Shown piece by piece: positions 1-64,000 of a stretch of DNA of 64,000 nucleotides; positions within the stretch are counted from its first letter, which is position 1, and every line of letters begins with the position of its first letter. Origin of the DNA: Bacteroidota bacterium (GTDB lineage: Bacteria; Bacteroidota; Bacteroidia; Bacteroidales; Paludibacteraceae); assembly GCA_017860295.1 (NCBI GenBank), contig JAFNAS010000006.1, positions 62,001 to 126,000 on the forward strand, read 5' to 3'. Made by a program: the position numbers and the translations under genes. The notes beneath the pieces were generated by a model that was given only the letters and a program-made list of their open reading frames with translations, was not told the DNA's origin and did not search any database.

Positions 1-928
1 CACGGGTCTTGACAAGAGCATTTTTTTTGTTTTTATCACGGTCGGCTCTGACAGACTGCAAACCTCGCTCCCACTGCTTCACATCGGGTGTTTGCAGGGT
101 ATGCAATGTCAGCATGATCTCCTGATTTTTGCCCGGTTTATCGCTCTTCAACACCCAACTTTTGAAGTCAGCATCCACATAACGACCGGTAGTCGTTCCG
201 GCCGGCGACATGCCTTTTCCCTCGAAGCAACCACCGAACGTGAGATTCTTCAACGGATTGTACATCTTATCTTTTACCGCCCACATACCTTGCTGACGAA
301 CGGTAAGATCGAACACGGTGCTATCAAGATTGTGATGAAAAAACTCAACACTCTTGCCCCTAAAAGCAATGCTGTCGCGTTGGGTTGTTATCTTTTTTAC
401 CGGACCCCATTTTAACGAGTTGGCAAAATTTTCGCCCGATTTTTGCAAATAGTTTTCATAACGCCAACTTTCATACGCGGCTTCGGTTGTCACTGCCTTG
501 TCGGCATTGACCGAGACATGTACCACCGGGCGTAATGCATCGACCCAAACATTTATTTTTGCCGAAAGTACCTTGTTTTTTCCAGTAATCTCCACGTAGC
601 CTTCGCGCAGCTTCAACTCCTGACGAAACTCTCCGCCTTCAAACGGATTGGGTGATAGTTTTACCCGCACACGCCCCAATTTGAGGAAGCCGCTGTTTTC
701 GTCGAACGTGCCGCTGCGGGAAACATAGAAGAACAGATCACCGTTCTCTACCCACACATTGAGTCCTATATCGTGACCACCACAGGGCATCGATTCGGAA
801 GAGTTTTTACTCTGACTGGTCCAAATCACGTTATAACGGTCGAGGCTTTGGGGCTGTGCCGCAGCATACACCGACAGGATTGGGATACAAAAACAAGAGA
901 AGATAAGTTGAAGAAAATGTCTGTTCAT
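1..928 (-). CDS. DUF5703 domain protein, secreted (3' part outside window)
   Basis: The gene begins at an ATG on the minus strand at 928 and stays open to the left edge, giving the first 309 residues. Residues 1-23 look like a signal peptide (hydrophobic stretch ending AAA before QPQ). The next part reads NVIWTSQSKNSSESMPCGGH followed by GLNVWVENGDLFFYVS, which is the signature of the DUF5703 N-terminal domain found in Bacteroidota proteins that resemble GH95-type glycosidases. The family normally continues into an (alpha/alpha)6-like catalytic part, which would lie beyond the window. It is separated from the upstream esterase gene by 512 bp that hold a terminator and a tandem repeat, so it probably has its own promoter. 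Its role is inferred to be hydrolysis of a glycan side chain; no activity can be read from this part. Confidence 0.8.
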   Translation of the reverse strand, partial: MNRHFLQLIFSCFCIPILSVYAAAQPQSLDRYNVIWTSQSKNSSESMPCGGHDIGLNVWVENGDLFFYVSRSGTFDENSGFLKLGRVRVKLSPNPFEGGEFRQELKLREGYVEITGKNKVLSAKINVWVDALRPVVHVSVNADKAVTTEAAYESWRYENYLQKSGENFANSLKWGPVKKITTQRDSIAFRGKSVEFFHHNLDSTVFDLTVRQQGMWAVKDKMYNPLKNLTFGGCFEGKGMSPAGTTTGRYVDADFKSWVLKSDKPGKNQEIMLTLHTLQTPDVKQWERGLQSVRADRDKNKKNALVKTR

Positions 929-1009
929 GAGTTCTATTTTCTGGTAATGTTTATACGAATTTAGGATGTTTATACTATGATGACAGTTGACAGTTTACAT
1001 TGTGCAGTC

Positions 1010-1261
1010 ACGAGTTTGTATTTTCCAGTTACTTATTTGCATTTTCAGGGAGCCTGTTCATACTTTCCAGTTGCTTATTTGTTAATCGAAGTTCGTTATA
1101 TGTTAATTGCAGTCCATTATATGTTAACTGCAGAAGCCTGTTTCACTTTTCGGGTTTGTTATTTGTATTTTCCAGGAAGCTATTCGAACTTTCGGGGGGC
1201 TCATTCGATAAACCGGGGAGCTTACTTAATAAACCCGGGGGCTATTCGATAAAGCTGGGGA
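1010..1261. repeat. Degenerate tandem repeat, 12 units of 21 bp
   Basis: Cutting the sequence from 1010 every 21 bases aligns twelve units, for example ACTTATTTGCATTTTCAGGG at 1031, GCTTATTTGTTAATCGAAGT at 1073, GCTCATTCGATAAACCGGGG at 1199 and GCTATTCGATAAAGCTGGGG at 1241. Neighbouring units are more alike than distant ones: the first units end in TTTCCAGTT, the middle ones in TTAACTGCAG, the last in CCGGGGA. There are no unique spacers. It sits directly upstream of the DUF5703 gene (minus strand). Confidence 0.75.
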
Positions 1262-1321
1262 AACGTTCAATGAGTTCGGAGGAGCGTAGCCCTGACAACT
1301 TAATATACAGACACAAAACAA

Positions 1322-1353
1322 ACAAAGCCCCTATCCGAAGACAAGGGCTTTGT
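1322..1353 (-). terminator. Rho-independent terminator after the triple esterase operon
   Basis: A 9-bp perfect stem (ACAAAGCCC at 1322-1330, GGGCTTTGT at 1345-1353) with a 14-nt loop. On the minus strand it is followed by a U-rich stretch (TTTGTTTTGT). It lies about 90 bp downstream of the stop of the esterase at 1441-2670 and most likely ends the long operon that comes from the right. Confidence 0.65.
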
Positions 1354-1440
1354 GTTTTATGGCGTGCCGCATCTTCAGGACGTTACAAAGATACGATAAA
1401 TAAAGAAAACGTCCAGACGACACAAAACGTCATCTGTTTT

Positions 1441-2682
<1,242 letters not shown>

Positions 2683-2760
2683 TTAAAGGTTATATCAATT
2701 GTTGGATTTAGATTGAATGCAAGCACTTGCACACCCATTTCATTTTTTATAACCAATTGA

Positions 2761-4002
<1,242 letters not shown>

Positions 4003-4017
4003 TTATACAGTGAATAA

Positions 4018-5205
<1,188 letters not shown>

Positions 5206-5246
5206 CTATTTTCGACAACGGTCTAGAATGCGGAATCCCTCCGGGT

Positions 5247-6371
5247 TCAATATTCAACTGTCTGTTCCGTCCAAGTTGGTCCATCGATGTAGAACATTTC
5301 GTCTTTGTATGTTACAGGTTCGATACCCATCTGGGGTGTCAATTCCCACGACTCGAAAGTCTGACTGTATGGATACGGACGTTTCTCAAACATCATATAA
5401 TGGCACGAAGTCCACAATTTTCCATCGGGACCTGTAAACAATGCGTTATGCCCTGTTTCGCAATACGGATCGGGCGTGTCCTGAAATTTTAAGTGTGAGT
5501 ATCCGCCTTCGGCAGCCAATTCGGGACGATATCCCTTTTTGCGGGTCCCGAATATCGGATCCGGAGAGGCCAGTTCCCAGGGACCAAGCGGAGATTTCGA
5601 TTTCAACAGCCCCACTTCATACCCACGTGTCCACGTCGAGAAAAACATAAAATAAGTTCCCTCCCTTTTCAAGACAAACGGACCCTCGATACCGCCTATC
5701 ATCCACTCCGGCCAACCGGGTTGCTTTTTATCCAGAAATTTCTGAATAGGCGTTGTAAGTTTGCCTGTAGTTAAGTCTATTTTCGCCTGAAAAAGTCCGT
5801 TACCACTACAATAGAGATAGGTCTGTCCATCCTCGTCTTCAAACAAGGTCGCATCATTGTTGTACTGGGGAGTGAGCGGCCCGTTCACCAGTTTGTAGGG
5901 ACCAGTCACCTTATCGGCAACAAACAACCAGACACTATGGGTATTCATCCCTTTCGGATCTTGCTTCGTTACCTTTCCGCTGTTGACGGTAAGGTAATAC
6001 TTGTTTTGGATGAAATGAATTTCGGGAGCCCAGAAGCGGCCGTTATAAGGACAATCGACCGGTAACTTCGCTGCATCAATGATCCACGAATGTTGTTTCC
6101 AGTGAATCAGGTCATCGGATTCGAGCAGGCGAACACCCGGATTAGGTCCTGTCCAAACGGGATTGGAAGTCCCCGTGCAGTACCATTTGTCTCCCACTTT
6201 GATGATGCAATGGTCACGCATAGAAATAGCAGAATCCCGCGTGATAGGATTGGTATAGCGGAAAAAGTGAGTTGCTACACTTACCCTTGCACCGTTATCT
6301 GTGCTCCTTTGGGCAAAACAAGGAGCCGAAATAGAATATAACACCAAAAATAAACACAGCGCTTTCGTCAT
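5247..6371 (-). CDS. GH43 glycosidase, single domain
   Basis: 374 residues with a signal peptide (1-20, PCFAQ). It is a five-bladed beta-propeller of family GH43. The catalytic residues can be placed as base Asp53 (MRDHCIIKVGDKWY), pKa-modulating Asp173 (NNDATLFEDEDG) and acid Glu229 (GGIEGPFVLKREG). GH43 enzymes of this kind are beta-xylosidases or alpha-L-arabinofuranosidases, and the subfamily cannot be fixed by eye. Unlike other GH43 genes in this window it has no extra binding module. It starts 29 bp from the stop of the GH115 gene upstream, so it belongs to the same operon. Confidence 0.88.
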   Translation of the reverse strand: MTKALCLFLVLYSISAPCFAQRSTDNGARVSVATHFFRYTNPITRDSAISMRDHCIIKVGDKWYCTGTSNPVWTGPNPGVRLLESDDLIHWKQHSWIIDAAKLPVDCPYNGRFWAPEIHFIQNKYYLTVNSGKVTKQDPKGMNTHSVWLFVADKVTGPYKLVNGPLTPQYNNDATLFEDEDGQTYLYCSGNGLFQAKIDLTTGKLTTPIQKFLDKKQPGWPEWMIGGIEGPFVLKREGTYFMFFSTWTRGYEVGLLKSKSPLGPWELASPDPIFGTRKKGYRPELAAEGGYSHLKFQDTPDPYCETGHNALFTGPDGKLWTSCHYMMFEKRPYPYSQTFESWELTPQMGIEPVTYKDEMFYIDGPTWTEQTVEY

Positions 6372-6400
6372 TGTTCAATTATTTCACATTCTGATGAATA

Positions 6401-9055
6401 CTACCTTTTATAAGGGCTTTCCTGCATGTTCAAATACGTATGCTCGTATCCGCCATTATCAACCAATATTTTATAAATTACAACACCCGGATCGAGCGGA
6501 CGAATTTTCAAAAGATATGTTCCATCCGTACTCTGCGGCAATGCCAAGGTCAATGCAATTTCGTTGATTCTTGCCGCACCTGTCGGATACATTTTCGAAT
6601 AATTATTTTTCCATGTCAGCTCTCCGTTGAGATTGCATATTTTCTCGGCTCCACCTTCAAACGAAATCGCCACATTGTGTCCACCCTCTTTAAATGGCAT
6701 TGTACTGTCGAAAATGATTCTTACTCTGGCACTGTTCTGTTTGGCTTTGAAATTCAATTTATAGCTTATGAAGGCCCCATCCGTTTTTTCGGTATAAGGC
6801 ATCAGTGCAATGCCCGAAAGCGTTCTCCCCATATCGGGAATGATTGTCCATGCAGTATTGGCACTTGATTTCGTGTCAAAATAATGTTCGGCTTCCGCCA
6901 CCACAACGCCCTCTCTCTCAGCAAAAACATATCCGCCTTGTTTAGCATCTTTGGTTGCTACACGGGTTACCTCCGGCATGATGTTGAATTGTGGCCCATG
7001 CCATGTTTTGTATCCGATATGTACCTGATCCATTATATGATTCCATTTGCCATTTGCCATAGTATGATTGTAATCGTAGCACAGCAAAGAATCGCGATGA
7101 AAACAATATTCGGCATGATCGGCCCAAAAATTGGCCGAAATGTCTTTGTTGGCAGCCAGTTTTCGGTTCATTGCAACCGAATAATAGAGATCGTACAAAT
7201 TAGCAAGTGCCTGTACCGGAAAAAGCACGAGTTCTTTGTAGGTATCGTAATAAATAGTGGGCAATGTGATGAATTGCCTCAATGCACGGGCTTCAAGCGC
7301 CATAAATTCGTCTTTTACCATTTTGAACTCACCTGTTTCCAGATTGTAGGTACGACTGTCCAACATCTCAGGAGTAACCCGGCTCGCATATTTACAATAA
7401 GTATTCAGAATGCTCGCCGCTTCATCAGCCTGTTGTTCTCCGAATTTTTGTGCACAAAACGAACGAGAGTAGGACTCCAGATTATGCTGATCGAACCCCT
7501 TCGGATTCCATGCCATTTTCAGAAAGAAATCCATCGGATATTCGTTCGGCTTCAAATGTCCTACATTTAGAATCCACAATTTATCCACACCATAATCGTA
7601 CGTTAGTTGCATCTGCTCCCACATTTGTTGTAGCTGGGTAACGTTTAGCCATTTACTCGCTCTTGGTGCTCCGTAATACCCTGCATGATAATACATTCCA
7701 TAACCTGCCGGATGCTTTTTGCCATTCAATTCGGGAAGTTTGCGTACATTACCCCAGTTATCGTCGCAAAGGACGATGATCATATCGTCGGGCACCTTCA
7801 TACCCTTATCGAAATATTCGAGCACTTCGCTGTAAAGTGTCCATATTTGGGGAGTTTTAGCCGCAGGCTTACCTGTGACGTCTTCAATTATCTTGCGCTG
7901 ATCTTTCATGATGCCTTCCAACACTTTGAAGTTGGCTTCGGCACTACCTGCATCCACCATGGGTCTGTCTTCATCTCCACGCATCCCCATGGTAATCAGA
8001 CTTTCGTAGTTTTTCGTATGCTCAATTCCTTCTCGAAAGAATTTTTGAAGTCCTTCTTTATTGGTCATATAATTCCACTCACCATTACCATATTTCGATT
8101 TATTGCGAATCCACTCCTGCTGCGAACGCTGCATCGGTTCGTGATGCGATGTTCCCATGACAATGCCATACTCGTCGGCCAACCGTGGATTGTCAGGATC
8201 ATCCTCATTGAACGAATTTCCTTCATAATTACCATCTGCATTCTTAAGCACCGGTACCAACGGTTTGTATTCGGTGAAAGACCCCCACATGCCCGGCCAA
8301 AGCAAGTTGGCTTTTAATCTCAACAATAACTCGAACAAACGAGAATACATTTTACTGTTCATACCATCGAACTTTGCTCTTGCCCAACGCTGCATACATG
8401 GATTCTCATCGTTAATGAAAATACCACGATATTTTACTTTCGGCTCGCCTGAAGTATAATGACCAGGCAATACATAAGCTTGTGAGCGTTTTTGAATGGG
8501 AACATCAGCCCACCAATACCACGGAGACACGCCCAATTGTTGAGATAATTCATAGATACCGTAAATGGTTCCGCGTTTGTCGCTACCGACAACCACCAGA
8601 CATTGCTTTACACCAGGTTTCGGATTATCGATAGTGGCTATCACAAAATCTTCCCACTTCCCTTTTAACTCTTTTATGTCCAGTTTCTTCGCTAAAACAA
8701 GCTCATCAATCAGCTTACTTTTTCCAACCGTTCCGATAACAATTTCGTACTCTTCCGGAACTTCTGTTGTAACTAATTTGGGTTTAACTCCGGTTACACT
8801 ATCAATATCGGTTTGCAAATCTCCGATTGCACGAATCACTCCCTTGTAATCGTTAACATCATAGCGCAAGTTTGCTGCTTTTTGTTCGTTGGCTACAATG
8901 GGAAAAGTACCGAGCGTTTTTGGCTGTTCAACAATAATATGGGTGAGCAGTGTCCCTGTTTGTTGTGCTCGAACCGGCATGAAAAAGAAGAAAAACGACA
9001 AGGATACCAAACATAAAAATTTGCAACAAGGATGCGCTTTTAATAATAAATTCAT
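6401..9055 (-). CDS. GH115 xylan alpha-1,2-glucuronidase, copy 1
   Basis: 884 residues with a long hydrophobic signal peptide (about 1-30). The GH115 hallmarks are easy to see: KVKYRGIFINDENP (Asp216), LLRLKANLLWPGMWGS, MGTSHHEPM, MGMRGDEDRPM (Asp361), LYSEVLEYFDKGM (Glu410) and LCDDNWGN (Asn433). These correspond to the conserved pocket residues of characterised family members. A C-terminal beta-sandwich (about 710-884, EAEHYF, PGVVIYKILVDNGG) completes the usual architecture. GH115 enzymes remove (4-O-methyl)glucuronic acid from internal xylose residues of polymeric xylan. It is flanked closely by two GH43 genes (gaps 29 and 47 bp). A second GH115 lies at 30.6-33.1 kb. Confidence 0.93.
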   Translation of the reverse strand: MNLLLKAHPCCKFLCLVSLSFFFFFMPVRAQQTGTLLTHIIVEQPKTLGTFPIVANEQKAANLRYDVNDYKGVIRAIGDLQTDIDSVTGVKPKLVTTEVPEEYEIVIGTVGKSKLIDELVLAKKLDIKELKGKWEDFVIATIDNPKPGVKQCLVVVGSDKRGTIYGIYELSQQLGVSPWYWWADVPIQKRSQAYVLPGHYTSGEPKVKYRGIFINDENPCMQRWARAKFDGMNSKMYSRLFELLLRLKANLLWPGMWGSFTEYKPLVPVLKNADGNYEGNSFNEDDPDNPRLADEYGIVMGTSHHEPMQRSQQEWIRNKSKYGNGEWNYMTNKEGLQKFFREGIEHTKNYESLITMGMRGDEDRPMVDAGSAEANFKVLEGIMKDQRKIIEDVTGKPAAKTPQIWTLYSEVLEYFDKGMKVPDDMIIVLCDDNWGNVRKLPELNGKKHPAGYGMYYHAGYYGAPRASKWLNVTQLQQMWEQMQLTYDYGVDKLWILNVGHLKPNEYPMDFFLKMAWNPKGFDQHNLESYSRSFCAQKFGEQQADEAASILNTYCKYASRVTPEMLDSRTYNLETGEFKMVKDEFMALEARALRQFITLPTIYYDTYKELVLFPVQALANLYDLYYSVAMNRKLAANKDISANFWADHAEYCFHRDSLLCYDYNHTMANGKWNHIMDQVHIGYKTWHGPQFNIMPEVTRVATKDAKQGGYVFAEREGVVVAEAEHYFDTKSSANTAWTIIPDMGRTLSGIALMPYTEKTDGAFISYKLNFKAKQNSARVRIIFDSTMPFKEGGHNVAISFEGGAEKICNLNGELTWKNNYSKMYPTGAARINEIALTLALPQSTDGTYLLKIRPLDPGVVIYKILVDNGGYEHTYLNMQESPYKR

Positions 9056-9102
9056 CTGTTTTTACTTAGTTTATAAACGAAATGGGAATAGAAATATCTG
9101 TA

Positions 9103-10428
9103 TTATTCAAATCTGATCCAATCGACTTCCACCGGCTTATTCTCCAGCGAAACGACACACAAATTATAAACTCCCTTTTTCACTCCGGAAACAGGCAGTT
9201 TGATGGTTTTCCAGTCGCTGCTTTTGGGAACATTTATTTTAACAACAACGGCTCCATTTTCATCGTTAAGCTTCAATTGCAACGATCCGCCGGCAGCCGA
9301 TGAGGCTCTGACTAAAACAGATTTAGCTCCTTTCTTTGCAAAGTTCACTGCGTTATACTGTACCCATGATCCCGAAGCATCGAAAATTGTTTTCCATCCT
9401 TTGAATGTATCGGCTGTATCAAGCAGTGCTATCGAAGCACCCTTTTCGCTGATTTTGCTATAACGATCGAGTTGAATTTCTTTTGTAGCATTTGATAATC
9501 CAACACCGCGCAACGTCGGAATTACTTTCTTAATGGTACCGTCGGTATTAAAAATCAAACTATCTACTCTTACAGAGCGATTTTTATCAAACTTGGGAGA
9601 ATAATCACGGTCGTGATAGAAAAGGTACCACTGATTTTTATAATTGATAATGGAGTGGTGATTGGTCCAGCAACCCGATGGAGACTCGTCCATGATTACC
9701 CCAACCGGTTTATACGGTCCCATCGGACTATCGCTCATAGCATATTCGAGTCGTTCGATTTGGTTGGCAACATGTGGATAGGTGAGATAATATTTTCCAT
9801 TGCGCTCCATCGCAAACGGACCTTCGATAAGTCCTTTAGCCGGAAGATTGGCAATAGGTTGAACCGATCCATCCACTTCTATCATGTTATCTTTGAGTTT
9901 GGCTACGCTGATACGCCCCATTGCCGTAAAGATGTAAGCCTGACCGTCTTTGTCCAAAAGTACGCAAGGGTCTATACCCCGCATACCGGTAAGCGGTTTA
10001 TCCAGTACTGTATACGGGCCTTCCGGCTTATCGGCTGTAGCAACGCCTATTCTGCCTCCAACCGGAAAATAGAAATAATATTTCCCATTTTTGAAAACGC
10101 AATCGGGAGCCCACATGTCATAATTAATCTTAGTCAACCAGGGTACCTTTGTTTGGGTAACTATCACTCCATGATCCGTCCAATCGGTAAGATTATCGGA
10201 CGAAAATACATGATAATCTTCCATACAAAACCAATCCTTCCGCAGGTTTTTATCGGGAGGGGTCGGAATATCGTGCGAAGGATAAAGATATACCTTCCCA
10301 TTGAAAACCCGCGCTGTGGGGTCGGCACTAAACTGGTTCCGAACAATCGGATTTTGAGCAGATACACTGAAAACGACAAACAGCCCAAACACAACACCCA
10401 AAATCAATTTCATTTTATTGTCTTTCAT
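9103..10428 (-). CDS. GH43 glycosidase with C-terminal CBM6-like domain
   Basis: 441 residues; a signal peptide covers about 1-25 (SVSAQ). An ATG five codons later is an alternative start. The catalytic propeller shows base Asp36 (FSADPTARVFNG), Asp153 (GIDPCVLLDKDG) and acid Glu202 (LIEGPFAMERNG). Residues about 330-441 form a beta-sandwich ending in KPVEVDWIRFE, typical of CBM6-like modules. Such two-domain GH43 proteins are mostly arabinofuranosidases or xylosidases acting on arabinoxylan. It sits 24 bp from the GH27 gene upstream and 47 bp from the GH115 gene downstream, within one operon. Confidence 0.88.
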   Translation of the reverse strand: MKDNKMKLILGVVFGLFVVFSVSAQNPIVRNQFSADPTARVFNGKVYLYPSHDIPTPPDKNLRKDWFCMEDYHVFSSDNLTDWTDHGVIVTQTKVPWLTKINYDMWAPDCVFKNGKYYFYFPVGGRIGVATADKPEGPYTVLDKPLTGMRGIDPCVLLDKDGQAYIFTAMGRISVAKLKDNMIEVDGSVQPIANLPAKGLIEGPFAMERNGKYYLTYPHVANQIERLEYAMSDSPMGPYKPVGVIMDESPSGCWTNHHSIINYKNQWYLFYHDRDYSPKFDKNRSVRVDSLIFNTDGTIKKVIPTLRGVGLSNATKEIQLDRYSKISEKGASIALLDTADTFKGWKTIFDASGSWVQYNAVNFAKKGAKSVLVRASSAAGGSLQLKLNDENGAVVVKINVPKSSDWKTIKLPVSGVKKGVYNLCVVSLENKPVEVDWIRFE

Positions 10429-10452
10429 ATTATTCTGGTTATTATAGAATTG

Positions 10453-12117
10453 CTACATTTTATTATTCAGGTTAATTTCAATTTTATCGATATCCGGAGC
10501 CCATCCGTTGGCGTTAGAAATCCGTATCGTATTGTATCCTTTGTTTAGCTTCACCGGCAACGATCTCTTTGCCACCACGCCTTTTCCGCTGGAATTCAAA
10601 TCGGCTAACGTAATCCTTTTTCCATTGACAGAAACCGTCGCTGTTTTATTATCTTCTGAAATATAATATACAGAAAGTGTATAATTACCAGTATATGAGG
10701 CATACACATCACGAAACTCGATATAGTTATCTTCCCGATTCCCGATTTTAACCACTTTGGTTTTCCCAGAACAAGCGGCATCCGTTATCGGTCGCGCCTG
10801 ATCAGGAACAATCTCGCTATTCACCGTCAGGTTAAAGTTATTGATCCAGGCATATTCTGCTTCAAAGACCTCCTGCAACTTTGTTTTTTGCGCCGTCACC
10901 TTCACCAACGACACGCCATGCGCGGGAATGGTAGCAGTGTATTCCGAAGCCATTGCGCCCAAATCGGTGCGGACCCAGAGATCACGTACCTTAGCCGGAC
11001 CCACAATATTGAGCTCTTTCCAGCTAACGGAGGCCGAAGTCGGAGTTGTCTTCAAATTAAGCAGTGCTACCGCAAACTCTTTGCTTTGGCGACCATTCAG
11101 ATGCTTGGTCCACACCTGCACACTATCTTTTTCGAACAGCAAATGCGCCTGCAAACCCGTTGGATCCTGATTGACGGAAATTACTTCGGGATTAGTAATA
11201 ATCGATTTGGTTTCGTCGTTTATTTGGGTCATGTCGAATCCAAGAACCAATGGTGATGAAAGAATGCACCACATGGTAAAATGGCTTTTATCCTCTTCCA
11301 CCGACATGCCACGCCCTACTTCCAGCATATCCATATCGTTGTAATGCCCCGGACTGGCATACGGAGCCAGAAATTTATTCTGATTGATGATGCCGATAAT
11401 ACTTTTCCATCGAGCTTTCGACCCAGGTACGAAATTGATATCTTGCGACATACGCCACGAATCGGCAATAGTCGTTACCCATGTTCCCGGAAATTGCCAA
11501 CGACAAACGTTGAAGTTGATATCGGCACGACCGGTATTGTCAATTGCTTTACGAATAGCGGTGTAGCGAGTTTTCTCGTTGAGTTTCTGCTTCAGTCCAC
11601 CGCAATAGTCTACTTTCAAAAAATCGAACCCCCAAGTTTTGAAGAAGAGATCGATATCCTGCTGATCGTGACCGTAGAGTCCGGCACCAACGCCACCGGG
11701 CTGTCCGCTATACATCGAACCGCAGGTATTTTCACCAGCTTCGGTATAAAAGCCGGCTTTGAGGCCTCTTGAATGGATATAATCGACCAGAGATTTCATT
11801 CCATGAGGAAACTTGATAGAATCGATGCGCAGGGTTCCGTCCGGATACCGAAGATTAAAAAAGCCATCATCAATATTGAGGTAGCGAAATCCGGCAGCAG
11901 CAAGACCCGATGAAACCATTGCATCGGCCTCTCTTTTTATCAACGCCTCATCAATTTTTGCTCCAAACTGATTCCAACTCGCCCACCCCATTAACGGAGT
12001 TTTGGACTTACTTTCTTTGGATTTGGCAGCAGCATTTACTGACACCGAGAAAACGGAAAAACAGATCACACAAACAAGTACAAACAAATTCTTCATAAGC
12101 AGATTACGTATCTTCAA
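10453..12117 (-). CDS. GH27 alpha-galactosidase / beta-L-arabinopyranosidase with C-terminal CBM
   Basis: 554 residues; the ATG at 12096 (seven codons later) would give a more usual signal peptide and may be the real start. The (beta/alpha)8 domain begins TPLMGWASWNQFGAKI. The nucleophile is Asp170 in FLKVDYCGG and the acid/base Asp226 in SWRMSQDI, numbering from 12117. The family's disulfide-type cysteines (Cys132, Cys172) are present. Residues about 425-552 form a CBM35/CBM6-like beta-sandwich (VFEAEYAW ... DIDKIEINL). GH27 members release alpha-galactose, and some release beta-L-arabinopyranose. Either sugar can cap side chains of complex arabinoxylans, which fits its place between GH43 and GH9 genes. 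Confidence 0.88.
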   Translation of the reverse strand: MKIRNLLMKNLFVLVCVICFSVFSVSVNAAAKSKESKSKTPLMGWASWNQFGAKIDEALIKREADAMVSSGLAAAGFRYLNIDDGFFNLRYPDGTLRIDSIKFPHGMKSLVDYIHSRGLKAGFYTEAGENTCGSMYSGQPGGVGAGLYGHDQQDIDLFFKTWGFDFLKVDYCGGLKQKLNEKTRYTAIRKAIDNTGRADINFNVCRWQFPGTWVTTIADSWRMSQDINFVPGSKARWKSIIGIINQNKFLAPYASPGHYNDMDMLEVGRGMSVEEDKSHFTMWCILSSPLVLGFDMTQINDETKSIITNPEVISVNQDPTGLQAHLLFEKDSVQVWTKHLNGRQSKEFAVALLNLKTTPTSASVSWKELNIVGPAKVRDLWVRTDLGAMASEYTATIPAHGVSLVKVTAQKTKLQEVFEAEYAWINNFNLTVNSEIVPDQARPITDAACSGKTKVVKIGNREDNYIEFRDVYASYTGNYTLSVYYISEDNKTATVSVNGKRITLADLNSSGKGVVAKRSLPVKLNKGYNTIRISNANGWAPDIDKIEINLNNKM

Positions 12118-12132
12118 ATAATAAGGTGATTT

Positions 12133-14727
12133 CTATTTATCCTGACGAATCAGGTCGTTTACGGCACAGGCAAGAAATATGTATTCCGCCGAACCGCCAA
12201 TCGTTATTTCATTTTCGCCCCAGAAGAAGGGCCAATCATCTTTATTTTCTAGAAAATCGGGTTTCAACAATATCAATCCCGGCACAATACCTCCGGCAAT
12301 GGTTGTAAAATCGGCACGGTTGTTTCCGTAAGAAACCTTTTTAGAGCGGGTTCCCACGGCATTCACAAATGACACATTGGAATAGGGATGGCAACCGAAC
12401 ATAAAATCCATGCCTCTCAACACAGACTCTTTGTTCATTATATCGGGAAATGCCTTGTAAGCGTAATAGTTAGTAATCGCCCAGTTAACCACCCCGCCGG
12501 TACCGCCCCATCCTCCGGCAGTAAAAGGCACTCCGTATGGGTTTTGCTTCTCTATTTCGGACTGCGACTCTTTGTATTTAACCACATAACTCCGCAGTTT
12601 TGCTCTATACGCCTCATCCATATAGGGTATTGCCTTCATGGCCGACAACAGACCGCGGCTGTTAAAAAATGCCATTCCATTGCCCCGACGACCGGAAGGA
12701 GCATCCAGCATCGACCATATTTGTGCTAAAAAACGATCGGCATATTGCTGCTCTTTGGTGGTGATGTACAACTGAAGCACAGCATCCAGATCGCCGCCTC
12801 TGCCCATCATCCGATTCATCGGATCACCCGTTCCGGACGGTTTCTTAGTCAATTCGGTAGCTTCGTCAAGCAGACGTTTTGCACTGACCAACGCTCTTTC
12901 GGCAAGATCGTTGTTGTAACCACGAAGAGCACGGCTGGCTGCCGCCAACGATGCCGCCGTCTGAAAATCCAAATAGGGTTGACGGGTAGTAAACGCCCAT
13001 CGATCGTCCAAGGTACCACTCGATTTCCCATCAGATTCGTATGGTGTCAAATTGGGGTTGTAGGGTAAATTATCAGTTTCATTAATAGCATCGCCCAAGT
13101 GGTGGTACTGATGAAGGTTCGGAACGATAATGCCCGAAACCGGATGCCCAATGTTCTCACACTGCGCCACGACATTCAGCGTACCATGCTCTATTTGTTG
13201 TAAAATATCGGGTTTCCCATCCGGACGATGAATATCGACATAGCGTGTCTTCTGGTCGATGTAGGTTTCGTCCCTGTCGACCCTGAAATTTTCCCAGGCA
13301 GCCACAAAACTCGAAATCACTTCGTTGTGCGAACCGGTCTGAATATCGAAATCGCCAGCATCGAACCATCCGCCGATGGCCATGTTGGGAATACGTTCCA
13401 ACGGTTTGTATTTCGTATCGGTAGTGTCGCCCATCTTATAGCCGTCAAAATGCTGATGGTTGAGCGGAGCCTGCAGGCAATCGTCGAGGAAGGGAGCGCC
13501 ATGCCAAACCCGATACGCCTCATTCACCTCCATGTGATCCATCTGCACGGGAAACCAGACATCCAACGTCGGATGCCACACGTTGCCATACACATTGCCA
13601 TCGATCACAAACGTATTCGTTTTCTGTTCGCCGTAACGGATGTAGTAAACACCAGGTTCTTTCACCTGGCTAAAGTCGAATCGGGCATAATTATAGCGCA
13701 GGTAAGGACCCCATACCTTTATATCGCCCTTATATTTTTCCACCGTCGTCCCGTCTGCATTCACCTGAAAAACAGAAGCCGTCTTTAGCGGAGTATCGTT
13801 TTTATCCAGTTCAATGACCGCGACTTTCTGCTGCGAGGGTGTATAGCCCACCTGAGAAAAACCGATATTCGGTTTCCGTGTCCAACCCGGAATGGCATTC
13901 GGCTCAATATACCAGGTCAACACCTTACCCGTTTTACCTGCGGGCAACAGACTACGAACGATAAACCAACCGTTTTGCGCCAGGTTACGGCCATCAAACA
14001 ACATCAGGTCGGCATCTTCGCTTTTGACCGTCACCAATTGTTCAGGATCTTCGGGAGCCAACGCAATGGTTTTGCCGGTAGCCAACGGAGACGGAACTAT
14101 AAATTCGCCTCTTCCACGATCGTCGAACGTAGTATGACCTGCATATTGCGGTATCTTTTTCCCGGCAGGTTCCATTCTGGTATTTCCGGCAGGATAGCGC
14201 GGAAAATTGCCCGGCTTGCCATCCATCAGATACGTTTTTTCAAAATACGCAGAAGGTAAAAATTCGAGGTTGAAGCCGGCATTCCTTTCAAGAGCCTTTG
14301 GAAGCGGTTTCTCCAGATAAACACTAATTTCGACCCCGTTATCTTTCGGCGTAACGCTTATTCTAGAGTTGAAATCGAAATCCTTATACCTCAATTCGAC
14401 ATTGATGGTTTTGTTTGCCTTGTCAACCTGACGGCTCACAACAGACGGCACCAAATCCCACTGTTCCGGCGTGTTCTGCAAACGCACTGCCCCACCCGTA
14501 GATGTTCTTACTCCATGATGAATAATCTCGATGCCGGCCGTTTTTTCATCAAAAAACATCCCGGTATACTGATTGCTATAGACCAACACATTGACTCCAC
14601 GGGTTTCAAAATAGTCCAGCTTATTCAACTGCAACTTTTGACCGGATGCTTGTGCAATATTCAGTGCACAACACATTGTCAAAGCCATTGGAAACAGCCG
14701 TTTCCATCTGTTTTTTGAAGTCTTCAT
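12133..14727 (-). CDS. GH9-family glycosidase with large N-terminal beta domain
   Basis: 864 residues with a signal peptide (about 1-29). Three parts are visible: an unassigned beta-rich region (about 30-285), an Ig-like cellulase N-terminal domain (about 286-378, NIGFSQVGYTPSQQKVAVIE), and an (alpha/alpha)6 GH9 catalytic domain. GGWFDAGDFD supplies Asp456/Asp459 (nucleophilic water side) and GENEITIGG near the end supplies the acid Glu840. The usual PHHR motif of endoglucanases is not seen; the matching place reads KKVSYGNNRADF. So this is a divergent GH9, and activity on beta-glucan should not be assumed. It follows a strong hairpin 66-108 bp upstream of its start and lies 15 bp before the GH27 gene. 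Confidence 0.82.
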   Translation of the reverse strand: MKTSKNRWKRLFPMALTMCCALNIAQASGQKLQLNKLDYFETRGVNVLVYSNQYTGMFFDEKTAGIEIIHHGVRTSTGGAVRLQNTPEQWDLVPSVVSRQVDKANKTINVELRYKDFDFNSRISVTPKDNGVEISVYLEKPLPKALERNAGFNLEFLPSAYFEKTYLMDGKPGNFPRYPAGNTRMEPAGKKIPQYAGHTTFDDRGRGEFIVPSPLATGKTIALAPEDPEQLVTVKSEDADLMLFDGRNLAQNGWFIVRSLLPAGKTGKVLTWYIEPNAIPGWTRKPNIGFSQVGYTPSQQKVAVIELDKNDTPLKTASVFQVNADGTTVEKYKGDIKVWGPYLRYNYARFDFSQVKEPGVYYIRYGEQKTNTFVIDGNVYGNVWHPTLDVWFPVQMDHMEVNEAYRVWHGAPFLDDCLQAPLNHQHFDGYKMGDTTDTKYKPLERIPNMAIGGWFDAGDFDIQTGSHNEVISSFVAAWENFRVDRDETYIDQKTRYVDIHRPDGKPDILQQIEHGTLNVVAQCENIGHPVSGIIVPNLHQYHHLGDAINETDNLPYNPNLTPYESDGKSSGTLDDRWAFTTRQPYLDFQTAASLAAASRALRGYNNDLAERALVSAKRLLDEATELTKKPSGTGDPMNRMMGRGGDLDAVLQLYITTKEQQYADRFLAQIWSMLDAPSGRRGNGMAFFNSRGLLSAMKAIPYMDEAYRAKLRSYVVKYKESQSEIEKQNPYGVPFTAGGWGGTGGVVNWAITNYYAYKAFPDIMNKESVLRGMDFMFGCHPYSNVSFVNAVGTRSKKVSYGNNRADFTTIAGGIVPGLILLKPDFLENKDDWPFFWGENEITIGGSAEYIFLACAVNDLIRQDK

Positions 14728-14793
14728 AGCAAAAATTTAAGGTTATTCTCCATAATCCGGGCAGACATGCTGCAACGGCATATTCTCTGATCT

Positions 14794-14836
14794 CAGTTTC
14801 TCATCATCCCCGGTTTTTGAGGATGATGAGAGACTG
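14794..14836. other. Strong hairpin between GH43 and GH9 genes
   Basis: Arms 14794-14809 and 14821-14836 pair over 16 bp with a single wobble; the inner 11 bp (TCTCATCATCC / GGATGATGAGA) are perfect and the loop is 11 nt. No T-run follows on either strand, so it is more likely an mRNA-processing or stabilising hairpin, or a leaky attenuator, than a terminator. It occupies the 144-bp gap between the two genes. Confidence 0.55.
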
Positions 14837-14871
14837 GTATTTTAATCCGGTTCTTCAATACCGTACAAAAA

Positions 14872-16440
14872 CTACTTCTTCGTAATCGTGTCGCCGATAC
14901 GGAAATAGTCGAAATCGACGTAACCGCCGGGGGTTTTGGTCGAATAATTGAATAAACCAAAACGGTAGCCCATAAAGTGCGGCATCGAATACTCCATTTT
15001 AAGCTGAGATCCAATCGGAAACCACGTTTTTCCATCAAGGCTGTAGAAGAAATATCCGATATCGATTTTATCTCTGAAATCGCATTCCGCCCTCAAATAG
15101 ACAATCTTCCGGGTCAATGGAATACTTTGAGCTTCAACAGGAATCCGTGTTGAACCGTTTACCATTACAATCGATTTAACTCCATTGGAAAACTTAACTC
15201 CTACCTGTCCGAATTTCCGCTGCAAAAGAGCAAGACCAGCAAAATCACCCTCTTTCATGTTCGTCACATCGATAGCGGTAATACCAGAAGAGACCGGGCC
15301 AAACGTACGTTGTGTCAATGTATTTCTTGCCTGAACGAACAGAGTATCGATACGTCCGGTAGTCAGGCGCAGATAGCCTTTCCGTTTCGTTACCGACCAA
15401 AGGCTGTTTTCGGGATTGTGGTTCCACTGCCAAACCAATGGCAACGCAGGTTCGCCGGGTTTACGAGTAAATTCGTCAGAAGAGACAATACCCGGGTTCA
15501 GCCCTTTACTAGAAGGAAGATCAAGCGACTCCGGCAATTTTCCGTTAACCCCTATTACCGGCCAACCATCTTCCCATTTCATAGGAACGATGTATGGAAT
15601 ACGCCCAACAGACCCATAATCTTGAAACAAATAGGCAAACCATTTTCCATCAGGAGTATCAATCATCCCTCCCTGAGCTACACCCTGATCCTGAAAAGCG
15701 ACTGTGCCTTCCCAGGGTCCGGTAATCTTATCGGCTCTGTGCAACACAACAGTACGCATACTATTTCTGGGCCATGTAATATTGAACAAATAATATTTAC
15801 CTTTTACTCTGAAAAGTTGAGAACCTTCGGCCGGAAGCATAATAGGCCCTGATGGAGCGCTTGCATTTTCGATAAGTACTCGCGTTGTCTCTTCTTTCAC
15901 GCCCGAAAGATCCTCCTTCAGTTCGGTTATCATTATCTTTCCACTTCCATAAATTAAATATATCCGTCCATCTTCGTCGAAAAACAGGGAATGGTCATGC
16001 AGCGAAGGCTTGAAGGAATGCTCTACCCAAGGACCTTTTTCAATACTTTTGGTCGCCCATATATATGTTCTTCCTGTTGTTTGGGCAAAGGTTGACACAT
16101 AAAACAGTCCTTTATGATAGCGGATAGAACTTGCCCAGGATCCTTTTCCATAGTTATTTTTTCCATTATTCAGATTTAGAGCATCCATATCGCCCAAAGT
16201 AGAGTAAGCATAATTCACTATTTTCCAATTCACAAGATCTTTCGATTTCATAATGGGCACGCCCGGATTCATGTGCATGGTGGTACTGCTCATGTAGTAT
16301 GTATCACCAACACGAATCATCGACATATCGGGAACATCCGCGAAAATAATCGGATTTTTCGCCTGTTTTGTTTGCGCGAAAATAGAGATAAACACTTGCA
16401 ATACAATAAGAATAGAAATACAAGAATATAGTTTCTTCAT
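14872..16440 (-). CDS. GH43 glycosidase with C-terminal beta-sandwich (XynB-like), copy 1
   Basis: 522 residues, signal peptide about 1-22 (IFAQ). The propeller begins NPIIFADVPDMSMIRVGDTY, with base Asp38; HDHSLFFDEDG gives Asp149 and PAEGSQLFRVKG gives acid Glu205. Residues about 325-522 form the C-terminal beta-sandwich common in this GH43 branch (WQWNHNPENSLWSVT, ending GGYVDFDYFRIGD). These proteins are annotated as beta-xylosidases or alpha-L-arabinofuranosidases. It closely resembles the gene at 20296-21882 in length and motifs, so the two are paralogues. Next in transcription come the hairpin at 14.8 kb and the GH9 gene; upstream lies the broken esterase (66-bp gap). Confidence 0.88.
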   Translation of the reverse strand: MKKLYSCISILIVLQVFISIFAQTKQAKNPIIFADVPDMSMIRVGDTYYMSSTTMHMNPGVPIMKSKDLVNWKIVNYAYSTLGDMDALNLNNGKNNYGKGSWASSIRYHKGLFYVSTFAQTTGRTYIWATKSIEKGPWVEHSFKPSLHDHSLFFDEDGRIYLIYGSGKIMITELKEDLSGVKEETTRVLIENASAPSGPIMLPAEGSQLFRVKGKYYLFNITWPRNSMRTVVLHRADKITGPWEGTVAFQDQGVAQGGMIDTPDGKWFAYLFQDYGSVGRIPYIVPMKWEDGWPVIGVNGKLPESLDLPSSKGLNPGIVSSDEFTRKPGEPALPLVWQWNHNPENSLWSVTKRKGYLRLTTGRIDTLFVQARNTLTQRTFGPVSSGITAIDVTNMKEGDFAGLALLQRKFGQVGVKFSNGVKSIVMVNGSTRIPVEAQSIPLTRKIVYLRAECDFRDKIDIGYFFYSLDGKTWFPIGSQLKMEYSMPHFMGYRFGLFNYSTKTPGGYVDFDYFRIGDTITKK

Positions 16441-16506
16441 AAATATGTAGAGATTGATATTAAAGTCTCACAAAATAACATCGTCACCAAAACAACGATT
16501 TGTACT

Positions 16507-17699
16507 TCATTGGAAAAGCAACTGTAATGTTTCGGTCAGGTAATGACGGGCATTCATCCATGTATGACCTCCTGTTGTTATCATATTTTTTTGTTCTATT
16601 TTTTCCCCTTTCAATAGATCAATAAACTGTTTTGCTTGTTTATACAAAAAATCTTCATTCCCGACGCCCAGCCATAAAAGTCTCAGTTGCTTATTGGTCT
16701 TCGTAGGATCTGCAGAAACGCCTGAAAAATATTTTTGGAACACTTCGGGCGTCAAATAAGCGCTGTACGAACACATCCACGCAAATTTATCCAAATTGGC
16801 GAATCCGGCAAACAAAGTCTGTCCTCCACCTCTCGAAAAGCCGCCAATGGCGCGATTTTCTCTATTGGAGACAACACGAAAATTGCTTTCGATAAATGGA
16901 ATAACACTATTTATCAGTTCATTATTAAATACTTGATACATCTCAGCAGCTTTCAGCGAAGTAGGATCGGGAGTACCTGTCGGCATATTTCCATAAGGCA
17001 TCACCACAATCATTGGCACTGCTTTTTTCTGTGCAAGCAGATTGTCGAGGATAAAGTTCACTTTTCCCACCTTAAACCAGGTCTCTTCGGTATTGGCACT
17101 GCTTTTTTCTGTGCAAGCAGATTGTCGAGGATAAAGTTCACTTTTCCCACCTTAAACCAGGTCTCTTCGGTATCGGTGGTGCCACTAATAAGGTAGAAAA
17201 CAGGATATTTATTACTATTTTTATTGTATCCGGGAGGGGTATAAACCAACAACGGACGCATTGCGTTTAGTGTTTTCGAATTGTAAGTGCAATAACTGAT
17301 TTGTCCATGCGGAACATTTTGCACCGAATAAATAGCAGGGTAATCGCCAGGAACATCTAATAAGCTACTTTTAAAATGTTCGTTGGGGAAAATGTGGATG
17401 TTGTTTGGGTCGGCAACCGACACTCCGTCAACAATAAAATTGTAGGAATAAATATTGGGGTCAACAGGACCGAGAGTAATGCTCCACACCCCGGATTGAT
17501 CCATTAAAAGAGACTGAGAGCCTTTTATAAACTGGGTGCTGATTTCGACCTTCTTTGCATTCGGCGCTTTCAAAGTAAAAGTAACGGTTCGATCAGGATG
17601 CACAACAGGCGATTCAATAGCGGATACTTGTGCCACAGCAGAAGCAAACACGATAAGAAAAGAGAACAATACAACAACACTTAAAATAATGCTTCGCAT
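16507..17699 (-). pseudogene. CBM48-CE1 esterase disrupted by an 80-bp tandem duplication
   Basis: The reading frame starting at 17699 encodes a signal peptide (about 1-23), a CBM48-like module and the start of a CE1 domain, then leaves frame after residue 202 and stops at 17058. The rest continues in another frame from about 17070 to 16507 (GGFSRGGGQ nucleophile motif, GGHTWMNARHYL for the histidine). Positions 17012-17093 are repeated exactly at 17092-17173, a period of 80 bp, which shifts the frame. Removing one copy restores a single 370-residue protein with all catalytic motifs, the same length as the esterase at 4018-5130. The gene is therefore intact apart from this event, which may be recent, reversible, or an assembly error. 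A short 5'-truncated protein could in theory be made from the internal ATG at 17070. Confidence 0.9.
17012..17173. repeat. Direct tandem repeat, 80-bp period, two exact copies
   Basis: Copy 1 is 17012-17093 and copy 2 is 17092-17173. They match over 82 bases with a period of 80, so the junction shares a 2-bp AT. There is no mismatch between the copies, unlike any other repeat in the window. It lies inside the CE1 domain of the esterase and is the direct cause of its frameshift. Confidence 0.95.
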
Positions 17700-18278
17700 C
17701 GGTATGATATTATGATATTAAGAGTTTCAGTTATATAAAGATCAAACAGCTATTACACATTCTACCTAATTTCAGAAGAAAACAGAGCCGATGTCAACCG
17801 GACATTCCTTTGTAGGAATAAAAAATCGAAACCACGCGTGATTAGTACGTATCGACTAATCATGCGGGTTTCAAAGCCTCATCACCAATATCTCAATTAT
17901 GTAATATGGAAAGCAAGAGATATTTTTATCCCGAAAATTTCGAGACTTCTTATATCAATACCTCCAATGTGTGTTTATCCAAATACCTACCAAAGTCAAT
18001 ATAATTGTATCATATCCTCTGTTTATGCATGACGCGAAGAAGACTGAATCTAAACATCCCTTCTTATTGCTTAGATTAGTATTAATCACATAGGTTTAAA
18101 TAATAAGGTCATAATTTTTTATTTTTTTCTTCTATAAATCGTAATCTCATAAAATGATATTACTCGTCTACACTTACCATCCCAATACGTTACCATCTTT
18201 ACGATCGGGAAGTGTTCCGGAACGATCGTTAACATAGGGTTTCCAGACTCATTTTTCTATTTTCAAACACAACTTTCC
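17700..18278. other. Intergenic region between GH51 gene and broken esterase
   Basis: No gene is supported in these 579 bp. A strong terminator stands at 17828-17872. Between it and the GH51 stop lies about 400 bp of AT-rich sequence with an inverted repeat (ACGATCG at 18201-18207 and CGATCGT at 18223-18229, with GGAA/TTCC inside). A promoter for the downstream esterase operon should lie in 17700-17827, but no TAnnTTTG match was found. Confidence 0.6.
17828..17872 (-). terminator. Strong rho-independent terminator after the GH127-GH43-GH51 operon
   Basis: Arms 17828-17846 and 17855-17872 (GAAACC...TGATTAGT and ACTAATCA...GGTTTC) pair over 18 bp with one bulged A and one wobble, around an 8-nt loop. 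On the minus strand the hairpin is followed by GATTTTTTATT. It is the best terminator in the left half of the window and separates the arabinose-removal operon from the next genes. Confidence 0.8.
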
Positions 18279-20249
18279 CTATTTAGTTTTAACTCTGATA
18301 ACCGTCAACGACATGGCTGGAGCCACATATTCAAATGATTTATGTATTTTCACAGTTGATGTAACCGGAACCACTCTTTGCGGATTATCAAGTGTATTTT
18401 CAGCATCGGCATTACTGGTAAGCACAATCTGTTCTGCTTGCGAAACTATACTTCCAAAGCGACTCAGATTGATTTTCATGGACTTCGGAGTATTCCCAAA
18501 GTTTACCATTTTCAGTATAATATCTCCTGTTTTGCTATCTTTCACACACGAAACTGCCTGATTGATATCCTTTTCGTCCTTTGAAATTACTTTATCGAAA
18601 TAATAATCGCCCTGATTGGCCGAAAACATCTTTTGCACGAAATAATTCGGTGTTAAACTGACATTTACATTATCAAAAAAGATCATATCGGTTTTCCATT
18701 GCGTAAAATTCTTTTTCGCAAACAACGGAGCGTACGAAGCCATCCTCACCACATCGCCATTGCGTTCGAGCGACGTCATATAAGCCGCTTCCGAAATTGC
18801 ATTGCGTAACTTGTTGCCCCAAGACGCATATTCGCCAAGATAAACCTCTGTGGCATTGCGCTTATACGAATCGTAACGATTCTGATGAGAAATAAACCAT
18901 TCGGGACTCGTATAGTAATGTTCGTCCACAATCGGAATTTTCAAATCATCAGCCAGTTTCCAGCCTTTTGTAAAGTCATCTCCATCGGGAGAGGGGCCAA
19001 CTGTTCCAACGACAGTAATTTCGGGATGTTTGACTTTCACGACATTAAAAATCATTTTGAAACGTTCTTCAAATTCGGGAGTAATTTTATCTTCATTCCC
19101 AATGCCGATATACTGAAGATGGAACGGAGCCGGATGCCCTGCGGCAGCACGTTTGGCTCCCCAAACAGAAGTTACCGGACCATTTGCCCACTCGATCAAA
19201 TCGAGCACTTCTTGAATATAATCCTGCATTTCGTTCAATGGAAGGGCTTTCTGTCCGACTCCTCCAATTTGCCACGTACCACCCGAATTTTGACAACTGA
19301 CAGCTGCCGGCAATACAGGCAAAGGTTTAGCGCCTATATCTTCGCAAAACTGGAAGAATTCGTAATATCCTAACCCTGTAGTTTGATGGTATCCCCAGAT
19401 ATTGCGTTGTTCTTTGCGTTGTTCAATCGGACCGATGGTATTTTTCCAGCGATACATATTGCCTAACCCATCGCCATGTGCAAGACAACCACCGGGAAAT
19501 CGAATAAATCGCGGCTTCATATCGGCTAAGAGTTGCGCTAAATGAGCATTCAGACCATTCGGACGATTTTTGAACGTTTTTTCAGGAAAGAGAGAAATCA
19601 TATCAAGAGCCACCTTACCTTCACTCGTAGCTAAAACAACCAAGTTTGCCGTATCGTTACTTGCTATCGGAGCGAGACTTGCTGTGTATTGTTTCCAGTC
19701 AGATGAAGACGTTACCAATTTGGTCTCCGCAAGCATCTTTCCTTTAGGAGTTTGCAAGCTGATCGTAAATGAGACCGGCTCTTTACTGATTTGCCGGACA
19801 AACATAGAAAAATTATACTTGTCGCCCGCTTTTACTACCATACCATCGAACCCGAAATTTTTGATTCCCACTCCCGAAATTCCAGTGTATTTTGCTTCAT
19901 GCCCTATATGCTCGATATCCAGAACCATGTAATGCGGATTGTTGAGATGAATGGGAGATGCGGTTTCTACACTGATTCTCCCATACGAGAATCCGGGAGC
20001 GATGTATTCCCAATACGAAAAAGGATTCCACTCACGGCGTTCGGTCGGATTGTATTCGAACGAGCGATTCTGCACCATTTCGGCATACAAACCGCCATCG
20101 GCCGAATAATTGATATCTTCAAAAAACAATCCGAAAAGGTCGGAACTTATTTTCTTGCCGTCTTGGGCGGCTTGTAAAGAGAAAGAGATAAACAGCAAGA
20201 GAAAAAGAGTTTCAATTGTCGGAAAAAGAGAATGAGATTTTAGTTTCAT
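18279..20249 (-). CDS. GH51 alpha-L-arabinofuranosidase
   Basis: 656 residues with a signal peptide (about 1-28, LQAA). The start SSDLFGLFFEDINYSADGGLYAEM is the classic GH51 opening. Residues about 75-225 hold a carbohydrate-binding-like insert (IEHIGHEAKYTGISG ... EGKVALDMISLFPE) typical of long bacterial GH51 enzymes. The acid/base is Glu386 in IGIGNEDK and the nucleophile Glu473 in VYLGEYAS; RFPGGCLAHGD near 250 is also conserved. The C-terminal beta domain ends SLTVIRVKTK. It releases alpha-L-arabinofuranose from arabinoxylan oligosaccharides by a retaining mechanism. It is the last gene before the terminator at 17.8 kb, 46 bp after the GH43 gene. Confidence 0.94.
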   Translation of the reverse strand: MKLKSHSLFPTIETLFLLLFISFSLQAAQDGKKISSDLFGLFFEDINYSADGGLYAEMVQNRSFEYNPTERREWNPFSYWEYIAPGFSYGRISVETASPIHLNNPHYMVLDIEHIGHEAKYTGISGVGIKNFGFDGMVVKAGDKYNFSMFVRQISKEPVSFTISLQTPKGKMLAETKLVTSSSDWKQYTASLAPIASNDTANLVVLATSEGKVALDMISLFPEKTFKNRPNGLNAHLAQLLADMKPRFIRFPGGCLAHGDGLGNMYRWKNTIGPIEQRKEQRNIWGYHQTTGLGYYEFFQFCEDIGAKPLPVLPAAVSCQNSGGTWQIGGVGQKALPLNEMQDYIQEVLDLIEWANGPVTSVWGAKRAAAGHPAPFHLQYIGIGNEDKITPEFEERFKMIFNVVKVKHPEITVVGTVGPSPDGDDFTKGWKLADDLKIPIVDEHYYTSPEWFISHQNRYDSYKRNATEVYLGEYASWGNKLRNAISEAAYMTSLERNGDVVRMASYAPLFAKKNFTQWKTDMIFFDNVNVSLTPNYFVQKMFSANQGDYYFDKVISKDEKDINQAVSCVKDSKTGDIILKMVNFGNTPKSMKINLSRFGSIVSQAEQIVLTSNADAENTLDNPQRVVPVTSTVKIHKSFEYVAPAMSLTVIRVKTK

Positions 20250-20295
20250 ACGTCAAATAATAATTAGTTCTTCTGATATTAAATTGATAATCGGA

Positions 20296-21882
20296 TTACT
20301 GAATTCGTTTATATTGAAAAAAATCCACATCGACATAGCCTCCAAGCGCTTTAGTCGCATAGTTGAAAATAGCAAACTTACTTCCCATAAACAATCGTTT
20401 GTAATCGAAAATCATTCTATATTCGGTACCGATCGGTTGCCAGTTTTTATTGTCATAACTGTAGTAGAATGTTGCCAAATCTTTGTTTAAATTAAAATCA
20501 CCGTCGATACGCAAATAAACTCTATTTTTAGCAAGTGCTATCCGCGCTTCTTCGTCTATCTTCACGCTCTCAATTGCTTTGGTGGAATTGTCTAATGCCA
20601 CAGAATTGCCAGCCATTATCAAGTACTTTTTATCACCGTCCATGACAACTGACAAGACGCCGGCATCACCGTTAAAGGCACTGAACCCAGCGACATCGCC
20701 GTCTTTCATTTTCGAGACATCCAAAGCCACAACTCCACTACATTTGGGGCCTTCCATGCGCTGAGTAATACTGTTCGGAGCGGCAAAAAGATTATTAACC
20801 ACTCGACAAGTTTTAAGCCTCAGAAAACCCTTCCGATCTGTCAATGACCAGGCGCTATTCACAGGATTGTGATTCCATTGCCAATTTATTTTCAAATTTT
20901 TATCCACAAAATCATCACTTTCGACAATGCGTTTGCCGCTGTCATAAGGCTTCAAAGTAGTCTGCCAATTCAAAGGCACTTTACCGTTTTCATCACCCAA
21001 CATCGGCCATCCATCCACCCATCGAACCGGCATTAGGAGCGGTACACGTCCCACCCCGTTACGATCCTGAAAGATCAGTCCATACCAGTTACCGTTTTCA
21101 TCGTCGGTAATACAACCTTGACCGCAATAAGGAAAACCTGCAAAATCATCCTGCAAAATCACCTTTTTTTCATACGGTCCGGTAATGTTATCGGCTCGGT
21201 AACAAACTTGCCTACGAGGCTTGCCTCTGGGCCACGAAATCATCAACAGGTAGTATTTACCGTTATACTTTATTGCCTGACTTCCCTCCAACAAACCGGT
21301 TTCTTCCGAATCACGCTTAATAATTCTCATATCCACGCCACCCGGTTTTACATCCGAAAGATCAGGTTTAAGTTCCTTGAGAGTGCCGGAACCCGAAAAA
21401 ACATACACGCGACCATCATCGTCGAAAAAAAGAGAAGCATCGTGGAAATGTTGCATTCGGGAAACCAGTTGCCACTTCTCTTTCGACGGATTAGTGGTGG
21501 CATAGATATATGCCCTGAAAGGCTTGTCATTGGGAGAAAATAGCACATAATATTTTCCGTTGTGATAACGAATAGATGATGCCCACTGGCCGCGACCATA
21601 AACAGTTCCGCCGGTCAAATCGTAGCTCGGCGTATCGGTTAGTTTGTCGAACACATAACTTGCAATTTCCCAGTGCACCAGATCTTTCGACTTCATTACC
21701 GGCGCTCCCGGCATCAGGTGCATGGTGGTACTTATCAGGTAAAAGTCGCTACCGGTTCTTACAATCGACATATCGGGTACATCGGCCCACATAACCGGGT
21801 TGGTTAACGGAGTACATTGCTTTTGCGCTACAACGCCAAAACAGATTAGAACAAATAGTACAAACGAGAGACCTTTTTTCAT
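20296..21882 (-). CDS. GH43 glycosidase with C-terminal beta-sandwich (XynB-like), copy 2
   Basis: 528 residues, signal peptide about 1-19 (GVVAQ). Motifs: NPVMWADVPDMSIVRTGSDF (Asp37 base), FHDASLFFDDDG (Asp148) and LLEGSQAIKYNG (Glu199 acid). The C-terminal half (about 325-528) is the same beta-sandwich as in the paralogue at 14872-16440 (WQWNHNPVNSAWSLT, ending LGGYVDVDFFQY). Placed between GH127 and GH51 genes with gaps of 50 and 46 bp, it probably acts with them in stripping arabinose; beta-xylosidase activity is the alternative. Confidence 0.89.
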   Translation of the reverse strand: MKKGLSFVLFVLICFGVVAQKQCTPLTNPVMWADVPDMSIVRTGSDFYLISTTMHLMPGAPVMKSKDLVHWEIASYVFDKLTDTPSYDLTGGTVYGRGQWASSIRYHNGKYYVLFSPNDKPFRAYIYATTNPSKEKWQLVSRMQHFHDASLFFDDDGRVYVFSGSGTLKELKPDLSDVKPGGVDMRIIKRDSEETGLLEGSQAIKYNGKYYLLMISWPRGKPRRQVCYRADNITGPYEKKVILQDDFAGFPYCGQGCITDDENGNWYGLIFQDRNGVGRVPLLMPVRWVDGWPMLGDENGKVPLNWQTTLKPYDSGKRIVESDDFVDKNLKINWQWNHNPVNSAWSLTDRKGFLRLKTCRVVNNLFAAPNSITQRMEGPKCSGVVALDVSKMKDGDVAGFSAFNGDAGVLSVVMDGDKKYLIMAGNSVALDNSTKAIESVKIDEEARIALAKNRVYLRIDGDFNLNKDLATFYYSYDNKNWQPIGTEYRMIFDYKRLFMGSKFAIFNYATKALGGYVDVDFFQYKRIQ

Positions 21883-21932
21883 TGTTACATTGCTTTATTT
21901 AGAAGATAATCAAAGTCTTATTCTTCGGGATT

Positions 21933-24317
21933 TTACTTTCGCACCAAACGAACATAATAGACAGCCCCTGCCACATTACCGGATTGTGGCTGAAATTTCA
22001 CCCGTACGTGATCCTTTCCTGAAATCATTGTATCGGGAATCGTATATTCCACCTCCTGAAATTTATTCTGATTCCATTTTCCAGACAAATTTTCCGATAC
22101 AAATTTCACATCATCAATATAAATATCAAAATTTCTCGGTCCCCTTTCATTCCCCCAATATCTAATTAACAGGCTCAGATTCGCCTCTTTATTGGTACTA
22201 AGGCTATAACTGAAATAGCCTCCACCACGGGCATCACGCCAAAATTCATCCTGATTATTTCCGGTATTCGAATTTTCTTTTTGAATAAAATGATCGGCTT
22301 CCGGCTGTTGTTCACCAGCAGCGACAAAATCCACCGTTCGCTTTTGCAAGGCCAATTTTTGTTGTTCTGCTACTGCAATCGAATCGAGATAGGTACGCAA
22401 CTGGCTATTGGACAAAACCATCCAATACATTTCATACCGTGTATCGTGAATTTTATAAAACGGTTCGAACACAACACTGCCCGAATTCACCAGCTTCAGT
22501 TGTGGTGCGATAAACGTGAACGGTTTTCCCTGCACCGGTTGCAATTTATCTGCAAGAGTGGCGCAATTGTCTTCAACGATAATCGGAGCTTTATCAATTG
22601 GCAGTTTTTTACCGCCGGCGATGTGTCCCCAACGGCTGTCTCCGGCTACCAATCCGGCCAGATCTTCGGTTCCGGTTTTAGCGGCAAGCACAATCGGACC
22701 ATGCATAAACGCAATGTAATTGGGAACATTGGGCAATTGTATCACCGAATTGTGCATCGGAAGTTCAACCGTCACCACATCTCCTTTTTCCCATGTTCTT
22801 TCTACTGCCACATAAGAAGAAGGATGAGCTGTATAGGACACAATCTTCCCGTTAACCATGATCTTCAAGGCACCATCAGACACCCAATAAGGATACCGAA
22901 TCATCAGTTTGAAGCGGGCATGCCCAGCAGTAACCGTCAGTTTAGTTTGCTCTTCATTCGGGAAATTGGTCTCTTGTTTCATTTTAATTCCTTTTGCTTT
23001 CCAGTTCAACTCCGAAGCGACAAACAAATTAAGGAATAATGAATCATGCTGATGGGTATAAATGAATTGTCCGTATTTACCGTGATTTTCCATGCCGCTA
23101 CCCACGCAGCACCACATGCCTTCGTTGGGTGCAGAATAGACGCGATAATGTCGCGGACGAACCGGAGTAAAATAGACATAGCCGCCGTGTTCGGGATGTT
23201 GTGTCGAGAGAATGTGGTTGTACATCGTCCGTTCGTAATAATCGGCATATTTGGCTGAAGGTTCGACGCGAAACAGGTCTTCGGTCAGTTTCAGCATGTT
23301 GTACGAGTTACACGATTCGGGGCCTTCCACGTCGTTCACGAAATCGGTACACGATGCCACGCTGGGGAAAAACTCTCTTCTACTGTTTCCTCCAAAAGCA
23401 AGGGTACGGTTCGACGTTACGGTTTCCCAGAAAAAACTCCCGGCTTTACTGTACACCGCATCGTGACTAAGTTCGCCGATTCTTTCGAAACCTATTGCTT
23501 TTGGTACCTGCGTATTGGCATGTTTATTATCCAGATTGTCTTTGCCTTGTGACATCGGTGCGAGCAACATCTTGTGCGAGAAGCGTTCGGCCGCTATCAA
23601 ATACTTTTTATCTCCGGTAATTTGATAAGCATCCGCCAATACCTCATTCATTCCACCGTGCTCTGTATCAAGCATCGATTGCATTTGAGCTTCAGAAAGC
23701 GATGCCGTAATATTGAGCGCCCAATCGCAGAATTTCAGAAAAATTGTTTTTGCCTCTTCATTACCGGTATACAACCAGGCATCTCTCAGTCCGCCATACA
23801 TTTTATGCACATTGTACCAGGGAACCCATGCTGCACGAAAAGCGGCAAAATCACCTTTCTGAAAAGTACTCCAGATTGTCTTACTATTGGGAACAGCGCC
23901 GACATACCCTTTGCCCCAGTCGGGATAATTAGCTGTATTGGCATCCTGACAGGCCTTCAATTCGGTAAGCATGTAATCCATCCGCTTCTTGCACTCGGCA
24001 TTCCCCGTTGCAGCATAATTGATTGCTAAAGCCGACAGGTAATGACCGCCCACATGGCCGTCCAAGCCGTCCCAGTTGACATAACTCTTTGCTTTTGCCG
24101 GCAATCCGGCCTCTTTGCGATAGCCTGCCAACAGACGGTCAACATCATATTTCAGCAGGACCTGAATATTCAAATCACGGGCATGTTTGAACGGACCTTC
24201 GAGTAAGGTCACATCTTTCAAGGGAAACTCGTTGGGATAAAGTTTATCCTGAGCATACACGCTGCCGATTGCCAAGAAAGCAAGTGCTACTATTTTAGAA
24301 AACATTTTCACAGTCAT
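21933..24317 (-). CDS. GH127 beta-L-arabinofuranosidase
   Basis: 794 residues; signal peptide about 1-22 (VYAQ); the start could also be the ATG four codons later. The sequence FPLKDVTLLEGPFKHARDLN opens the DUF1680/GH127 domain. The zinc/cysteine site expected from characterised GH127 enzymes is present: Glu334 and Cys336 in GPESCNSYNM and the pair Cys403-Cys404 in GMWCCVGSGMENH, where the first Cys of the pair is the nucleophile. A C-terminal extension (about 650-794) adds a beta-sandwich (GGGYFSYSLSTNKEANLSL). The enzyme removes beta-linked L-arabinofuranose. It is the first gene of an operon, 54 bp downstream of a promoter-like site. Confidence 0.92.
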   Translation of the reverse strand: MTVKMFSKIVALAFLAIGSVYAQDKLYPNEFPLKDVTLLEGPFKHARDLNIQVLLKYDVDRLLAGYRKEAGLPAKAKSYVNWDGLDGHVGGHYLSALAINYAATGNAECKKRMDYMLTELKACQDANTANYPDWGKGYVGAVPNSKTIWSTFQKGDFAAFRAAWVPWYNVHKMYGGLRDAWLYTGNEEAKTIFLKFCDWALNITASLSEAQMQSMLDTEHGGMNEVLADAYQITGDKKYLIAAERFSHKMLLAPMSQGKDNLDNKHANTQVPKAIGFERIGELSHDAVYSKAGSFFWETVTSNRTLAFGGNSRREFFPSVASCTDFVNDVEGPESCNSYNMLKLTEDLFRVEPSAKYADYYERTMYNHILSTQHPEHGGYVYFTPVRPRHYRVYSAPNEGMWCCVGSGMENHGKYGQFIYTHQHDSLFLNLFVASELNWKAKGIKMKQETNFPNEEQTKLTVTAGHARFKLMIRYPYWVSDGALKIMVNGKIVSYTAHPSSYVAVERTWEKGDVVTVELPMHNSVIQLPNVPNYIAFMHGPIVLAAKTGTEDLAGLVAGDSRWGHIAGGKKLPIDKAPIIVEDNCATLADKLQPVQGKPFTFIAPQLKLVNSGSVVFEPFYKIHDTRYEMYWMVLSNSQLRTYLDSIAVAEQQKLALQKRTVDFVAAGEQQPEADHFIQKENSNTGNNQDEFWRDARGGGYFSYSLSTNKEANLSLLIRYWGNERGPRNFDIYIDDVKFVSENLSGKWNQNKFQEVEYTIPDTMISGKDHVRVKFQPQSGNVAGAVYYVRLVRK

Positions 24318-24589
24318 TTTACTTATGATTTATATTCGGGATTAACAATTACAATATATTAAACTAGAAAACAAAGGTAAACAATGAATTGCGGACGAAA
24401 TCGTCTTTTTTGAATATTTCAATCGCCTTTTCAGGCAAACTCTATAGAACCTCCAACGATATGATTTCCAGGAGAAACCAGACTAAATACAAACTCATCC
24501 ACCATCATACCATCTCATATTTCATTGATTATAAATAGAATACACACAAGACCATCAAATATCTATTCTACAACCTGAAATTTCATAGA
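24318..24589. other. Intergenic region upstream of GH127 operon
   Basis: 272 AT-rich bases between the GH67 stop and the GH127 start. It contains the promoter-like site at 24372-24379 close to the GH127 start. I see no terminator for GH67 and no gene. Confidence 0.5.
24372..24400 (-). promoter_or_regulatory. Candidate Bacteroidota promoter for the GH127-GH43-GH51 operon
   Basis: On the minus strand, TACCTTTG (24379-24372) matches the TAnnTTTG -7 element exactly. About 17 nt upstream is TTTCG (24400-24396), a weak match to the TTTG -33 element. Transcription would start near 24365, giving a 5' leader of about 48 nt before the GH127 ATG. Confidence 0.45.
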
Positions 24590-26683
24590 TCAATGGGCTT
24601 GATTTAACTGACGGTTACTGGAAAATGCTGCGGGCCTCTGAGGTCTTCTCGTATCGTTCTTTATCATCTCTTCCAAATCATTCACTGGACGTTCAATATC
24701 GTAAGGAATCGGCATTTTGCTAAATTGCTGGAAATAAAGCAGACATCCATCTTTCCACAACTGAGCATTCCGACTTTGACTCCGCAGCTTGCTCTGTACC
24801 TGTAGAAATCGTTCTGCATCTACATACGATTCTGTTTTATCCCATATTTTTTGGAACTGACGCACTTGCTGCACTCCCCTGTCATAATGGTAACACAATT
24901 CGCTCCATAACGTCCTTCCGCTTTTCATCTGATGGTTCCATGCCGCATGATGAAACCATAATAAATAAGTTTCAGGACAAGTCTCTATATTATCAAATTG
25001 TGAATATAACGGCTCATGATACTGAGCTACTGCATTACTTCCCGTATGAGTGCGGTTAAAACCAACGCCAATAGAATCGGCCTGATGGTAATATGGCGGC
25101 GTCCAGTCTTTTCTCATTTTTTTTGGTGCCCACCACGGACCCGGTCCATAATGTTCATTGGCCGACATGATATGATGCAATCCTAATGGCATCATGTAAC
25201 TCACCGCCGCTTCACGGCTTTCAAGCATCATCTGTTTCACGGGCGTTAAAAAGTTTGCTTGCCAATCGCTGCTTTCGGAAGCATGCTGCTGAAATGTCAA
25301 CTTGATCCATTCTGCCGCAATTTGCTCGCTGGTCAGGCTATTGTTCCATGCCAAACGTCCGAATGCATACCAGTTGGACTGAGCAAAGTGATGCCCGCAC
25401 CAGTTGACATCCAAACCGATATTGGCTACACCGGCAATGGCCGTATGTTTTTGAGGGAAAAGACTTCCATCGGTACAACGAGCAACAGTACTCCCCTCGC
25501 CTGCCTGATACGTATCACTTTTCAGAAATTCCTCCCACATGGTAGAAAGAAATACCAAATGAGTGGAATGTCCTAAATACTCTTGCGTAATCTGAACTTC
25601 GGGCATTAGGGAGGTCTTCTTCATTGCTCCGAACAATGGGCTAAACGGTTCGCGGGGCTGAAAATCAATGGGCCCATTTTTCACCTGAATAATCACATTA
25701 TCGCGAAACTGCCCATCCAATGGCACAAACTCTTCATACGCCTGCTTTGCACGATCGTTATCCGACGCGCTATATACAAATGCCCGCCACATCACAATTC
25801 CACCATACGGTTTAAGTGCATCGGCCATCATGTTGGCTCCCTCTGCATGTGTACGTTTATAATCTTGCGGACCGGGTTGTCCTTCGCTATTAGCTTTTAC
25901 CAAAAACCCACCAAAATCAGGAATCAATCTATAAATTTCTTTTGCTTTGTCTTTCCACCATTTTATTACTTCAGGGTCTAACGGATCACAGGTTTTTATT
26001 CCTCCGATCTGTGATGGAGCCGAGAATTTGGCCGAAAGGTAAACCTTTACTCCATACGGACGTAATTCATCGGCAATTGCTTTAACTCGCTTCAAATAAT
26101 CAATGGTCAATACATCGACATTCGCATTTACGTTATTAAGTACAGACCCATTGATTCCTACAGAGGCATTTGCACGGGCATATTCTCTCCAGAGTTTTTT
26201 GTCGGCTTCCGTAACAACTAACGAATCTTTTGTACTTCTCCAGAAAATAGAACGTCCTGCGTAGCCTCGCTCAATAGTTCCATTCTGATTATCCCAGTGA
26301 TCCAAAACACGCCGTTCGTATGACGGATTGACGACCTCAGCTGCTGTTATCTCCTCTCCCGTTTGCTGGCGACGTAACAATTCGTAAACACCATACAATA
26401 CGCCATAATCGCTATTAGCCTGAATAGTGGTCTGACTTAACCGGAACCCATCTCCTTTAATAGCCTTGTCTGGTTTAATAGTGAGAACAACAGATGCATT
26501 GGGGGCACCTTGCCAATCTTGTTGCAACTCCTGTTTAGCAATTGCTATCGTAGCCGTATTCTTTGCACAAACGACATTGACGGACACTGCATTTTTATTT
26601 CGAAGCCAAAGATCATGACCGTTTTCGGCATACATGTACGCTGAAAGAAAAAGTAAAACTACTGTCCGAGAAAAGATCTTCAT
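24590..26683 (-). CDS. GH67 alpha-glucuronidase
   Basis: 697 residues from the ATG at 26683, chosen because it begins MKIFSRTVVLLFLSAYMYA, a signal peptide; the frame stays open 141 bp further upstream but that part reads through noncoding sequence. The catalytic triad of GH67 is complete: acid Glu267 (KANSEGQPGP), Asp340 (NGPIDFQPREP) and Glu368 (VQITQEYLG). Their spacing (73 and 28 residues) equals that of the well-studied Cellvibrio enzyme (292/365/393). GH67 removes (methyl)glucuronic acid only from the terminal non-reducing xylose of short oligosaccharides, so it complements the polymer-active GH115 enzymes. A hairpin separates it from the GH43 gene upstream. Confidence 0.94.
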   Translation of the reverse strand: MKIFSRTVVLLFLSAYMYAENGHDLWLRNKNAVSVNVVCAKNTATIAIAKQELQQDWQGAPNASVVLTIKPDKAIKGDGFRLSQTTIQANSDYGVLYGVYELLRRQQTGEEITAAEVVNPSYERRVLDHWDNQNGTIERGYAGRSIFWRSTKDSLVVTEADKKLWREYARANASVGINGSVLNNVNANVDVLTIDYLKRVKAIADELRPYGVKVYLSAKFSAPSQIGGIKTCDPLDPEVIKWWKDKAKEIYRLIPDFGGFLVKANSEGQPGPQDYKRTHAEGANMMADALKPYGGIVMWRAFVYSASDNDRAKQAYEEFVPLDGQFRDNVIIQVKNGPIDFQPREPFSPLFGAMKKTSLMPEVQITQEYLGHSTHLVFLSTMWEEFLKSDTYQAGEGSTVARCTDGSLFPQKHTAIAGVANIGLDVNWCGHHFAQSNWYAFGRLAWNNSLTSEQIAAEWIKLTFQQHASESSDWQANFLTPVKQMMLESREAAVSYMMPLGLHHIMSANEHYGPGPWWAPKKMRKDWTPPYYHQADSIGVGFNRTHTGSNAVAQYHEPLYSQFDNIETCPETYLLWFHHAAWNHQMKSGRTLWSELCYHYDRGVQQVRQFQKIWDKTESYVDAERFLQVQSKLRSQSRNAQLWKDGCLLYFQQFSKMPIPYDIERPVNDLEEMIKNDTRRPQRPAAFSSNRQLNQAH

Positions 26684-26821
26684 TGTCTGATAGTTTATTA
26701 GATGTAAAATTAATATTTTCAAAAACAGTTCGCCCCCCATAAAACAAATCTCTTGCAAATGGCGAAATTCAACCCACAACAAATTGTATATTATAAAGTC
26801 CAATATTAAACCTAAAAATAC

Positions 26822-26866
26822 CAACTACCACAAAATAAGCATAACATACCAGTTTTGTTGTAGTTG
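26822..26866 (-). terminator. Hairpin terminator between GH43-CBM32-FN3 and GH67 genes
   Basis: CAACTACCACAAAA (26822-26835) pairs with TTTTGTTGTAGTTG (26853-26866) over 14 positions with one mismatch; loop 17 nt. On the minus strand a GGTATTTTTAGG run follows. It begins about 33 bp after the stop of the GH43 gene. The other strand also ends in a T-run, so it could act both ways, but no plus-strand gene is present. Confidence 0.5.
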
Positions 26867-26898
26867 ATATTTTTTTTGAACTTATATGAACCTATGCA

Positions 26899-28641
26899 TT
26901 AGTTCAGTTCTATTACTTGCTCGCCTTTGGTGATGCCGTTTTCATTGAATGCATCGATTACAAAATAGTATTTTTGCCGGCTATTCAAATTTCCGATTGT
27001 AACGGAGTTTTTTCCAAGAATCTGATAATTGCTGTATAATTTATCCTTTTGCGTACCGTATCTAATACTATATCCGATTGCATCCGATTTGGGCGCCCAA
27101 CTCATTTTCACAATGCAACGGTCAATCTGACTACGAACCGCTTCGGCTTTCCCTACAACCACCGGAGTTTTCCCGCCTCCATTACCGAAAACACGTAATC
27201 CGGCTAATGCAAAGGTTCCATCTGCCATGTGATAATTGGTAAGTCGGATATAACGGGCTTTTACCGGAACTTTCAGTTCGAGATAATCGTGAGGAACGTC
27301 CGTTTTATTCAACGTATTATTTGCCAATGATTTCCATGTGACGCCATCGGTAGAATATTCGAGCAGATACTGATAGTAAATACCCGGCTTACGACCCATG
27401 GTTTTGGTATTGTTTTCTGCAAAATTTATCTGCACAGCATTAATTGTACTCATTTTTTGCAAGTCCATCGCAATCCATTCGCCCTTATTTCCTGTTTTTG
27501 CACTCCAGTAAGTACGAATCTCTTCATCAGCCGCATAGCGTGCCGGATGGCCTTGCAATTCGGACGAAGCCGCTATCGGTTTGTTGTACGAGAGAAGCAT
27601 CCATTTCGGGAACAACTCTTCCGGACTGCTGATCTTCTTATTGGGTACTTTATAGGGAAAATCTCCAAATCCGGTGTAAACGTACATTACGCCATCATTA
27701 TCGAAAAACGTAGGAAACAAGCCCAAACGACGCTCAAACATATGTTTTTGAGAAATCGTCATGGTCGATATGTGCCAATAGTTCCCATAGATATCCTGAA
27801 ATGTACTGCTGTGTCCAGCTGCAGCAATAAAACCTTCCGGTTTAGCCGATACCGGATTGTGAGCCGCTACCGTAAACGGACCCAGTGGTTTGTCGGCGAC
27901 ATACAGCCCATCGCAATAGCTTTTGAACTGTGTACCCGGAACGGCATATTGCAGATAATATTTCCCATTATGCTTTGTCATCCAGGCTCCTTCCACCCAG
28001 GGACTATCGTCTTTTTCATTGTAATCGCCGAAGCGCTCCCATCCATACTCTTTCTTATTGCTATTAAACAACGCAACCGGTGTGCCAATCGGGTTCAACG
28101 TCTTGGCATCCAGCTCCACGGCATAAATCGGATTTTTATCGGAACAACCGTAATAAAAATACATCCGTCCGTCATCGTCCACAAATAGATCCGGATCGGT
28201 CATTCCAATAGGAAAAGCCGCATTGGCAATTTGCCACTTCCCTGATTTCGGATCGGCGGTCTTATAAATGGTAAGGGGAGCCTCATTCTTGGATGCCATA
28301 AAATAGAGCGTATCCTTCATGACAACTGCCGTCGGAGCATAATCTTCGACAGGAAGATCCTGCGTTATTATCAAATCCCAATGAATCAAATCTTTCGAAT
28401 GAAAATATCCACCCGACTTGGAAGCAAACAAATAATATTCATTTTTGAATGTAACCATGGTAGGATCGGCAGCCTCGCGTCTGGATGGAACATCCAGACA
28501 AAACCGGTAACTCAGGTTTATCGGATTACAAATAGTGGCTTGCTTCGAAATATTAACACTCTTGTTTTGAGAGTAAATACCGAATGAACAACTCAAACAA
28601 ACTAACGCCAAAATTTTACTTAAAGTCTGATTCATGGTCAT
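26899..28641 (-). CDS. GH43 glycosidase with F5/8-type C (CBM32-like) and FN3 domains
   Basis: 580 residues, signal peptide about 1-25 (GIYSQ). GH43 propeller (about 35-340): base Asp59 (REAADPTMVTFKN), Asp149/Asp151 (GMTDPDLFVDDDG) and acid Glu217 (PWVEGAWMTKHNG). Residues about 355-488 form a discoidin/CBM32-like domain (GHPARYAADEEIRTYWSA, KARYIRLTNYHM, GLRVFG). Residues about 495-578 form a fibronectin type III domain (SDAIGYSIRYGTQKDKLYSN). It is the only protein here with this three-part layout. It probably acts on arabinose or xylose side chains at the cell surface. It lies 22 bp after the sialate-esterase-like gene; a terminator-like hairpin follows. Confidence 0.9.
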   Translation of the reverse strand: MTMNQTLSKILALVCLSCSFGIYSQNKSVNISKQATICNPINLSYRFCLDVPSRREAADPTMVTFKNEYYLFASKSGGYFHSKDLIHWDLIITQDLPVEDYAPTAVVMKDTLYFMASKNEAPLTIYKTADPKSGKWQIANAAFPIGMTDPDLFVDDDGRMYFYYGCSDKNPIYAVELDAKTLNPIGTPVALFNSNKKEYGWERFGDYNEKDDSPWVEGAWMTKHNGKYYLQYAVPGTQFKSYCDGLYVADKPLGPFTVAAHNPVSAKPEGFIAAAGHSSTFQDIYGNYWHISTMTISQKHMFERRLGLFPTFFDNDGVMYVYTGFGDFPYKVPNKKISSPEELFPKWMLLSYNKPIAASSELQGHPARYAADEEIRTYWSAKTGNKGEWIAMDLQKMSTINAVQINFAENNTKTMGRKPGIYYQYLLEYSTDGVTWKSLANNTLNKTDVPHDYLELKVPVKARYIRLTNYHMADGTFALAGLRVFGNGGGKTPVVVGKAEAVRSQIDRCIVKMSWAPKSDAIGYSIRYGTQKDKLYSNYQILGKNSVTIGNLNSRQKYYFVIDAFNENGITKGEQVIELN

Positions 28642-28663
28642 TTAATTAAGATTTTGAACTGCT

Positions 28664-30592
28664 TCAATTACTTGTCGTAAACGGAGAAGCAGGCAAACCC
28701 TCCTTGTTTTTCAGGTTTGCATATGACGGATTATCATCCCAACCATATCGAACAACTACCGGATTAGTGATGTGCCTACTCCAAACCTTCACCTGATTGG
28801 TAGAAAGAATGACGGCATTTGCCCATTCGAATTTACCATCAACTCCGGCGATTTGGAAACCATCCAAAAGACAATTGGTAAACAAGCCACTACCCACAGA
28901 TTTAAAAGTAACGATAATACTGTTCCCTAAAATTTCCATTGAGTCGTACAATGGCCCGGAACTGACAATTGAACTATCACGATACGCTACTCTTGCAGCT
29001 TCCAGTGCCAATCGCCGAGCCACCTCTTTTTTATTGAGCGGATGAATATCGTTCCACTCGCCAACGTCTGTCGTAACGACCATTCCGGTGTTGGGTACTT
29101 CCAAAGAACGACGTTGAGCCTCACGCACATTAGCCATGCCGCTTTCCACCGGTTGTTTATTCGGAATTCCCAGATTGGCAATCTGTGCAAACAAAAACGG
29201 CATGTCGGGCTGACCGAACTTTGCACGCCAGTCGACAATCAAATTGCTAAACAGTGTCTGATATTCTTTCATTGGCATTCCGATATTAGACTCGCCCTGA
29301 TACCAGATCATTCCTTTTAACCGATAACCAATGATCGGACTTGTAAGGCTATTATACAATCCGGCAGGACGAGCCCCTCCGCCGAAACCTTGACCCCTAA
29401 CCGATTGCAAAGAAGCGCCAATATGATAGCACCACTGTCCGGTTAAATCGATTTTTTGTGAACCGACACGAAGTTCATACGTTTTATCTTCTACGAATCC
29501 GCCCTTACCGCCGGGACAAATGACCCGTACCATCAATCTGTTTTTTCCGGGCTTCAACACTCCCTCTGGTAACTTGTATACCCGGGGGGGATATTGATAT
29601 GATATAGTACCTACGAACACCCCATTCAGAAAAGTAGAATCACTTTCGATAATACGCCCTAAACGAAGAACTGCATTTTTTGCATTAACCAACGAATCGG
29701 GCATATCAAATTCTTTATAAAACCACATGGAACCCATCGACATATCCACTCCTTTGTCCAACCAATACCCCGGAAGAGAAATCTGAGGCCAATCCACAGT
29801 GTTTACATCTCCTTTTGACCAGCGTCCGAGACCCGGATCGTTTTTAGCTAACTCGGCATTAAAGTTAAATCTCACAGAATTCAATCCGGCAGTCCTTTGG
29901 GCACGAATGGAATCGGCCTTTGCTTTTGCCGTCGTCCATTTATTCATATAAGACTTAAGGTAATCTTCACTTAGCCACGATTCGATAGCCGAACCACCAA
30001 TCGCATTATTTATAAGTCCAATAGGCACTTTATATTTTTGATAGAGCTGATCTCCAAAGAAATACGACAGAGATGAGAAGTTCATGATATTCTCTTGTGT
30101 AGCTGGGAGCCATATTCCTTCTTTAAAATCAGACTGAGACGTTTGCGAATCGGTACGTATCGACGGTTTGAAATAACGGATATTGGTATTGTTTGTTTGT
30201 TCTATCTCTTTTTGATATAAATCGAGCACCCTGTAAATCATCAATTCCATATTCGATTGACCGGAGCATAGCCAAACATCTCCCATCAAAATATCCTTGA
30301 TTGCAATCTCATTGACCTTCATGGTATAAGGTCCACCTGCAGCAATAGCAGGAAGATCAACCTTCCAATTTCCTTGTTTATCAGCTTTTGTTTGGTATAT
30401 TTTCCCAAGAAATTCAACCTTAACCTTTTCTTTAGGATCAGCCCAACCCCATATTTTTAAGGGCACATCGCGCTGAAGTACCATACCATCGCTAATCAGT
30501 CGAGGCAACTTTACTGTCGCATTTACTTTGTTTGTACACAAAGATACAACTGTAAGCAGTATGAAAACGGATATTCGGCTAAACTTTTTCAT
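28664..30592 (-). CDS. Sialate O-acetylesterase-like SGNH esterase (probable acetyl xylan esterase)
   Basis: 642 residues with signal peptide (about 1-25). The SGNH-type catalytic parts are Ser113 in LCSGQSNMEL, the WYQGESN block and the Asp515-x-His517 pair in NDIHPLNK. Between the first and second block (about 225-400) lies a jelly-roll insert (GYWLDKGVDMSMGSMWFYKE ... GKNRLMVRVICPGG) as in other members of this family. Members remove acetyl groups from sugars; in a xylan locus acetyl xylan esterase activity is the natural guess. Its start overlaps the stop of the GH115 gene upstream by 14 bp, so translation is likely coupled. Confidence 0.87.
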   Translation of the reverse strand: MKKFSRISVFILLTVVSLCTNKVNATVKLPRLISDGMVLQRDVPLKIWGWADPKEKVKVEFLGKIYQTKADKQGNWKVDLPAIAAGGPYTMKVNEIAIKDILMGDVWLCSGQSNMELMIYRVLDLYQKEIEQTNNTNIRYFKPSIRTDSQTSQSDFKEGIWLPATQENIMNFSSLSYFFGDQLYQKYKVPIGLINNAIGGSAIESWLSEDYLKSYMNKWTTAKAKADSIRAQRTAGLNSVRFNFNAELAKNDPGLGRWSKGDVNTVDWPQISLPGYWLDKGVDMSMGSMWFYKEFDMPDSLVNAKNAVLRLGRIIESDSTFLNGVFVGTISYQYPPRVYKLPEGVLKPGKNRLMVRVICPGGKGGFVEDKTYELRVGSQKIDLTGQWCYHIGASLQSVRGQGFGGGARPAGLYNSLTSPIIGYRLKGMIWYQGESNIGMPMKEYQTLFSNLIVDWRAKFGQPDMPFLFAQIANLGIPNKQPVESGMANVREAQRRSLEVPNTGMVVTTDVGEWNDIHPLNKKEVARRLALEAARVAYRDSSIVSSGPLYDSMEILGNSIIVTFKSVGSGLFTNCLLDGFQIAGVDGKFEWANAVILSTNQVKVWSRHITNPVVVRYGWDDNPSYANLKNKEGLPASPFTTSN

Positions 30593-33113
30593 TTTTCATT
30601 CTTGACAATTCACTCTCTGGAGCTCCAAGATAACTCGGTTTTAATCCCCCCGTATTTATCACTATTTTTTGCAACACGATACCCGGCTCCAATACTCTGA
30701 AACGCAAACGATGTATTCCCGGTACAGATATTCGAAATCGGATATCTGTTTGGTTGATGCGCTGCGATTCCCACCTGTTTATTTCCCGTTCGCTTTGGTT
30801 GAAATTCACAACCTGCTCCGATCCTCCATCAAACGAAATAGCATAACGTAATCCTTTATTAGCATTGAAAGCCAAAGTCGGTGACAACAAAACACTGACA
30901 TCAAATTCTCCCGTTGTTTTAAAATTAACAGCATACTCCAGATAAACGGAGTCTTTTGCCGTCGGGTATTGATTCTGTGGAAAAGTACTTACTGCCGATA
31001 GGGTTTTCCCTAATTCCGGTATGACTTCCCAATGAATTTTATCAGTTCCTTTCGCCTTTTGATAATTCTCCGCTTCAATCGAAACATATCCATCAGCCTC
31101 ATGGAACACCAATTCCGCTTTCGGAACTACCGGCACATCTACTCTGGTTACAGCTGGCATCACACTCTTTCTCGGTTCTGCCCACGTACGGTACCCGATA
31201 TGTATTTGATCCATCATATGCGACCATTTTCCTCCGGCGATATCTTTATTATAATGCACCATCAAAGCCGAATCGCGATCAAAGCATTGTTTCACGACAT
31301 CCGCCCAATAATTTGCTTCTGGATTGTTTGTTGCTGCCAGTTTATGATTTTTGGCAACAGCATAATACATATCGTAAAGATTGGAACAAGCGTTTACAGG
31401 GAACAAAACCAACTGATCGAAAGCATCCTTATAATCGGTTGGAATAAGATTGTAAAGACGCATAGCATCAAGTGTCAAATCACGATATTCATTCCGCACA
31501 CGTTCAAATTCATTGTAGTTATCCAGACTGTACGTATTGGCATTCAGCAATTCAGGAGTTACCCTGTGATTATATTTTGTGTAAAGTTTTACAATACGAG
31601 CTGCTTCCTTGGCATATTTCGCACCAAACTGCTGAGTACACCAATCTTCTGCGTATTGTTGTATATTTTGAGCCTTATATTTTGCCGGATTCCAAGCCAT
31701 ATCGAGGAAAAAACTGATAGGATATTCCATCGGCTTCAAATCTCCAACATTCAAAATCCAGAGTCTATCTACCCCATGTGAATAAGCGAGCTCCATTTGC
31801 TCCCAAATTCGTTCGTTCTGACTTACATTCAACCATTTATAACATCTCGGGCCTCCTACATAATCGACATGATAATAAATTCCATAACCTCCCGGATGAC
31901 TCGGGGCTTTCACATCCGGTAATTTGCGAATATTGCCCCAGTTATCATCACAAAGCAACAAAGTGACATCATCCGGCACACGCATTCCTTTATCGTAATA
32001 CTCTTGCACCTCCTTATATAATGCCCAAAGTTGGGGCGTTTTCTCCGGCTTCTGGTCGGTCACTTTACTTATAATATCGCGTTGATCTTTTACGATTCTT
32101 TCAAGCAGTGCAACATTATTTTCTTTACTCATGGGAATATCACCATCGCCACGCATTCCAATAGTTGTTATTGTTTCCCAGTTTCTATTCCGTTCTACTC
32201 CGCCTTGCCAAAAACTTCTGAGAGTCGAATCGTTTTTTGTATAATCCCATGCTTTCGATCCCAGCTTCCACTCTGCCTGAGACCTCCCCATCGGTTCATG
32301 ATGCGACAATCCGATTACAACACCCATTTCATCCGCTAACGGTCCATTTTCTTTATCATCGGCAAAAAAAGATTTACCCCACATGGCCGGCCATAAAAAA
32401 TTGCCACGAAGGCGCAGAACCAATTCAAAAACATGGGTGTAGAACTGATGATTAAAACCTCCGAATTTTTCATTTGCCCAACTGGACATTGCCGGAGCTT
32501 CGTCGTTAATAAAAATTCCACGATACTTTACTTTAGGGCTTTCAATGACATAACGACCTTCTTTTACAAATAACGATTTGTGTTTCACAATCGGGACATC
32601 TGCCCAATAATACCAAGGTGAAACTCCTATATTTTTGGAGACATCGTAAATACCATAAATAGTTCCCCGCTTATCACTTCCGGCTATAACAAGAGCCTTT
32701 GCAACACCCGGCAATGGCTCATCTATTGTTTGAATGACAAAGGCTTCCCATTTGCCTGCAATACTCTTTACATCAAGCTTTCTGTTCTTTACAAGTTGGT
32801 CTATGATCGGACTTTTTCCAATAGTTCCAACAATTACTATTTCCCGTTGATTAGGTGCATCCGTATACAACATTTCAGGTTCACAACCTGTCACTTTACC
32901 AATATCGCCTCTCAAATTTTTAAGAGCCTCAATTACTCCCGAATAATCTTTTTCACTTACAACCAATGGAACTACACCACTGGATGTCACTATCGCAAAT
33001 TGTTTCTCAGCAGCAACTGTGGTTACATAAGCTGACACATCGCTAGCATAAACATTCGAGCTGCAAAACAATACCAGCACACTGCAAATCCAATATAACA
33101 CATTGTTTTTCAT
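30579..33113 (-). CDS. GH115 xylan alpha-1,2-glucuronidase, copy 2
   Basis: 844 residues, signal peptide about 1-23 (NVYAS). It shares all the GH115 blocks with the first copy (VKYRGIFINDEAP, VLRLRGNFLWPAMWGK, GLSHHEPMGRS, GMRGDGDIPM, LYKEVQEYYDKGM, LCDDNWGN), but the two differ widely elsewhere. It lacks the insertion after the WGS/WGK motif that copy 1 has (about residues 262-290 there). So this is an old duplication and the two copies may act on different decorations. The C-terminal region (about 670-844) is a beta-sandwich. It overlaps the esterase gene downstream by 14 bp and follows the GH43 gene by 138 bp. Confidence 0.92.
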   Translation of the reverse strand: MKNNVLYWICSVLVLFCSSNVYASDVSAYVTTVAAEKQFAIVTSSGVVPLVVSEKDYSGVIEALKNLRGDIGKVTGCEPEMLYTDAPNQREIVIVGTIGKSPIIDQLVKNRKLDVKSIAGKWEAFVIQTIDEPLPGVAKALVIAGSDKRGTIYGIYDVSKNIGVSPWYYWADVPIVKHKSLFVKEGRYVIESPKVKYRGIFINDEAPAMSSWANEKFGGFNHQFYTHVFELVLRLRGNFLWPAMWGKSFFADDKENGPLADEMGVVIGLSHHEPMGRSQAEWKLGSKAWDYTKNDSTLRSFWQGGVERNRNWETITTIGMRGDGDIPMSKENNVALLERIVKDQRDIISKVTDQKPEKTPQLWALYKEVQEYYDKGMRVPDDVTLLLCDDNWGNIRKLPDVKAPSHPGGYGIYYHVDYVGGPRCYKWLNVSQNERIWEQMELAYSHGVDRLWILNVGDLKPMEYPISFFLDMAWNPAKYKAQNIQQYAEDWCTQQFGAKYAKEAARIVKLYTKYNHRVTPELLNANTYSLDNYNEFERVRNEYRDLTLDAMRLYNLIPTDYKDAFDQLVLFPVNACSNLYDMYYAVAKNHKLAATNNPEANYWADVVKQCFDRDSALMVHYNKDIAGGKWSHMMDQIHIGYRTWAEPRKSVMPAVTRVDVPVVPKAELVFHEADGYVSIEAENYQKAKGTDKIHWEVIPELGKTLSAVSTFPQNQYPTAKDSVYLEYAVNFKTTGEFDVSVLLSPTLAFNANKGLRYAISFDGGSEQVVNFNQSEREINRWESQRINQTDIRFRISVPGIHRLRFRVLEPGIVLQKIVINTGGLKPSYLGAPESELSRMKNEKV

Positions 33114-33251
33114 CCAATTTCTTTAATACTTTATTAATTTCGATCTTGATTTCACAACATGGGATATGTAATAGCAAAATAAACAAAATCTGACACCTAT
33201 ATAACAGCAGTTGACTTTCGCTCGAAACAGAATCAATATTCAATCAGCTAT

Positions 33252-35216
33252 TTATTTTACAAACTTCAAAGATTTGATAAACAAACCACCTTTACTTCCC
33301 TCCGGAAATTTGATAAATACATCGTGATGTCCTTGCAAACCACTGACGACTTTGGTAAAAATTGTACCACTATCTGTTTCTCCCGTCTTACGTACTGGGA
33401 TTGTAGCGATCAATTTACCGTTTACCAAATCATCCAGCCAGATCTCTACATTACCTGATATTTTCGACAACGCTGTCACCTCAATTGACATAGGGGATTC
33501 TTTACCTAAATCGACACCCGATATCATAAACCACCCCCCATTCATTGAGGTATTTGTCACAACTCTTTCATTTCCTCTTTTGATTTTTTTTACTCCGAAA
33601 TAATTACTATAGCTGATTGCAGGAATTGCAGAAAAACCATCTTTACAAATAAAGAAGTCGAAATCGGCTTGTTTTCCTTCGGCAAACAGACCCATGCTGG
33701 TTCCGACCCAAGAATTAAAATTAGCCTGAGCCCGGTCTAGTCTTACGGCACTAATCGGATGTCCGACAGATATCCACGACTTACCATCTGCACTACAATA
33801 TGCAGTTAAACTATGTTCGTACCGTTGCAATTTCAGCCACACAACATTTCCAAACTGATTGGGAATTTCACATATTTCAGTTCCAAGACTAAAAACAATC
33901 TTCTTCCCTTGGTCATATCCCGTATACAATTTTACTCCAACGCTTTGATTACCATTGGTCAAATAAATACCGGCTTTAGATTCCACATCATTTGCCTCCA
34001 TATCCACCTTTGTAACAACAGTATAAAAATGGTCTGTCTCTTTCTGAAGCAAATGAGCACTACCACTTTCAGGCAACAACCTTACCCAACCATTTCGAGC
34101 TGTCAGAGAATAGCAATATGCAGCCTTTTGGTTGAGAAAGTGCCAATTCGCATTCAGGATGTTTGCCTCAAAATCATCGCTTTGCACACTTCTCCACAAA
34201 ATTTCGGATTGAGGCAATTTCGGTTTTACAATAGGCTGTGTAGTTGGTGCCATACCCCAAGGACGGTCTCCTTCCCAGAGAACCGGATAAAGAGACGTTT
34301 GTCGACCGATTCCCGACCAATCGTTGCCATCATAAAGTTCATAGCTTTGCCCGAGAGTCCACCAAGTTCCGTCCGACAATTGAAGAGGAGCCGAAATATG
34401 GTTGGGTCGACGAAACCCGACTTTTGAATCCGAAATTGGTTTGAAGAACTCACCCAAACGTTCCCATTTGGAGGAATCCGAAGTTAATTCCTTCGTTCTC
34501 AAAACATATTGTCCTCCCGAAACATCGCCTGCCGGGAAATAAAAATAGTAACCATTCCGTTTGCACATTACAGGACCTTCAGCCCAACTGTATTGTCGTT
34601 TCGCATTTATCCAGTCAAGATTAATAACTTTTCCTGTTAATTGACCATCTCTGCCAATTGCATGCAAACGGTTTATAATCTGACCGTTTTTGATAACCAT
34701 GTAAGGAATTCCATCATCATCAACAAAAATTGAATTATCATACCCTAACGATCCCGTTTCAGCATCAGTCTCAACTTTTACAGGATCTGTCCACGGACCT
34801 GCCGGAGATTCTGCCTTACAAAACCATTGTCCGTTTGCAGAAAAATAAATCCAATAAGAGCCATAAAAATAGGTAATAGCTCCTTGCCAAATTCCTCCTG
34901 ATGGTCGATCTTCAACCCAACCTGCTTTCGACGGTGGAAGCACCCGGCTAATCACATTCCAATGTACCAAGTCTTTAGAATGATAGATGGGCATATAGGG
35001 TGTAAAGTGAAAGGTTGACCCGCAATGATAGAAGTCATCTCCCACTTTCAATAATGTCGGATCGGGATGATCGCCCGGCAAAACCGGGTTAACATAGGTA
35101 TTAACTTGCTGATAATTTGATTTATCAAAATTATTCTGCGCATTTACATACGAACACAGACAAAAAACGAATCCCAATACTCTTAAAATAAAGCGAAATG
35201 AACGGCAAATTTCCAT
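33252..35216 (-). CDS. GH43 glycosidase, three-domain (propeller, beta-sandwich, CBM6-like)
   Basis: 654 residues from the ATG at 35216; the frame is open further upstream but only from here does a signal peptide appear (MEICRSFRFI ... SYVNAQ). The propeller starts NPVLPGDHPDPTLLKVGDDF with base Asp52, then DNSIFVDDDG (Asp160) and SWAEGPVMCKRNG (acid Glu213). A lectin-like beta-sandwich follows (about 365-560, FEANILNANWHFLN), then a short CBM6-like end (about 575-654, GLQGHHDVFIKFPEG). This layout is typical of xylan-active GH43 enzymes. It is the first gene after the strong hairpin at 35.3 kb, so a new transcript probably starts in the 84 bp before it. Confidence 0.9.
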   Translation of the reverse strand: MEICRSFRFILRVLGFVFCLCSYVNAQNNFDKSNYQQVNTYVNPVLPGDHPDPTLLKVGDDFYHCGSTFHFTPYMPIYHSKDLVHWNVISRVLPPSKAGWVEDRPSGGIWQGAITYFYGSYWIYFSANGQWFCKAESPAGPWTDPVKVETDAETGSLGYDNSIFVDDDGIPYMVIKNGQIINRLHAIGRDGQLTGKVINLDWINAKRQYSWAEGPVMCKRNGYYFYFPAGDVSGGQYVLRTKELTSDSSKWERLGEFFKPISDSKVGFRRPNHISAPLQLSDGTWWTLGQSYELYDGNDWSGIGRQTSLYPVLWEGDRPWGMAPTTQPIVKPKLPQSEILWRSVQSDDFEANILNANWHFLNQKAAYCYSLTARNGWVRLLPESGSAHLLQKETDHFYTVVTKVDMEANDVESKAGIYLTNGNQSVGVKLYTGYDQGKKIVFSLGTEICEIPNQFGNVVWLKLQRYEHSLTAYCSADGKSWISVGHPISAVRLDRAQANFNSWVGTSMGLFAEGKQADFDFFICKDGFSAIPAISYSNYFGVKKIKRGNERVVTNTSMNGGWFMISGVDLGKESPMSIEVTALSKISGNVEIWLDDLVNGKLIATIPVRKTGETDSGTIFTKVVSGLQGHHDVFIKFPEGSKGGLFIKSLKFVK

Positions 35217-35299
35217 ATAAGTTTTTGATTGATTATACTTGTTGTTGTTTATTGCAATGGATTGATCTCTATTTTTTGAGTATTGCGTTGATGAATTAC

Positions 35300-35340
35300 A
35301 TGCAAAAACCACAAATTCAAGCGATTTGTGGTTTTTGCAT
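35300..35340. terminator. Perfect 17-bp hairpin, probable bidirectional terminator
   Basis: Arms 35300-35316 and 35324-35340 are exact inverted copies (17 bp) around a 7-nt loop (TCAAGCG). The arms contain AAAAA/TTTTT runs, so transcription in either direction gives a stem with a U-tract in its 3' arm. It sits 76 bp after the stop of the small secreted-protein gene and 84 bp before the next start. Confidence 0.75.
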
Positions 35341-35416
35341 ATAAAATCACTTCGAAAAATCAGCTAGATGATAACAAAACTCCTTCGTTTAAATAAACTA
35401 TCAGAATAGTTGAATT

Positions 35417-36088
35417 CTATTTCAATTGACTGATATAGCCTAAAAGCGTTTTAAGATTTGCTTCATTATTTACACGAAGATGATTTTCTTTAATATATTT
35501 TCTGATACTATTTTCAGACTTTGGAAAAAGATCGGTAATACTTTTAAAATTCTTCAATAAAATAGTTTGTCCTTTGATATCAAACACATAAACAGGATCA
35601 TTCCACTCAAACCGAGCCGGCTTCGGTTCTACATATCCGGCAGGCTTAACTTCAGGAATCAAATCCACGCTTTTATATACATATAATTTATTATCGCCTT
35701 TTTTATCAATCTCTTTAACGACTTTCGGAGTCTTTTCTCCATTCACACTGAAAGTTTTAAAAACATACGTTTCATTATTCATCGAGACACTATCGATAAC
35801 ACTCGGATTAACCAAATATGTTTTTTCATCAACCATATACTCAAAACCATTATAATACATATTAAGCTTGGTAGGGGTTTTGACTATAGTTTTATTCTTC
35901 TGGTAAAAAGTTCCTATCGTATTGTTTTCATTTAAGTAGGGAGTGCCTGCAACATACTTTGTCTTTTTGTAACCATGCGCTTGATTTACATTGTCATTCA
36001 GTTCTGTTGCATCAATCGCCAGTTGTGTTTGTGCTGACATTTGAAGTCCACCGGCCAAAAACAAGGAAATAAATAATAAATTTTTCAT
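35417..36088 (-). CDS. Secreted protein of unknown function
   Basis: 223 residues with a clear signal peptide (MKNLLFISLFLAGGLQMSAQ). I do not recognise a domain. The mature part is rich in Lys, Asn and Tyr with alternating beta-like stretches (YNGFEYMVDEKTYLVNP, VYVFDIKGQTILLKNF) and ends in a helical segment (SENSIRKYIKENHLRVN, LKTLLGYISQL). There are no cysteines in the mature part and no lipobox, so it should be periplasmic or released. It lies 54 bp after the CE6-type esterase and is closed by a strong terminator. It is the only gene in the enzyme block without a recognisable carbohydrate function. Confidence 0.75.
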   Translation of the reverse strand: MKNLLFISLFLAGGLQMSAQTQLAIDATELNDNVNQAHGYKKTKYVAGTPYLNENNTIGTFYQKNKTIVKTPTKLNMYYNGFEYMVDEKTYLVNPSVIDSVSMNNETYVFKTFSVNGEKTPKVVKEIDKKGDNKLYVYKSVDLIPEVKPAGYVEPKPARFEWNDPVYVFDIKGQTILLKNFKSITDLFPKSENSIRKYIKENHLRVNNEANLKTLLGYISQLK

Positions 36089-36142
36089 AGGTAGTAAGTT
36101 TATAGTGTTATTTTAAAAATCAGGCTTAATCTAAAAATTATA

Positions 36143-37000
<858 letters not shown>

Positions 37001-37078
37001 TTACATTTTAATCGAAGAAACAGCTCCTGCAAAACATTATAAAATAAGCAAATAACCATTTCGACAAAAGGACAATCG

Positions 37079-39010
<1,932 letters not shown>

Positions 39011-39170
39011 TTACAAAACCATTTTAATTTGATTAAATAAAATGCAAATGGTTTAATCTCCACATAAGATTCCGGTGCAAAGTCTTTTATTTCTGATACT
39101 CGAAAAACAAATCATCGGTTCTGAGCCTGACGATATAGCATTTTTATCTGTATATCAAAAACATTAAATA

Positions 39171-40097
39171 TCAACGAATATCATCAATCATTTTCAAATC
39201 TTTCAGCCATTGAAACAGCAGATCCATCCATCCTTTATGTCCAAAAACAAAGCCATGGCCTCCTTTAGGATAAATATGCATTTCTACTGGGACTTTGTGA
39301 TGCCGCAATGCTTCAAAATAGACGATGCTGTTATCCACATCAACAGTCTTATCATCACCGGCTTGTGTAATATATGCCGGTGGTGTACTTTCATCTACCT
39401 GCAATTCATTAGAGAATAAATCGACTGTTTCTTTTGAAGGATTGTTTCCCAACAGCTGCATTTTGGATCCACTATGAGCCAATTTTTCCTGCATTGAGAT
39501 TACCGGATATACAACAATCTGAAAATCGGGACGCAGACTGGTATTGTTCGCATTTTCGATCAATGCTCTTTTAAAATGAGTGGCTTCGGTTGATGCCAGA
39601 TGCCCTCCGGCAGAGAAGCCCATGATTCCGATCTTATTCGGATCGATACTCCATTTGCTAGCATTTTCCCTCACCAGTTTGATGGCTTGCTGGGCATCCT
39701 GCAACGGACCGATTGTTTTATCATCCATTTGGGCATCATCGGGCAAACGATATTTGAGAACAAAAGCCGCTACTCCATTTTTTGCCAATTCTTTAGCAGT
39801 AGAAACTCCTTCCCCATTATACACAATCACGCTATACCCTCCACCCGGACAAATAACAACCGCTACCCCTGTTTCTTTTCCTTTTTCAGGCAAGTACATT
39901 TCAAGTGTCGGTTTCGTTACATTCTTATACATTCCTCTGCTAAAACTTTCACCGGGGATTGTGGATGCCAACACTTTAGAATTCGGAATAACACTTTTAT
40001 ATAAGGGAACTATCTCTTGTGCCTCTACAGCAAAAGGAATCAGGAAAATACAAGCAACAATAATGAGAAAAAAAAAGATAACGGTAAAGCGTTTCAT
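39171..40097 (-). CDS. Alpha/beta hydrolase, BD-FAE/xylan esterase type
   Basis: 308 residues from the ATG at 40097, which gives MKRFTVIFFFLIIVACIFLI as signal peptide; an ATG 18 bp upstream is less likely. The fold is a single alpha/beta hydrolase with CPGGGYSVI (oxyanion hole, about 83-90), nucleophile Ser162 in MGFSAGGHLAS, a likely acid Asp in AGDDKTVDVDNS and His281 in KGGHGFVFG. Family members (lipase/esterase-like proteins often annotated endo-1,4-beta-xylanase B-like) act as acetyl or feruloyl esterases in xylan loci. It follows the GH8 gene by 86 bp. Confidence 0.82.
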   Translation of the reverse strand: MKRFTVIFFFLIIVACIFLIPFAVEAQEIVPLYKSVIPNSKVLASTIPGESFSRGMYKNVTKPTLEMYLPEKGKETGVAVVICPGGGYSVIVYNGEGVSTAKELAKNGVAAFVLKYRLPDDAQMDDKTIGPLQDAQQAIKLVRENASKWSIDPNKIGIMGFSAGGHLASTEATHFKRALIENANNTSLRPDFQIVVYPVISMQEKLAHSGSKMQLLGNNPSKETVDLFSNELQVDESTPPAYITQAGDDKTVDVDNSIVYFEALRHHKVPVEMHIYPKGGHGFVFGHKGWMDLLFQWLKDLKMIDDIR

Positions 40098-40183
40098 TTT
40101 TGTAATGATATACATATTTCTAAACGTAGAGAAAACTGTTCATGGAAGCAGTTGAGTAAGATCAACTACTAGCCAGAAAGAAG

Positions 40184-41500
40184 TCAATATCCGGAATTAG
40201 GTGTAATAATCTGGTATTTACCACTTAAATGCATCAATCCGAACAAATACAACAATCCATCATAATAAGGATCGAAGTATCCATCTTCATACGGTTCCAG
40301 TTTTGTACGCCATAAAGCATCTACAAATTTCGAACTATTGGATTGAGTACTCATAATGGAAGCTGTCGCCGCCGTAGCAACAAAACCTATCGAATGACGT
40401 AATTTTTTAAAACCTCCGGCCTGCAATATCACTTCAGGTCGAGTGCCATCCACATTGTATTGATCGACAAAAGAATCGATTCCTTCTTTGAATAAAAAGT
40501 TCAGAATACGTTTCGCATAATCTTGCTGCCATGCTTTGTCTTTCGCATACCACGAATAATCCATCGCAATATTCATCGGGACTCTCCACGAATCATAACG
40601 AAAGGCGGCCGGCATCCAACGAGAAGTTCGAGCCTTGCCATCGAATTCGGTATAATCGGCGTTCAGACCTGTCACCGGATGACATACCCGGTGAAGATAT
40701 ACTCTGGCAGTATCAGCACAATCGCGATAAAACTGTTCATGCCCATCTTTGGCATATTCTGCCCATATTTCGAAAAAGGAAGGCAGATTATAGGATGGAT
40801 CCGTCCATTTGTATCCCCCATTATCCGGCGTAAACGTAATTATTTTGCGATCTACGTTGATCAGATTACGGACACCACTTGTACCATCTTTACGCCACAT
40901 GGCATCCAGAATTTTGCGAGCTTCGACATAATAATTGATACCGGTATCATTGCCCCAACGATTTGAAGCAAATAATAGATCGGTAATAAAATAGAGTTCA
41001 CCGTCGGAAGCTGATCCTTCAGAATTATGTTTCAGTGATTTGGGATTAACGCTCCAAGCAAAATAAGCATCCCGTGGCCCTCCATGATGCTGTAGATATT
41101 TGGTAGTCCAACGCCATATTCGATCGAAAACATCTTTTTTATTGAGCTGAACAGCCACCATCATTCCGTACGAAAGGCCTTCGGTACGAGCATCGTGATT
41201 TTTTATATCCGAAACATAAGCCATTGAGTCGCCCACCTCAAAATATACCTTATTGGGTCCTTCAAAAACATCATAATAAGCCTTGGCAACCTTAGCATCA
41301 ATATCGGACTGTTTATAACCGGCCTCTAAAAAGACACTACGATACTTCCTTGTTTTCGACGCACCTTGTTTCCAAGGTCTCTTTATCGGCTTCGAATCTT
41401 GTATATCGTTAATCTTTAGAGCTGACGATGACTGATTTTCTCCATACAAAGCTCCAAATGACAAAAAAAACAGCAAAACAATACGACTAATCGTTCTCAT
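40184..41500 (-). CDS. GH8 xylanase / reducing-end xylose-releasing exo-oligoxylanase
   Basis: 438 residues from the ATG at 41500 (MRTISRIVLLFFLSFGALYG, signal peptide); an ATG 30 bp upstream gives a less typical start. The (alpha/alpha)6 GH8 domain shows acid Glu107 in ARTEGLSYGMM, the SASDGELYF block (Asp166) and an Asp282 in NADYTEFDG that fits the catalytic base. The length and motifs match the subfamily that includes Rex enzymes and GH8 xylanases, not bacterial cellulase BcsZ. It is the only xylan-backbone hydrolase of endo or reducing-end type visible here. It is the first gene downstream of the SusC/D operon, 104 bp after a terminator, so it heads the enzyme block. Confidence 0.88.
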   Translation of the reverse strand: MRTISRIVLLFFLSFGALYGENQSSSALKINDIQDSKPIKRPWKQGASKTRKYRSVFLEAGYKQSDIDAKVAKAYYDVFEGPNKVYFEVGDSMAYVSDIKNHDARTEGLSYGMMVAVQLNKKDVFDRIWRWTTKYLQHHGGPRDAYFAWSVNPKSLKHNSEGSASDGELYFITDLLFASNRWGNDTGINYYVEARKILDAMWRKDGTSGVRNLINVDRKIITFTPDNGGYKWTDPSYNLPSFFEIWAEYAKDGHEQFYRDCADTARVYLHRVCHPVTGLNADYTEFDGKARTSRWMPAAFRYDSWRVPMNIAMDYSWYAKDKAWQQDYAKRILNFLFKEGIDSFVDQYNVDGTRPEVILQAGGFKKLRHSIGFVATAATASIMSTQSNSSKFVDALWRTKLEPYEDGYFDPYYDGLLYLFGLMHLSGKYQIITPNSGY

Positions 41501-42151
41501 TAATAATAGATTTATTTTGCAATAACACAATTAATTTTAATCTTTTCGTCATAAAGAAATAACGGAATATATTTAATAAAACAGGTCAACCAGTCGTATG
41601 ATAAAAAAGACCTTCACCTCATGCAAAGGTCTTTTTCTCTAATCTTACACCAAAATAAATGCCTCTAATAACTATCAACAAGTTATATCAGCCACTCTTA
41701 TGCAACACTGAGAAATGGCCAACAACTCTATTTACAAATAAACACACAAAGTTATATTTACCTTAAGAATCATCAATCAGAATCGTAACATTTAGTATAG
41801 TCCACGTAACATAGCTCTATTACGGAAACAAAACATAATTATTTATTTATCAATTACTTACAATGAAATACAAATCATATTTTAGAGATCTTTACTCTTT
41901 GATCGCTATTTTTTGTCATTATAGATGTATCTTGTAATACTTGCTATAGGATATAATACTCACAGACTAAGTATTTTCTTAAATTGATGAGATAGAAACC
42001 TCACCAATCCAAGAAAATATCAACCCTCTACCATTACACTTCAGACTGTTGACAATCGCAAAAGCTTTATGAATAACTATTCAAACATAAAGACGAACCG
42101 TCACACAGATCACTACTCAATAACAAATTTTACAAAGATGCAGCCTCTAAA
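41501..42151. other. Long AT-rich gap after the SusC/D operon
   Basis: 651 bp without a gene. The first 515 bp after the SGBP stop (42151-41637) show no coding potential on either strand and no remnant of a xylanase. Then comes a terminator (41604-41636) and about 100 bp leading to GH8. No clear TAnnTTTG element was found before GH8. Confidence 0.6.
41604..41636 (-). terminator. Rho-independent terminator at the end of the SusC/D operon
   Basis: AAAAAGACCTT (41604-41614) and AAGGTCTTTTT (41626-41636) form a perfect 11-bp stem with an 11-nt loop. On the minus strand it ends in a TTTTTT tract. It is 515 bp downstream of the SGBP stop and separates the binding/transport genes from the enzyme genes. 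Confidence 0.7.
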
Positions 42152-43198
42152 TCAGTTTTTTGCTACAGTGTAATACTCTGGAGCGACTGTTCTATCGCGA
42201 AGCACCAACGTGTCTTGGGTGGCATATATCAAGCCTAATTTGGTAAAATTTACGCTGTAATCCAAATAAAGGGCATCTCTATCGATACCGCCTATACTGT
42301 TCTTATCACCTTTCGATACATACTTGCCCTTACCGGAAATTACAAAATCAGAAGAATTGCTATTAACCGTACAGTTACCCGCATTATCAAAATTCAAAAC
42401 CAGATTATATGTAATGGATTTTCCTCCGCTATCTTTAATAGTTAATGGTAACAGATTAGACAACAAAGCACTTGTACTCAGCTTTACCAAATCATTATTT
42501 TCAACATACGTTGCGTGGCGAATCGTAGTGGTCTTGCTATTATCAGAGGTTTTCGTAATTACATCCGTTCCTCTTCGCAAATAATTTCCATGCCATGTAT
42601 TAACATATTTAACCACATAAAGAACATAATCTTTAGGCGCCACACTCCAGTTTCCAGAGACACAACGGTTCGGATTATCCACTACTGCCCGTCCCTGAAG
42701 AATGGAATCTGCATTTTGCACACTTGTCATCAACAATGGAATAGCATACGTGTTGACTAACGACATCGGGTCTGCAAAAAAAGCATCGGTCAACTGGACT
42801 TCCACTCCTCCCATAATACTTCCGGGAGGAATCGTAATCTGATTAGAAGCCAATGAATAATAATTAGAAGGCATCGGAATAACTTTAGATCCACTTGTTG
42901 CCTGACTTGCAAAATAAATTCCATTGCAAAGCGAATTATCCACCTTGAAATCGATGATGACATTCTTTTTATTATCGCGGGTTCCGCCCATAGTTGCTTT
43001 AATTATTATCTTGTGCTGATTATCGATGGAGTTATCCACATATAAATCTTCACCAAGTTCAACCGTTCTCGCCGGATATTGATTAGCAAAATAGACAGTC
43101 TGGTAATCAAAATTGGGATAAGTAATATCCGCATTATGACACGAAGCCAATCCAACAACAGCGACAACTAATCCTATAAATAGTTTATTCATTTTCAT
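42152..43198 (-). CDS. Surface glycan-binding lipoprotein, DUF1735 family (XusE-like)
   Basis: 348 residues. The N-terminus ends in a lipobox (GLASC, Cys20), and the residues after it (HNADIT) fit export to the outer membrane surface. Residues about 25-175 form the DUF1735 domain (YQTVYFANQYPARTVELGED, GGTRDNKKNVIIDFKVDN), common in proteins encoded next to SusC/D pairs. The C-terminal part (about 180-345) is a further beta-rich domain (KYVNTWHGNYLRRGTD ... DALYLDYSVNFT). It binds glycan rather than cutting it, handing it to the SusC/D complexes. It is the fifth gene of the operon, 38 bp after susD, a position matching xusE in xylan loci. Confidence 0.85.
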   Translation of the reverse strand: MKMNKLFIGLVVAVVGLASCHNADITYPNFDYQTVYFANQYPARTVELGEDLYVDNSIDNQHKIIIKATMGGTRDNKKNVIIDFKVDNSLCNGIYFASQATSGSKVIPMPSNYYSLASNQITIPPGSIMGGVEVQLTDAFFADPMSLVNTYAIPLLMTSVQNADSILQGRAVVDNPNRCVSGNWSVAPKDYVLYVVKYVNTWHGNYLRRGTDVITKTSDNSKTTTIRHATYVENNDLVKLSTSALLSNLLPLTIKDSGGKSITYNLVLNFDNAGNCTVNSNSSDFVISGKGKYVSKGDKNSIGGIDRDALYLDYSVNFTKLGLIYATQDTLVLRDRTVAPEYYTVAKN

Positions 43199-43235
43199 AT
43201 CGTATAAATAATTTTGAGAATTAATTCAACAATTA

Positions 43236-45014
43236 CTACCATCCTTTATTCTGCACCAAATTACTATATTTCAGCATCTCAGAATAGGGAATCGGTCCGT
43301 AATACATGTAATCTTGATAAGAACGACTCTCTACATCAAACGGATTCGTAATACTGGTAGTAACATCAAGACCCCGAGCTGTTTCTGTCAAAGTAGCTTT
43401 CCAACGGCGAAGATCCCAGAACCGGAAACTTTCGAAACATAATTCCAACCGGCGTTCATTCCTAATCAATGCACGCATTTTAATTGGATCTGTTTTACAC
43501 TCGTCCAAATAAGGATCAGTTGTAATACCAAGTGCTCTTTTTCGAATAGCCTTAATTACATCGTAAGCAGAATAAGAATGACTGCCGGTACCTGTTGGCC
43601 CCCAAGCCTCATTAGCGGCTTCTGCATAATTAAGATAAAACTCTGTATAGCGTAACCGAGGTATCAAATGTGTTTTTTTCGTCACCGCAGAGGCAATACA
43701 GTTTACATCCATGCGAAGACGTTTTTTCATATAGTAGCCTGTCCGCGTAGAAGAAGTAGTTACATTAATTCCATCGTTAGTACCGGATAAGCTACCGGTG
43801 TAAATCTTTGAACTCAAAACGCCTTCGGTGTTCCCGTTATAAATAATATAAGAAGTCAATCGAGGATCTCTTTTTGAATAAGGATTTGAAGCATCATAAC
43901 CGCTTTTGGTAGCATCGGAATAATTAACAGGATAGCCATTCGCCATCGGAAAAGCATCCACCAGATTCTGGGTAGGATTCATATATCCGGTTCCGTTTAG
44001 CGTAGGGGGAAAATTTGCTTTTTCTTGATCATAATTGCCTGTAGCAAGATTTTCACGCCAGATTATTTCTGTAGTATTGGCAGCATTACTCAAAGCATCA
44101 ATCTCGTTGTTTGTGTTAGCATAATAGGTAATGCCATACGGAGGCAAGCTACTCACACCTCCTTTGTAATCAATGATAGCTGCCGCATAGTCGGCTGCAT
44201 TTGCCCAAGTGGTTTTATTGGTGGCATCCTGAAACGCAGGGCTGGCTGCCAGCAAAGCAACTCTTGAACGAAACGACTTCGCAATCAAACCATTAAACAA
44301 TTGGCGTGCATATTGCCCCATTACACGGTTATAAATATCTACCGTTGACGTAATCGATTGGAATTGGGTCGGTATCTGACTAGCTTTTGTTATATCATTA
44401 TATTCCATCGGCAGCATAGATTCTGCATTATCCAAATCCTGATATATCTGGCTCAGACAGTCCTGAAAAGTTGCTCTAGGCAAATTGAAATCAGCCTGAG
44501 CATCCAAATATTTCGTTAAAATCGGAACTCCCATTAATTTTCCATCGGACGTAAACCCTGCGTGACTACGCAATAAGTAGAACATGTACATAGCACGTAA
44601 TCCATAAGCCTCCCCTTGCATTCGCACACTAAACAATTTATTAGCCTCCTTATCGCTTGTCCAAGTTACTTTGGCTACATTTTCAAGGAACATATTGATA
44701 TACTGAATGGCAGCATAAGCATTAGACCATTGATTCAGAGGTTCCGGATTGTTATTGGAAGACCAAGAACCAGTAGCCAACCGTAAATAGTTGTTAGTCT
44801 TTTGATTAGTTACAGCATCATCTGTCGCATAGTCACTATTATCATAATAAGTAGGAATAGACCTATATGCATTAATAAGGACTCCTTGTGCGTATGCCGC
44901 ATCGGTGTACATTTGGTCTATCGTCTTAAGGTTTTCTTGCGCCGGATTAAAAAGATCATCACAACTTGAAAGCAACAAGACACTTGTCAAGATTAATAAT
45001 ATATTTTTTTTCAT
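43236..45014 (-). CDS. SusD/RagB outer-membrane glycan-binding lipoprotein, second pair (XusD-like)
   Basis: 592 residues from the ATG at 45014, which gives a short lipoprotein signal (LLLSSC, Cys18); an ATG 12 bp upstream is less likely. The SusD fold is recognisable by the N-terminal TPR-like part (YAAIQYINMFLENVAKVTW, MQGEAYGLRAMYMFYLLRSHAG) and the C-terminal RagB block (RYTEFYLNYAEAANEAWG, RNERRLELCFESFRFWDLRRWK). It pairs with the SusC protein encoded 24 bp upstream and acts as its lid, binding xylo-oligosaccharides at the cell surface. Confidence 0.93.
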   Translation of the reverse strand: MKKNILLILTSVLLLSSCDDLFNPAQENLKTIDQMYTDAAYAQGVLINAYRSIPTYYDNSDYATDDAVTNQKTNNYLRLATGSWSSNNNPEPLNQWSNAYAAIQYINMFLENVAKVTWTSDKEANKLFSVRMQGEAYGLRAMYMFYLLRSHAGFTSDGKLMGVPILTKYLDAQADFNLPRATFQDCLSQIYQDLDNAESMLPMEYNDITKASQIPTQFQSITSTVDIYNRVMGQYARQLFNGLIAKSFRSRVALLAASPAFQDATNKTTWANAADYAAAIIDYKGGVSSLPPYGITYYANTNNEIDALSNAANTTEIIWRENLATGNYDQEKANFPPTLNGTGYMNPTQNLVDAFPMANGYPVNYSDATKSGYDASNPYSKRDPRLTSYIIYNGNTEGVLSSKIYTGSLSGTNDGINVTTSSTRTGYYMKKRLRMDVNCIASAVTKKTHLIPRLRYTEFYLNYAEAANEAWGPTGTGSHSYSAYDVIKAIRKRALGITTDPYLDECKTDPIKMRALIRNERRLELCFESFRFWDLRRWKATLTETARGLDVTTSITNPFDVESRSYQDYMYYGPIPYSEMLKYSNLVQNKGW

Positions 45015-45037
45015 ATTCCAATACATTTAATTATTCA

Positions 45038-47851
45038 TTAGAAAGAAGCCTTCAGACCTACATTAAAGAAACGACACTGAGGAGCACTTCCTATATTAGT
45101 TTCCATCAACTTACGTTCTTTTGCTATGGTAAGCAAACTTTCACCATTGACGTATACGCTCATATCACGAACGAATAAGTTTGTAAAGAGTCTTTTCGGA
45201 AAGTCATATGTAAGCTGTACCCGCGACAGATCAAAACGATCGGTTTTATACCTCCAGAATGTAGAATTCATAAAATTGTTGGTAGTACTGGTAGTCGTCA
45301 AACGAGGATAAGTAGCGGTATTTTTTGTTGCTTCTGTCCAGCGTCCCCAAACCACATTGGAGTATTTTCCGTCTCCATAAACCCAATAGTAGGAATTGTT
45401 CTTGAACCCAACGGCACCGGTATTACCCGTACCCATAGCAAAAAGAGTAAAATTCTTCCATTTCAAAGTAAGATTTATGCCGAAAGTAAATGGAGCTGCA
45501 CCCGAAGCACTATGGCCTAAATTTACCTGATCTTTAGAATCGACCACATTATCACCATTTACATCCTTGTATTTCAGATCTCCAGGCTTCACTGTACCAA
45601 ATTGTTGTGTAGCATGATTCTTTATATCGTTTTGATCTTGAAAAAAGCCTTCACAGATATATCCCCAAGAAGCATCCAACGGTTTACCCGCACGATTTTG
45701 ATAGGCATCATTATAAACCTCATCTCTTCGTACGGCTTTAGAAGAATAAAACATACCCGAAAGTCCAAGCGTACAATCAACTTGTCCTATTTTTTTGTTC
45801 AGATTCACCGTAAAATCAACCCCCGTACGTCTATCATTATTATAGTTCATATAAGGAAGAAAATCACTGAAATAAGATGGATAAATTGTAGCAGATCCTT
45901 GAGTTAACAAACCATTTGTGTTTTGATAAAAATAGTTTGCATCCAATGTTATCAATTTATTCAACAATGAAGCTTCTAACCCAGCCCGATATTCTTTTCT
46001 CTTAATATATGTCAGATTAGGATTGCCTCCTTGTTTAGAAGTAGTTGTCCATCCTCCGGCAGTACCGTCATGCCATTGATACCAACCTCCTTTATATGCA
46101 TAATAACCTTGATACATATAATAGTTTGAAATATCGATATCCTGATTCAAATTTGCATAAGAAGCCGTCAGTTTCAAATTATCGACAAAAGAGATATTGT
46201 CTTTAAAGAAATTTTCATTACTGAGACGCCAGCCCAAAGTGACCGATGGAGAAAACGCGTCCCGATTTCCTGAGGGTAATTTGGCTGAATGTACTTCCGC
46301 TCCTGAAAGATCAAGGTAATATTTATGCTGATAATTATATGTAGCCTGCAAACCGAGATTAACATTGCTGGTACGATGATAAATACTACTGGAACTATTC
46401 GGATCCCTAGAGGTTTGGGTCTGATAACCCCAACCTACCAAAACAGCAGAAACATTATGATCTTGAGCAAAGGTTCGGTTATAATTAAACTGAGAACTGA
46501 AAGACATAGTCTGGGTAAAAGCCGAAGTTCCTACTATTTCACTGGTAGAATGGGTATCACTACCGTACGACGCCAGAGCAGTAATAACGTCTTGCCCATT
46601 TACAGTCGACCAAGTCGGTTGGTAAGTAGTATAACCCACCTTCCAATATTCGGCATAAGAATCCGTATAATCGACACTAAAAACAGTTTTAAATGATAAC
46701 CCTTTCAATACCATTCCCAGATCGGCACCAACCTTCACATCAAACATAAACGAACGGTTCTTATTTTTACTGTAACCGGACACGAGCATATCTGCCAAAA
46801 CGTTTGTTTGATAAGAAGATGCACCTCCAAGAAGATATTTACCGTCTATCACATTATTACTATTAGCAGCAATCGTTTGAAGCGAACTATTGGTTGCATC
46901 AAGCATGCTGATAGGAATTAACGGAGAAAACGAATTAGGTCGTAGCGTAGCTGTATTAGCCCAGAAATCACCTCTACCTGTGTAACTATTAAATATAGTA
47001 ACATTTGCATCGGTTGAAGCCGTAAGCCATTTTGATAAATTCATGTCTACATTTGATCGTATATAAAACTTGTAGTCATTGTTATTCCTCTGCTTTCCAT
47101 ACTTTAACAAGCTATTGTTATAAGACATTCCGAAATTTGCATAATAACGCACATTCTGATTGCCACCGGAAACCTCACCGGTTGCATCGGTTTTGTTATA
47201 TGCTTTTGTCAAATAATCAGAACTCAGCAGATTGATATTCGGATAACGATATGCATTAGTACCAACGGCCGTATTATTAATAACATCCTGACTATACTTT
47301 TGGGTAATACCATCATTGGTACATGCCTCATTATAAAGAGTCATATAATCACTTGAATTCAAATACTTCGGATAACGCTTAGGCACATAAAAACCTGAAT
47401 TCGCACGAATATCAATACGTAACGGTTGTGCTTTCCCTCGCTTGGTTGTAATCAGAATGACCCCTTTTGCAGCTCTACTTCCGTAAAGCACAACCGCACT
47501 AGCTCCTTTTAACACCGTAACGGATTCTATTTCCGAAGAACGGATAAGCGATGCATCGCGGGGAATCCCATCAACCATAACCAATGCAGTTTGTCCCCAA
47601 ACATTTCCATTATATCCTCCCACCAAACTTGGAAGTTCATTGAGACTATAGGTAGAATATGCCTTTCTCATCAAATCAGTCATATTGACTGTCGACACAG
47701 CGCCTAACAAGTCATTCTTGGCCACCGTCCCAAAAGCCACATTTATAAGGCTATCTTTCCCCTCCTGCGCTTTAATGCCCACTGCATTCAGGCAAAACAT
47801 AACAAAAAGAAAATAGCCGATATTTATTTTCATTTTCATTTTCATTTTCAT
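45038..47851 (-). CDS. SusC/RagA TonB-dependent transporter, short form (XusC-like)
   Basis: 937 residues. After the signal peptide (about 1-28, IKAQ) the protein goes directly into the plug region (AFGTVAKNDLLGAVSTV, VDGIPRDASLIRSSEIESVT, KGASAVVLYGSRAAKGVILI). It has no N-terminal carboxypeptidase-regulatory-like domain, unlike the other SusC here, and is about 120 residues shorter. The 22-stranded barrel follows and ends in the aromatic C-terminus VGLKASF. It imports oligosaccharides with its SusD partner. The start lies in a four-fold ATGAAA repeat, so any of four in-frame ATGs could be used. Confidence 0.92.
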   Translation of the reverse strand: MKMKMKMKINIGYFLFVMFCLNAVGIKAQEGKDSLINVAFGTVAKNDLLGAVSTVNMTDLMRKAYSTYSLNELPSLVGGYNGNVWGQTALVMVDGIPRDASLIRSSEIESVTVLKGASAVVLYGSRAAKGVILITTKRGKAQPLRIDIRANSGFYVPKRYPKYLNSSDYMTLYNEACTNDGITQKYSQDVINNTAVGTNAYRYPNINLLSSDYLTKAYNKTDATGEVSGGNQNVRYYANFGMSYNNSLLKYGKQRNNNDYKFYIRSNVDMNLSKWLTASTDANVTIFNSYTGRGDFWANTATLRPNSFSPLIPISMLDATNSSLQTIAANSNNVIDGKYLLGGASSYQTNVLADMLVSGYSKNKNRSFMFDVKVGADLGMVLKGLSFKTVFSVDYTDSYAEYWKVGYTTYQPTWSTVNGQDVITALASYGSDTHSTSEIVGTSAFTQTMSFSSQFNYNRTFAQDHNVSAVLVGWGYQTQTSRDPNSSSSIYHRTSNVNLGLQATYNYQHKYYLDLSGAEVHSAKLPSGNRDAFSPSVTLGWRLSNENFFKDNISFVDNLKLTASYANLNQDIDISNYYMYQGYYAYKGGWYQWHDGTAGGWTTTSKQGGNPNLTYIKRKEYRAGLEASLLNKLITLDANYFYQNTNGLLTQGSATIYPSYFSDFLPYMNYNNDRRTGVDFTVNLNKKIGQVDCTLGLSGMFYSSKAVRRDEVYNDAYQNRAGKPLDASWGYICEGFFQDQNDIKNHATQQFGTVKPGDLKYKDVNGDNVVDSKDQVNLGHSASGAAPFTFGINLTLKWKNFTLFAMGTGNTGAVGFKNNSYYWVYGDGKYSNVVWGRWTEATKNTATYPRLTTTSTTNNFMNSTFWRYKTDRFDLSRVQLTYDFPKRLFTNLFVRDMSVYVNGESLLTIAKERKLMETNIGSAPQCRFFNVGLKASF
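47828..47851. repeat. Hexanucleotide repeat at the susC start
   Basis: CATTTT is repeated four times on the plus strand (ATG codons at 47851, 47845, 47839 and 47833 on the minus strand), giving the protein start MKMKMKMK. Slippage would change the number of start codons without shifting the frame. Confidence 0.85.
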
Positions 47852-47923
47852 GATAATTTTGATTTTTACTAACTACAGACAAAGTGTGCTCCTTCTAACG
47901 ATGTACGATAATTTATGCATTAA

Positions 47924-49843
47924 TTACCATCCCGGGTTCTGATAAAATCCAGAATACATGCTTACATCGGAAATAGGGAATGGCAACCAATAGTGAGGCG
48001 TTCCAAAATTTCTTTCAAGCAAAACAGTTTCCGTAAAATTCAATACGTGTCCGTTTTGCGGATTTGCATATAAATCACTAATTGGCACATCATTAGCTCG
48101 ATCGAATTTAACTGCTTTTTTATATGTATACGGTTTTTCTGTTAAAAGTAGCCAGCGACGCAAATCAGTAAACCGATGACCTTCGAATGCCAGTTCGACA
48201 GCACGCTCCCGACGCAATTCACTCAAAAAATTATCGTCTGTTGTTGCACCAATAAACTTGCTTGCCACATGACCTACTCCAGCTCTATCTCGAATTTTAT
48301 TGATTGCATCTACAGCCGAAAGGCTATAATCAGCTGCTTTGCTATTTGGAGTACCATAGCCCACGGCTGTTGCTTCCGCATACATCAGATACACATCTGA
48401 CAAACGCATCAGACTTAATACGACTGCCATGTTATCTTGATAACCATCCCAAATATTAAGATATTGTGACGTAAATTTATTCTCCATATACCCTGTTCGT
48501 GCCGCTTTATTGACATTAGATGTAACCCTATACCAACCGCTGTTATCAAGCATTGCATATTGTATGCTGTGACCATTATCAGATTTTGCACTTTTAATAC
48601 ATTTCACACCATCATATATTATGTCGTTATAGAAACGAGGATCTCTATTCTTCCATGGATACTCGGGATCATAACCCGAAACGGCATCTTTTTTTGTCGG
48701 ATCTGTAATAGGAAGCCCATTTGCCATTCCATAATAATCAACATAATTAGCTGTAGGATAAACCTTTATCCCAGTATTAAGAAGGCATGGCGGACGGTAA
48801 TCATTTACCTGATTCCATCTCCAACGCCCACTTGTAGCGTTCTGCAGATTTTCCATCATCATGGCTTCTCTATACTTGTGATTATTTACAGTGGCAAATC
48901 CAGGAAGTGTCGAACCTGCATTATATTTATAAAATATATCTGAATAGTTAGAGAAAGGCACCAATTCATAGCGTCCCGTTGATTCGCACAATTGTAACGC
49001 TTGAGCAAAAGCATCTGCCGCTTTTTTACAATAATCTGTATTATATGTCTTATTACCTGTCGATTCATAATTCATCAATGGACTGCCTGCCCAAAGAAGA
49101 TCCTTCCCCAAATAAGATAATGCTAAGATTTTATTAATACGGATATTATTGTTACCCAAGCTTTTTCCGGTCTCCGTCTGATCCCAGTCTGCAGGCAACA
49201 GATCGGCCGCTTTCTGAAAGTCTGCGGCGGCTTTATCAGCTGTAGGCTGATATTTCAGTCTCGGAAGGTTAAACGGCTGATCTGAAGGCAAAACATAATC
49301 AACATAAGGCAGACCGCCCCAAAATTGCATTAACATAAAGTGATAAAATCCTCTAAAAAAATACAGCTGTCCGGCAATCAAATTTTTCTGTTCATCAGTT
49401 GCATCGGTCAATTTATCCAAATTGGCGAGGCCCAAATTGGCTTTACGAATTGCCTGCCAACACAACCCATATAAATGGCCTTTGTCTCCATTTGATGTAC
49501 TGTAAGTAACACCACCAGGGCTTAACCAAGTATATAACACCGAATTCCAACCCCAATAATTACCTTGGTCTATATGGTAAGCCAAAAGTCGAGTTTCTCC
49601 GATTTCCCAAATTTCATCTTCACCCCAATTCCAGGTATTATGAGAATTTGAAGCCGTTATTATAGGAAGTGCAGAATACAACTCTTCTGTAAATCCCTGA
49701 AAATTGGTAAAATTCTTATACGCATCCGTCGAACTGATAGAGCTCAAGGGGGATTTGTCCAAATAATCCTTACAAGATCCAAATCCTAAAGCAATCAGCA
49801 CAAAAGCTGTGGATATCAATATCTTGCTAAAATACTTTTTCAT
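47924..49843 (-). CDS. SusD/RagB outer-membrane glycan-binding lipoprotein, first pair (XusB-like)
   Basis: 639 residues with a lipobox (GFGSC, Cys24) followed by KDYLDKSP, a typical SusD start. The SusD fold is seen in GLCWQAIRKANLGLANLDK, LYFFRGFYHFMLMQFWGGLPYVD and the C-terminal LRRERAVELAFEGHRFTDLRRW. It is larger than many SusD proteins and probably has extra loops for ligand binding. It is encoded 13 bp after its SusC partner and 72 bp before the second pair. It captures xylan fragments at the cell surface. Confidence 0.94.
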   Translation of the reverse strand: MKKYFSKILISTAFVLIALGFGSCKDYLDKSPLSSISSTDAYKNFTNFQGFTEELYSALPIITASNSHNTWNWGEDEIWEIGETRLLAYHIDQGNYWGWNSVLYTWLSPGGVTYSTSNGDKGHLYGLCWQAIRKANLGLANLDKLTDATDEQKNLIAGQLYFFRGFYHFMLMQFWGGLPYVDYVLPSDQPFNLPRLKYQPTADKAAADFQKAADLLPADWDQTETGKSLGNNNIRINKILALSYLGKDLLWAGSPLMNYESTGNKTYNTDYCKKAADAFAQALQLCESTGRYELVPFSNYSDIFYKYNAGSTLPGFATVNNHKYREAMMMENLQNATSGRWRWNQVNDYRPPCLLNTGIKVYPTANYVDYYGMANGLPITDPTKKDAVSGYDPEYPWKNRDPRFYNDIIYDGVKCIKSAKSDNGHSIQYAMLDNSGWYRVTSNVNKAARTGYMENKFTSQYLNIWDGYQDNMAVVLSLMRLSDVYLMYAEATAVGYGTPNSKAADYSLSAVDAINKIRDRAGVGHVASKFIGATTDDNFLSELRRERAVELAFEGHRFTDLRRWLLLTEKPYTYKKAVKFDRANDVPISDLYANPQNGHVLNFTETVLLERNFGTPHYWLPFPISDVSMYSGFYQNPGW

Positions 49844-49856
49844 ATTTTCAATTGTT

Positions 49857-52800
49857 TTATAAGGTTATATCAAGACCAAGATTAAAACGTCTTACAGTAG
49901 GATATGCTCCAGATTGAGAGTTCCCATAGGTTTGAAAATTAGACTCTCTATCATCTGGCATTTTCGACCATAACCATAAATTATCTCCATTCAAATAAAA
50001 TTTACAAGCATTTACGCCCAGACTTTTCACCCATTTGCCGGTGAAGGTATAAGCAATCTCTGCATTTTTCAGACGTATATACGAACCGTCATACAGGTAA
50101 CGAGTACCCTTAGCATCATCACCCAAAGTTGTACTCCAACGAGCCAAGGGGAGGGTTCCGCTTCCATTTTTTGACCAATATGTCCCTTCTACGTAAGCGA
50201 CATCAGAACTTGCCTGAAATGTGGGGAAGTAAACTTCTCGAGTTACATTGTTCACCCCATAAAACTGAAGAAAACAACTGAGCCCTTTCCATTCAAAACC
50301 TAGCGAAAGATTATATGTGTTCTGTGGAATGCTCGAGTATTGGTAAGGAGCTTTATCATTGGAATCAATAGTCCCATCACCGTTAAAATCGATAATATTA
50401 TAATCCCCGGCAAGCTTGACTGAGTTTCCTGTAGTCCTTGCTGTACTACCATACACATCATCCCAAGTTGCCAGATTTCCATAACTAAGATATGCTGTAG
50501 TCTGTCCAATGGAATATCCGGCTTTTTTGAGGTATGAAGCCAACAACGTTGCATCATCTGCATATATAATTTTGTTTACGCCATGCGTCATACTACCTTG
50601 TCCCCACAAGTATAAACCATTAGAAAATCTGTGGCTCAATTTCAGAGACAATTCAAAACCATGGCTCTTTACTTCTCCCATATTGGATACCGGAGCTGTC
50701 GCACCGAAATAAGAAGGAACTGCACGCCCAATACCATAACTATTAGCAACACCGGAAATAAGAATATTCGTACGATCATCATTAAAAATATCTAGAGAAC
50801 CCGATACAAGTCCACCTAAAAAAGCGTAATCAACTCCAAAATTTCGCTTTTCTGTCGTTTCCCAGGTTACATTTTCATTTCCAAGAGCGCTAACACGATA
50901 GTTGACAGCAGAAGAATTTGTTAGCGTCTCACCTACCGACGTAGTGCCACCATAAGACCATTGATCTTGATAAAGCCATCGAGACGAACCCGTTACATTA
51001 TCATCTCCGACCTTTCCCCAAGAAGCCCGCAATTTAAGCATATCAATAAATTTTAGCTTATTCATGAACTTTTCTTCAGTCATCATCCATCCCCCAGAAA
51101 AAGAAGGAAAGAATGCAAACCGATTTGCCGAACTGAATTTTTCTGAACCATTGTAAGCTCCATTGATTTCGACAAAATATTTTGATGCGTAGTCATAGGT
51201 GGTACGGAAAACCCAGTCCTCCCGATAATGGTGAAACTCACTACCGGTAGCCGTTTCATCGCGACTAAACATACCCATCGCACCCACATTATGTCGTCCG
51301 AACTTGCGAGCATAGTTTAATTGGAGGGAATAATACTGTTTCCGGTAAGTGGCTGTTGTATCAACAGATCCTGATGTATTAGCCCAACGAACACCATCGC
51401 TGTAATCCAACCTCGTACCAGTATTTATCGGTTGTTCATAGGACACAGCTCCACTAGCAGGGTTAACCCATTTGCGCTGAGCATTATTATACCGATCATC
51501 AATACCGCGCCCCGTCTCTTTGAATGTATTATCCAGAGTTAAGTCTGCTTTAATCTCCAAACCTTTTGTAATCATTGATAGATCTTGTTTAAGGACAAAA
51601 TCGGTATTGATTTGAGTAGTCGTTCTTTTTTCTATTCCTGAGGTAGCTAATATTTGAACAGAATTCGGCACATCCGCAATTCTCGGTGCATAGTAACCCC
51701 AGGTACCATCAGAATAAATAGGTCGCATAGCGTCCGGTGCAGTAAGATAGGCTGAACTCCAATAACTAGCGTCTGTATCAGAAGCACCATACGGCAATTG
51801 ACGCACTCCTGATGATCCGAAAAGATTAGTTGAAAAATGAGTTGTTTTTGTCAATTCAAAATCCAGATTACTTCGCACATTGGTACGGTTATAACCATAA
51901 CCCGAATTATATCCTCTGTTACTCTGAATGGTTTTAAATAAGTCTCCTTCGTGTATAAAATCAACCGAATTAAAATATTTGACATTTTTCGTACCTCCGG
52001 ATACATTTACACTTGTATTGTAAGACATAGTGTGATGCTTGAAAAGTTCATTTTCCCAGTCCACATTCGGATATTGATCCCACTCTGCAGCATTTGCCGG
52101 ATTACGATATTTCTCTATAATTTGTTTCGGGGTAAAAAAGGACCATCCTCCGGAAGCAAGAGGCAATTCTCTTTCCACTACATTGTTCTTTAATAGTAAA
52201 GCATCATACGAATCATATTTTTCAGGCAACTTTGAAGCGACCTTCATCGTCATACTCGATCGAATCTGAATATTTGCTTTTCCTTCCTTTCCGCGTTTAG
52301 TCGTAATCAAAATAACACCATTTGCACCTCTCACTCCATATACAGCCGTAGCAGAAGCATCTTTCAACACAGATACACTTTCTACAGAAGCAATATCTAT
52401 TGTACTCATCGAACGTTCAATACCATCTACCAAAACTAACGGATCACTGTTATTCCACGAAGTTTGAGTACGAATAATTATCTTCGGATCTTCAGCTCCG
52501 GGCATCCCTGTAGAAGAACTAACCACAACACCAGGTAAATTTCCTGCCAATGCCATTCCAAGATTGGAAACTCCCCCCGTACGTTCTAGCTCTTTGGCTG
52601 TAGCTGTGGTAATAGAGCCAACCACAGATTCTTTCTTCTGTTTTCCATAACCGACTACAACGACATCATTCAAATTGACTGCGTTATTGGCCATTTCGAT
52701 AGTGATAAAACTCTTTCCCTCAATATTGATCTCTTTTGTTGTGTAACTTACATAGGAAATAACAAGCGTTTTTTGGTTTGTCGGTACACTCAACGTAAAT

Positions 52801-53036
52801 CTACCATCAATATCAGAAACCGTACCTACCGATCGATTTCCTTTTACAGTTATAGTAGCACCAATCATGGGTTCTTTCTTTTCATCTAGCACCAACCCTT
52901 TAATTACAATTCTATTTTGGGCAACAAGTGTAGAACTTAAGAAAAGCATAGAACAAATTAAGAACCTTCCTAAAGCCAACTTTTCAGTATGCCCCTTTAG
53001 GAAAATCAATTGATATAATCTTATGAATTGTTTCAT
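49857..53036 (-). CDS. SusC/RagA TonB-dependent transporter, full-length form (XusA-like)
   Basis: 1059 residues. The signal peptide is long (about 1-40, STLVAQ). Residues about 43-125 form the carboxypeptidase-D regulatory-like domain (IKGLVLDEKKEPMIGATITV, GTVSDIDGRFTLSVPTN). The plug follows (VVVGYGKQKKESVVGSITT, VDGIERSMSTIDIASVESVS, KDASATAVYGVRGANGVILI) and then the barrel, ending FNLGLDITL. It is the first gene of the SusC/D operon and its start is preceded by a 690-bp regulatory gap after the HTCS gene. It imports xylo-oligosaccharides through the outer membrane with energy from TonB. Confidence 0.95.
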   Translation of the reverse strand: MKQFIRLYQLIFLKGHTEKLALGRFLICSMLFLSSTLVAQNRIVIKGLVLDEKKEPMIGATITVKGNRSVGTVSDIDGRFTLSVPTNQKTLVISYVSYTTKEINIEGKSFITIEMANNAVNLNDVVVVGYGKQKKESVVGSITTATAKELERTGGVSNLGMALAGNLPGVVVSSSTGMPGAEDPKIIIRTQTSWNNSDPLVLVDGIERSMSTIDIASVESVSVLKDASATAVYGVRGANGVILITTKRGKEGKANIQIRSSMTMKVASKLPEKYDSYDALLLKNNVVERELPLASGGWSFFTPKQIIEKYRNPANAAEWDQYPNVDWENELFKHHTMSYNTSVNVSGGTKNVKYFNSVDFIHEGDLFKTIQSNRGYNSGYGYNRTNVRSNLDFELTKTTHFSTNLFGSSGVRQLPYGASDTDASYWSSAYLTAPDAMRPIYSDGTWGYYAPRIADVPNSVQILATSGIEKRTTTQINTDFVLKQDLSMITKGLEIKADLTLDNTFKETGRGIDDRYNNAQRKWVNPASGAVSYEQPINTGTRLDYSDGVRWANTSGSVDTTATYRKQYYSLQLNYARKFGRHNVGAMGMFSRDETATGSEFHHYREDWVFRTTYDYASKYFVEINGAYNGSEKFSSANRFAFFPSFSGGWMMTEEKFMNKLKFIDMLKLRASWGKVGDDNVTGSSRWLYQDQWSYGGTTSVGETLTNSSAVNYRVSALGNENVTWETTEKRNFGVDYAFLGGLVSGSLDIFNDDRTNILISGVANSYGIGRAVPSYFGATAPVSNMGEVKSHGFELSLKLSHRFSNGLYLWGQGSMTHGVNKIIYADDATLLASYLKKAGYSIGQTTAYLSYGNLATWDDVYGSTARTTGNSVKLAGDYNIIDFNGDGTIDSNDKAPYQYSSIPQNTYNLSLGFEWKGLSCFLQFYGVNNVTREVYFPTFQASSDVAYVEGTYWSKNGSGTLPLARWSTTLGDDAKGTRYLYDGSYIRLKNAEIAYTFTGKWVKSLGVNACKFYLNGDNLWLWSKMPDDRESNFQTYGNSQSGAYPTVRRFNLGLDITL

Positions 53037-53453
53037 TGCTATTATTTATTAATCTGATTTATTTTTTTATTTCATTTATCTTATTCAATAAATGCAGGTT
53101 TTCTAGATCAAAATCATATGACCCAGAATTCAAATTCGAACACGTTTAATTTAACTGTCATTTTGTATTGTAATCATGATTTTTTTATTTCTTAAGGTTA
53201 TCAAGTTAAGACATCAACAGATGAATGTACCAGACAAGTAGCATCAATATGTACTTTGTTGGCAAATCTGGCATAAATCAATTACTAATTACATCTAATC
53301 CGACATCGGATTCAGGGCAGGCTTCACACTTGCGTCAACAATCATATACATTCAGTTCTTTGGAATTGAAGTTTGGCTGATTTCATTTAGGGGCAATATA
53401 TCAATCTAGCCTTTCCAAATGATCGACACTAAGACTTTGGGAAATCGAGAAGA

Positions 53454-53470
53454 TTATCAGATTCTGATAA
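53454..53470. promoter_or_regulatory. Perfect 17-bp inverted repeat, possible operator
   Basis: TTATCAGA and TCTGATAA flank a single T. It lies about 420 bp upstream of the susC start and 165 bp downstream of the HTCS terminator. It may be a regulator site; AraC-type outputs more often use direct repeats, so the link to the HTCS is uncertain. Confidence 0.3.
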
Positions 53471-53635
53471 ATAAACGGAGTTTAAAATATGTTCCATGGC
53501 ATTTCTAATTATTAATTAATTTAAGGTGTTTACAAATGCAAAGATGCTACATTGTTTTGTTTTTCATTTCTAATTTTAGATATTTGAGTTCTAAATTTGG
53601 ATAAAATCATCTCAAAACAAGGCTAAAATCAATAA

Positions 53636-53671
53636 AAAAGTGCAATCCCACTTAAATAAGGATGCACTTTT
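53636..53671 (-). terminator. Rho-independent terminator of the HTCS gene
   Basis: AAAAGTGCAATCC (53636-53648) pairs with GGATGCACTTTT (53660-53671), a 12-bp stem with one bulged A and an 11-nt loop. On the minus strand it ends GCACTTTTTTATT. It starts 55 bp after the HTCS stop, so the sensor gene is its own transcription unit. Confidence 0.8.
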
Positions 53672-53726
53672 ATAAATTTAAGATCAAAGGCAAAATCACA
53701 TTAACAAAACAGAGTACGTACAGCAA

Positions 53727-56700
53727 TCATTCAAGATTTAAGATATCTGTTGGAGATTTACCGAAGTGTTTCCGAAAAACAGTTCCAAAATAGCCCACAC
53801 TTGCAAATCCGCAAAGTTCACTCACCTCCGTCACCGTATATTCTCTTGTTTTAAGAAGGCAAATAGCATGATTAAGTCTGACTGATTTTATAAAATCTAC
53901 TGGAGACTGACCGGTAAGCGACTTTATTTTTTTATATAAAAGAGACGCACTGACATTCATAGCCGAAGCAAATTCATCTTTCCCGAATTCGGGAATATTC
54001 ATATTTTCAGAAACTATGGCTAAAGCCTTTTTCACAAACACATCGTTATTTTCATTTGCAAAAATTACCGACTCCTTGTTATTATCATTATTGATTAACT
54101 GCAACGCTTTCTCCCGTACCGATTCACGATTATGAATAATCGATTTGATTCTTTGCAACAGGATGGTTATATCAAAAGGCTTTGTGAGATAATCATCAGC
54201 GCCAAGTCCAAGTCCATGCAATAACTCAGCTTTTTCTGAAAGTGCAGAGAGCAAGATGACCGGAATATGTGATGTCTCATAAGTCGATTTTATACGCTTG
54301 CAGAGTTCAAATCCATCCATCTCTGGCATCATAATATCAGATACAACCAAATCGGGAATCTCATTCTGTATTTGAGTCCACGCCTGAACACCATCTTCCG
54401 CCGTACAAATATCGAATTCTTCACCCAACGAAAATCGCATGAATTTGAGCAGATCATCATTATCATCTACAATCAATACTTTCATTCGTTTCATTTGAGG
54501 ATCCATCTCAACCAGAAAAGAATCGTCAGGTTCGTTTACAAAATTAGGATCAATATCTGCGCCGACCTGAAAATAGGGAACCTCTTTGTATGGAATATCA
54601 ATTTTAAATCGAGAACCAACATTCTCCTGACTATCGCAACTGATTTTACCTCCATGCATAACGACATAGTTTTTAGCAAGTAAGAGGCCTATTCCCGAAC
54701 CGATTATTTTTGTATTAATCGCATTATCAGCCCGATAAAACTCTTTAAATAATTGTGTTTGCGCTCTGCGGCTGATACCGATTCCCTGATCTATCACCTC
54801 CAAAATCCAATTCTCACTATTACACGTCAAATTCAATTGAATCTTTCCTTTAGGATGGGAGTATTTAATGGCATTCGATATAAGATTACCTATTACTTTT
54901 TCCATCACCGCGTCATCTACGGCACTAAAATAGGACGAAGAATTTGTAGAAAAAGAAATTGCTATATCTTTACTTTGAGCCAACGATTCGAACATTATTT
55001 TTTGCAACGAGATCATGTGTACGACATCAACCATTCGGCATGACAAATGTTCTTTTCCTACATCTATTTTTTGAAAATCCATAAGCTGTGTAACTACAAC
55101 AGACAATCTTTTCGCCTGTTCTGCCGCAAGATGCAAATAGTACTTACCCGCTTCAGAGGTACTCCTCTCTTTTTTCAATTCCTCTATCGGTGCATTTATT
55201 AAAGTTAGTGATGTACGAATATCATGAGCTGTATTTGCAAAGAATCGCACTTTTTCTTCTGTATGCAGCTGTTTGATATAATTTACATAATATCTCAATG
55301 ATAGATAAATAACACTTATAATTATAAGCAACATAAACATTACAAACCACCATCGTTTCCATACAGGAGGAATAATATGTATCAAGATCGACCGTTCGGC
55401 AACAATATGTGACATTGAGCTATCATACAACCGGACTTTCAATACAAATTTACCATTCGGAAGATTGGTGTAAGTAATCAAACGTCGATTCACCAGCTGG
55501 CTCCACTCTGCATCAAAACCCTCCATCTTCCACGAAAATTTAGAATCCGAAGCATTCATTCCAAGAGGTAACAACTCTAAGGTAAGCGTATTCTGGTTAT
55601 AATTCAGGGTCAATTCCTGCAAGCTATCCAGTGGCGTTGTTAACTTAATAGTCGAATTATCTTTGATTGATCGCCCAGAGACTGTAAGATCTTGAAAATA
55701 AATAGTACCATTTGTCTTAATATCCTGAATTGTAGAAGGATTAAACAATACTGCTCCATCATTTGTTCCCCACAACAAATTACCGTTTCGGAGCAAACAG
55801 TGAGAGCTTGGATTAAATGATACATGAGACAAAGACAACAAAGAAGCATAATTAATGACCGTGTTTGTCTTAATATTAAATCTACACAAACCGGATTCTG
55901 TGCCGAGCCACAAATAATCCCCGACTTTCATGATTCCACTTATAAAATTAGACGGAAGTCCTGTTTTAACAGTGAACTTTTGTTCTTTCTTACTCTTAAA
56001 ATCATAGGAAATCAAGCCATCTCCCCTTGTGCCGAGCCAAGATTTGCCATTCGATGCTGTTACATCATGACTAAAATATTCACCCAATAAAATTTGTTCT
56101 GAACTCGTTTGTTTATCCAACAAACATAAAGCATAGGTACATGCTAAAAGTATCTTACCGGGACTTAATTCATAAAACTTATTAACCGGCTGCGACGGGT
56201 ATGACTTAAACCTATTTTCTTTTGTTAAATAACATTTCACATCTCCACCCTGAGTACTTCCAATCCAAATGTCTCCTTGCGAATCTTTAAATATATCGAA
56301 AACAAAATCACTGATTTGCATCCCACGGTTTGATTTTTGAGAATAATGAGCGACTTCACGTCCTGTATTCGCATCTAAAACATACGCCCCTGAGGAATAG
56401 GTTCCCGCCCAAACTCTTCCTTGATTATCTTCACACAACGACAAAAACACCTGAGCCTGAGCTTTTTCATTATGATAATAGGTATTCCAACTATCATTTT
56501 TGACGTTCCATTTAGATATGCCATTATTTGTTGCGAACCATATATTCCCGTTTTTATCTTCTATAATGCTATTAATATAATTATTGCATAATGAATTGAT
56601 TTTATTAACGTCATGAGATATACGAAGCACTAACGGAGGTTTTTGCTCAAAAAAAGAGACTCCTCCACTATAAGTACCAACCCAAACCCGCTTATCCTTA

Positions 56701-57611
56701 GCACAGTATATATCATACACCCCGTCACCGCGAAGAGAATAGGAGTCATCAGCATTTTCTTTATATACATTGACTATTTTCTCCGCATTCTTTCTATCAA
56801 CTTCCCAAATACCCTGACCATCAATTCCAACCAGCATAGTTGAATCCGTATTAGCTTCGATAGCAAGTATCGGTTGTTTAGGGAAACTACTTATTTTAGT
56901 TGAAAAAAGAGATTTTGTTTTAAAATCATATCGGTATAATCCACTTGATATTGTACCAATCCACAGCTTATTCTGACGTTTGTCATAGTATAGTTTTGAA
57001 ATCAGGGAGAAACCGATTGAGGAACTTCTCAGGAGACATGACGTTTTAAGGCTCTCTTTATCAATCAGAAATAAACCTTTGGCATCGGCCTTTAATAAAT
57101 GTCGATAATCATACCATGTAACATAACTTGTATCCAGTTGTTTTTCTCCGATAAATAACAGTTTCCCTTTCGAGTATTTATACAATCCAAAAGCGGTTGC
57201 AATCCAGAAGGTTCCGTTGTTATCCACCTCTATGTTATGTACATTCATAAAGGTATGTTTCGATAATTTTCGGAAATTGAACATAAGCTCAAATCGGTCT
57301 TTTACCGCATCATAATAGAAGAATTCTCCATTATTAGAATAGGCATAAAGAATATTATTGCGATAGATAACTTTCACAAAATATCCGGCTTTCACATAGG
57401 GTAACTTATAAAGACGATAATCATCTTCCGTAAGTCTCAAAATACCAGTTTTAGATGATGCCCAAATAAAACCGTTTTTGTCACTACAAATAGAAGCCGA
57501 CTCACGTAAAAAAATTCCATACATGCTGTTAATGCTGTAAAATTTCGTATTCGCGGCATGTAATGCACTAATTGATAAGATTAGTGAAAAAATAAATAAC
57601 TTAGATTTCAT
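53727..57611 (-). CDS. Hybrid two-component system sensor/regulator (HTCS, XusR-like)
   Basis: 1294 residues from the ATG at 57611 (MKSKLFIFSLILSISALHAA, signal peptide); an ATG 39 bp upstream is unlikely. Residues about 25-650 form the periplasmic sensor, two seven-bladed propellers of repeats such as DKNGFIWASSKTGI, EDKNGNIWFATNNGIS and DSQGDIWIGSTQGG. A Y_Y_Y domain (about 660-745) and a membrane segment (about 755-773) follow. In the cytoplasm come the histidine kinase (His796 in HDIRTSLTL, ATPase motifs IGNLISNAIKYS, GQGIG-like DQGIGIS and GSGIGL), a receiver domain (1043-1160, phospho-acceptor Asp1092 in VVSDIMMPEMDG) and an AraC-type DNA-binding domain (about 1190-1294). It senses xylan oligosaccharides in the periplasm and activates the locus. 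Confidence 0.96.
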   Translation of the reverse strand: MKSKLFIFSLILSISALHAANTKFYSINSMYGIFLRESASICSDKNGFIWASSKTGILRLTEDDYRLYKLPYVKAGYFVKVIYRNNILYAYSNNGEFFYYDAVKDRFELMFNFRKLSKHTFMNVHNIEVDNNGTFWIATAFGLYKYSKGKLLFIGEKQLDTSYVTWYDYRHLLKADAKGLFLIDKESLKTSCLLRSSSIGFSLISKLYYDKRQNKLWIGTISSGLYRYDFKTKSLFSTKISSFPKQPILAIEANTDSTMLVGIDGQGIWEVDRKNAEKIVNVYKENADDSYSLRGDGVYDIYCAKDKRVWVGTYSGGVSFFEQKPPLVLRISHDVNKINSLCNNYINSIIEDKNGNIWFATNNGISKWNVKNDSWNTYYHNEKAQAQVFLSLCEDNQGRVWAGTYSSGAYVLDANTGREVAHYSQKSNRGMQISDFVFDIFKDSQGDIWIGSTQGGDVKCYLTKENRFKSYPSQPVNKFYELSPGKILLACTYALCLLDKQTSSEQILLGEYFSHDVTASNGKSWLGTRGDGLISYDFKSKKEQKFTVKTGLPSNFISGIMKVGDYLWLGTESGLCRFNIKTNTVINYASLLSLSHVSFNPSSHCLLRNGNLLWGTNDGAVLFNPSTIQDIKTNGTIYFQDLTVSGRSIKDNSTIKLTTPLDSLQELTLNYNQNTLTLELLPLGMNASDSKFSWKMEGFDAEWSQLVNRRLITYTNLPNGKFVLKVRLYDSSMSHIVAERSILIHIIPPVWKRWWFVMFMLLIIISVIYLSLRYYVNYIKQLHTEEKVRFFANTAHDIRTSLTLINAPIEELKKERSTSEAGKYYLHLAAEQAKRLSVVVTQLMDFQKIDVGKEHLSCRMVDVVHMISLQKIMFESLAQSKDIAISFSTNSSSYFSAVDDAVMEKVIGNLISNAIKYSHPKGKIQLNLTCNSENWILEVIDQGIGISRRAQTQLFKEFYRADNAINTKIIGSGIGLLLAKNYVVMHGGKISCDSQENVGSRFKIDIPYKEVPYFQVGADIDPNFVNEPDDSFLVEMDPQMKRMKVLIVDDNDDLLKFMRFSLGEEFDICTAEDGVQAWTQIQNEIPDLVVSDIMMPEMDGFELCKRIKSTYETSHIPVILLSALSEKAELLHGLGLGADDYLTKPFDITILLQRIKSIIHNRESVREKALQLINNDNNKESVIFANENNDVFVKKALAIVSENMNIPEFGKDEFASAMNVSASLLYKKIKSLTGQSPVDFIKSVRLNHAICLLKTREYTVTEVSELCGFASVGYFGTVFRKHFGKSPTDILNLE

Positions 57612-58256
57612 GGCAGATATAACAATTAAGGTATTAAAAAGGTAGGTCAATAGCTACTCCATTTGATTGGAAGATATATCTTCATCGGAAAGCTTCCATT
57701 AAAAAATTAAGGTGTTTCAAATTATCTCACTTCACAACTTAAATTTAGAATGATTCTGTCTTATACAAGGAGTCAATTCAAAACAGTCTCACTTATTGCA
57801 AGTACAAATATAAAATATCGTTATCAAAAACAAACAATAAAACCTCTCAATCTTCAGTATCGACACAAAAAGATGGGAAGGAATAGTTTATGAATCCTCT
57901 CTCCAGACATCATAAAAACGTTTTCCTTCCCATACAAATTAGGAATAAATTACTAGGAATAGCTATTCCCAATTAACAAACTGTTTTTCAAGCAACATGC
58001 TAATTTACAAAACAAAATTTGGCCATTCTCACACATGAATTGACCAATATTTTGACAGCAAACAAATCATCTATTAGCCAAAGAACAGGTTATTTGCTTT
58101 AATACAAAAAACATATTGTGCATCGAAACCTTCAATATAGTTCTTTCTATCCATATCAGATCCTGTACCTGACAATCAGAATGAATTTGTCTCAAGCCAT
58201 TTTTTAACTAAGCGACTGACTATAAAAGCTGAGCAAACGCAAAACAAATTGTTTTA
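57612..58256. other. Intergenic region between araB and the HTCS gene
   Basis: 645 bp without a gene. It contains a promoter-like pair (57805-57834), and several inverted repeats: GAAGATATATCTTC (57670-57683), ATGGGAAGGAA/TTCCTTCCCAT (57873-57883 and 57923-57933) and GGAATAGCTATTCC (57956-57969). The last two may be part of the end of the ara transcript. Confidence 0.55.
57805..57834 (-). promoter_or_regulatory. Candidate promoter of the HTCS gene
   Basis: On the minus strand, TTTG (57834-57831) is followed 18 nt later by TATATTTG (57812-57805), an exact TAnnTTTG element. Transcription would start near 57798, giving a leader of about 187 nt before the ATG at 57611. Confidence 0.5.
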
Positions 58257-59894
58257 TTACAATTCCTTTTCGGTAAATGCGCCCAGTTTGCCGTACTTTT
58301 CGTACAGAGCCTGATACATTTTATGGTTTTCGGCATTGGGATAGTACTCTTTAGCAAAGCCCATACCCATCGATTTCTGAGCATCTTCCACCTTAGCATA
58401 CACACCGGCAGCCACAGCAGCAAACATCGAAGCTCCGAAAGCACATGCCTGTTCGGCTTTCGCTACTTTAATCGGCATATTGAGCACATCGGCCAGCGTT
58501 TGCATTACGAAAGAGGATTTCAGGGCAATACCGCCAATACCGATAATCTCTTTAATTTCAACACCGTTTTCAATGAAACGATCGACAATCGCTTTGGAAC
58601 CGTAAGCCGTGGCTTCTACCAACGCGCGGAAAATAAGAGGAGCCGAGCTACCGAGATTCAAACCGGTAATCGTTCCCTTCACTGCCTGATTGGCATCGGG
58701 AGTACGACGACCGTTCATCCAGTCGGTTGCTAAGATAGTCGATTCGGAAACCGGAACCTTCGCTGCCTCTTTTTCCAAAGCAGGAATAATGCCGTCGATA
58801 ATTTTCTTTTTCGTTTCGGCATCGATCAGATCGGATTGTTCGATAGGCCATGCCACTACGCGTTTGAACCACGCGTAAACATCGCCAAAAGCAGACTGAC
58901 CGGCTTCGAGACCTACCAGACCGGGAATAACCGAACCGTCGACCTGTCCGCAGATGCCGGGAATAAGCTTATCGCCCATCTCTTCGTAGCTCGACACCAT
59001 GATGTCGCAGGTAGAAGTACCGATAACACGTACCAACGCGCCCGGTTTTACTTCGGCACCAACGGCTCCCATGTGGCAGTCGAATGCACCGACAGCAACG
59101 GCAACGTTCGTTGTCAAACCAAGGCGTTGTGCCCATTCTGCAGTCAATGTACCGGTTTTCTGGTTGCTGGGGCAAGTGTTTGTATAAAGGCGATCGCGGT
59201 AACCGGTCAAAAGAGGATCAAGAGCTGTCAGGAACTTTTCGGATGGAAGACCACCCCATTTTTCGAGCCACATGGCTTTGTGTCCTGAAGCACAACGGCT
59301 ACGGCAAATATCTTCGGGTTTGGTTTTGCCCACGAGCAAACCGGGCAACCAGTCGCAATGTTCTACGATAGAATAAGCAGCTGAACGTACTTTTTCGTCG
59401 GAACGAAGTACATGCAGGGCTTTTGCCCAGAACCATTCGGAAGAGTAGATCCCACCTTCGTAAGAACTGTAGTCGATCTCCCATTTTGCACACAGGTTGT
59501 TAATTTCCTGCGCTTCCTGAATAGCGGTGTGGTCTTTCCATAACACGAACATGGCGTTGGGGTTTTCGGCAAACTCGGGCAACATAGCCAACGGTGTACC
59601 TGCTTTATCGGTAAATACAGGAGTACTTCCGGTAGTATCGAAAGCCATACCCACCACATTTTCGGCAGTGCCGGTCGGGCATTTCGAGAGAGCGTCTTTT
59701 ACGGTATATTCGAGTACATCGATATAATCCTGCGGGTGTTGGCGATACTGGTTAGCGGTCGGAACGCAATATTTACCCTCCGCCCAGCGGGGATAATATT
59801 TCACCGAAGAGGCCAGTTCTTTGCCGCTTTCGGCATCTACCACAACGGCACGGGCAGAATCACTGCCATAGTCAAGTCCTATAACGTATTTCAT
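58257..59894 (-). CDS. araB: Ribulokinase
   Basis: 545 residues, cytoplasmic, of the FGGY kinase family. It begins KYVIGLDYGSDSARAVVVD (phosphate motif) and shows GMAFDTTGSTPVF, VGAFDCHMGAVG, RVIGTSTCDIMVS and the C-terminal GIGGIALKSSFVMQTLADV. These, and the neighbours araA and araD, mark it as ribulokinase rather than xylulokinase. It phosphorylates L-ribulose to L-ribulose 5-phosphate. It is the last gene of the ara cluster, 107 bp after araA. The gap holds a conspicuous inverted repeat. Confidence 0.95.
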   Translation of the reverse strand: MKYVIGLDYGSDSARAVVVDAESGKELASSVKYYPRWAEGKYCVPTANQYRQHPQDYIDVLEYTVKDALSKCPTGTAENVVGMAFDTTGSTPVFTDKAGTPLAMLPEFAENPNAMFVLWKDHTAIQEAQEINNLCAKWEIDYSSYEGGIYSSEWFWAKALHVLRSDEKVRSAAYSIVEHCDWLPGLLVGKTKPEDICRSRCASGHKAMWLEKWGGLPSEKFLTALDPLLTGYRDRLYTNTCPSNQKTGTLTAEWAQRLGLTTNVAVAVGAFDCHMGAVGAEVKPGALVRVIGTSTCDIMVSSYEEMGDKLIPGICGQVDGSVIPGLVGLEAGQSAFGDVYAWFKRVVAWPIEQSDLIDAETKKKIIDGIIPALEKEAAKVPVSESTILATDWMNGRRTPDANQAVKGTITGLNLGSSAPLIFRALVEATAYGSKAIVDRFIENGVEIKEIIGIGGIALKSSFVMQTLADVLNMPIKVAKAEQACAFGASMFAAVAAGVYAKVEDAQKSMGMGFAKEYYPNAENHKMYQALYEKYGKLGAFTEKEL

Positions 59895-60001
59895 ATAATC
59901 ACAGTAGTTAGTAGCCGGTAGCTGGTAGTCAGTAGAACTGCATCAACAAGCACGGGGTGCCTACTGACTACTGTCTACTGTCTACTTATCTACCTGAAGA
60001 T
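59895..60001. repeat. Inverted and short direct repeats between araA and araB
   Basis: GTAGTCAGTAG (59925-59935) and CTACTGACTAC (59961-59971) form a perfect 11-bp inverted repeat with a 25-nt loop. Around it GTAG and TACTGTC are repeated several times. It looks like a repeated intergenic element of the genome rather than a simple terminator; no T-run follows. Confidence 0.5.
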
Positions 60002-61504
60002 TTATCTCAACGCTTTGTTAAGCATATAATACACTTCATTGTTGCGCAAATCCTGACGGAACTGACGAATATTGGTCTCCTTGTCGATAATCAACAGTTC
60101 GATGTCAGCAATTTCGGCGTAGTCTTCCAACATCTCTGTGGTTACGGAAAACGAGAAGCTGGAGTGGTGAGTACCACCTGCCAGAATCCATGCACCGGCA
60201 CCCACTTCGAAGTTAGGCATCGGTTTCCACAAGGCACAGGCAACCGGCAATTTAGGCAGTGCCTGCGGTTTAACCACTTCCACTTCGTTAACGATCATGC
60301 GGAAACGGTTGCCCATATCAACGATGGTAGCTGCAACACCTGTACCTTCGTGAGCCTGGAATACCAGACGAGCGCAGGTTTTGGAATCGCCAATGCCGAG
60401 GAAATGAACCTCCACGCGTGGTTTAACGCCGGTAATATCCGGGTTGATTTCCAACATGTGAGCCTGCAGAATAGTAGAATTTTCACCGTCGAAGTTCAAC
60501 GTGTAATCTTCGAGGAATGACTGACCGCCTTTCAAACCCTGACCCATTACCCACATGGTACGAACCAACGCAGCCGATTTCCAGTCACCTTCGGCACCAA
60601 AACCGTAACCTTCGGCCATCAAACGCTGAGAAGCAAAGCCCATCAACTGTTTCATGCCTTCCAGTTCGTTGAAACTGGTGGTGAATGCTTTTGCACCTTT
60701 ATCCTGAAGGAAACGACGGAGACCGATTTCCTGAGCAGCAGCATCGCGAACGAACTGATGTTTTTCTGCACCCTTCTTGCTATCGGCAGCAAAGTCGTAG
60801 AGTTTTTCGTATTCGGCAACCAGCGCATCGATTTCGGCTTCGGTAACGGCATTAACGTAAGGCACCAACTGTGCAATAGGAGCATTGTCCACGTGGTAAC
60901 CCAGACGGATTTCAGCTTCTACTTTATCGCCATCGGTTACAGCTACGTTATTCATGTTGTCGCCGAAACGGACAACCAACAGATCCTGTGAATCGGCCCA
61001 ACCGGCACAAACACGCATCCAGCCTGCAATTTCAGACTGAGTATCAGCGTCTTTCCAGTAACCGACAACCACTTTACGCGGTTTACGCAGACGGCTGGTG
61101 ATGTGACCGAATTCGCGGTCACCATGAGCAGACTGGTTGAGGTTCATAAAGTCCATGTCAATTTCGTTCCATGGAATTTGAGCGTTGTATTGTGTGTGCA
61201 GGTGAAGCAACGGTTTTTTGAAGTCCATCAAACCGTGAATCCACATTTTGGCAGGCGAGAAGGTGTGCATCCAGGTAATCATACCCACACATTTTGTATC
61301 GCCATTGGCAGCACGCATGATTTCCGAAATTTCGGACGAAGAGTTAGCGGTGCCTTTATAAACCACTTTAATAGGAAGGTTGCCCGATTCGTTCAAACCT
61401 TTTACCATTTCGTTAGAGTGAGCATCAACTGCCACTACTGCATCGCCACCGTATAAAAGCTGTGCGCCGGTAACGAACCAAACTTCCAAATCATTGTAAA
61501 TCAT
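60002..61504 (-). CDS. araA: L-arabinose isomerase
   Basis: 500 residues, the usual length of the family (E. coli 500). Metal and active-site residues align with E. coli AraA: Glu305 (FGAEGDWK), Glu332 (SFLEDYT), His349 (AHMLEI) and His446/His447 (GGTHHSSFS). It converts L-arabinose to L-ribulose in the cytoplasm. Codon use is smooth and G+C is higher than in the SusC/D genes, as expected for a strongly expressed metabolic gene. It lies 117 bp after araD. Confidence 0.97.
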   Translation of the reverse strand: MIYNDLEVWFVTGAQLLYGGDAVVAVDAHSNEMVKGLNESGNLPIKVVYKGTANSSSEISEIMRAANGDTKCVGMITWMHTFSPAKMWIHGLMDFKKPLLHLHTQYNAQIPWNEIDMDFMNLNQSAHGDREFGHITSRLRKPRKVVVGYWKDADTQSEIAGWMRVCAGWADSQDLLVVRFGDNMNNVAVTDGDKVEAEIRLGYHVDNAPIAQLVPYVNAVTEAEIDALVAEYEKLYDFAADSKKGAEKHQFVRDAAAQEIGLRRFLQDKGAKAFTTSFNELEGMKQLMGFASQRLMAEGYGFGAEGDWKSAALVRTMWVMGQGLKGGQSFLEDYTLNFDGENSTILQAHMLEINPDITGVKPRVEVHFLGIGDSKTCARLVFQAHEGTGVAATIVDMGNRFRMIVNEVEVVKPQALPKLPVACALWKPMPNFEVGAGAWILAGGTHHSSFSFSVTTEMLEDYAEIADIELLIIDKETNIRQFRQDLRNNEVYYMLNKALR

Positions 61505-61621
61505 AACAAGTAAATTTTTAGGCCTCCCCTAACCCCTTCCAAGAAGGGAAATTTTCGGGGCGGTAAGAAAGATTAATATATCAGATTAGTAAAGTCCCCT
61601 TGTGGGGGATTGAGGGGGCTT
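61505..61621. repeat. C/G-rich palindromic elements between araD and araA
   Basis: Two similar elements lie here: 61520-61567 with CCCCTAACCCCTTCC and GAAGGGAA, and 61593-61621 with TCCCC-TTGT-GGGGGA followed by TTGAGGGGGCTT. Both can fold into short G/C-rich hairpins in an otherwise AT-rich spacer. Elements of this CCCCTAACCCC type are familiar as scattered intergenic repeats in Bacteroidota; that is from memory and not checked here. Confidence 0.45.
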
Positions 61622-62308
61622 CTATTGCCCGTAATAGGCATTCGGCCCGTGCTTACGCATAAAATGTTTCTCTACCAGCAGAGGATTCATTTGCAGTTGC
61701 GGATTAACACTGTAAGCCACAAACGCCATTTTAGCCACCTGCTCCATCACAACGGCATTGTGCACGGCATCGTGCGCATCTTTGCCCCAAGAGAACGGTC
61801 CGTGGTTCTTTACCAGCACGCCCGGCACATGCACCGGATTGATGCCCTGAAAACGTTCGATGATAACGTTTCCGGTCTCCAGTTCATATTCACCTTTCAC
61901 CTCGGCCTCTGTCATGGCGCGGGTGCAAGGAATTGCCTGACTGAAATAGTCGGCATGCGTTGTCCCGATGTTGGGAATATCGCATCCGGCCTGAGCCCAC
62001 GAGGTGGCAAATGTAGAGTGTGTGTGCACTACCCCACCGATGCCTTCAAATGCGCGGTAAAGCGCTAAGTGCGTAGCAGTGTCGGACGAAGGTTTCCATT
62101 TGCCTTCCACTACTTTTCCGTCCATATCGAGCAAAACCATATCTTCCGGTTTCATATCGTCGTACGAGATACCTGAAGGTTTGATTGCTACAATACCCTC
62201 ATTGCGGTCGATGGCACTGACGTTTCCCCAGGTGAAAATCACCAAACCATGTTTTACCAGGTCGAGGTTGGCCTGCCAAACCACTTCTTTCAATTCTTTT
62301 CTGGTCAT
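61622..62308 (-). CDS. araD: L-ribulose-5-phosphate 4-epimerase
   Basis: 228 residues from the ATG at 62308 ([20 protein letters not shown]), which matches the E. coli enzyme start; the frame is open 36 bp further upstream without support. Zinc ligands His95 and His97 ([10 protein letters not shown]) and His169 ([10 protein letters not shown]) are present, as are Asp76 in SSDTATH and Asp120 in TTHADYF. It converts L-ribulose 5-phosphate to D-xylulose 5-phosphate, joining the pentose phosphate pathway. It follows araR by 127 bp and precedes araA. Confidence 0.96.
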
Positions 62309-62399
62309 ATTTTTCAGAGTAAAGAATAGAGAGTAAAGAACCAAGACTTTTCAGACCTTATCTTACTCTTTATTCAGTTTTTTAAACAATAAAATCAAT

Positions 62400-62419
62400 A
62401 GACGCGACATGTCACGTCT
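62400..62419. repeat. 20-bp palindrome between araR and araD
   Basis: AGACGCGACATGTCACGTCT is a palindrome with a single mismatched pair. It could be a scattered repeat element of the genome or a regulator site, but it lies just after the araR stop and not before a promoter. Confidence 0.45.
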
Positions 62420-62435
62420 CTACTATACTACTACT

Positions 62436-63143
62436 TTACAATGCAAACCGAAGTCCGCTTTGTACCAGTTCGGTATATTTATCGTAATCGAACCGATAGT
62501 AAAAAGCGCCTCTTTTGGAATTGCTTTTATCCTTTTCGTCGGTCTTTTCAAATACATCCATTGCCAACAATTTCTTGCGGAAATTACGCTTGTCGAGCGT
62601 ATCGCCGAAAATCGCTTCGTAGAGCGACTGCAGCTGAGGCAACGTAAACAACTCTGGCAGCAAATTAAATCCGATAGGCTCTACTGCCGCTTTTCGTTTC
62701 AACTGTTTCTGCGCAATCCGAACCATTTGATTATGGTCGAAAATCAGGTCGGGAATTTCAGTAATCGGTACCCACACCGCATTGTGACTTGCCGCCAGCT
62801 TTTTATCGTAATCATCGATGTTAATCAGCGCATAATAAGCAGCAGAAAGCACACGTTCGCCCGGATCACGATTCAGCTCCCCAAAGATGCCGATTTGCTC
62901 CATATAGACGTTTTCCAGACCGGTAAGATCTTGCAAAACCCGTTCAGCAGCCGCATCAATGCTCTCGTCTTTGTTCAGGAAGCCGCCCATCAGAGACCAC
63001 TCTCCTTTGCAAGGATCAAACTTACGTTTAATCAGCAACAGTTTCAGTTCGCTCTGATGAAACCCGAAAATAATACAGTCAACTGCCACATAGAAACGAT
63101 CGTTATGTTCGTACAGGTTGACTATCTGGTCCTTTTCAATCAC
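62436..63143 (-). CDS. araR: Nudix-related transcriptional regulator of arabinose use (AraR/NrtR type)
   Basis: 235 residues. Residues about 10-145 form a Nudix hydrolase-like domain and about 155-235 a winged-helix DNA-binding domain (TLPQLQSLYEAIFGDTLDKR, NFRKKLLAMDVF). The Nudix box is broken: Gly54, Glu60, Arg68 and Gly75 are in place, but the catalytic glutamates are replaced by Val69, Asp72 and Leu73, so it should bind rather than cleave a ligand. Bacteroides thetaiotaomicron AraR is a protein of this type that responds to L-arabinose. Its place between the symporter and araD supports the same role. Confidence 0.88.
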   Translation of the reverse strand: MIEKDQIVNLYEHNDRFYVAVDCIIFGFHQSELKLLLIKRKFDPCKGEWSLMGGFLNKDESIDAAAERVLQDLTGLENVYMEQIGIFGELNRDPGERVLSAAYYALINIDDYDKKLAASHNAVWVPITEIPDLIFDHNQMVRIAQKQLKRKAAVEPIGFNLLPELFTLPQLQSLYEAIFGDTLDKRNFRKKLLAMDVFEKTDEKDKSNSKRGAFYYRFDYDKYTELVQSGLRFAL

Positions 63144-63194
63144 AGGTGTTAATCTTTTATTTCACAATCAATAATCATGGAGGTTTCAGAATAC

Positions 63195-63220
63195 CCACTC
63201 TCTCACAATGGAGAGAGTGG
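63195..63220. terminator. Hairpin after the symporter gene
   Basis: CCACTCTCTC (63195-63204) and GAGAGAGTGG (63211-63220) form a perfect 10-bp stem with a 6-nt loop, 18 bp after the symporter stop. No T-run follows on the minus strand, so it may be an attenuator or processing site between symporter and araR. Confidence 0.4.
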
Positions 63221-63237
63221 CATATTTAATCCATGAA

Positions 63238-64000
63238 TTACCAGAAATACCAGTAGAATGCTGCGCAGAAGGCAACAACGCCGATAGAGGCAATAACATC
63301 CCACTTGTTCCAGCTCTGTTTAATAAGCGTCTTGTAGTCGTCGGTAAACGAGATAAATTCAATTTGTTTTGCAGTCGGTTTTGCCGTAAAGAATGATACG
63401 ACAACCATAAACAACATAATGAATACTAGCAACCAGATCTCAAAGATCAACCAGTTTGTGTGCCAGAACCAATGAGTCGAATTCCAGAACCAACCGTTCA
63501 TTACATCTTTTCCTGTATTGGTAAAGATATTGGTCAGCAAGCGAGCCATACCAATAAGGAAACCGATAATCAGACCGGCTTCACCAGCCTTCGGTGTTAT
63601 TTTCTTGGAGAATATACCCAACAGGAACACGGCCACCATGGCAGGAGCCAGCAGCGATTGAATACCCTGCAGATAGGAATAGAGACTACCGAGACTCATC
63701 ATAACAGGAATCCAGATAATACCGAGTATAACCACTACAATTGTTGCGATACGACCTACCAACACGTAGGTAGCTTCGCTCTTATTTTTGCACATCGGTT
63801 TGTAGAAATCTTCGGTAAACAACGTTGCGCAGGAGTTGAAGAAGGCTGCCAACGATGCCACAAGAGCAGAAATAAAACCAATGGTAACGATACCTTTCAC
63901 ACCGGCAGGCAACACAAACTTAACCATCGAACCGAAAGCGGTATCTGGATTATCCAAGGTAAAGCCACTATCGGGACGAGCCGACAACGCTGCAGCTATC
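63238..64000 (-). CDS. Sodium/solute symporter, probable arabinose transporter (5' part outside window)
   Basis: The last 254 codons of a sodium:solute symporter (SSS/SSF family); the frame is open to the right edge (IAAALSARPDSG), so the TTG at 63987 is not the start. The conserved ISALVASLAAFFNSCATLFTEDFYKP segment of the family is seen near residue 55. Several membrane helices follow (ILGIIWIPVMMSLGSLYSYL, PAMVAVFLLGIFSKKI, LLVFIMLFMVVVSFF, VIASIGVVAFCAAFYWYFW). Its place upstream of araR-araD-araA-araB suggests sodium-driven uptake of L-arabinose across the inner membrane. Substrate is inferred from context only. Confidence 0.88.
   Translation of the reverse strand, partial: IAAALSARPDSGFTLDNPDTAFGSMVKFVLPAGVKGIVTIGFISALVASLAAFFNSCATLFTEDFYKPMCKNKSEATYVLVGRIATIVVVILGIIWIPVMMSLGSLYSYLQGIQSLLAPAMVAVFLLGIFSKKITPKAGEAGLIIGFLIGMARLLTNIFTNTGKDVMNGWFWNSTHWFWHTNWLIFEIWLLVFIMLFMVVVSFFTAKPTAKQIEFISFTDDYKTLIKQSWNKWDVIASIGVVAFCAAFYWYFW

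Follow-up and report, generated by a model that had tools for sequence, protein, structure and literature searches.

An exact 80-bp tandem duplication interrupts a CBM48-CE1 esterase gene in the genome of a Paludibacter-like bacterium that digests plant fibre. Our preferred reading, to which we give a probability of about three in four, is that this duplication is real and recent, that it arose by replication slippage or template switching, and that it left a null, potentially revertible allele. The gene lies in a 64,000-bp stretch of genomic DNA, hereafter called the window, and coordinates refer to this stretch unless a contig is named. The instance is new but ordinary in kind, frame-breaking duplications within genes being already known in bacteria.

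An exact duplication splits a CBM48-CE1 esterase gene

The original prediction described two identical 80-bp units lying head to tail within the esterase gene. TRF reported a repeat at 17012-17173 with a period of 80, 2.0 copies, 100% matches and no indels, and the sequence itself, read directly, contains the duplicated units at 17012-17171 with zero mismatches, in agreement with the predicted coordinates and unit length. The 2-bp AT expected at the junction was found as well, continuing the identity beyond the second unit. The features of the broken gene are as follows.

17058..17699, minus strand: N-terminal ORF of 213 aa, with a signal-like hydrophobic start (by eye), a CBM48-like module and the initial part of the CE1 domain
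16507..17070, minus strand: C-terminal ORF of 187 aa with a GTG start, holding the remaining CE1 domain with GFSRGG and GGHTW
17092..17171, minus strand: first 80-bp unit met by the ribosome, in the original frame, reading ...TEETWFKVGKVNFILDNLLAQKKAVP
17012..17091, minus strand: second 80-bp unit, identical, entered out of frame and read as IPKRPGLRWEK, then TGA
17172..17173, no strand: AT, a 2-bp microhomology past the second period, giving a total identical stretch of 82 bp (80 + AT)
17058..17061, minus strand: GTGA, in which the stop codon of the N-terminal ORF shares bases with a GTG that is in frame with the C-terminal ORF, a possible weak restart site

A search of the window for a 31-bp segment of the repeat gave exactly two occurrences, against 0.00 expected. 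Furthermore, we scanned 1,102,149 bases in 54 stretches, the window included (about a third of the 3,388,860-base genome), for exact tandem arrays with periods of 10-1500, requiring the identical run to span one full period or more and no fewer than 25 bases. Five arrays resulted: periods 14 and 21 were represented by two each, and the fifth was the 80-bp duplication, the only exact array to exceed period 21 in the sampled 1.10 Mb of its own genome. As the sole long-period array in this sample, the duplication is more than a chance occurrence. Two units is the state of one assembly, and the true number could also be higher than two.

The gene runs on the minus strand from 17699 to 16507 (1193 bases) and, instead of the one continuous reading frame of a CBM48-CE1 member, is split into ORFs of 213 and 187 aa, making it a broken member of the family. 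As 80 is not divisible by three, the frame is left after residue 202, and 11 further codons precede the stop; this point of frame loss, which had been predicted, was confirmed in the translation. Removal of one unit had been predicted to restore a protein of 370 residues, a figure that is right by arithmetic alone, 1193 - 80 = 1113 bases being 371 codons.

Pfam Esterase scored 36.2 bits on the C-terminal piece, against a cut-off of 22, and 20 bits, under that cut-off, on the N-terminal piece, in which Pfam CBM_48 reached 20.2 bits, just under its own cut-off of 22.4. NCBIfam profiles gave matches only far under their cut-offs. PDB entry 6rzn matched the N-terminal ORF over residues 27-203 (4e-36) and 6mot matched the C-terminal ORF (1.9e-23); we take these two to be CE1 esterases with an N-terminal CBM48 module. 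The solved relatives of this type (6rzn, 6mot and 7b5v) have the domain order, the GxSxG motif and the conserved His motif in common with the window gene, and the matches to this group cover both of its halves; the window gene differs in being split by the duplication. The GFSRGG and GGHTW motifs named in the original prediction are both present, in the C-terminal piece.

Relatives carry a single frame and the broken gene lacks decay

We took as relatives the best 80 of 101 loci in other genomes that encode a relative. Both pieces of the window gene matched one continuous open frame in all 80 of these loci. The comparison with orthologous genes that had been proposed as a check, when run on these relatives, thereby found the site interrupted in none of them (0/80). 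Since every one of the 80 relatives has a single frame, one unit is the ancestral state and the two-unit state is derived. Genus-mates had an uninterrupted frame at two places (four locus ids), one of which is probably the same gene as L111, a locus that is itself among the 80. A family search with the N-terminal piece gave matches in 85 of 200 genomes and, among the matches listed, one contained an in-frame TAG (G199) and the others none.

Positions were called near-invariant when at least 95% of the 80 relatives had one residue. After the break, the C-terminal piece kept 45 of 45 near-invariant residues, although this agreement is favoured at the patterns by which the relatives were found, these having come from the C-terminal piece itself. 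The kept positions include G-F-S-R-G-G-G of the nucleophile elbow and H-T-W-M-N of the His motif. Before the break, 46 of 48 were kept in the N-terminal piece, the misses being S85 and residue 203, the latter the site of the frame break itself. The description of the gene as an otherwise intact CBM48-CE1 esterase is supported by the uninterrupted relatives and by the residues kept after the break.

The two copies show 0 differences in 80 bp, which corresponds to a divergence of less than 3.7% (95%). This identity sets only a weak bound on age, because a divergence of 3.7% is still allowed and tandem copies can homogenise. The lack of decay is the better argument for recency, and it is on this ground, with copy identity adding only the <3.7% bound, that the original description of the event as recent holds. 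A sister cannot bound the age: in the C-terminal piece, identity to the relatives does not exceed 70%, and the 7 other genus members that were compared yielded no close orthologue. An old pseudogene drifting neutrally has a negligible probability: the identity of the copies would still permit it up to 3.7% divergence, but the 187 codons after the break contain no second stop and have lost no near-invariant residue. A recent event remains our reading.

Predicted consequence of the frame break

The product of the two-unit gene would presumably be an exported fragment in which both catalytic residues, Ser and His, are missing, which would make the allele null. That the duplication would inactivate the esterase gene, as originally predicted, is a sound inference. 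A restart at the overlapping GTG would yield a C-terminal piece devoid of the export signal and of the initial part of the fold; by eye, the C-terminal ORF has no signal-like start of its own. The one-unit state could in principle be regained by slipped mispairing, which would make the allele potentially revertible.

Active enzyme might still be made from the two-unit gene, either by -1 slippage at the A6 run that is present in each 80-bp unit or by a restart at GTGA with complementation between the two halves. The A6 runs, the overlap of the first stop with a GTG of the second frame and the lack of decay after the break are all in keeping with such a product. However, a -1 slip would add 81 bases, that is 27 extra in-frame residues placed within the fold, and the second half lacks the export signal (by eye) with which the first half starts. 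Moreover, the A6 run and GTGA follow from the codons themselves, and no selection is needed to explain them. The phase of the A6 run differs from that of the classical A AAA AAG slippage site. We regard an enzyme produced by a -1 slip at A6 or by a GTG restart as improbable, and the survival of activity in the two-unit gene as a whole as highly improbable, a null allele being the preferred reading.

Contig-tip overlaps and the assembly

The terminal 400 bases of every contig end (25 contigs, 50 tips) were compared pairwise, for a total of 1225 pairs. Exactly 99 bp were common from the tip in ten tip pairs and more than 99 in none of the 1225, and a longest shared word of 79-82 was found in 0 of 1225 pairs. 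End-to-end overlaps left unmerged were observed between C5 and C11 (67 bp), C9 and C17 (95 bp) and C15 and C20 (37 bp). In contig C22, the two ends carry one and the same 99-bp tip in inverted orientation.

Given how de Bruijn graph assemblers work, the ten 99-bp overlaps point to a graph word of about 99-100. With such a word, graph neighbours that were left unmerged would leave a period of 99 and not 80; furthermore, since 82 bp fall short of this word length, a graph path through both units should have required reads spanning the junction. The original prediction had allowed for an assembly artefact. In such a case, one real unit would appear twice after the assembler, scaffolding or gap-filling joined overlapping ends without merging them. 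The duplication is exact, unique in the genome sample and part of a 25-contig draft assembly, points that speak for such an error, and the tip overlaps of 37, 67 and 95 bp show that unmerged overlaps of lengths other than 99 exist, so that a join with an 80-bp overlap, made by a later joining step, is conceivable. Conversely, a plain merge failure would give the period of the ten tip pairs, and the repeat length (80, or 82 identical) does not match that graph overlap of 99. The gene also lies in mid-contig, at 78.5-79.7 kb of 178,292 bases, and no N bases were found in the 1.10 Mb of sampled DNA. The ten overlaps at 99 thus make an artefact less likely while the three other lengths leave some room for it, and overall we consider it unlikely. 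A real duplication, with its junction presumably present in the reads, is the reading we retain.

Placement of the gene among its relatives

DNA matches were found in five of eight genomes of the genus, its own included, the best one elsewhere being 70% identical over about 395 bases. Genus-mates were rejected as orthologues, with about 51% identity in the C-terminal piece and at most 61% in the N-terminal piece, against 70% and 67% for L051. A tree built on the C-terminal piece placed the window row within a set of 44 rows with a support of 100/100, comprising 32 Bacteroidota, 9 Verrucomicrobiota, 1 Planctomycetota and 2 rows without a group. The rows nearest to it by path were L051 (bacterium isolate USDV_maxbin.027) and four Verrucomicrobiota rows. 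The genus-mate copies (L111, from Paludibacter sp., and L004) fall outside this 44-row set. The broken esterase is thus closer to genes of L051 and of Verrucomicrobiota, with 63-70% identity in the C-terminal piece for the first eight loci, than to the copies of genus-mates, at about 51%.

No smaller well-supported set holding the window row was found in this tree, which also flags long branches. The esterase gene may have been acquired horizontally, a suggestion that we treat only as a lead because the placement is not firm and long branches are flagged. A plasmid collection gave 2 records with partial matches, and 41 records, all below 60% identity. The neighbourhoods of the relatives' loci showed no conserved gene order bearing on the question, and the motif TANNTTTG, present 4 times in 4193 bases of L001 against 4.04 expected, was uninformative.

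Gene neighbourhood

Two genes on the same strand lie on either side of the broken gene.

14872..16440, minus strand: GH43 gene on the same strand, located downstream at a distance of 66 bp from the broken gene
18279..20249, minus strand: arabinofuranosidase gene, upstream of the broken gene, with ASD1_dom and Alpha-L-AF_C

We take the arabinofuranosidase to belong to GH51. Four other genes of the window scored above the Pfam Esterase cut-off (1441-2670, 2761-3990, 4018-5163 and 37079-38995), making the broken gene one of five of the esterase family in the window, where they stand among GH8, GH9, GH43 and GH67 genes. The locus looks like one of the xylan-degradation type. Given these four other esterase-family genes in the same window, loss of the broken one is probably tolerated. 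The GH43 gene 66 bp downstream could suffer from polarity.

Three of the esterase genes are consecutive (1441-5163), and two of them have Gly/Pro/Gln/Ala-rich insertions in the esterase domain. The product of the gene at 37079-38995 is a single chain of 638 aa that contains two Pfam Esterase stretches; near the C-terminal end, 75 bp of this gene are 79% identical in DNA to the broken gene. Elsewhere in the window, a 6-bp repeat (47826-47866; 6.8 copies, 82% matches) lies over the start of the gene at 45038-47851, presumably SusC-like, whose product begins MKMKMKMK, which places several in-frame start codons in a slippage-prone array.

Discussion

The simplest origin of the duplication would be slippage or template switching during replication between one AT and another 80 bp apart. 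By arithmetic with equal base frequencies, at least 2 shared bp are expected at about 16% of random junctions; the AT is thus at chance level, compatible with slippage without being evidence of a mechanism. A near-match of five bases at the two ends, ATTGG against ATCGG, is likewise weak. Such inverted repeats as lie close to the ends of the duplication are short or imperfect. Single-strand folding of the region revealed no unusual fold (z 0.21), and a fold-driven duplication was accordingly rejected.

The original prediction also raised the option of an on/off switch by slipped recombination. A selected switch of this kind would convert one unit (on) into two (off) and back, giving mixed populations. 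Phase variation of this type calls for an exact tandem duplication of a length not divisible by three; such a duplication is indeed present and is mechanistically revertible, and the pneumococcal capsule-gene duplications discussed below, which also break the frame, are called reversible in PMC4243769 and PMC4022640. Beyond the repeat itself, however, we found no positive support for this option. The site does not recur in relatives (0/80 interrupted), recurrence being a supporting criterion that is not strictly required; the 2-bp microhomology is what about 16% of random junctions would offer, and the fold is ordinary; and a switch would be unlikely to target an enzyme gene that has four paralogues close by. 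A selected switch is therefore very unlikely. Also very unlikely is the picture of a xylan-locus esterase toggled by expansion and collapse of the 80 bp, such that the population would hold cells with and without the activity. If true, such toggling would amount to division of labour or bet-hedging in fibre degradation.

Under our preferred reading of a recent duplication, the window gene offers a clean picture of a gene just after its inactivation by a revertible mutation. In automatic annotation it would probably appear as two short esterases or as a pseudogene, though the allele may revert. Furthermore, a cheap check for artefacts is to set the length of a repeat against the overlaps between contig tips in the assembly that contains it.

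Besides the solved CE1 relatives, two known systems are close to the present case. With reference to Waite et al. (2001, 2003), PMC4243769 and PMC4022640 describe pneumococcal capsule genes that are switched off by reversible sequence duplications. As described there, and as in the window, a tandem duplication lies within a single ORF; in the capsule genes it abolishes the product and is reported as reversible. In contrast to the capsule genes, for which phase variation has been reported, the window gene is known in one state and encodes a degradative enzyme, for which switching would bring no obvious advantage. In fission yeast ssp1, microhomology-mediated tandem duplications that are reversible are described in a review (PMC13207564). 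These are likewise short tandem duplications of coding sequence, whereas the 2-bp microhomology at the window junction is no better than chance.
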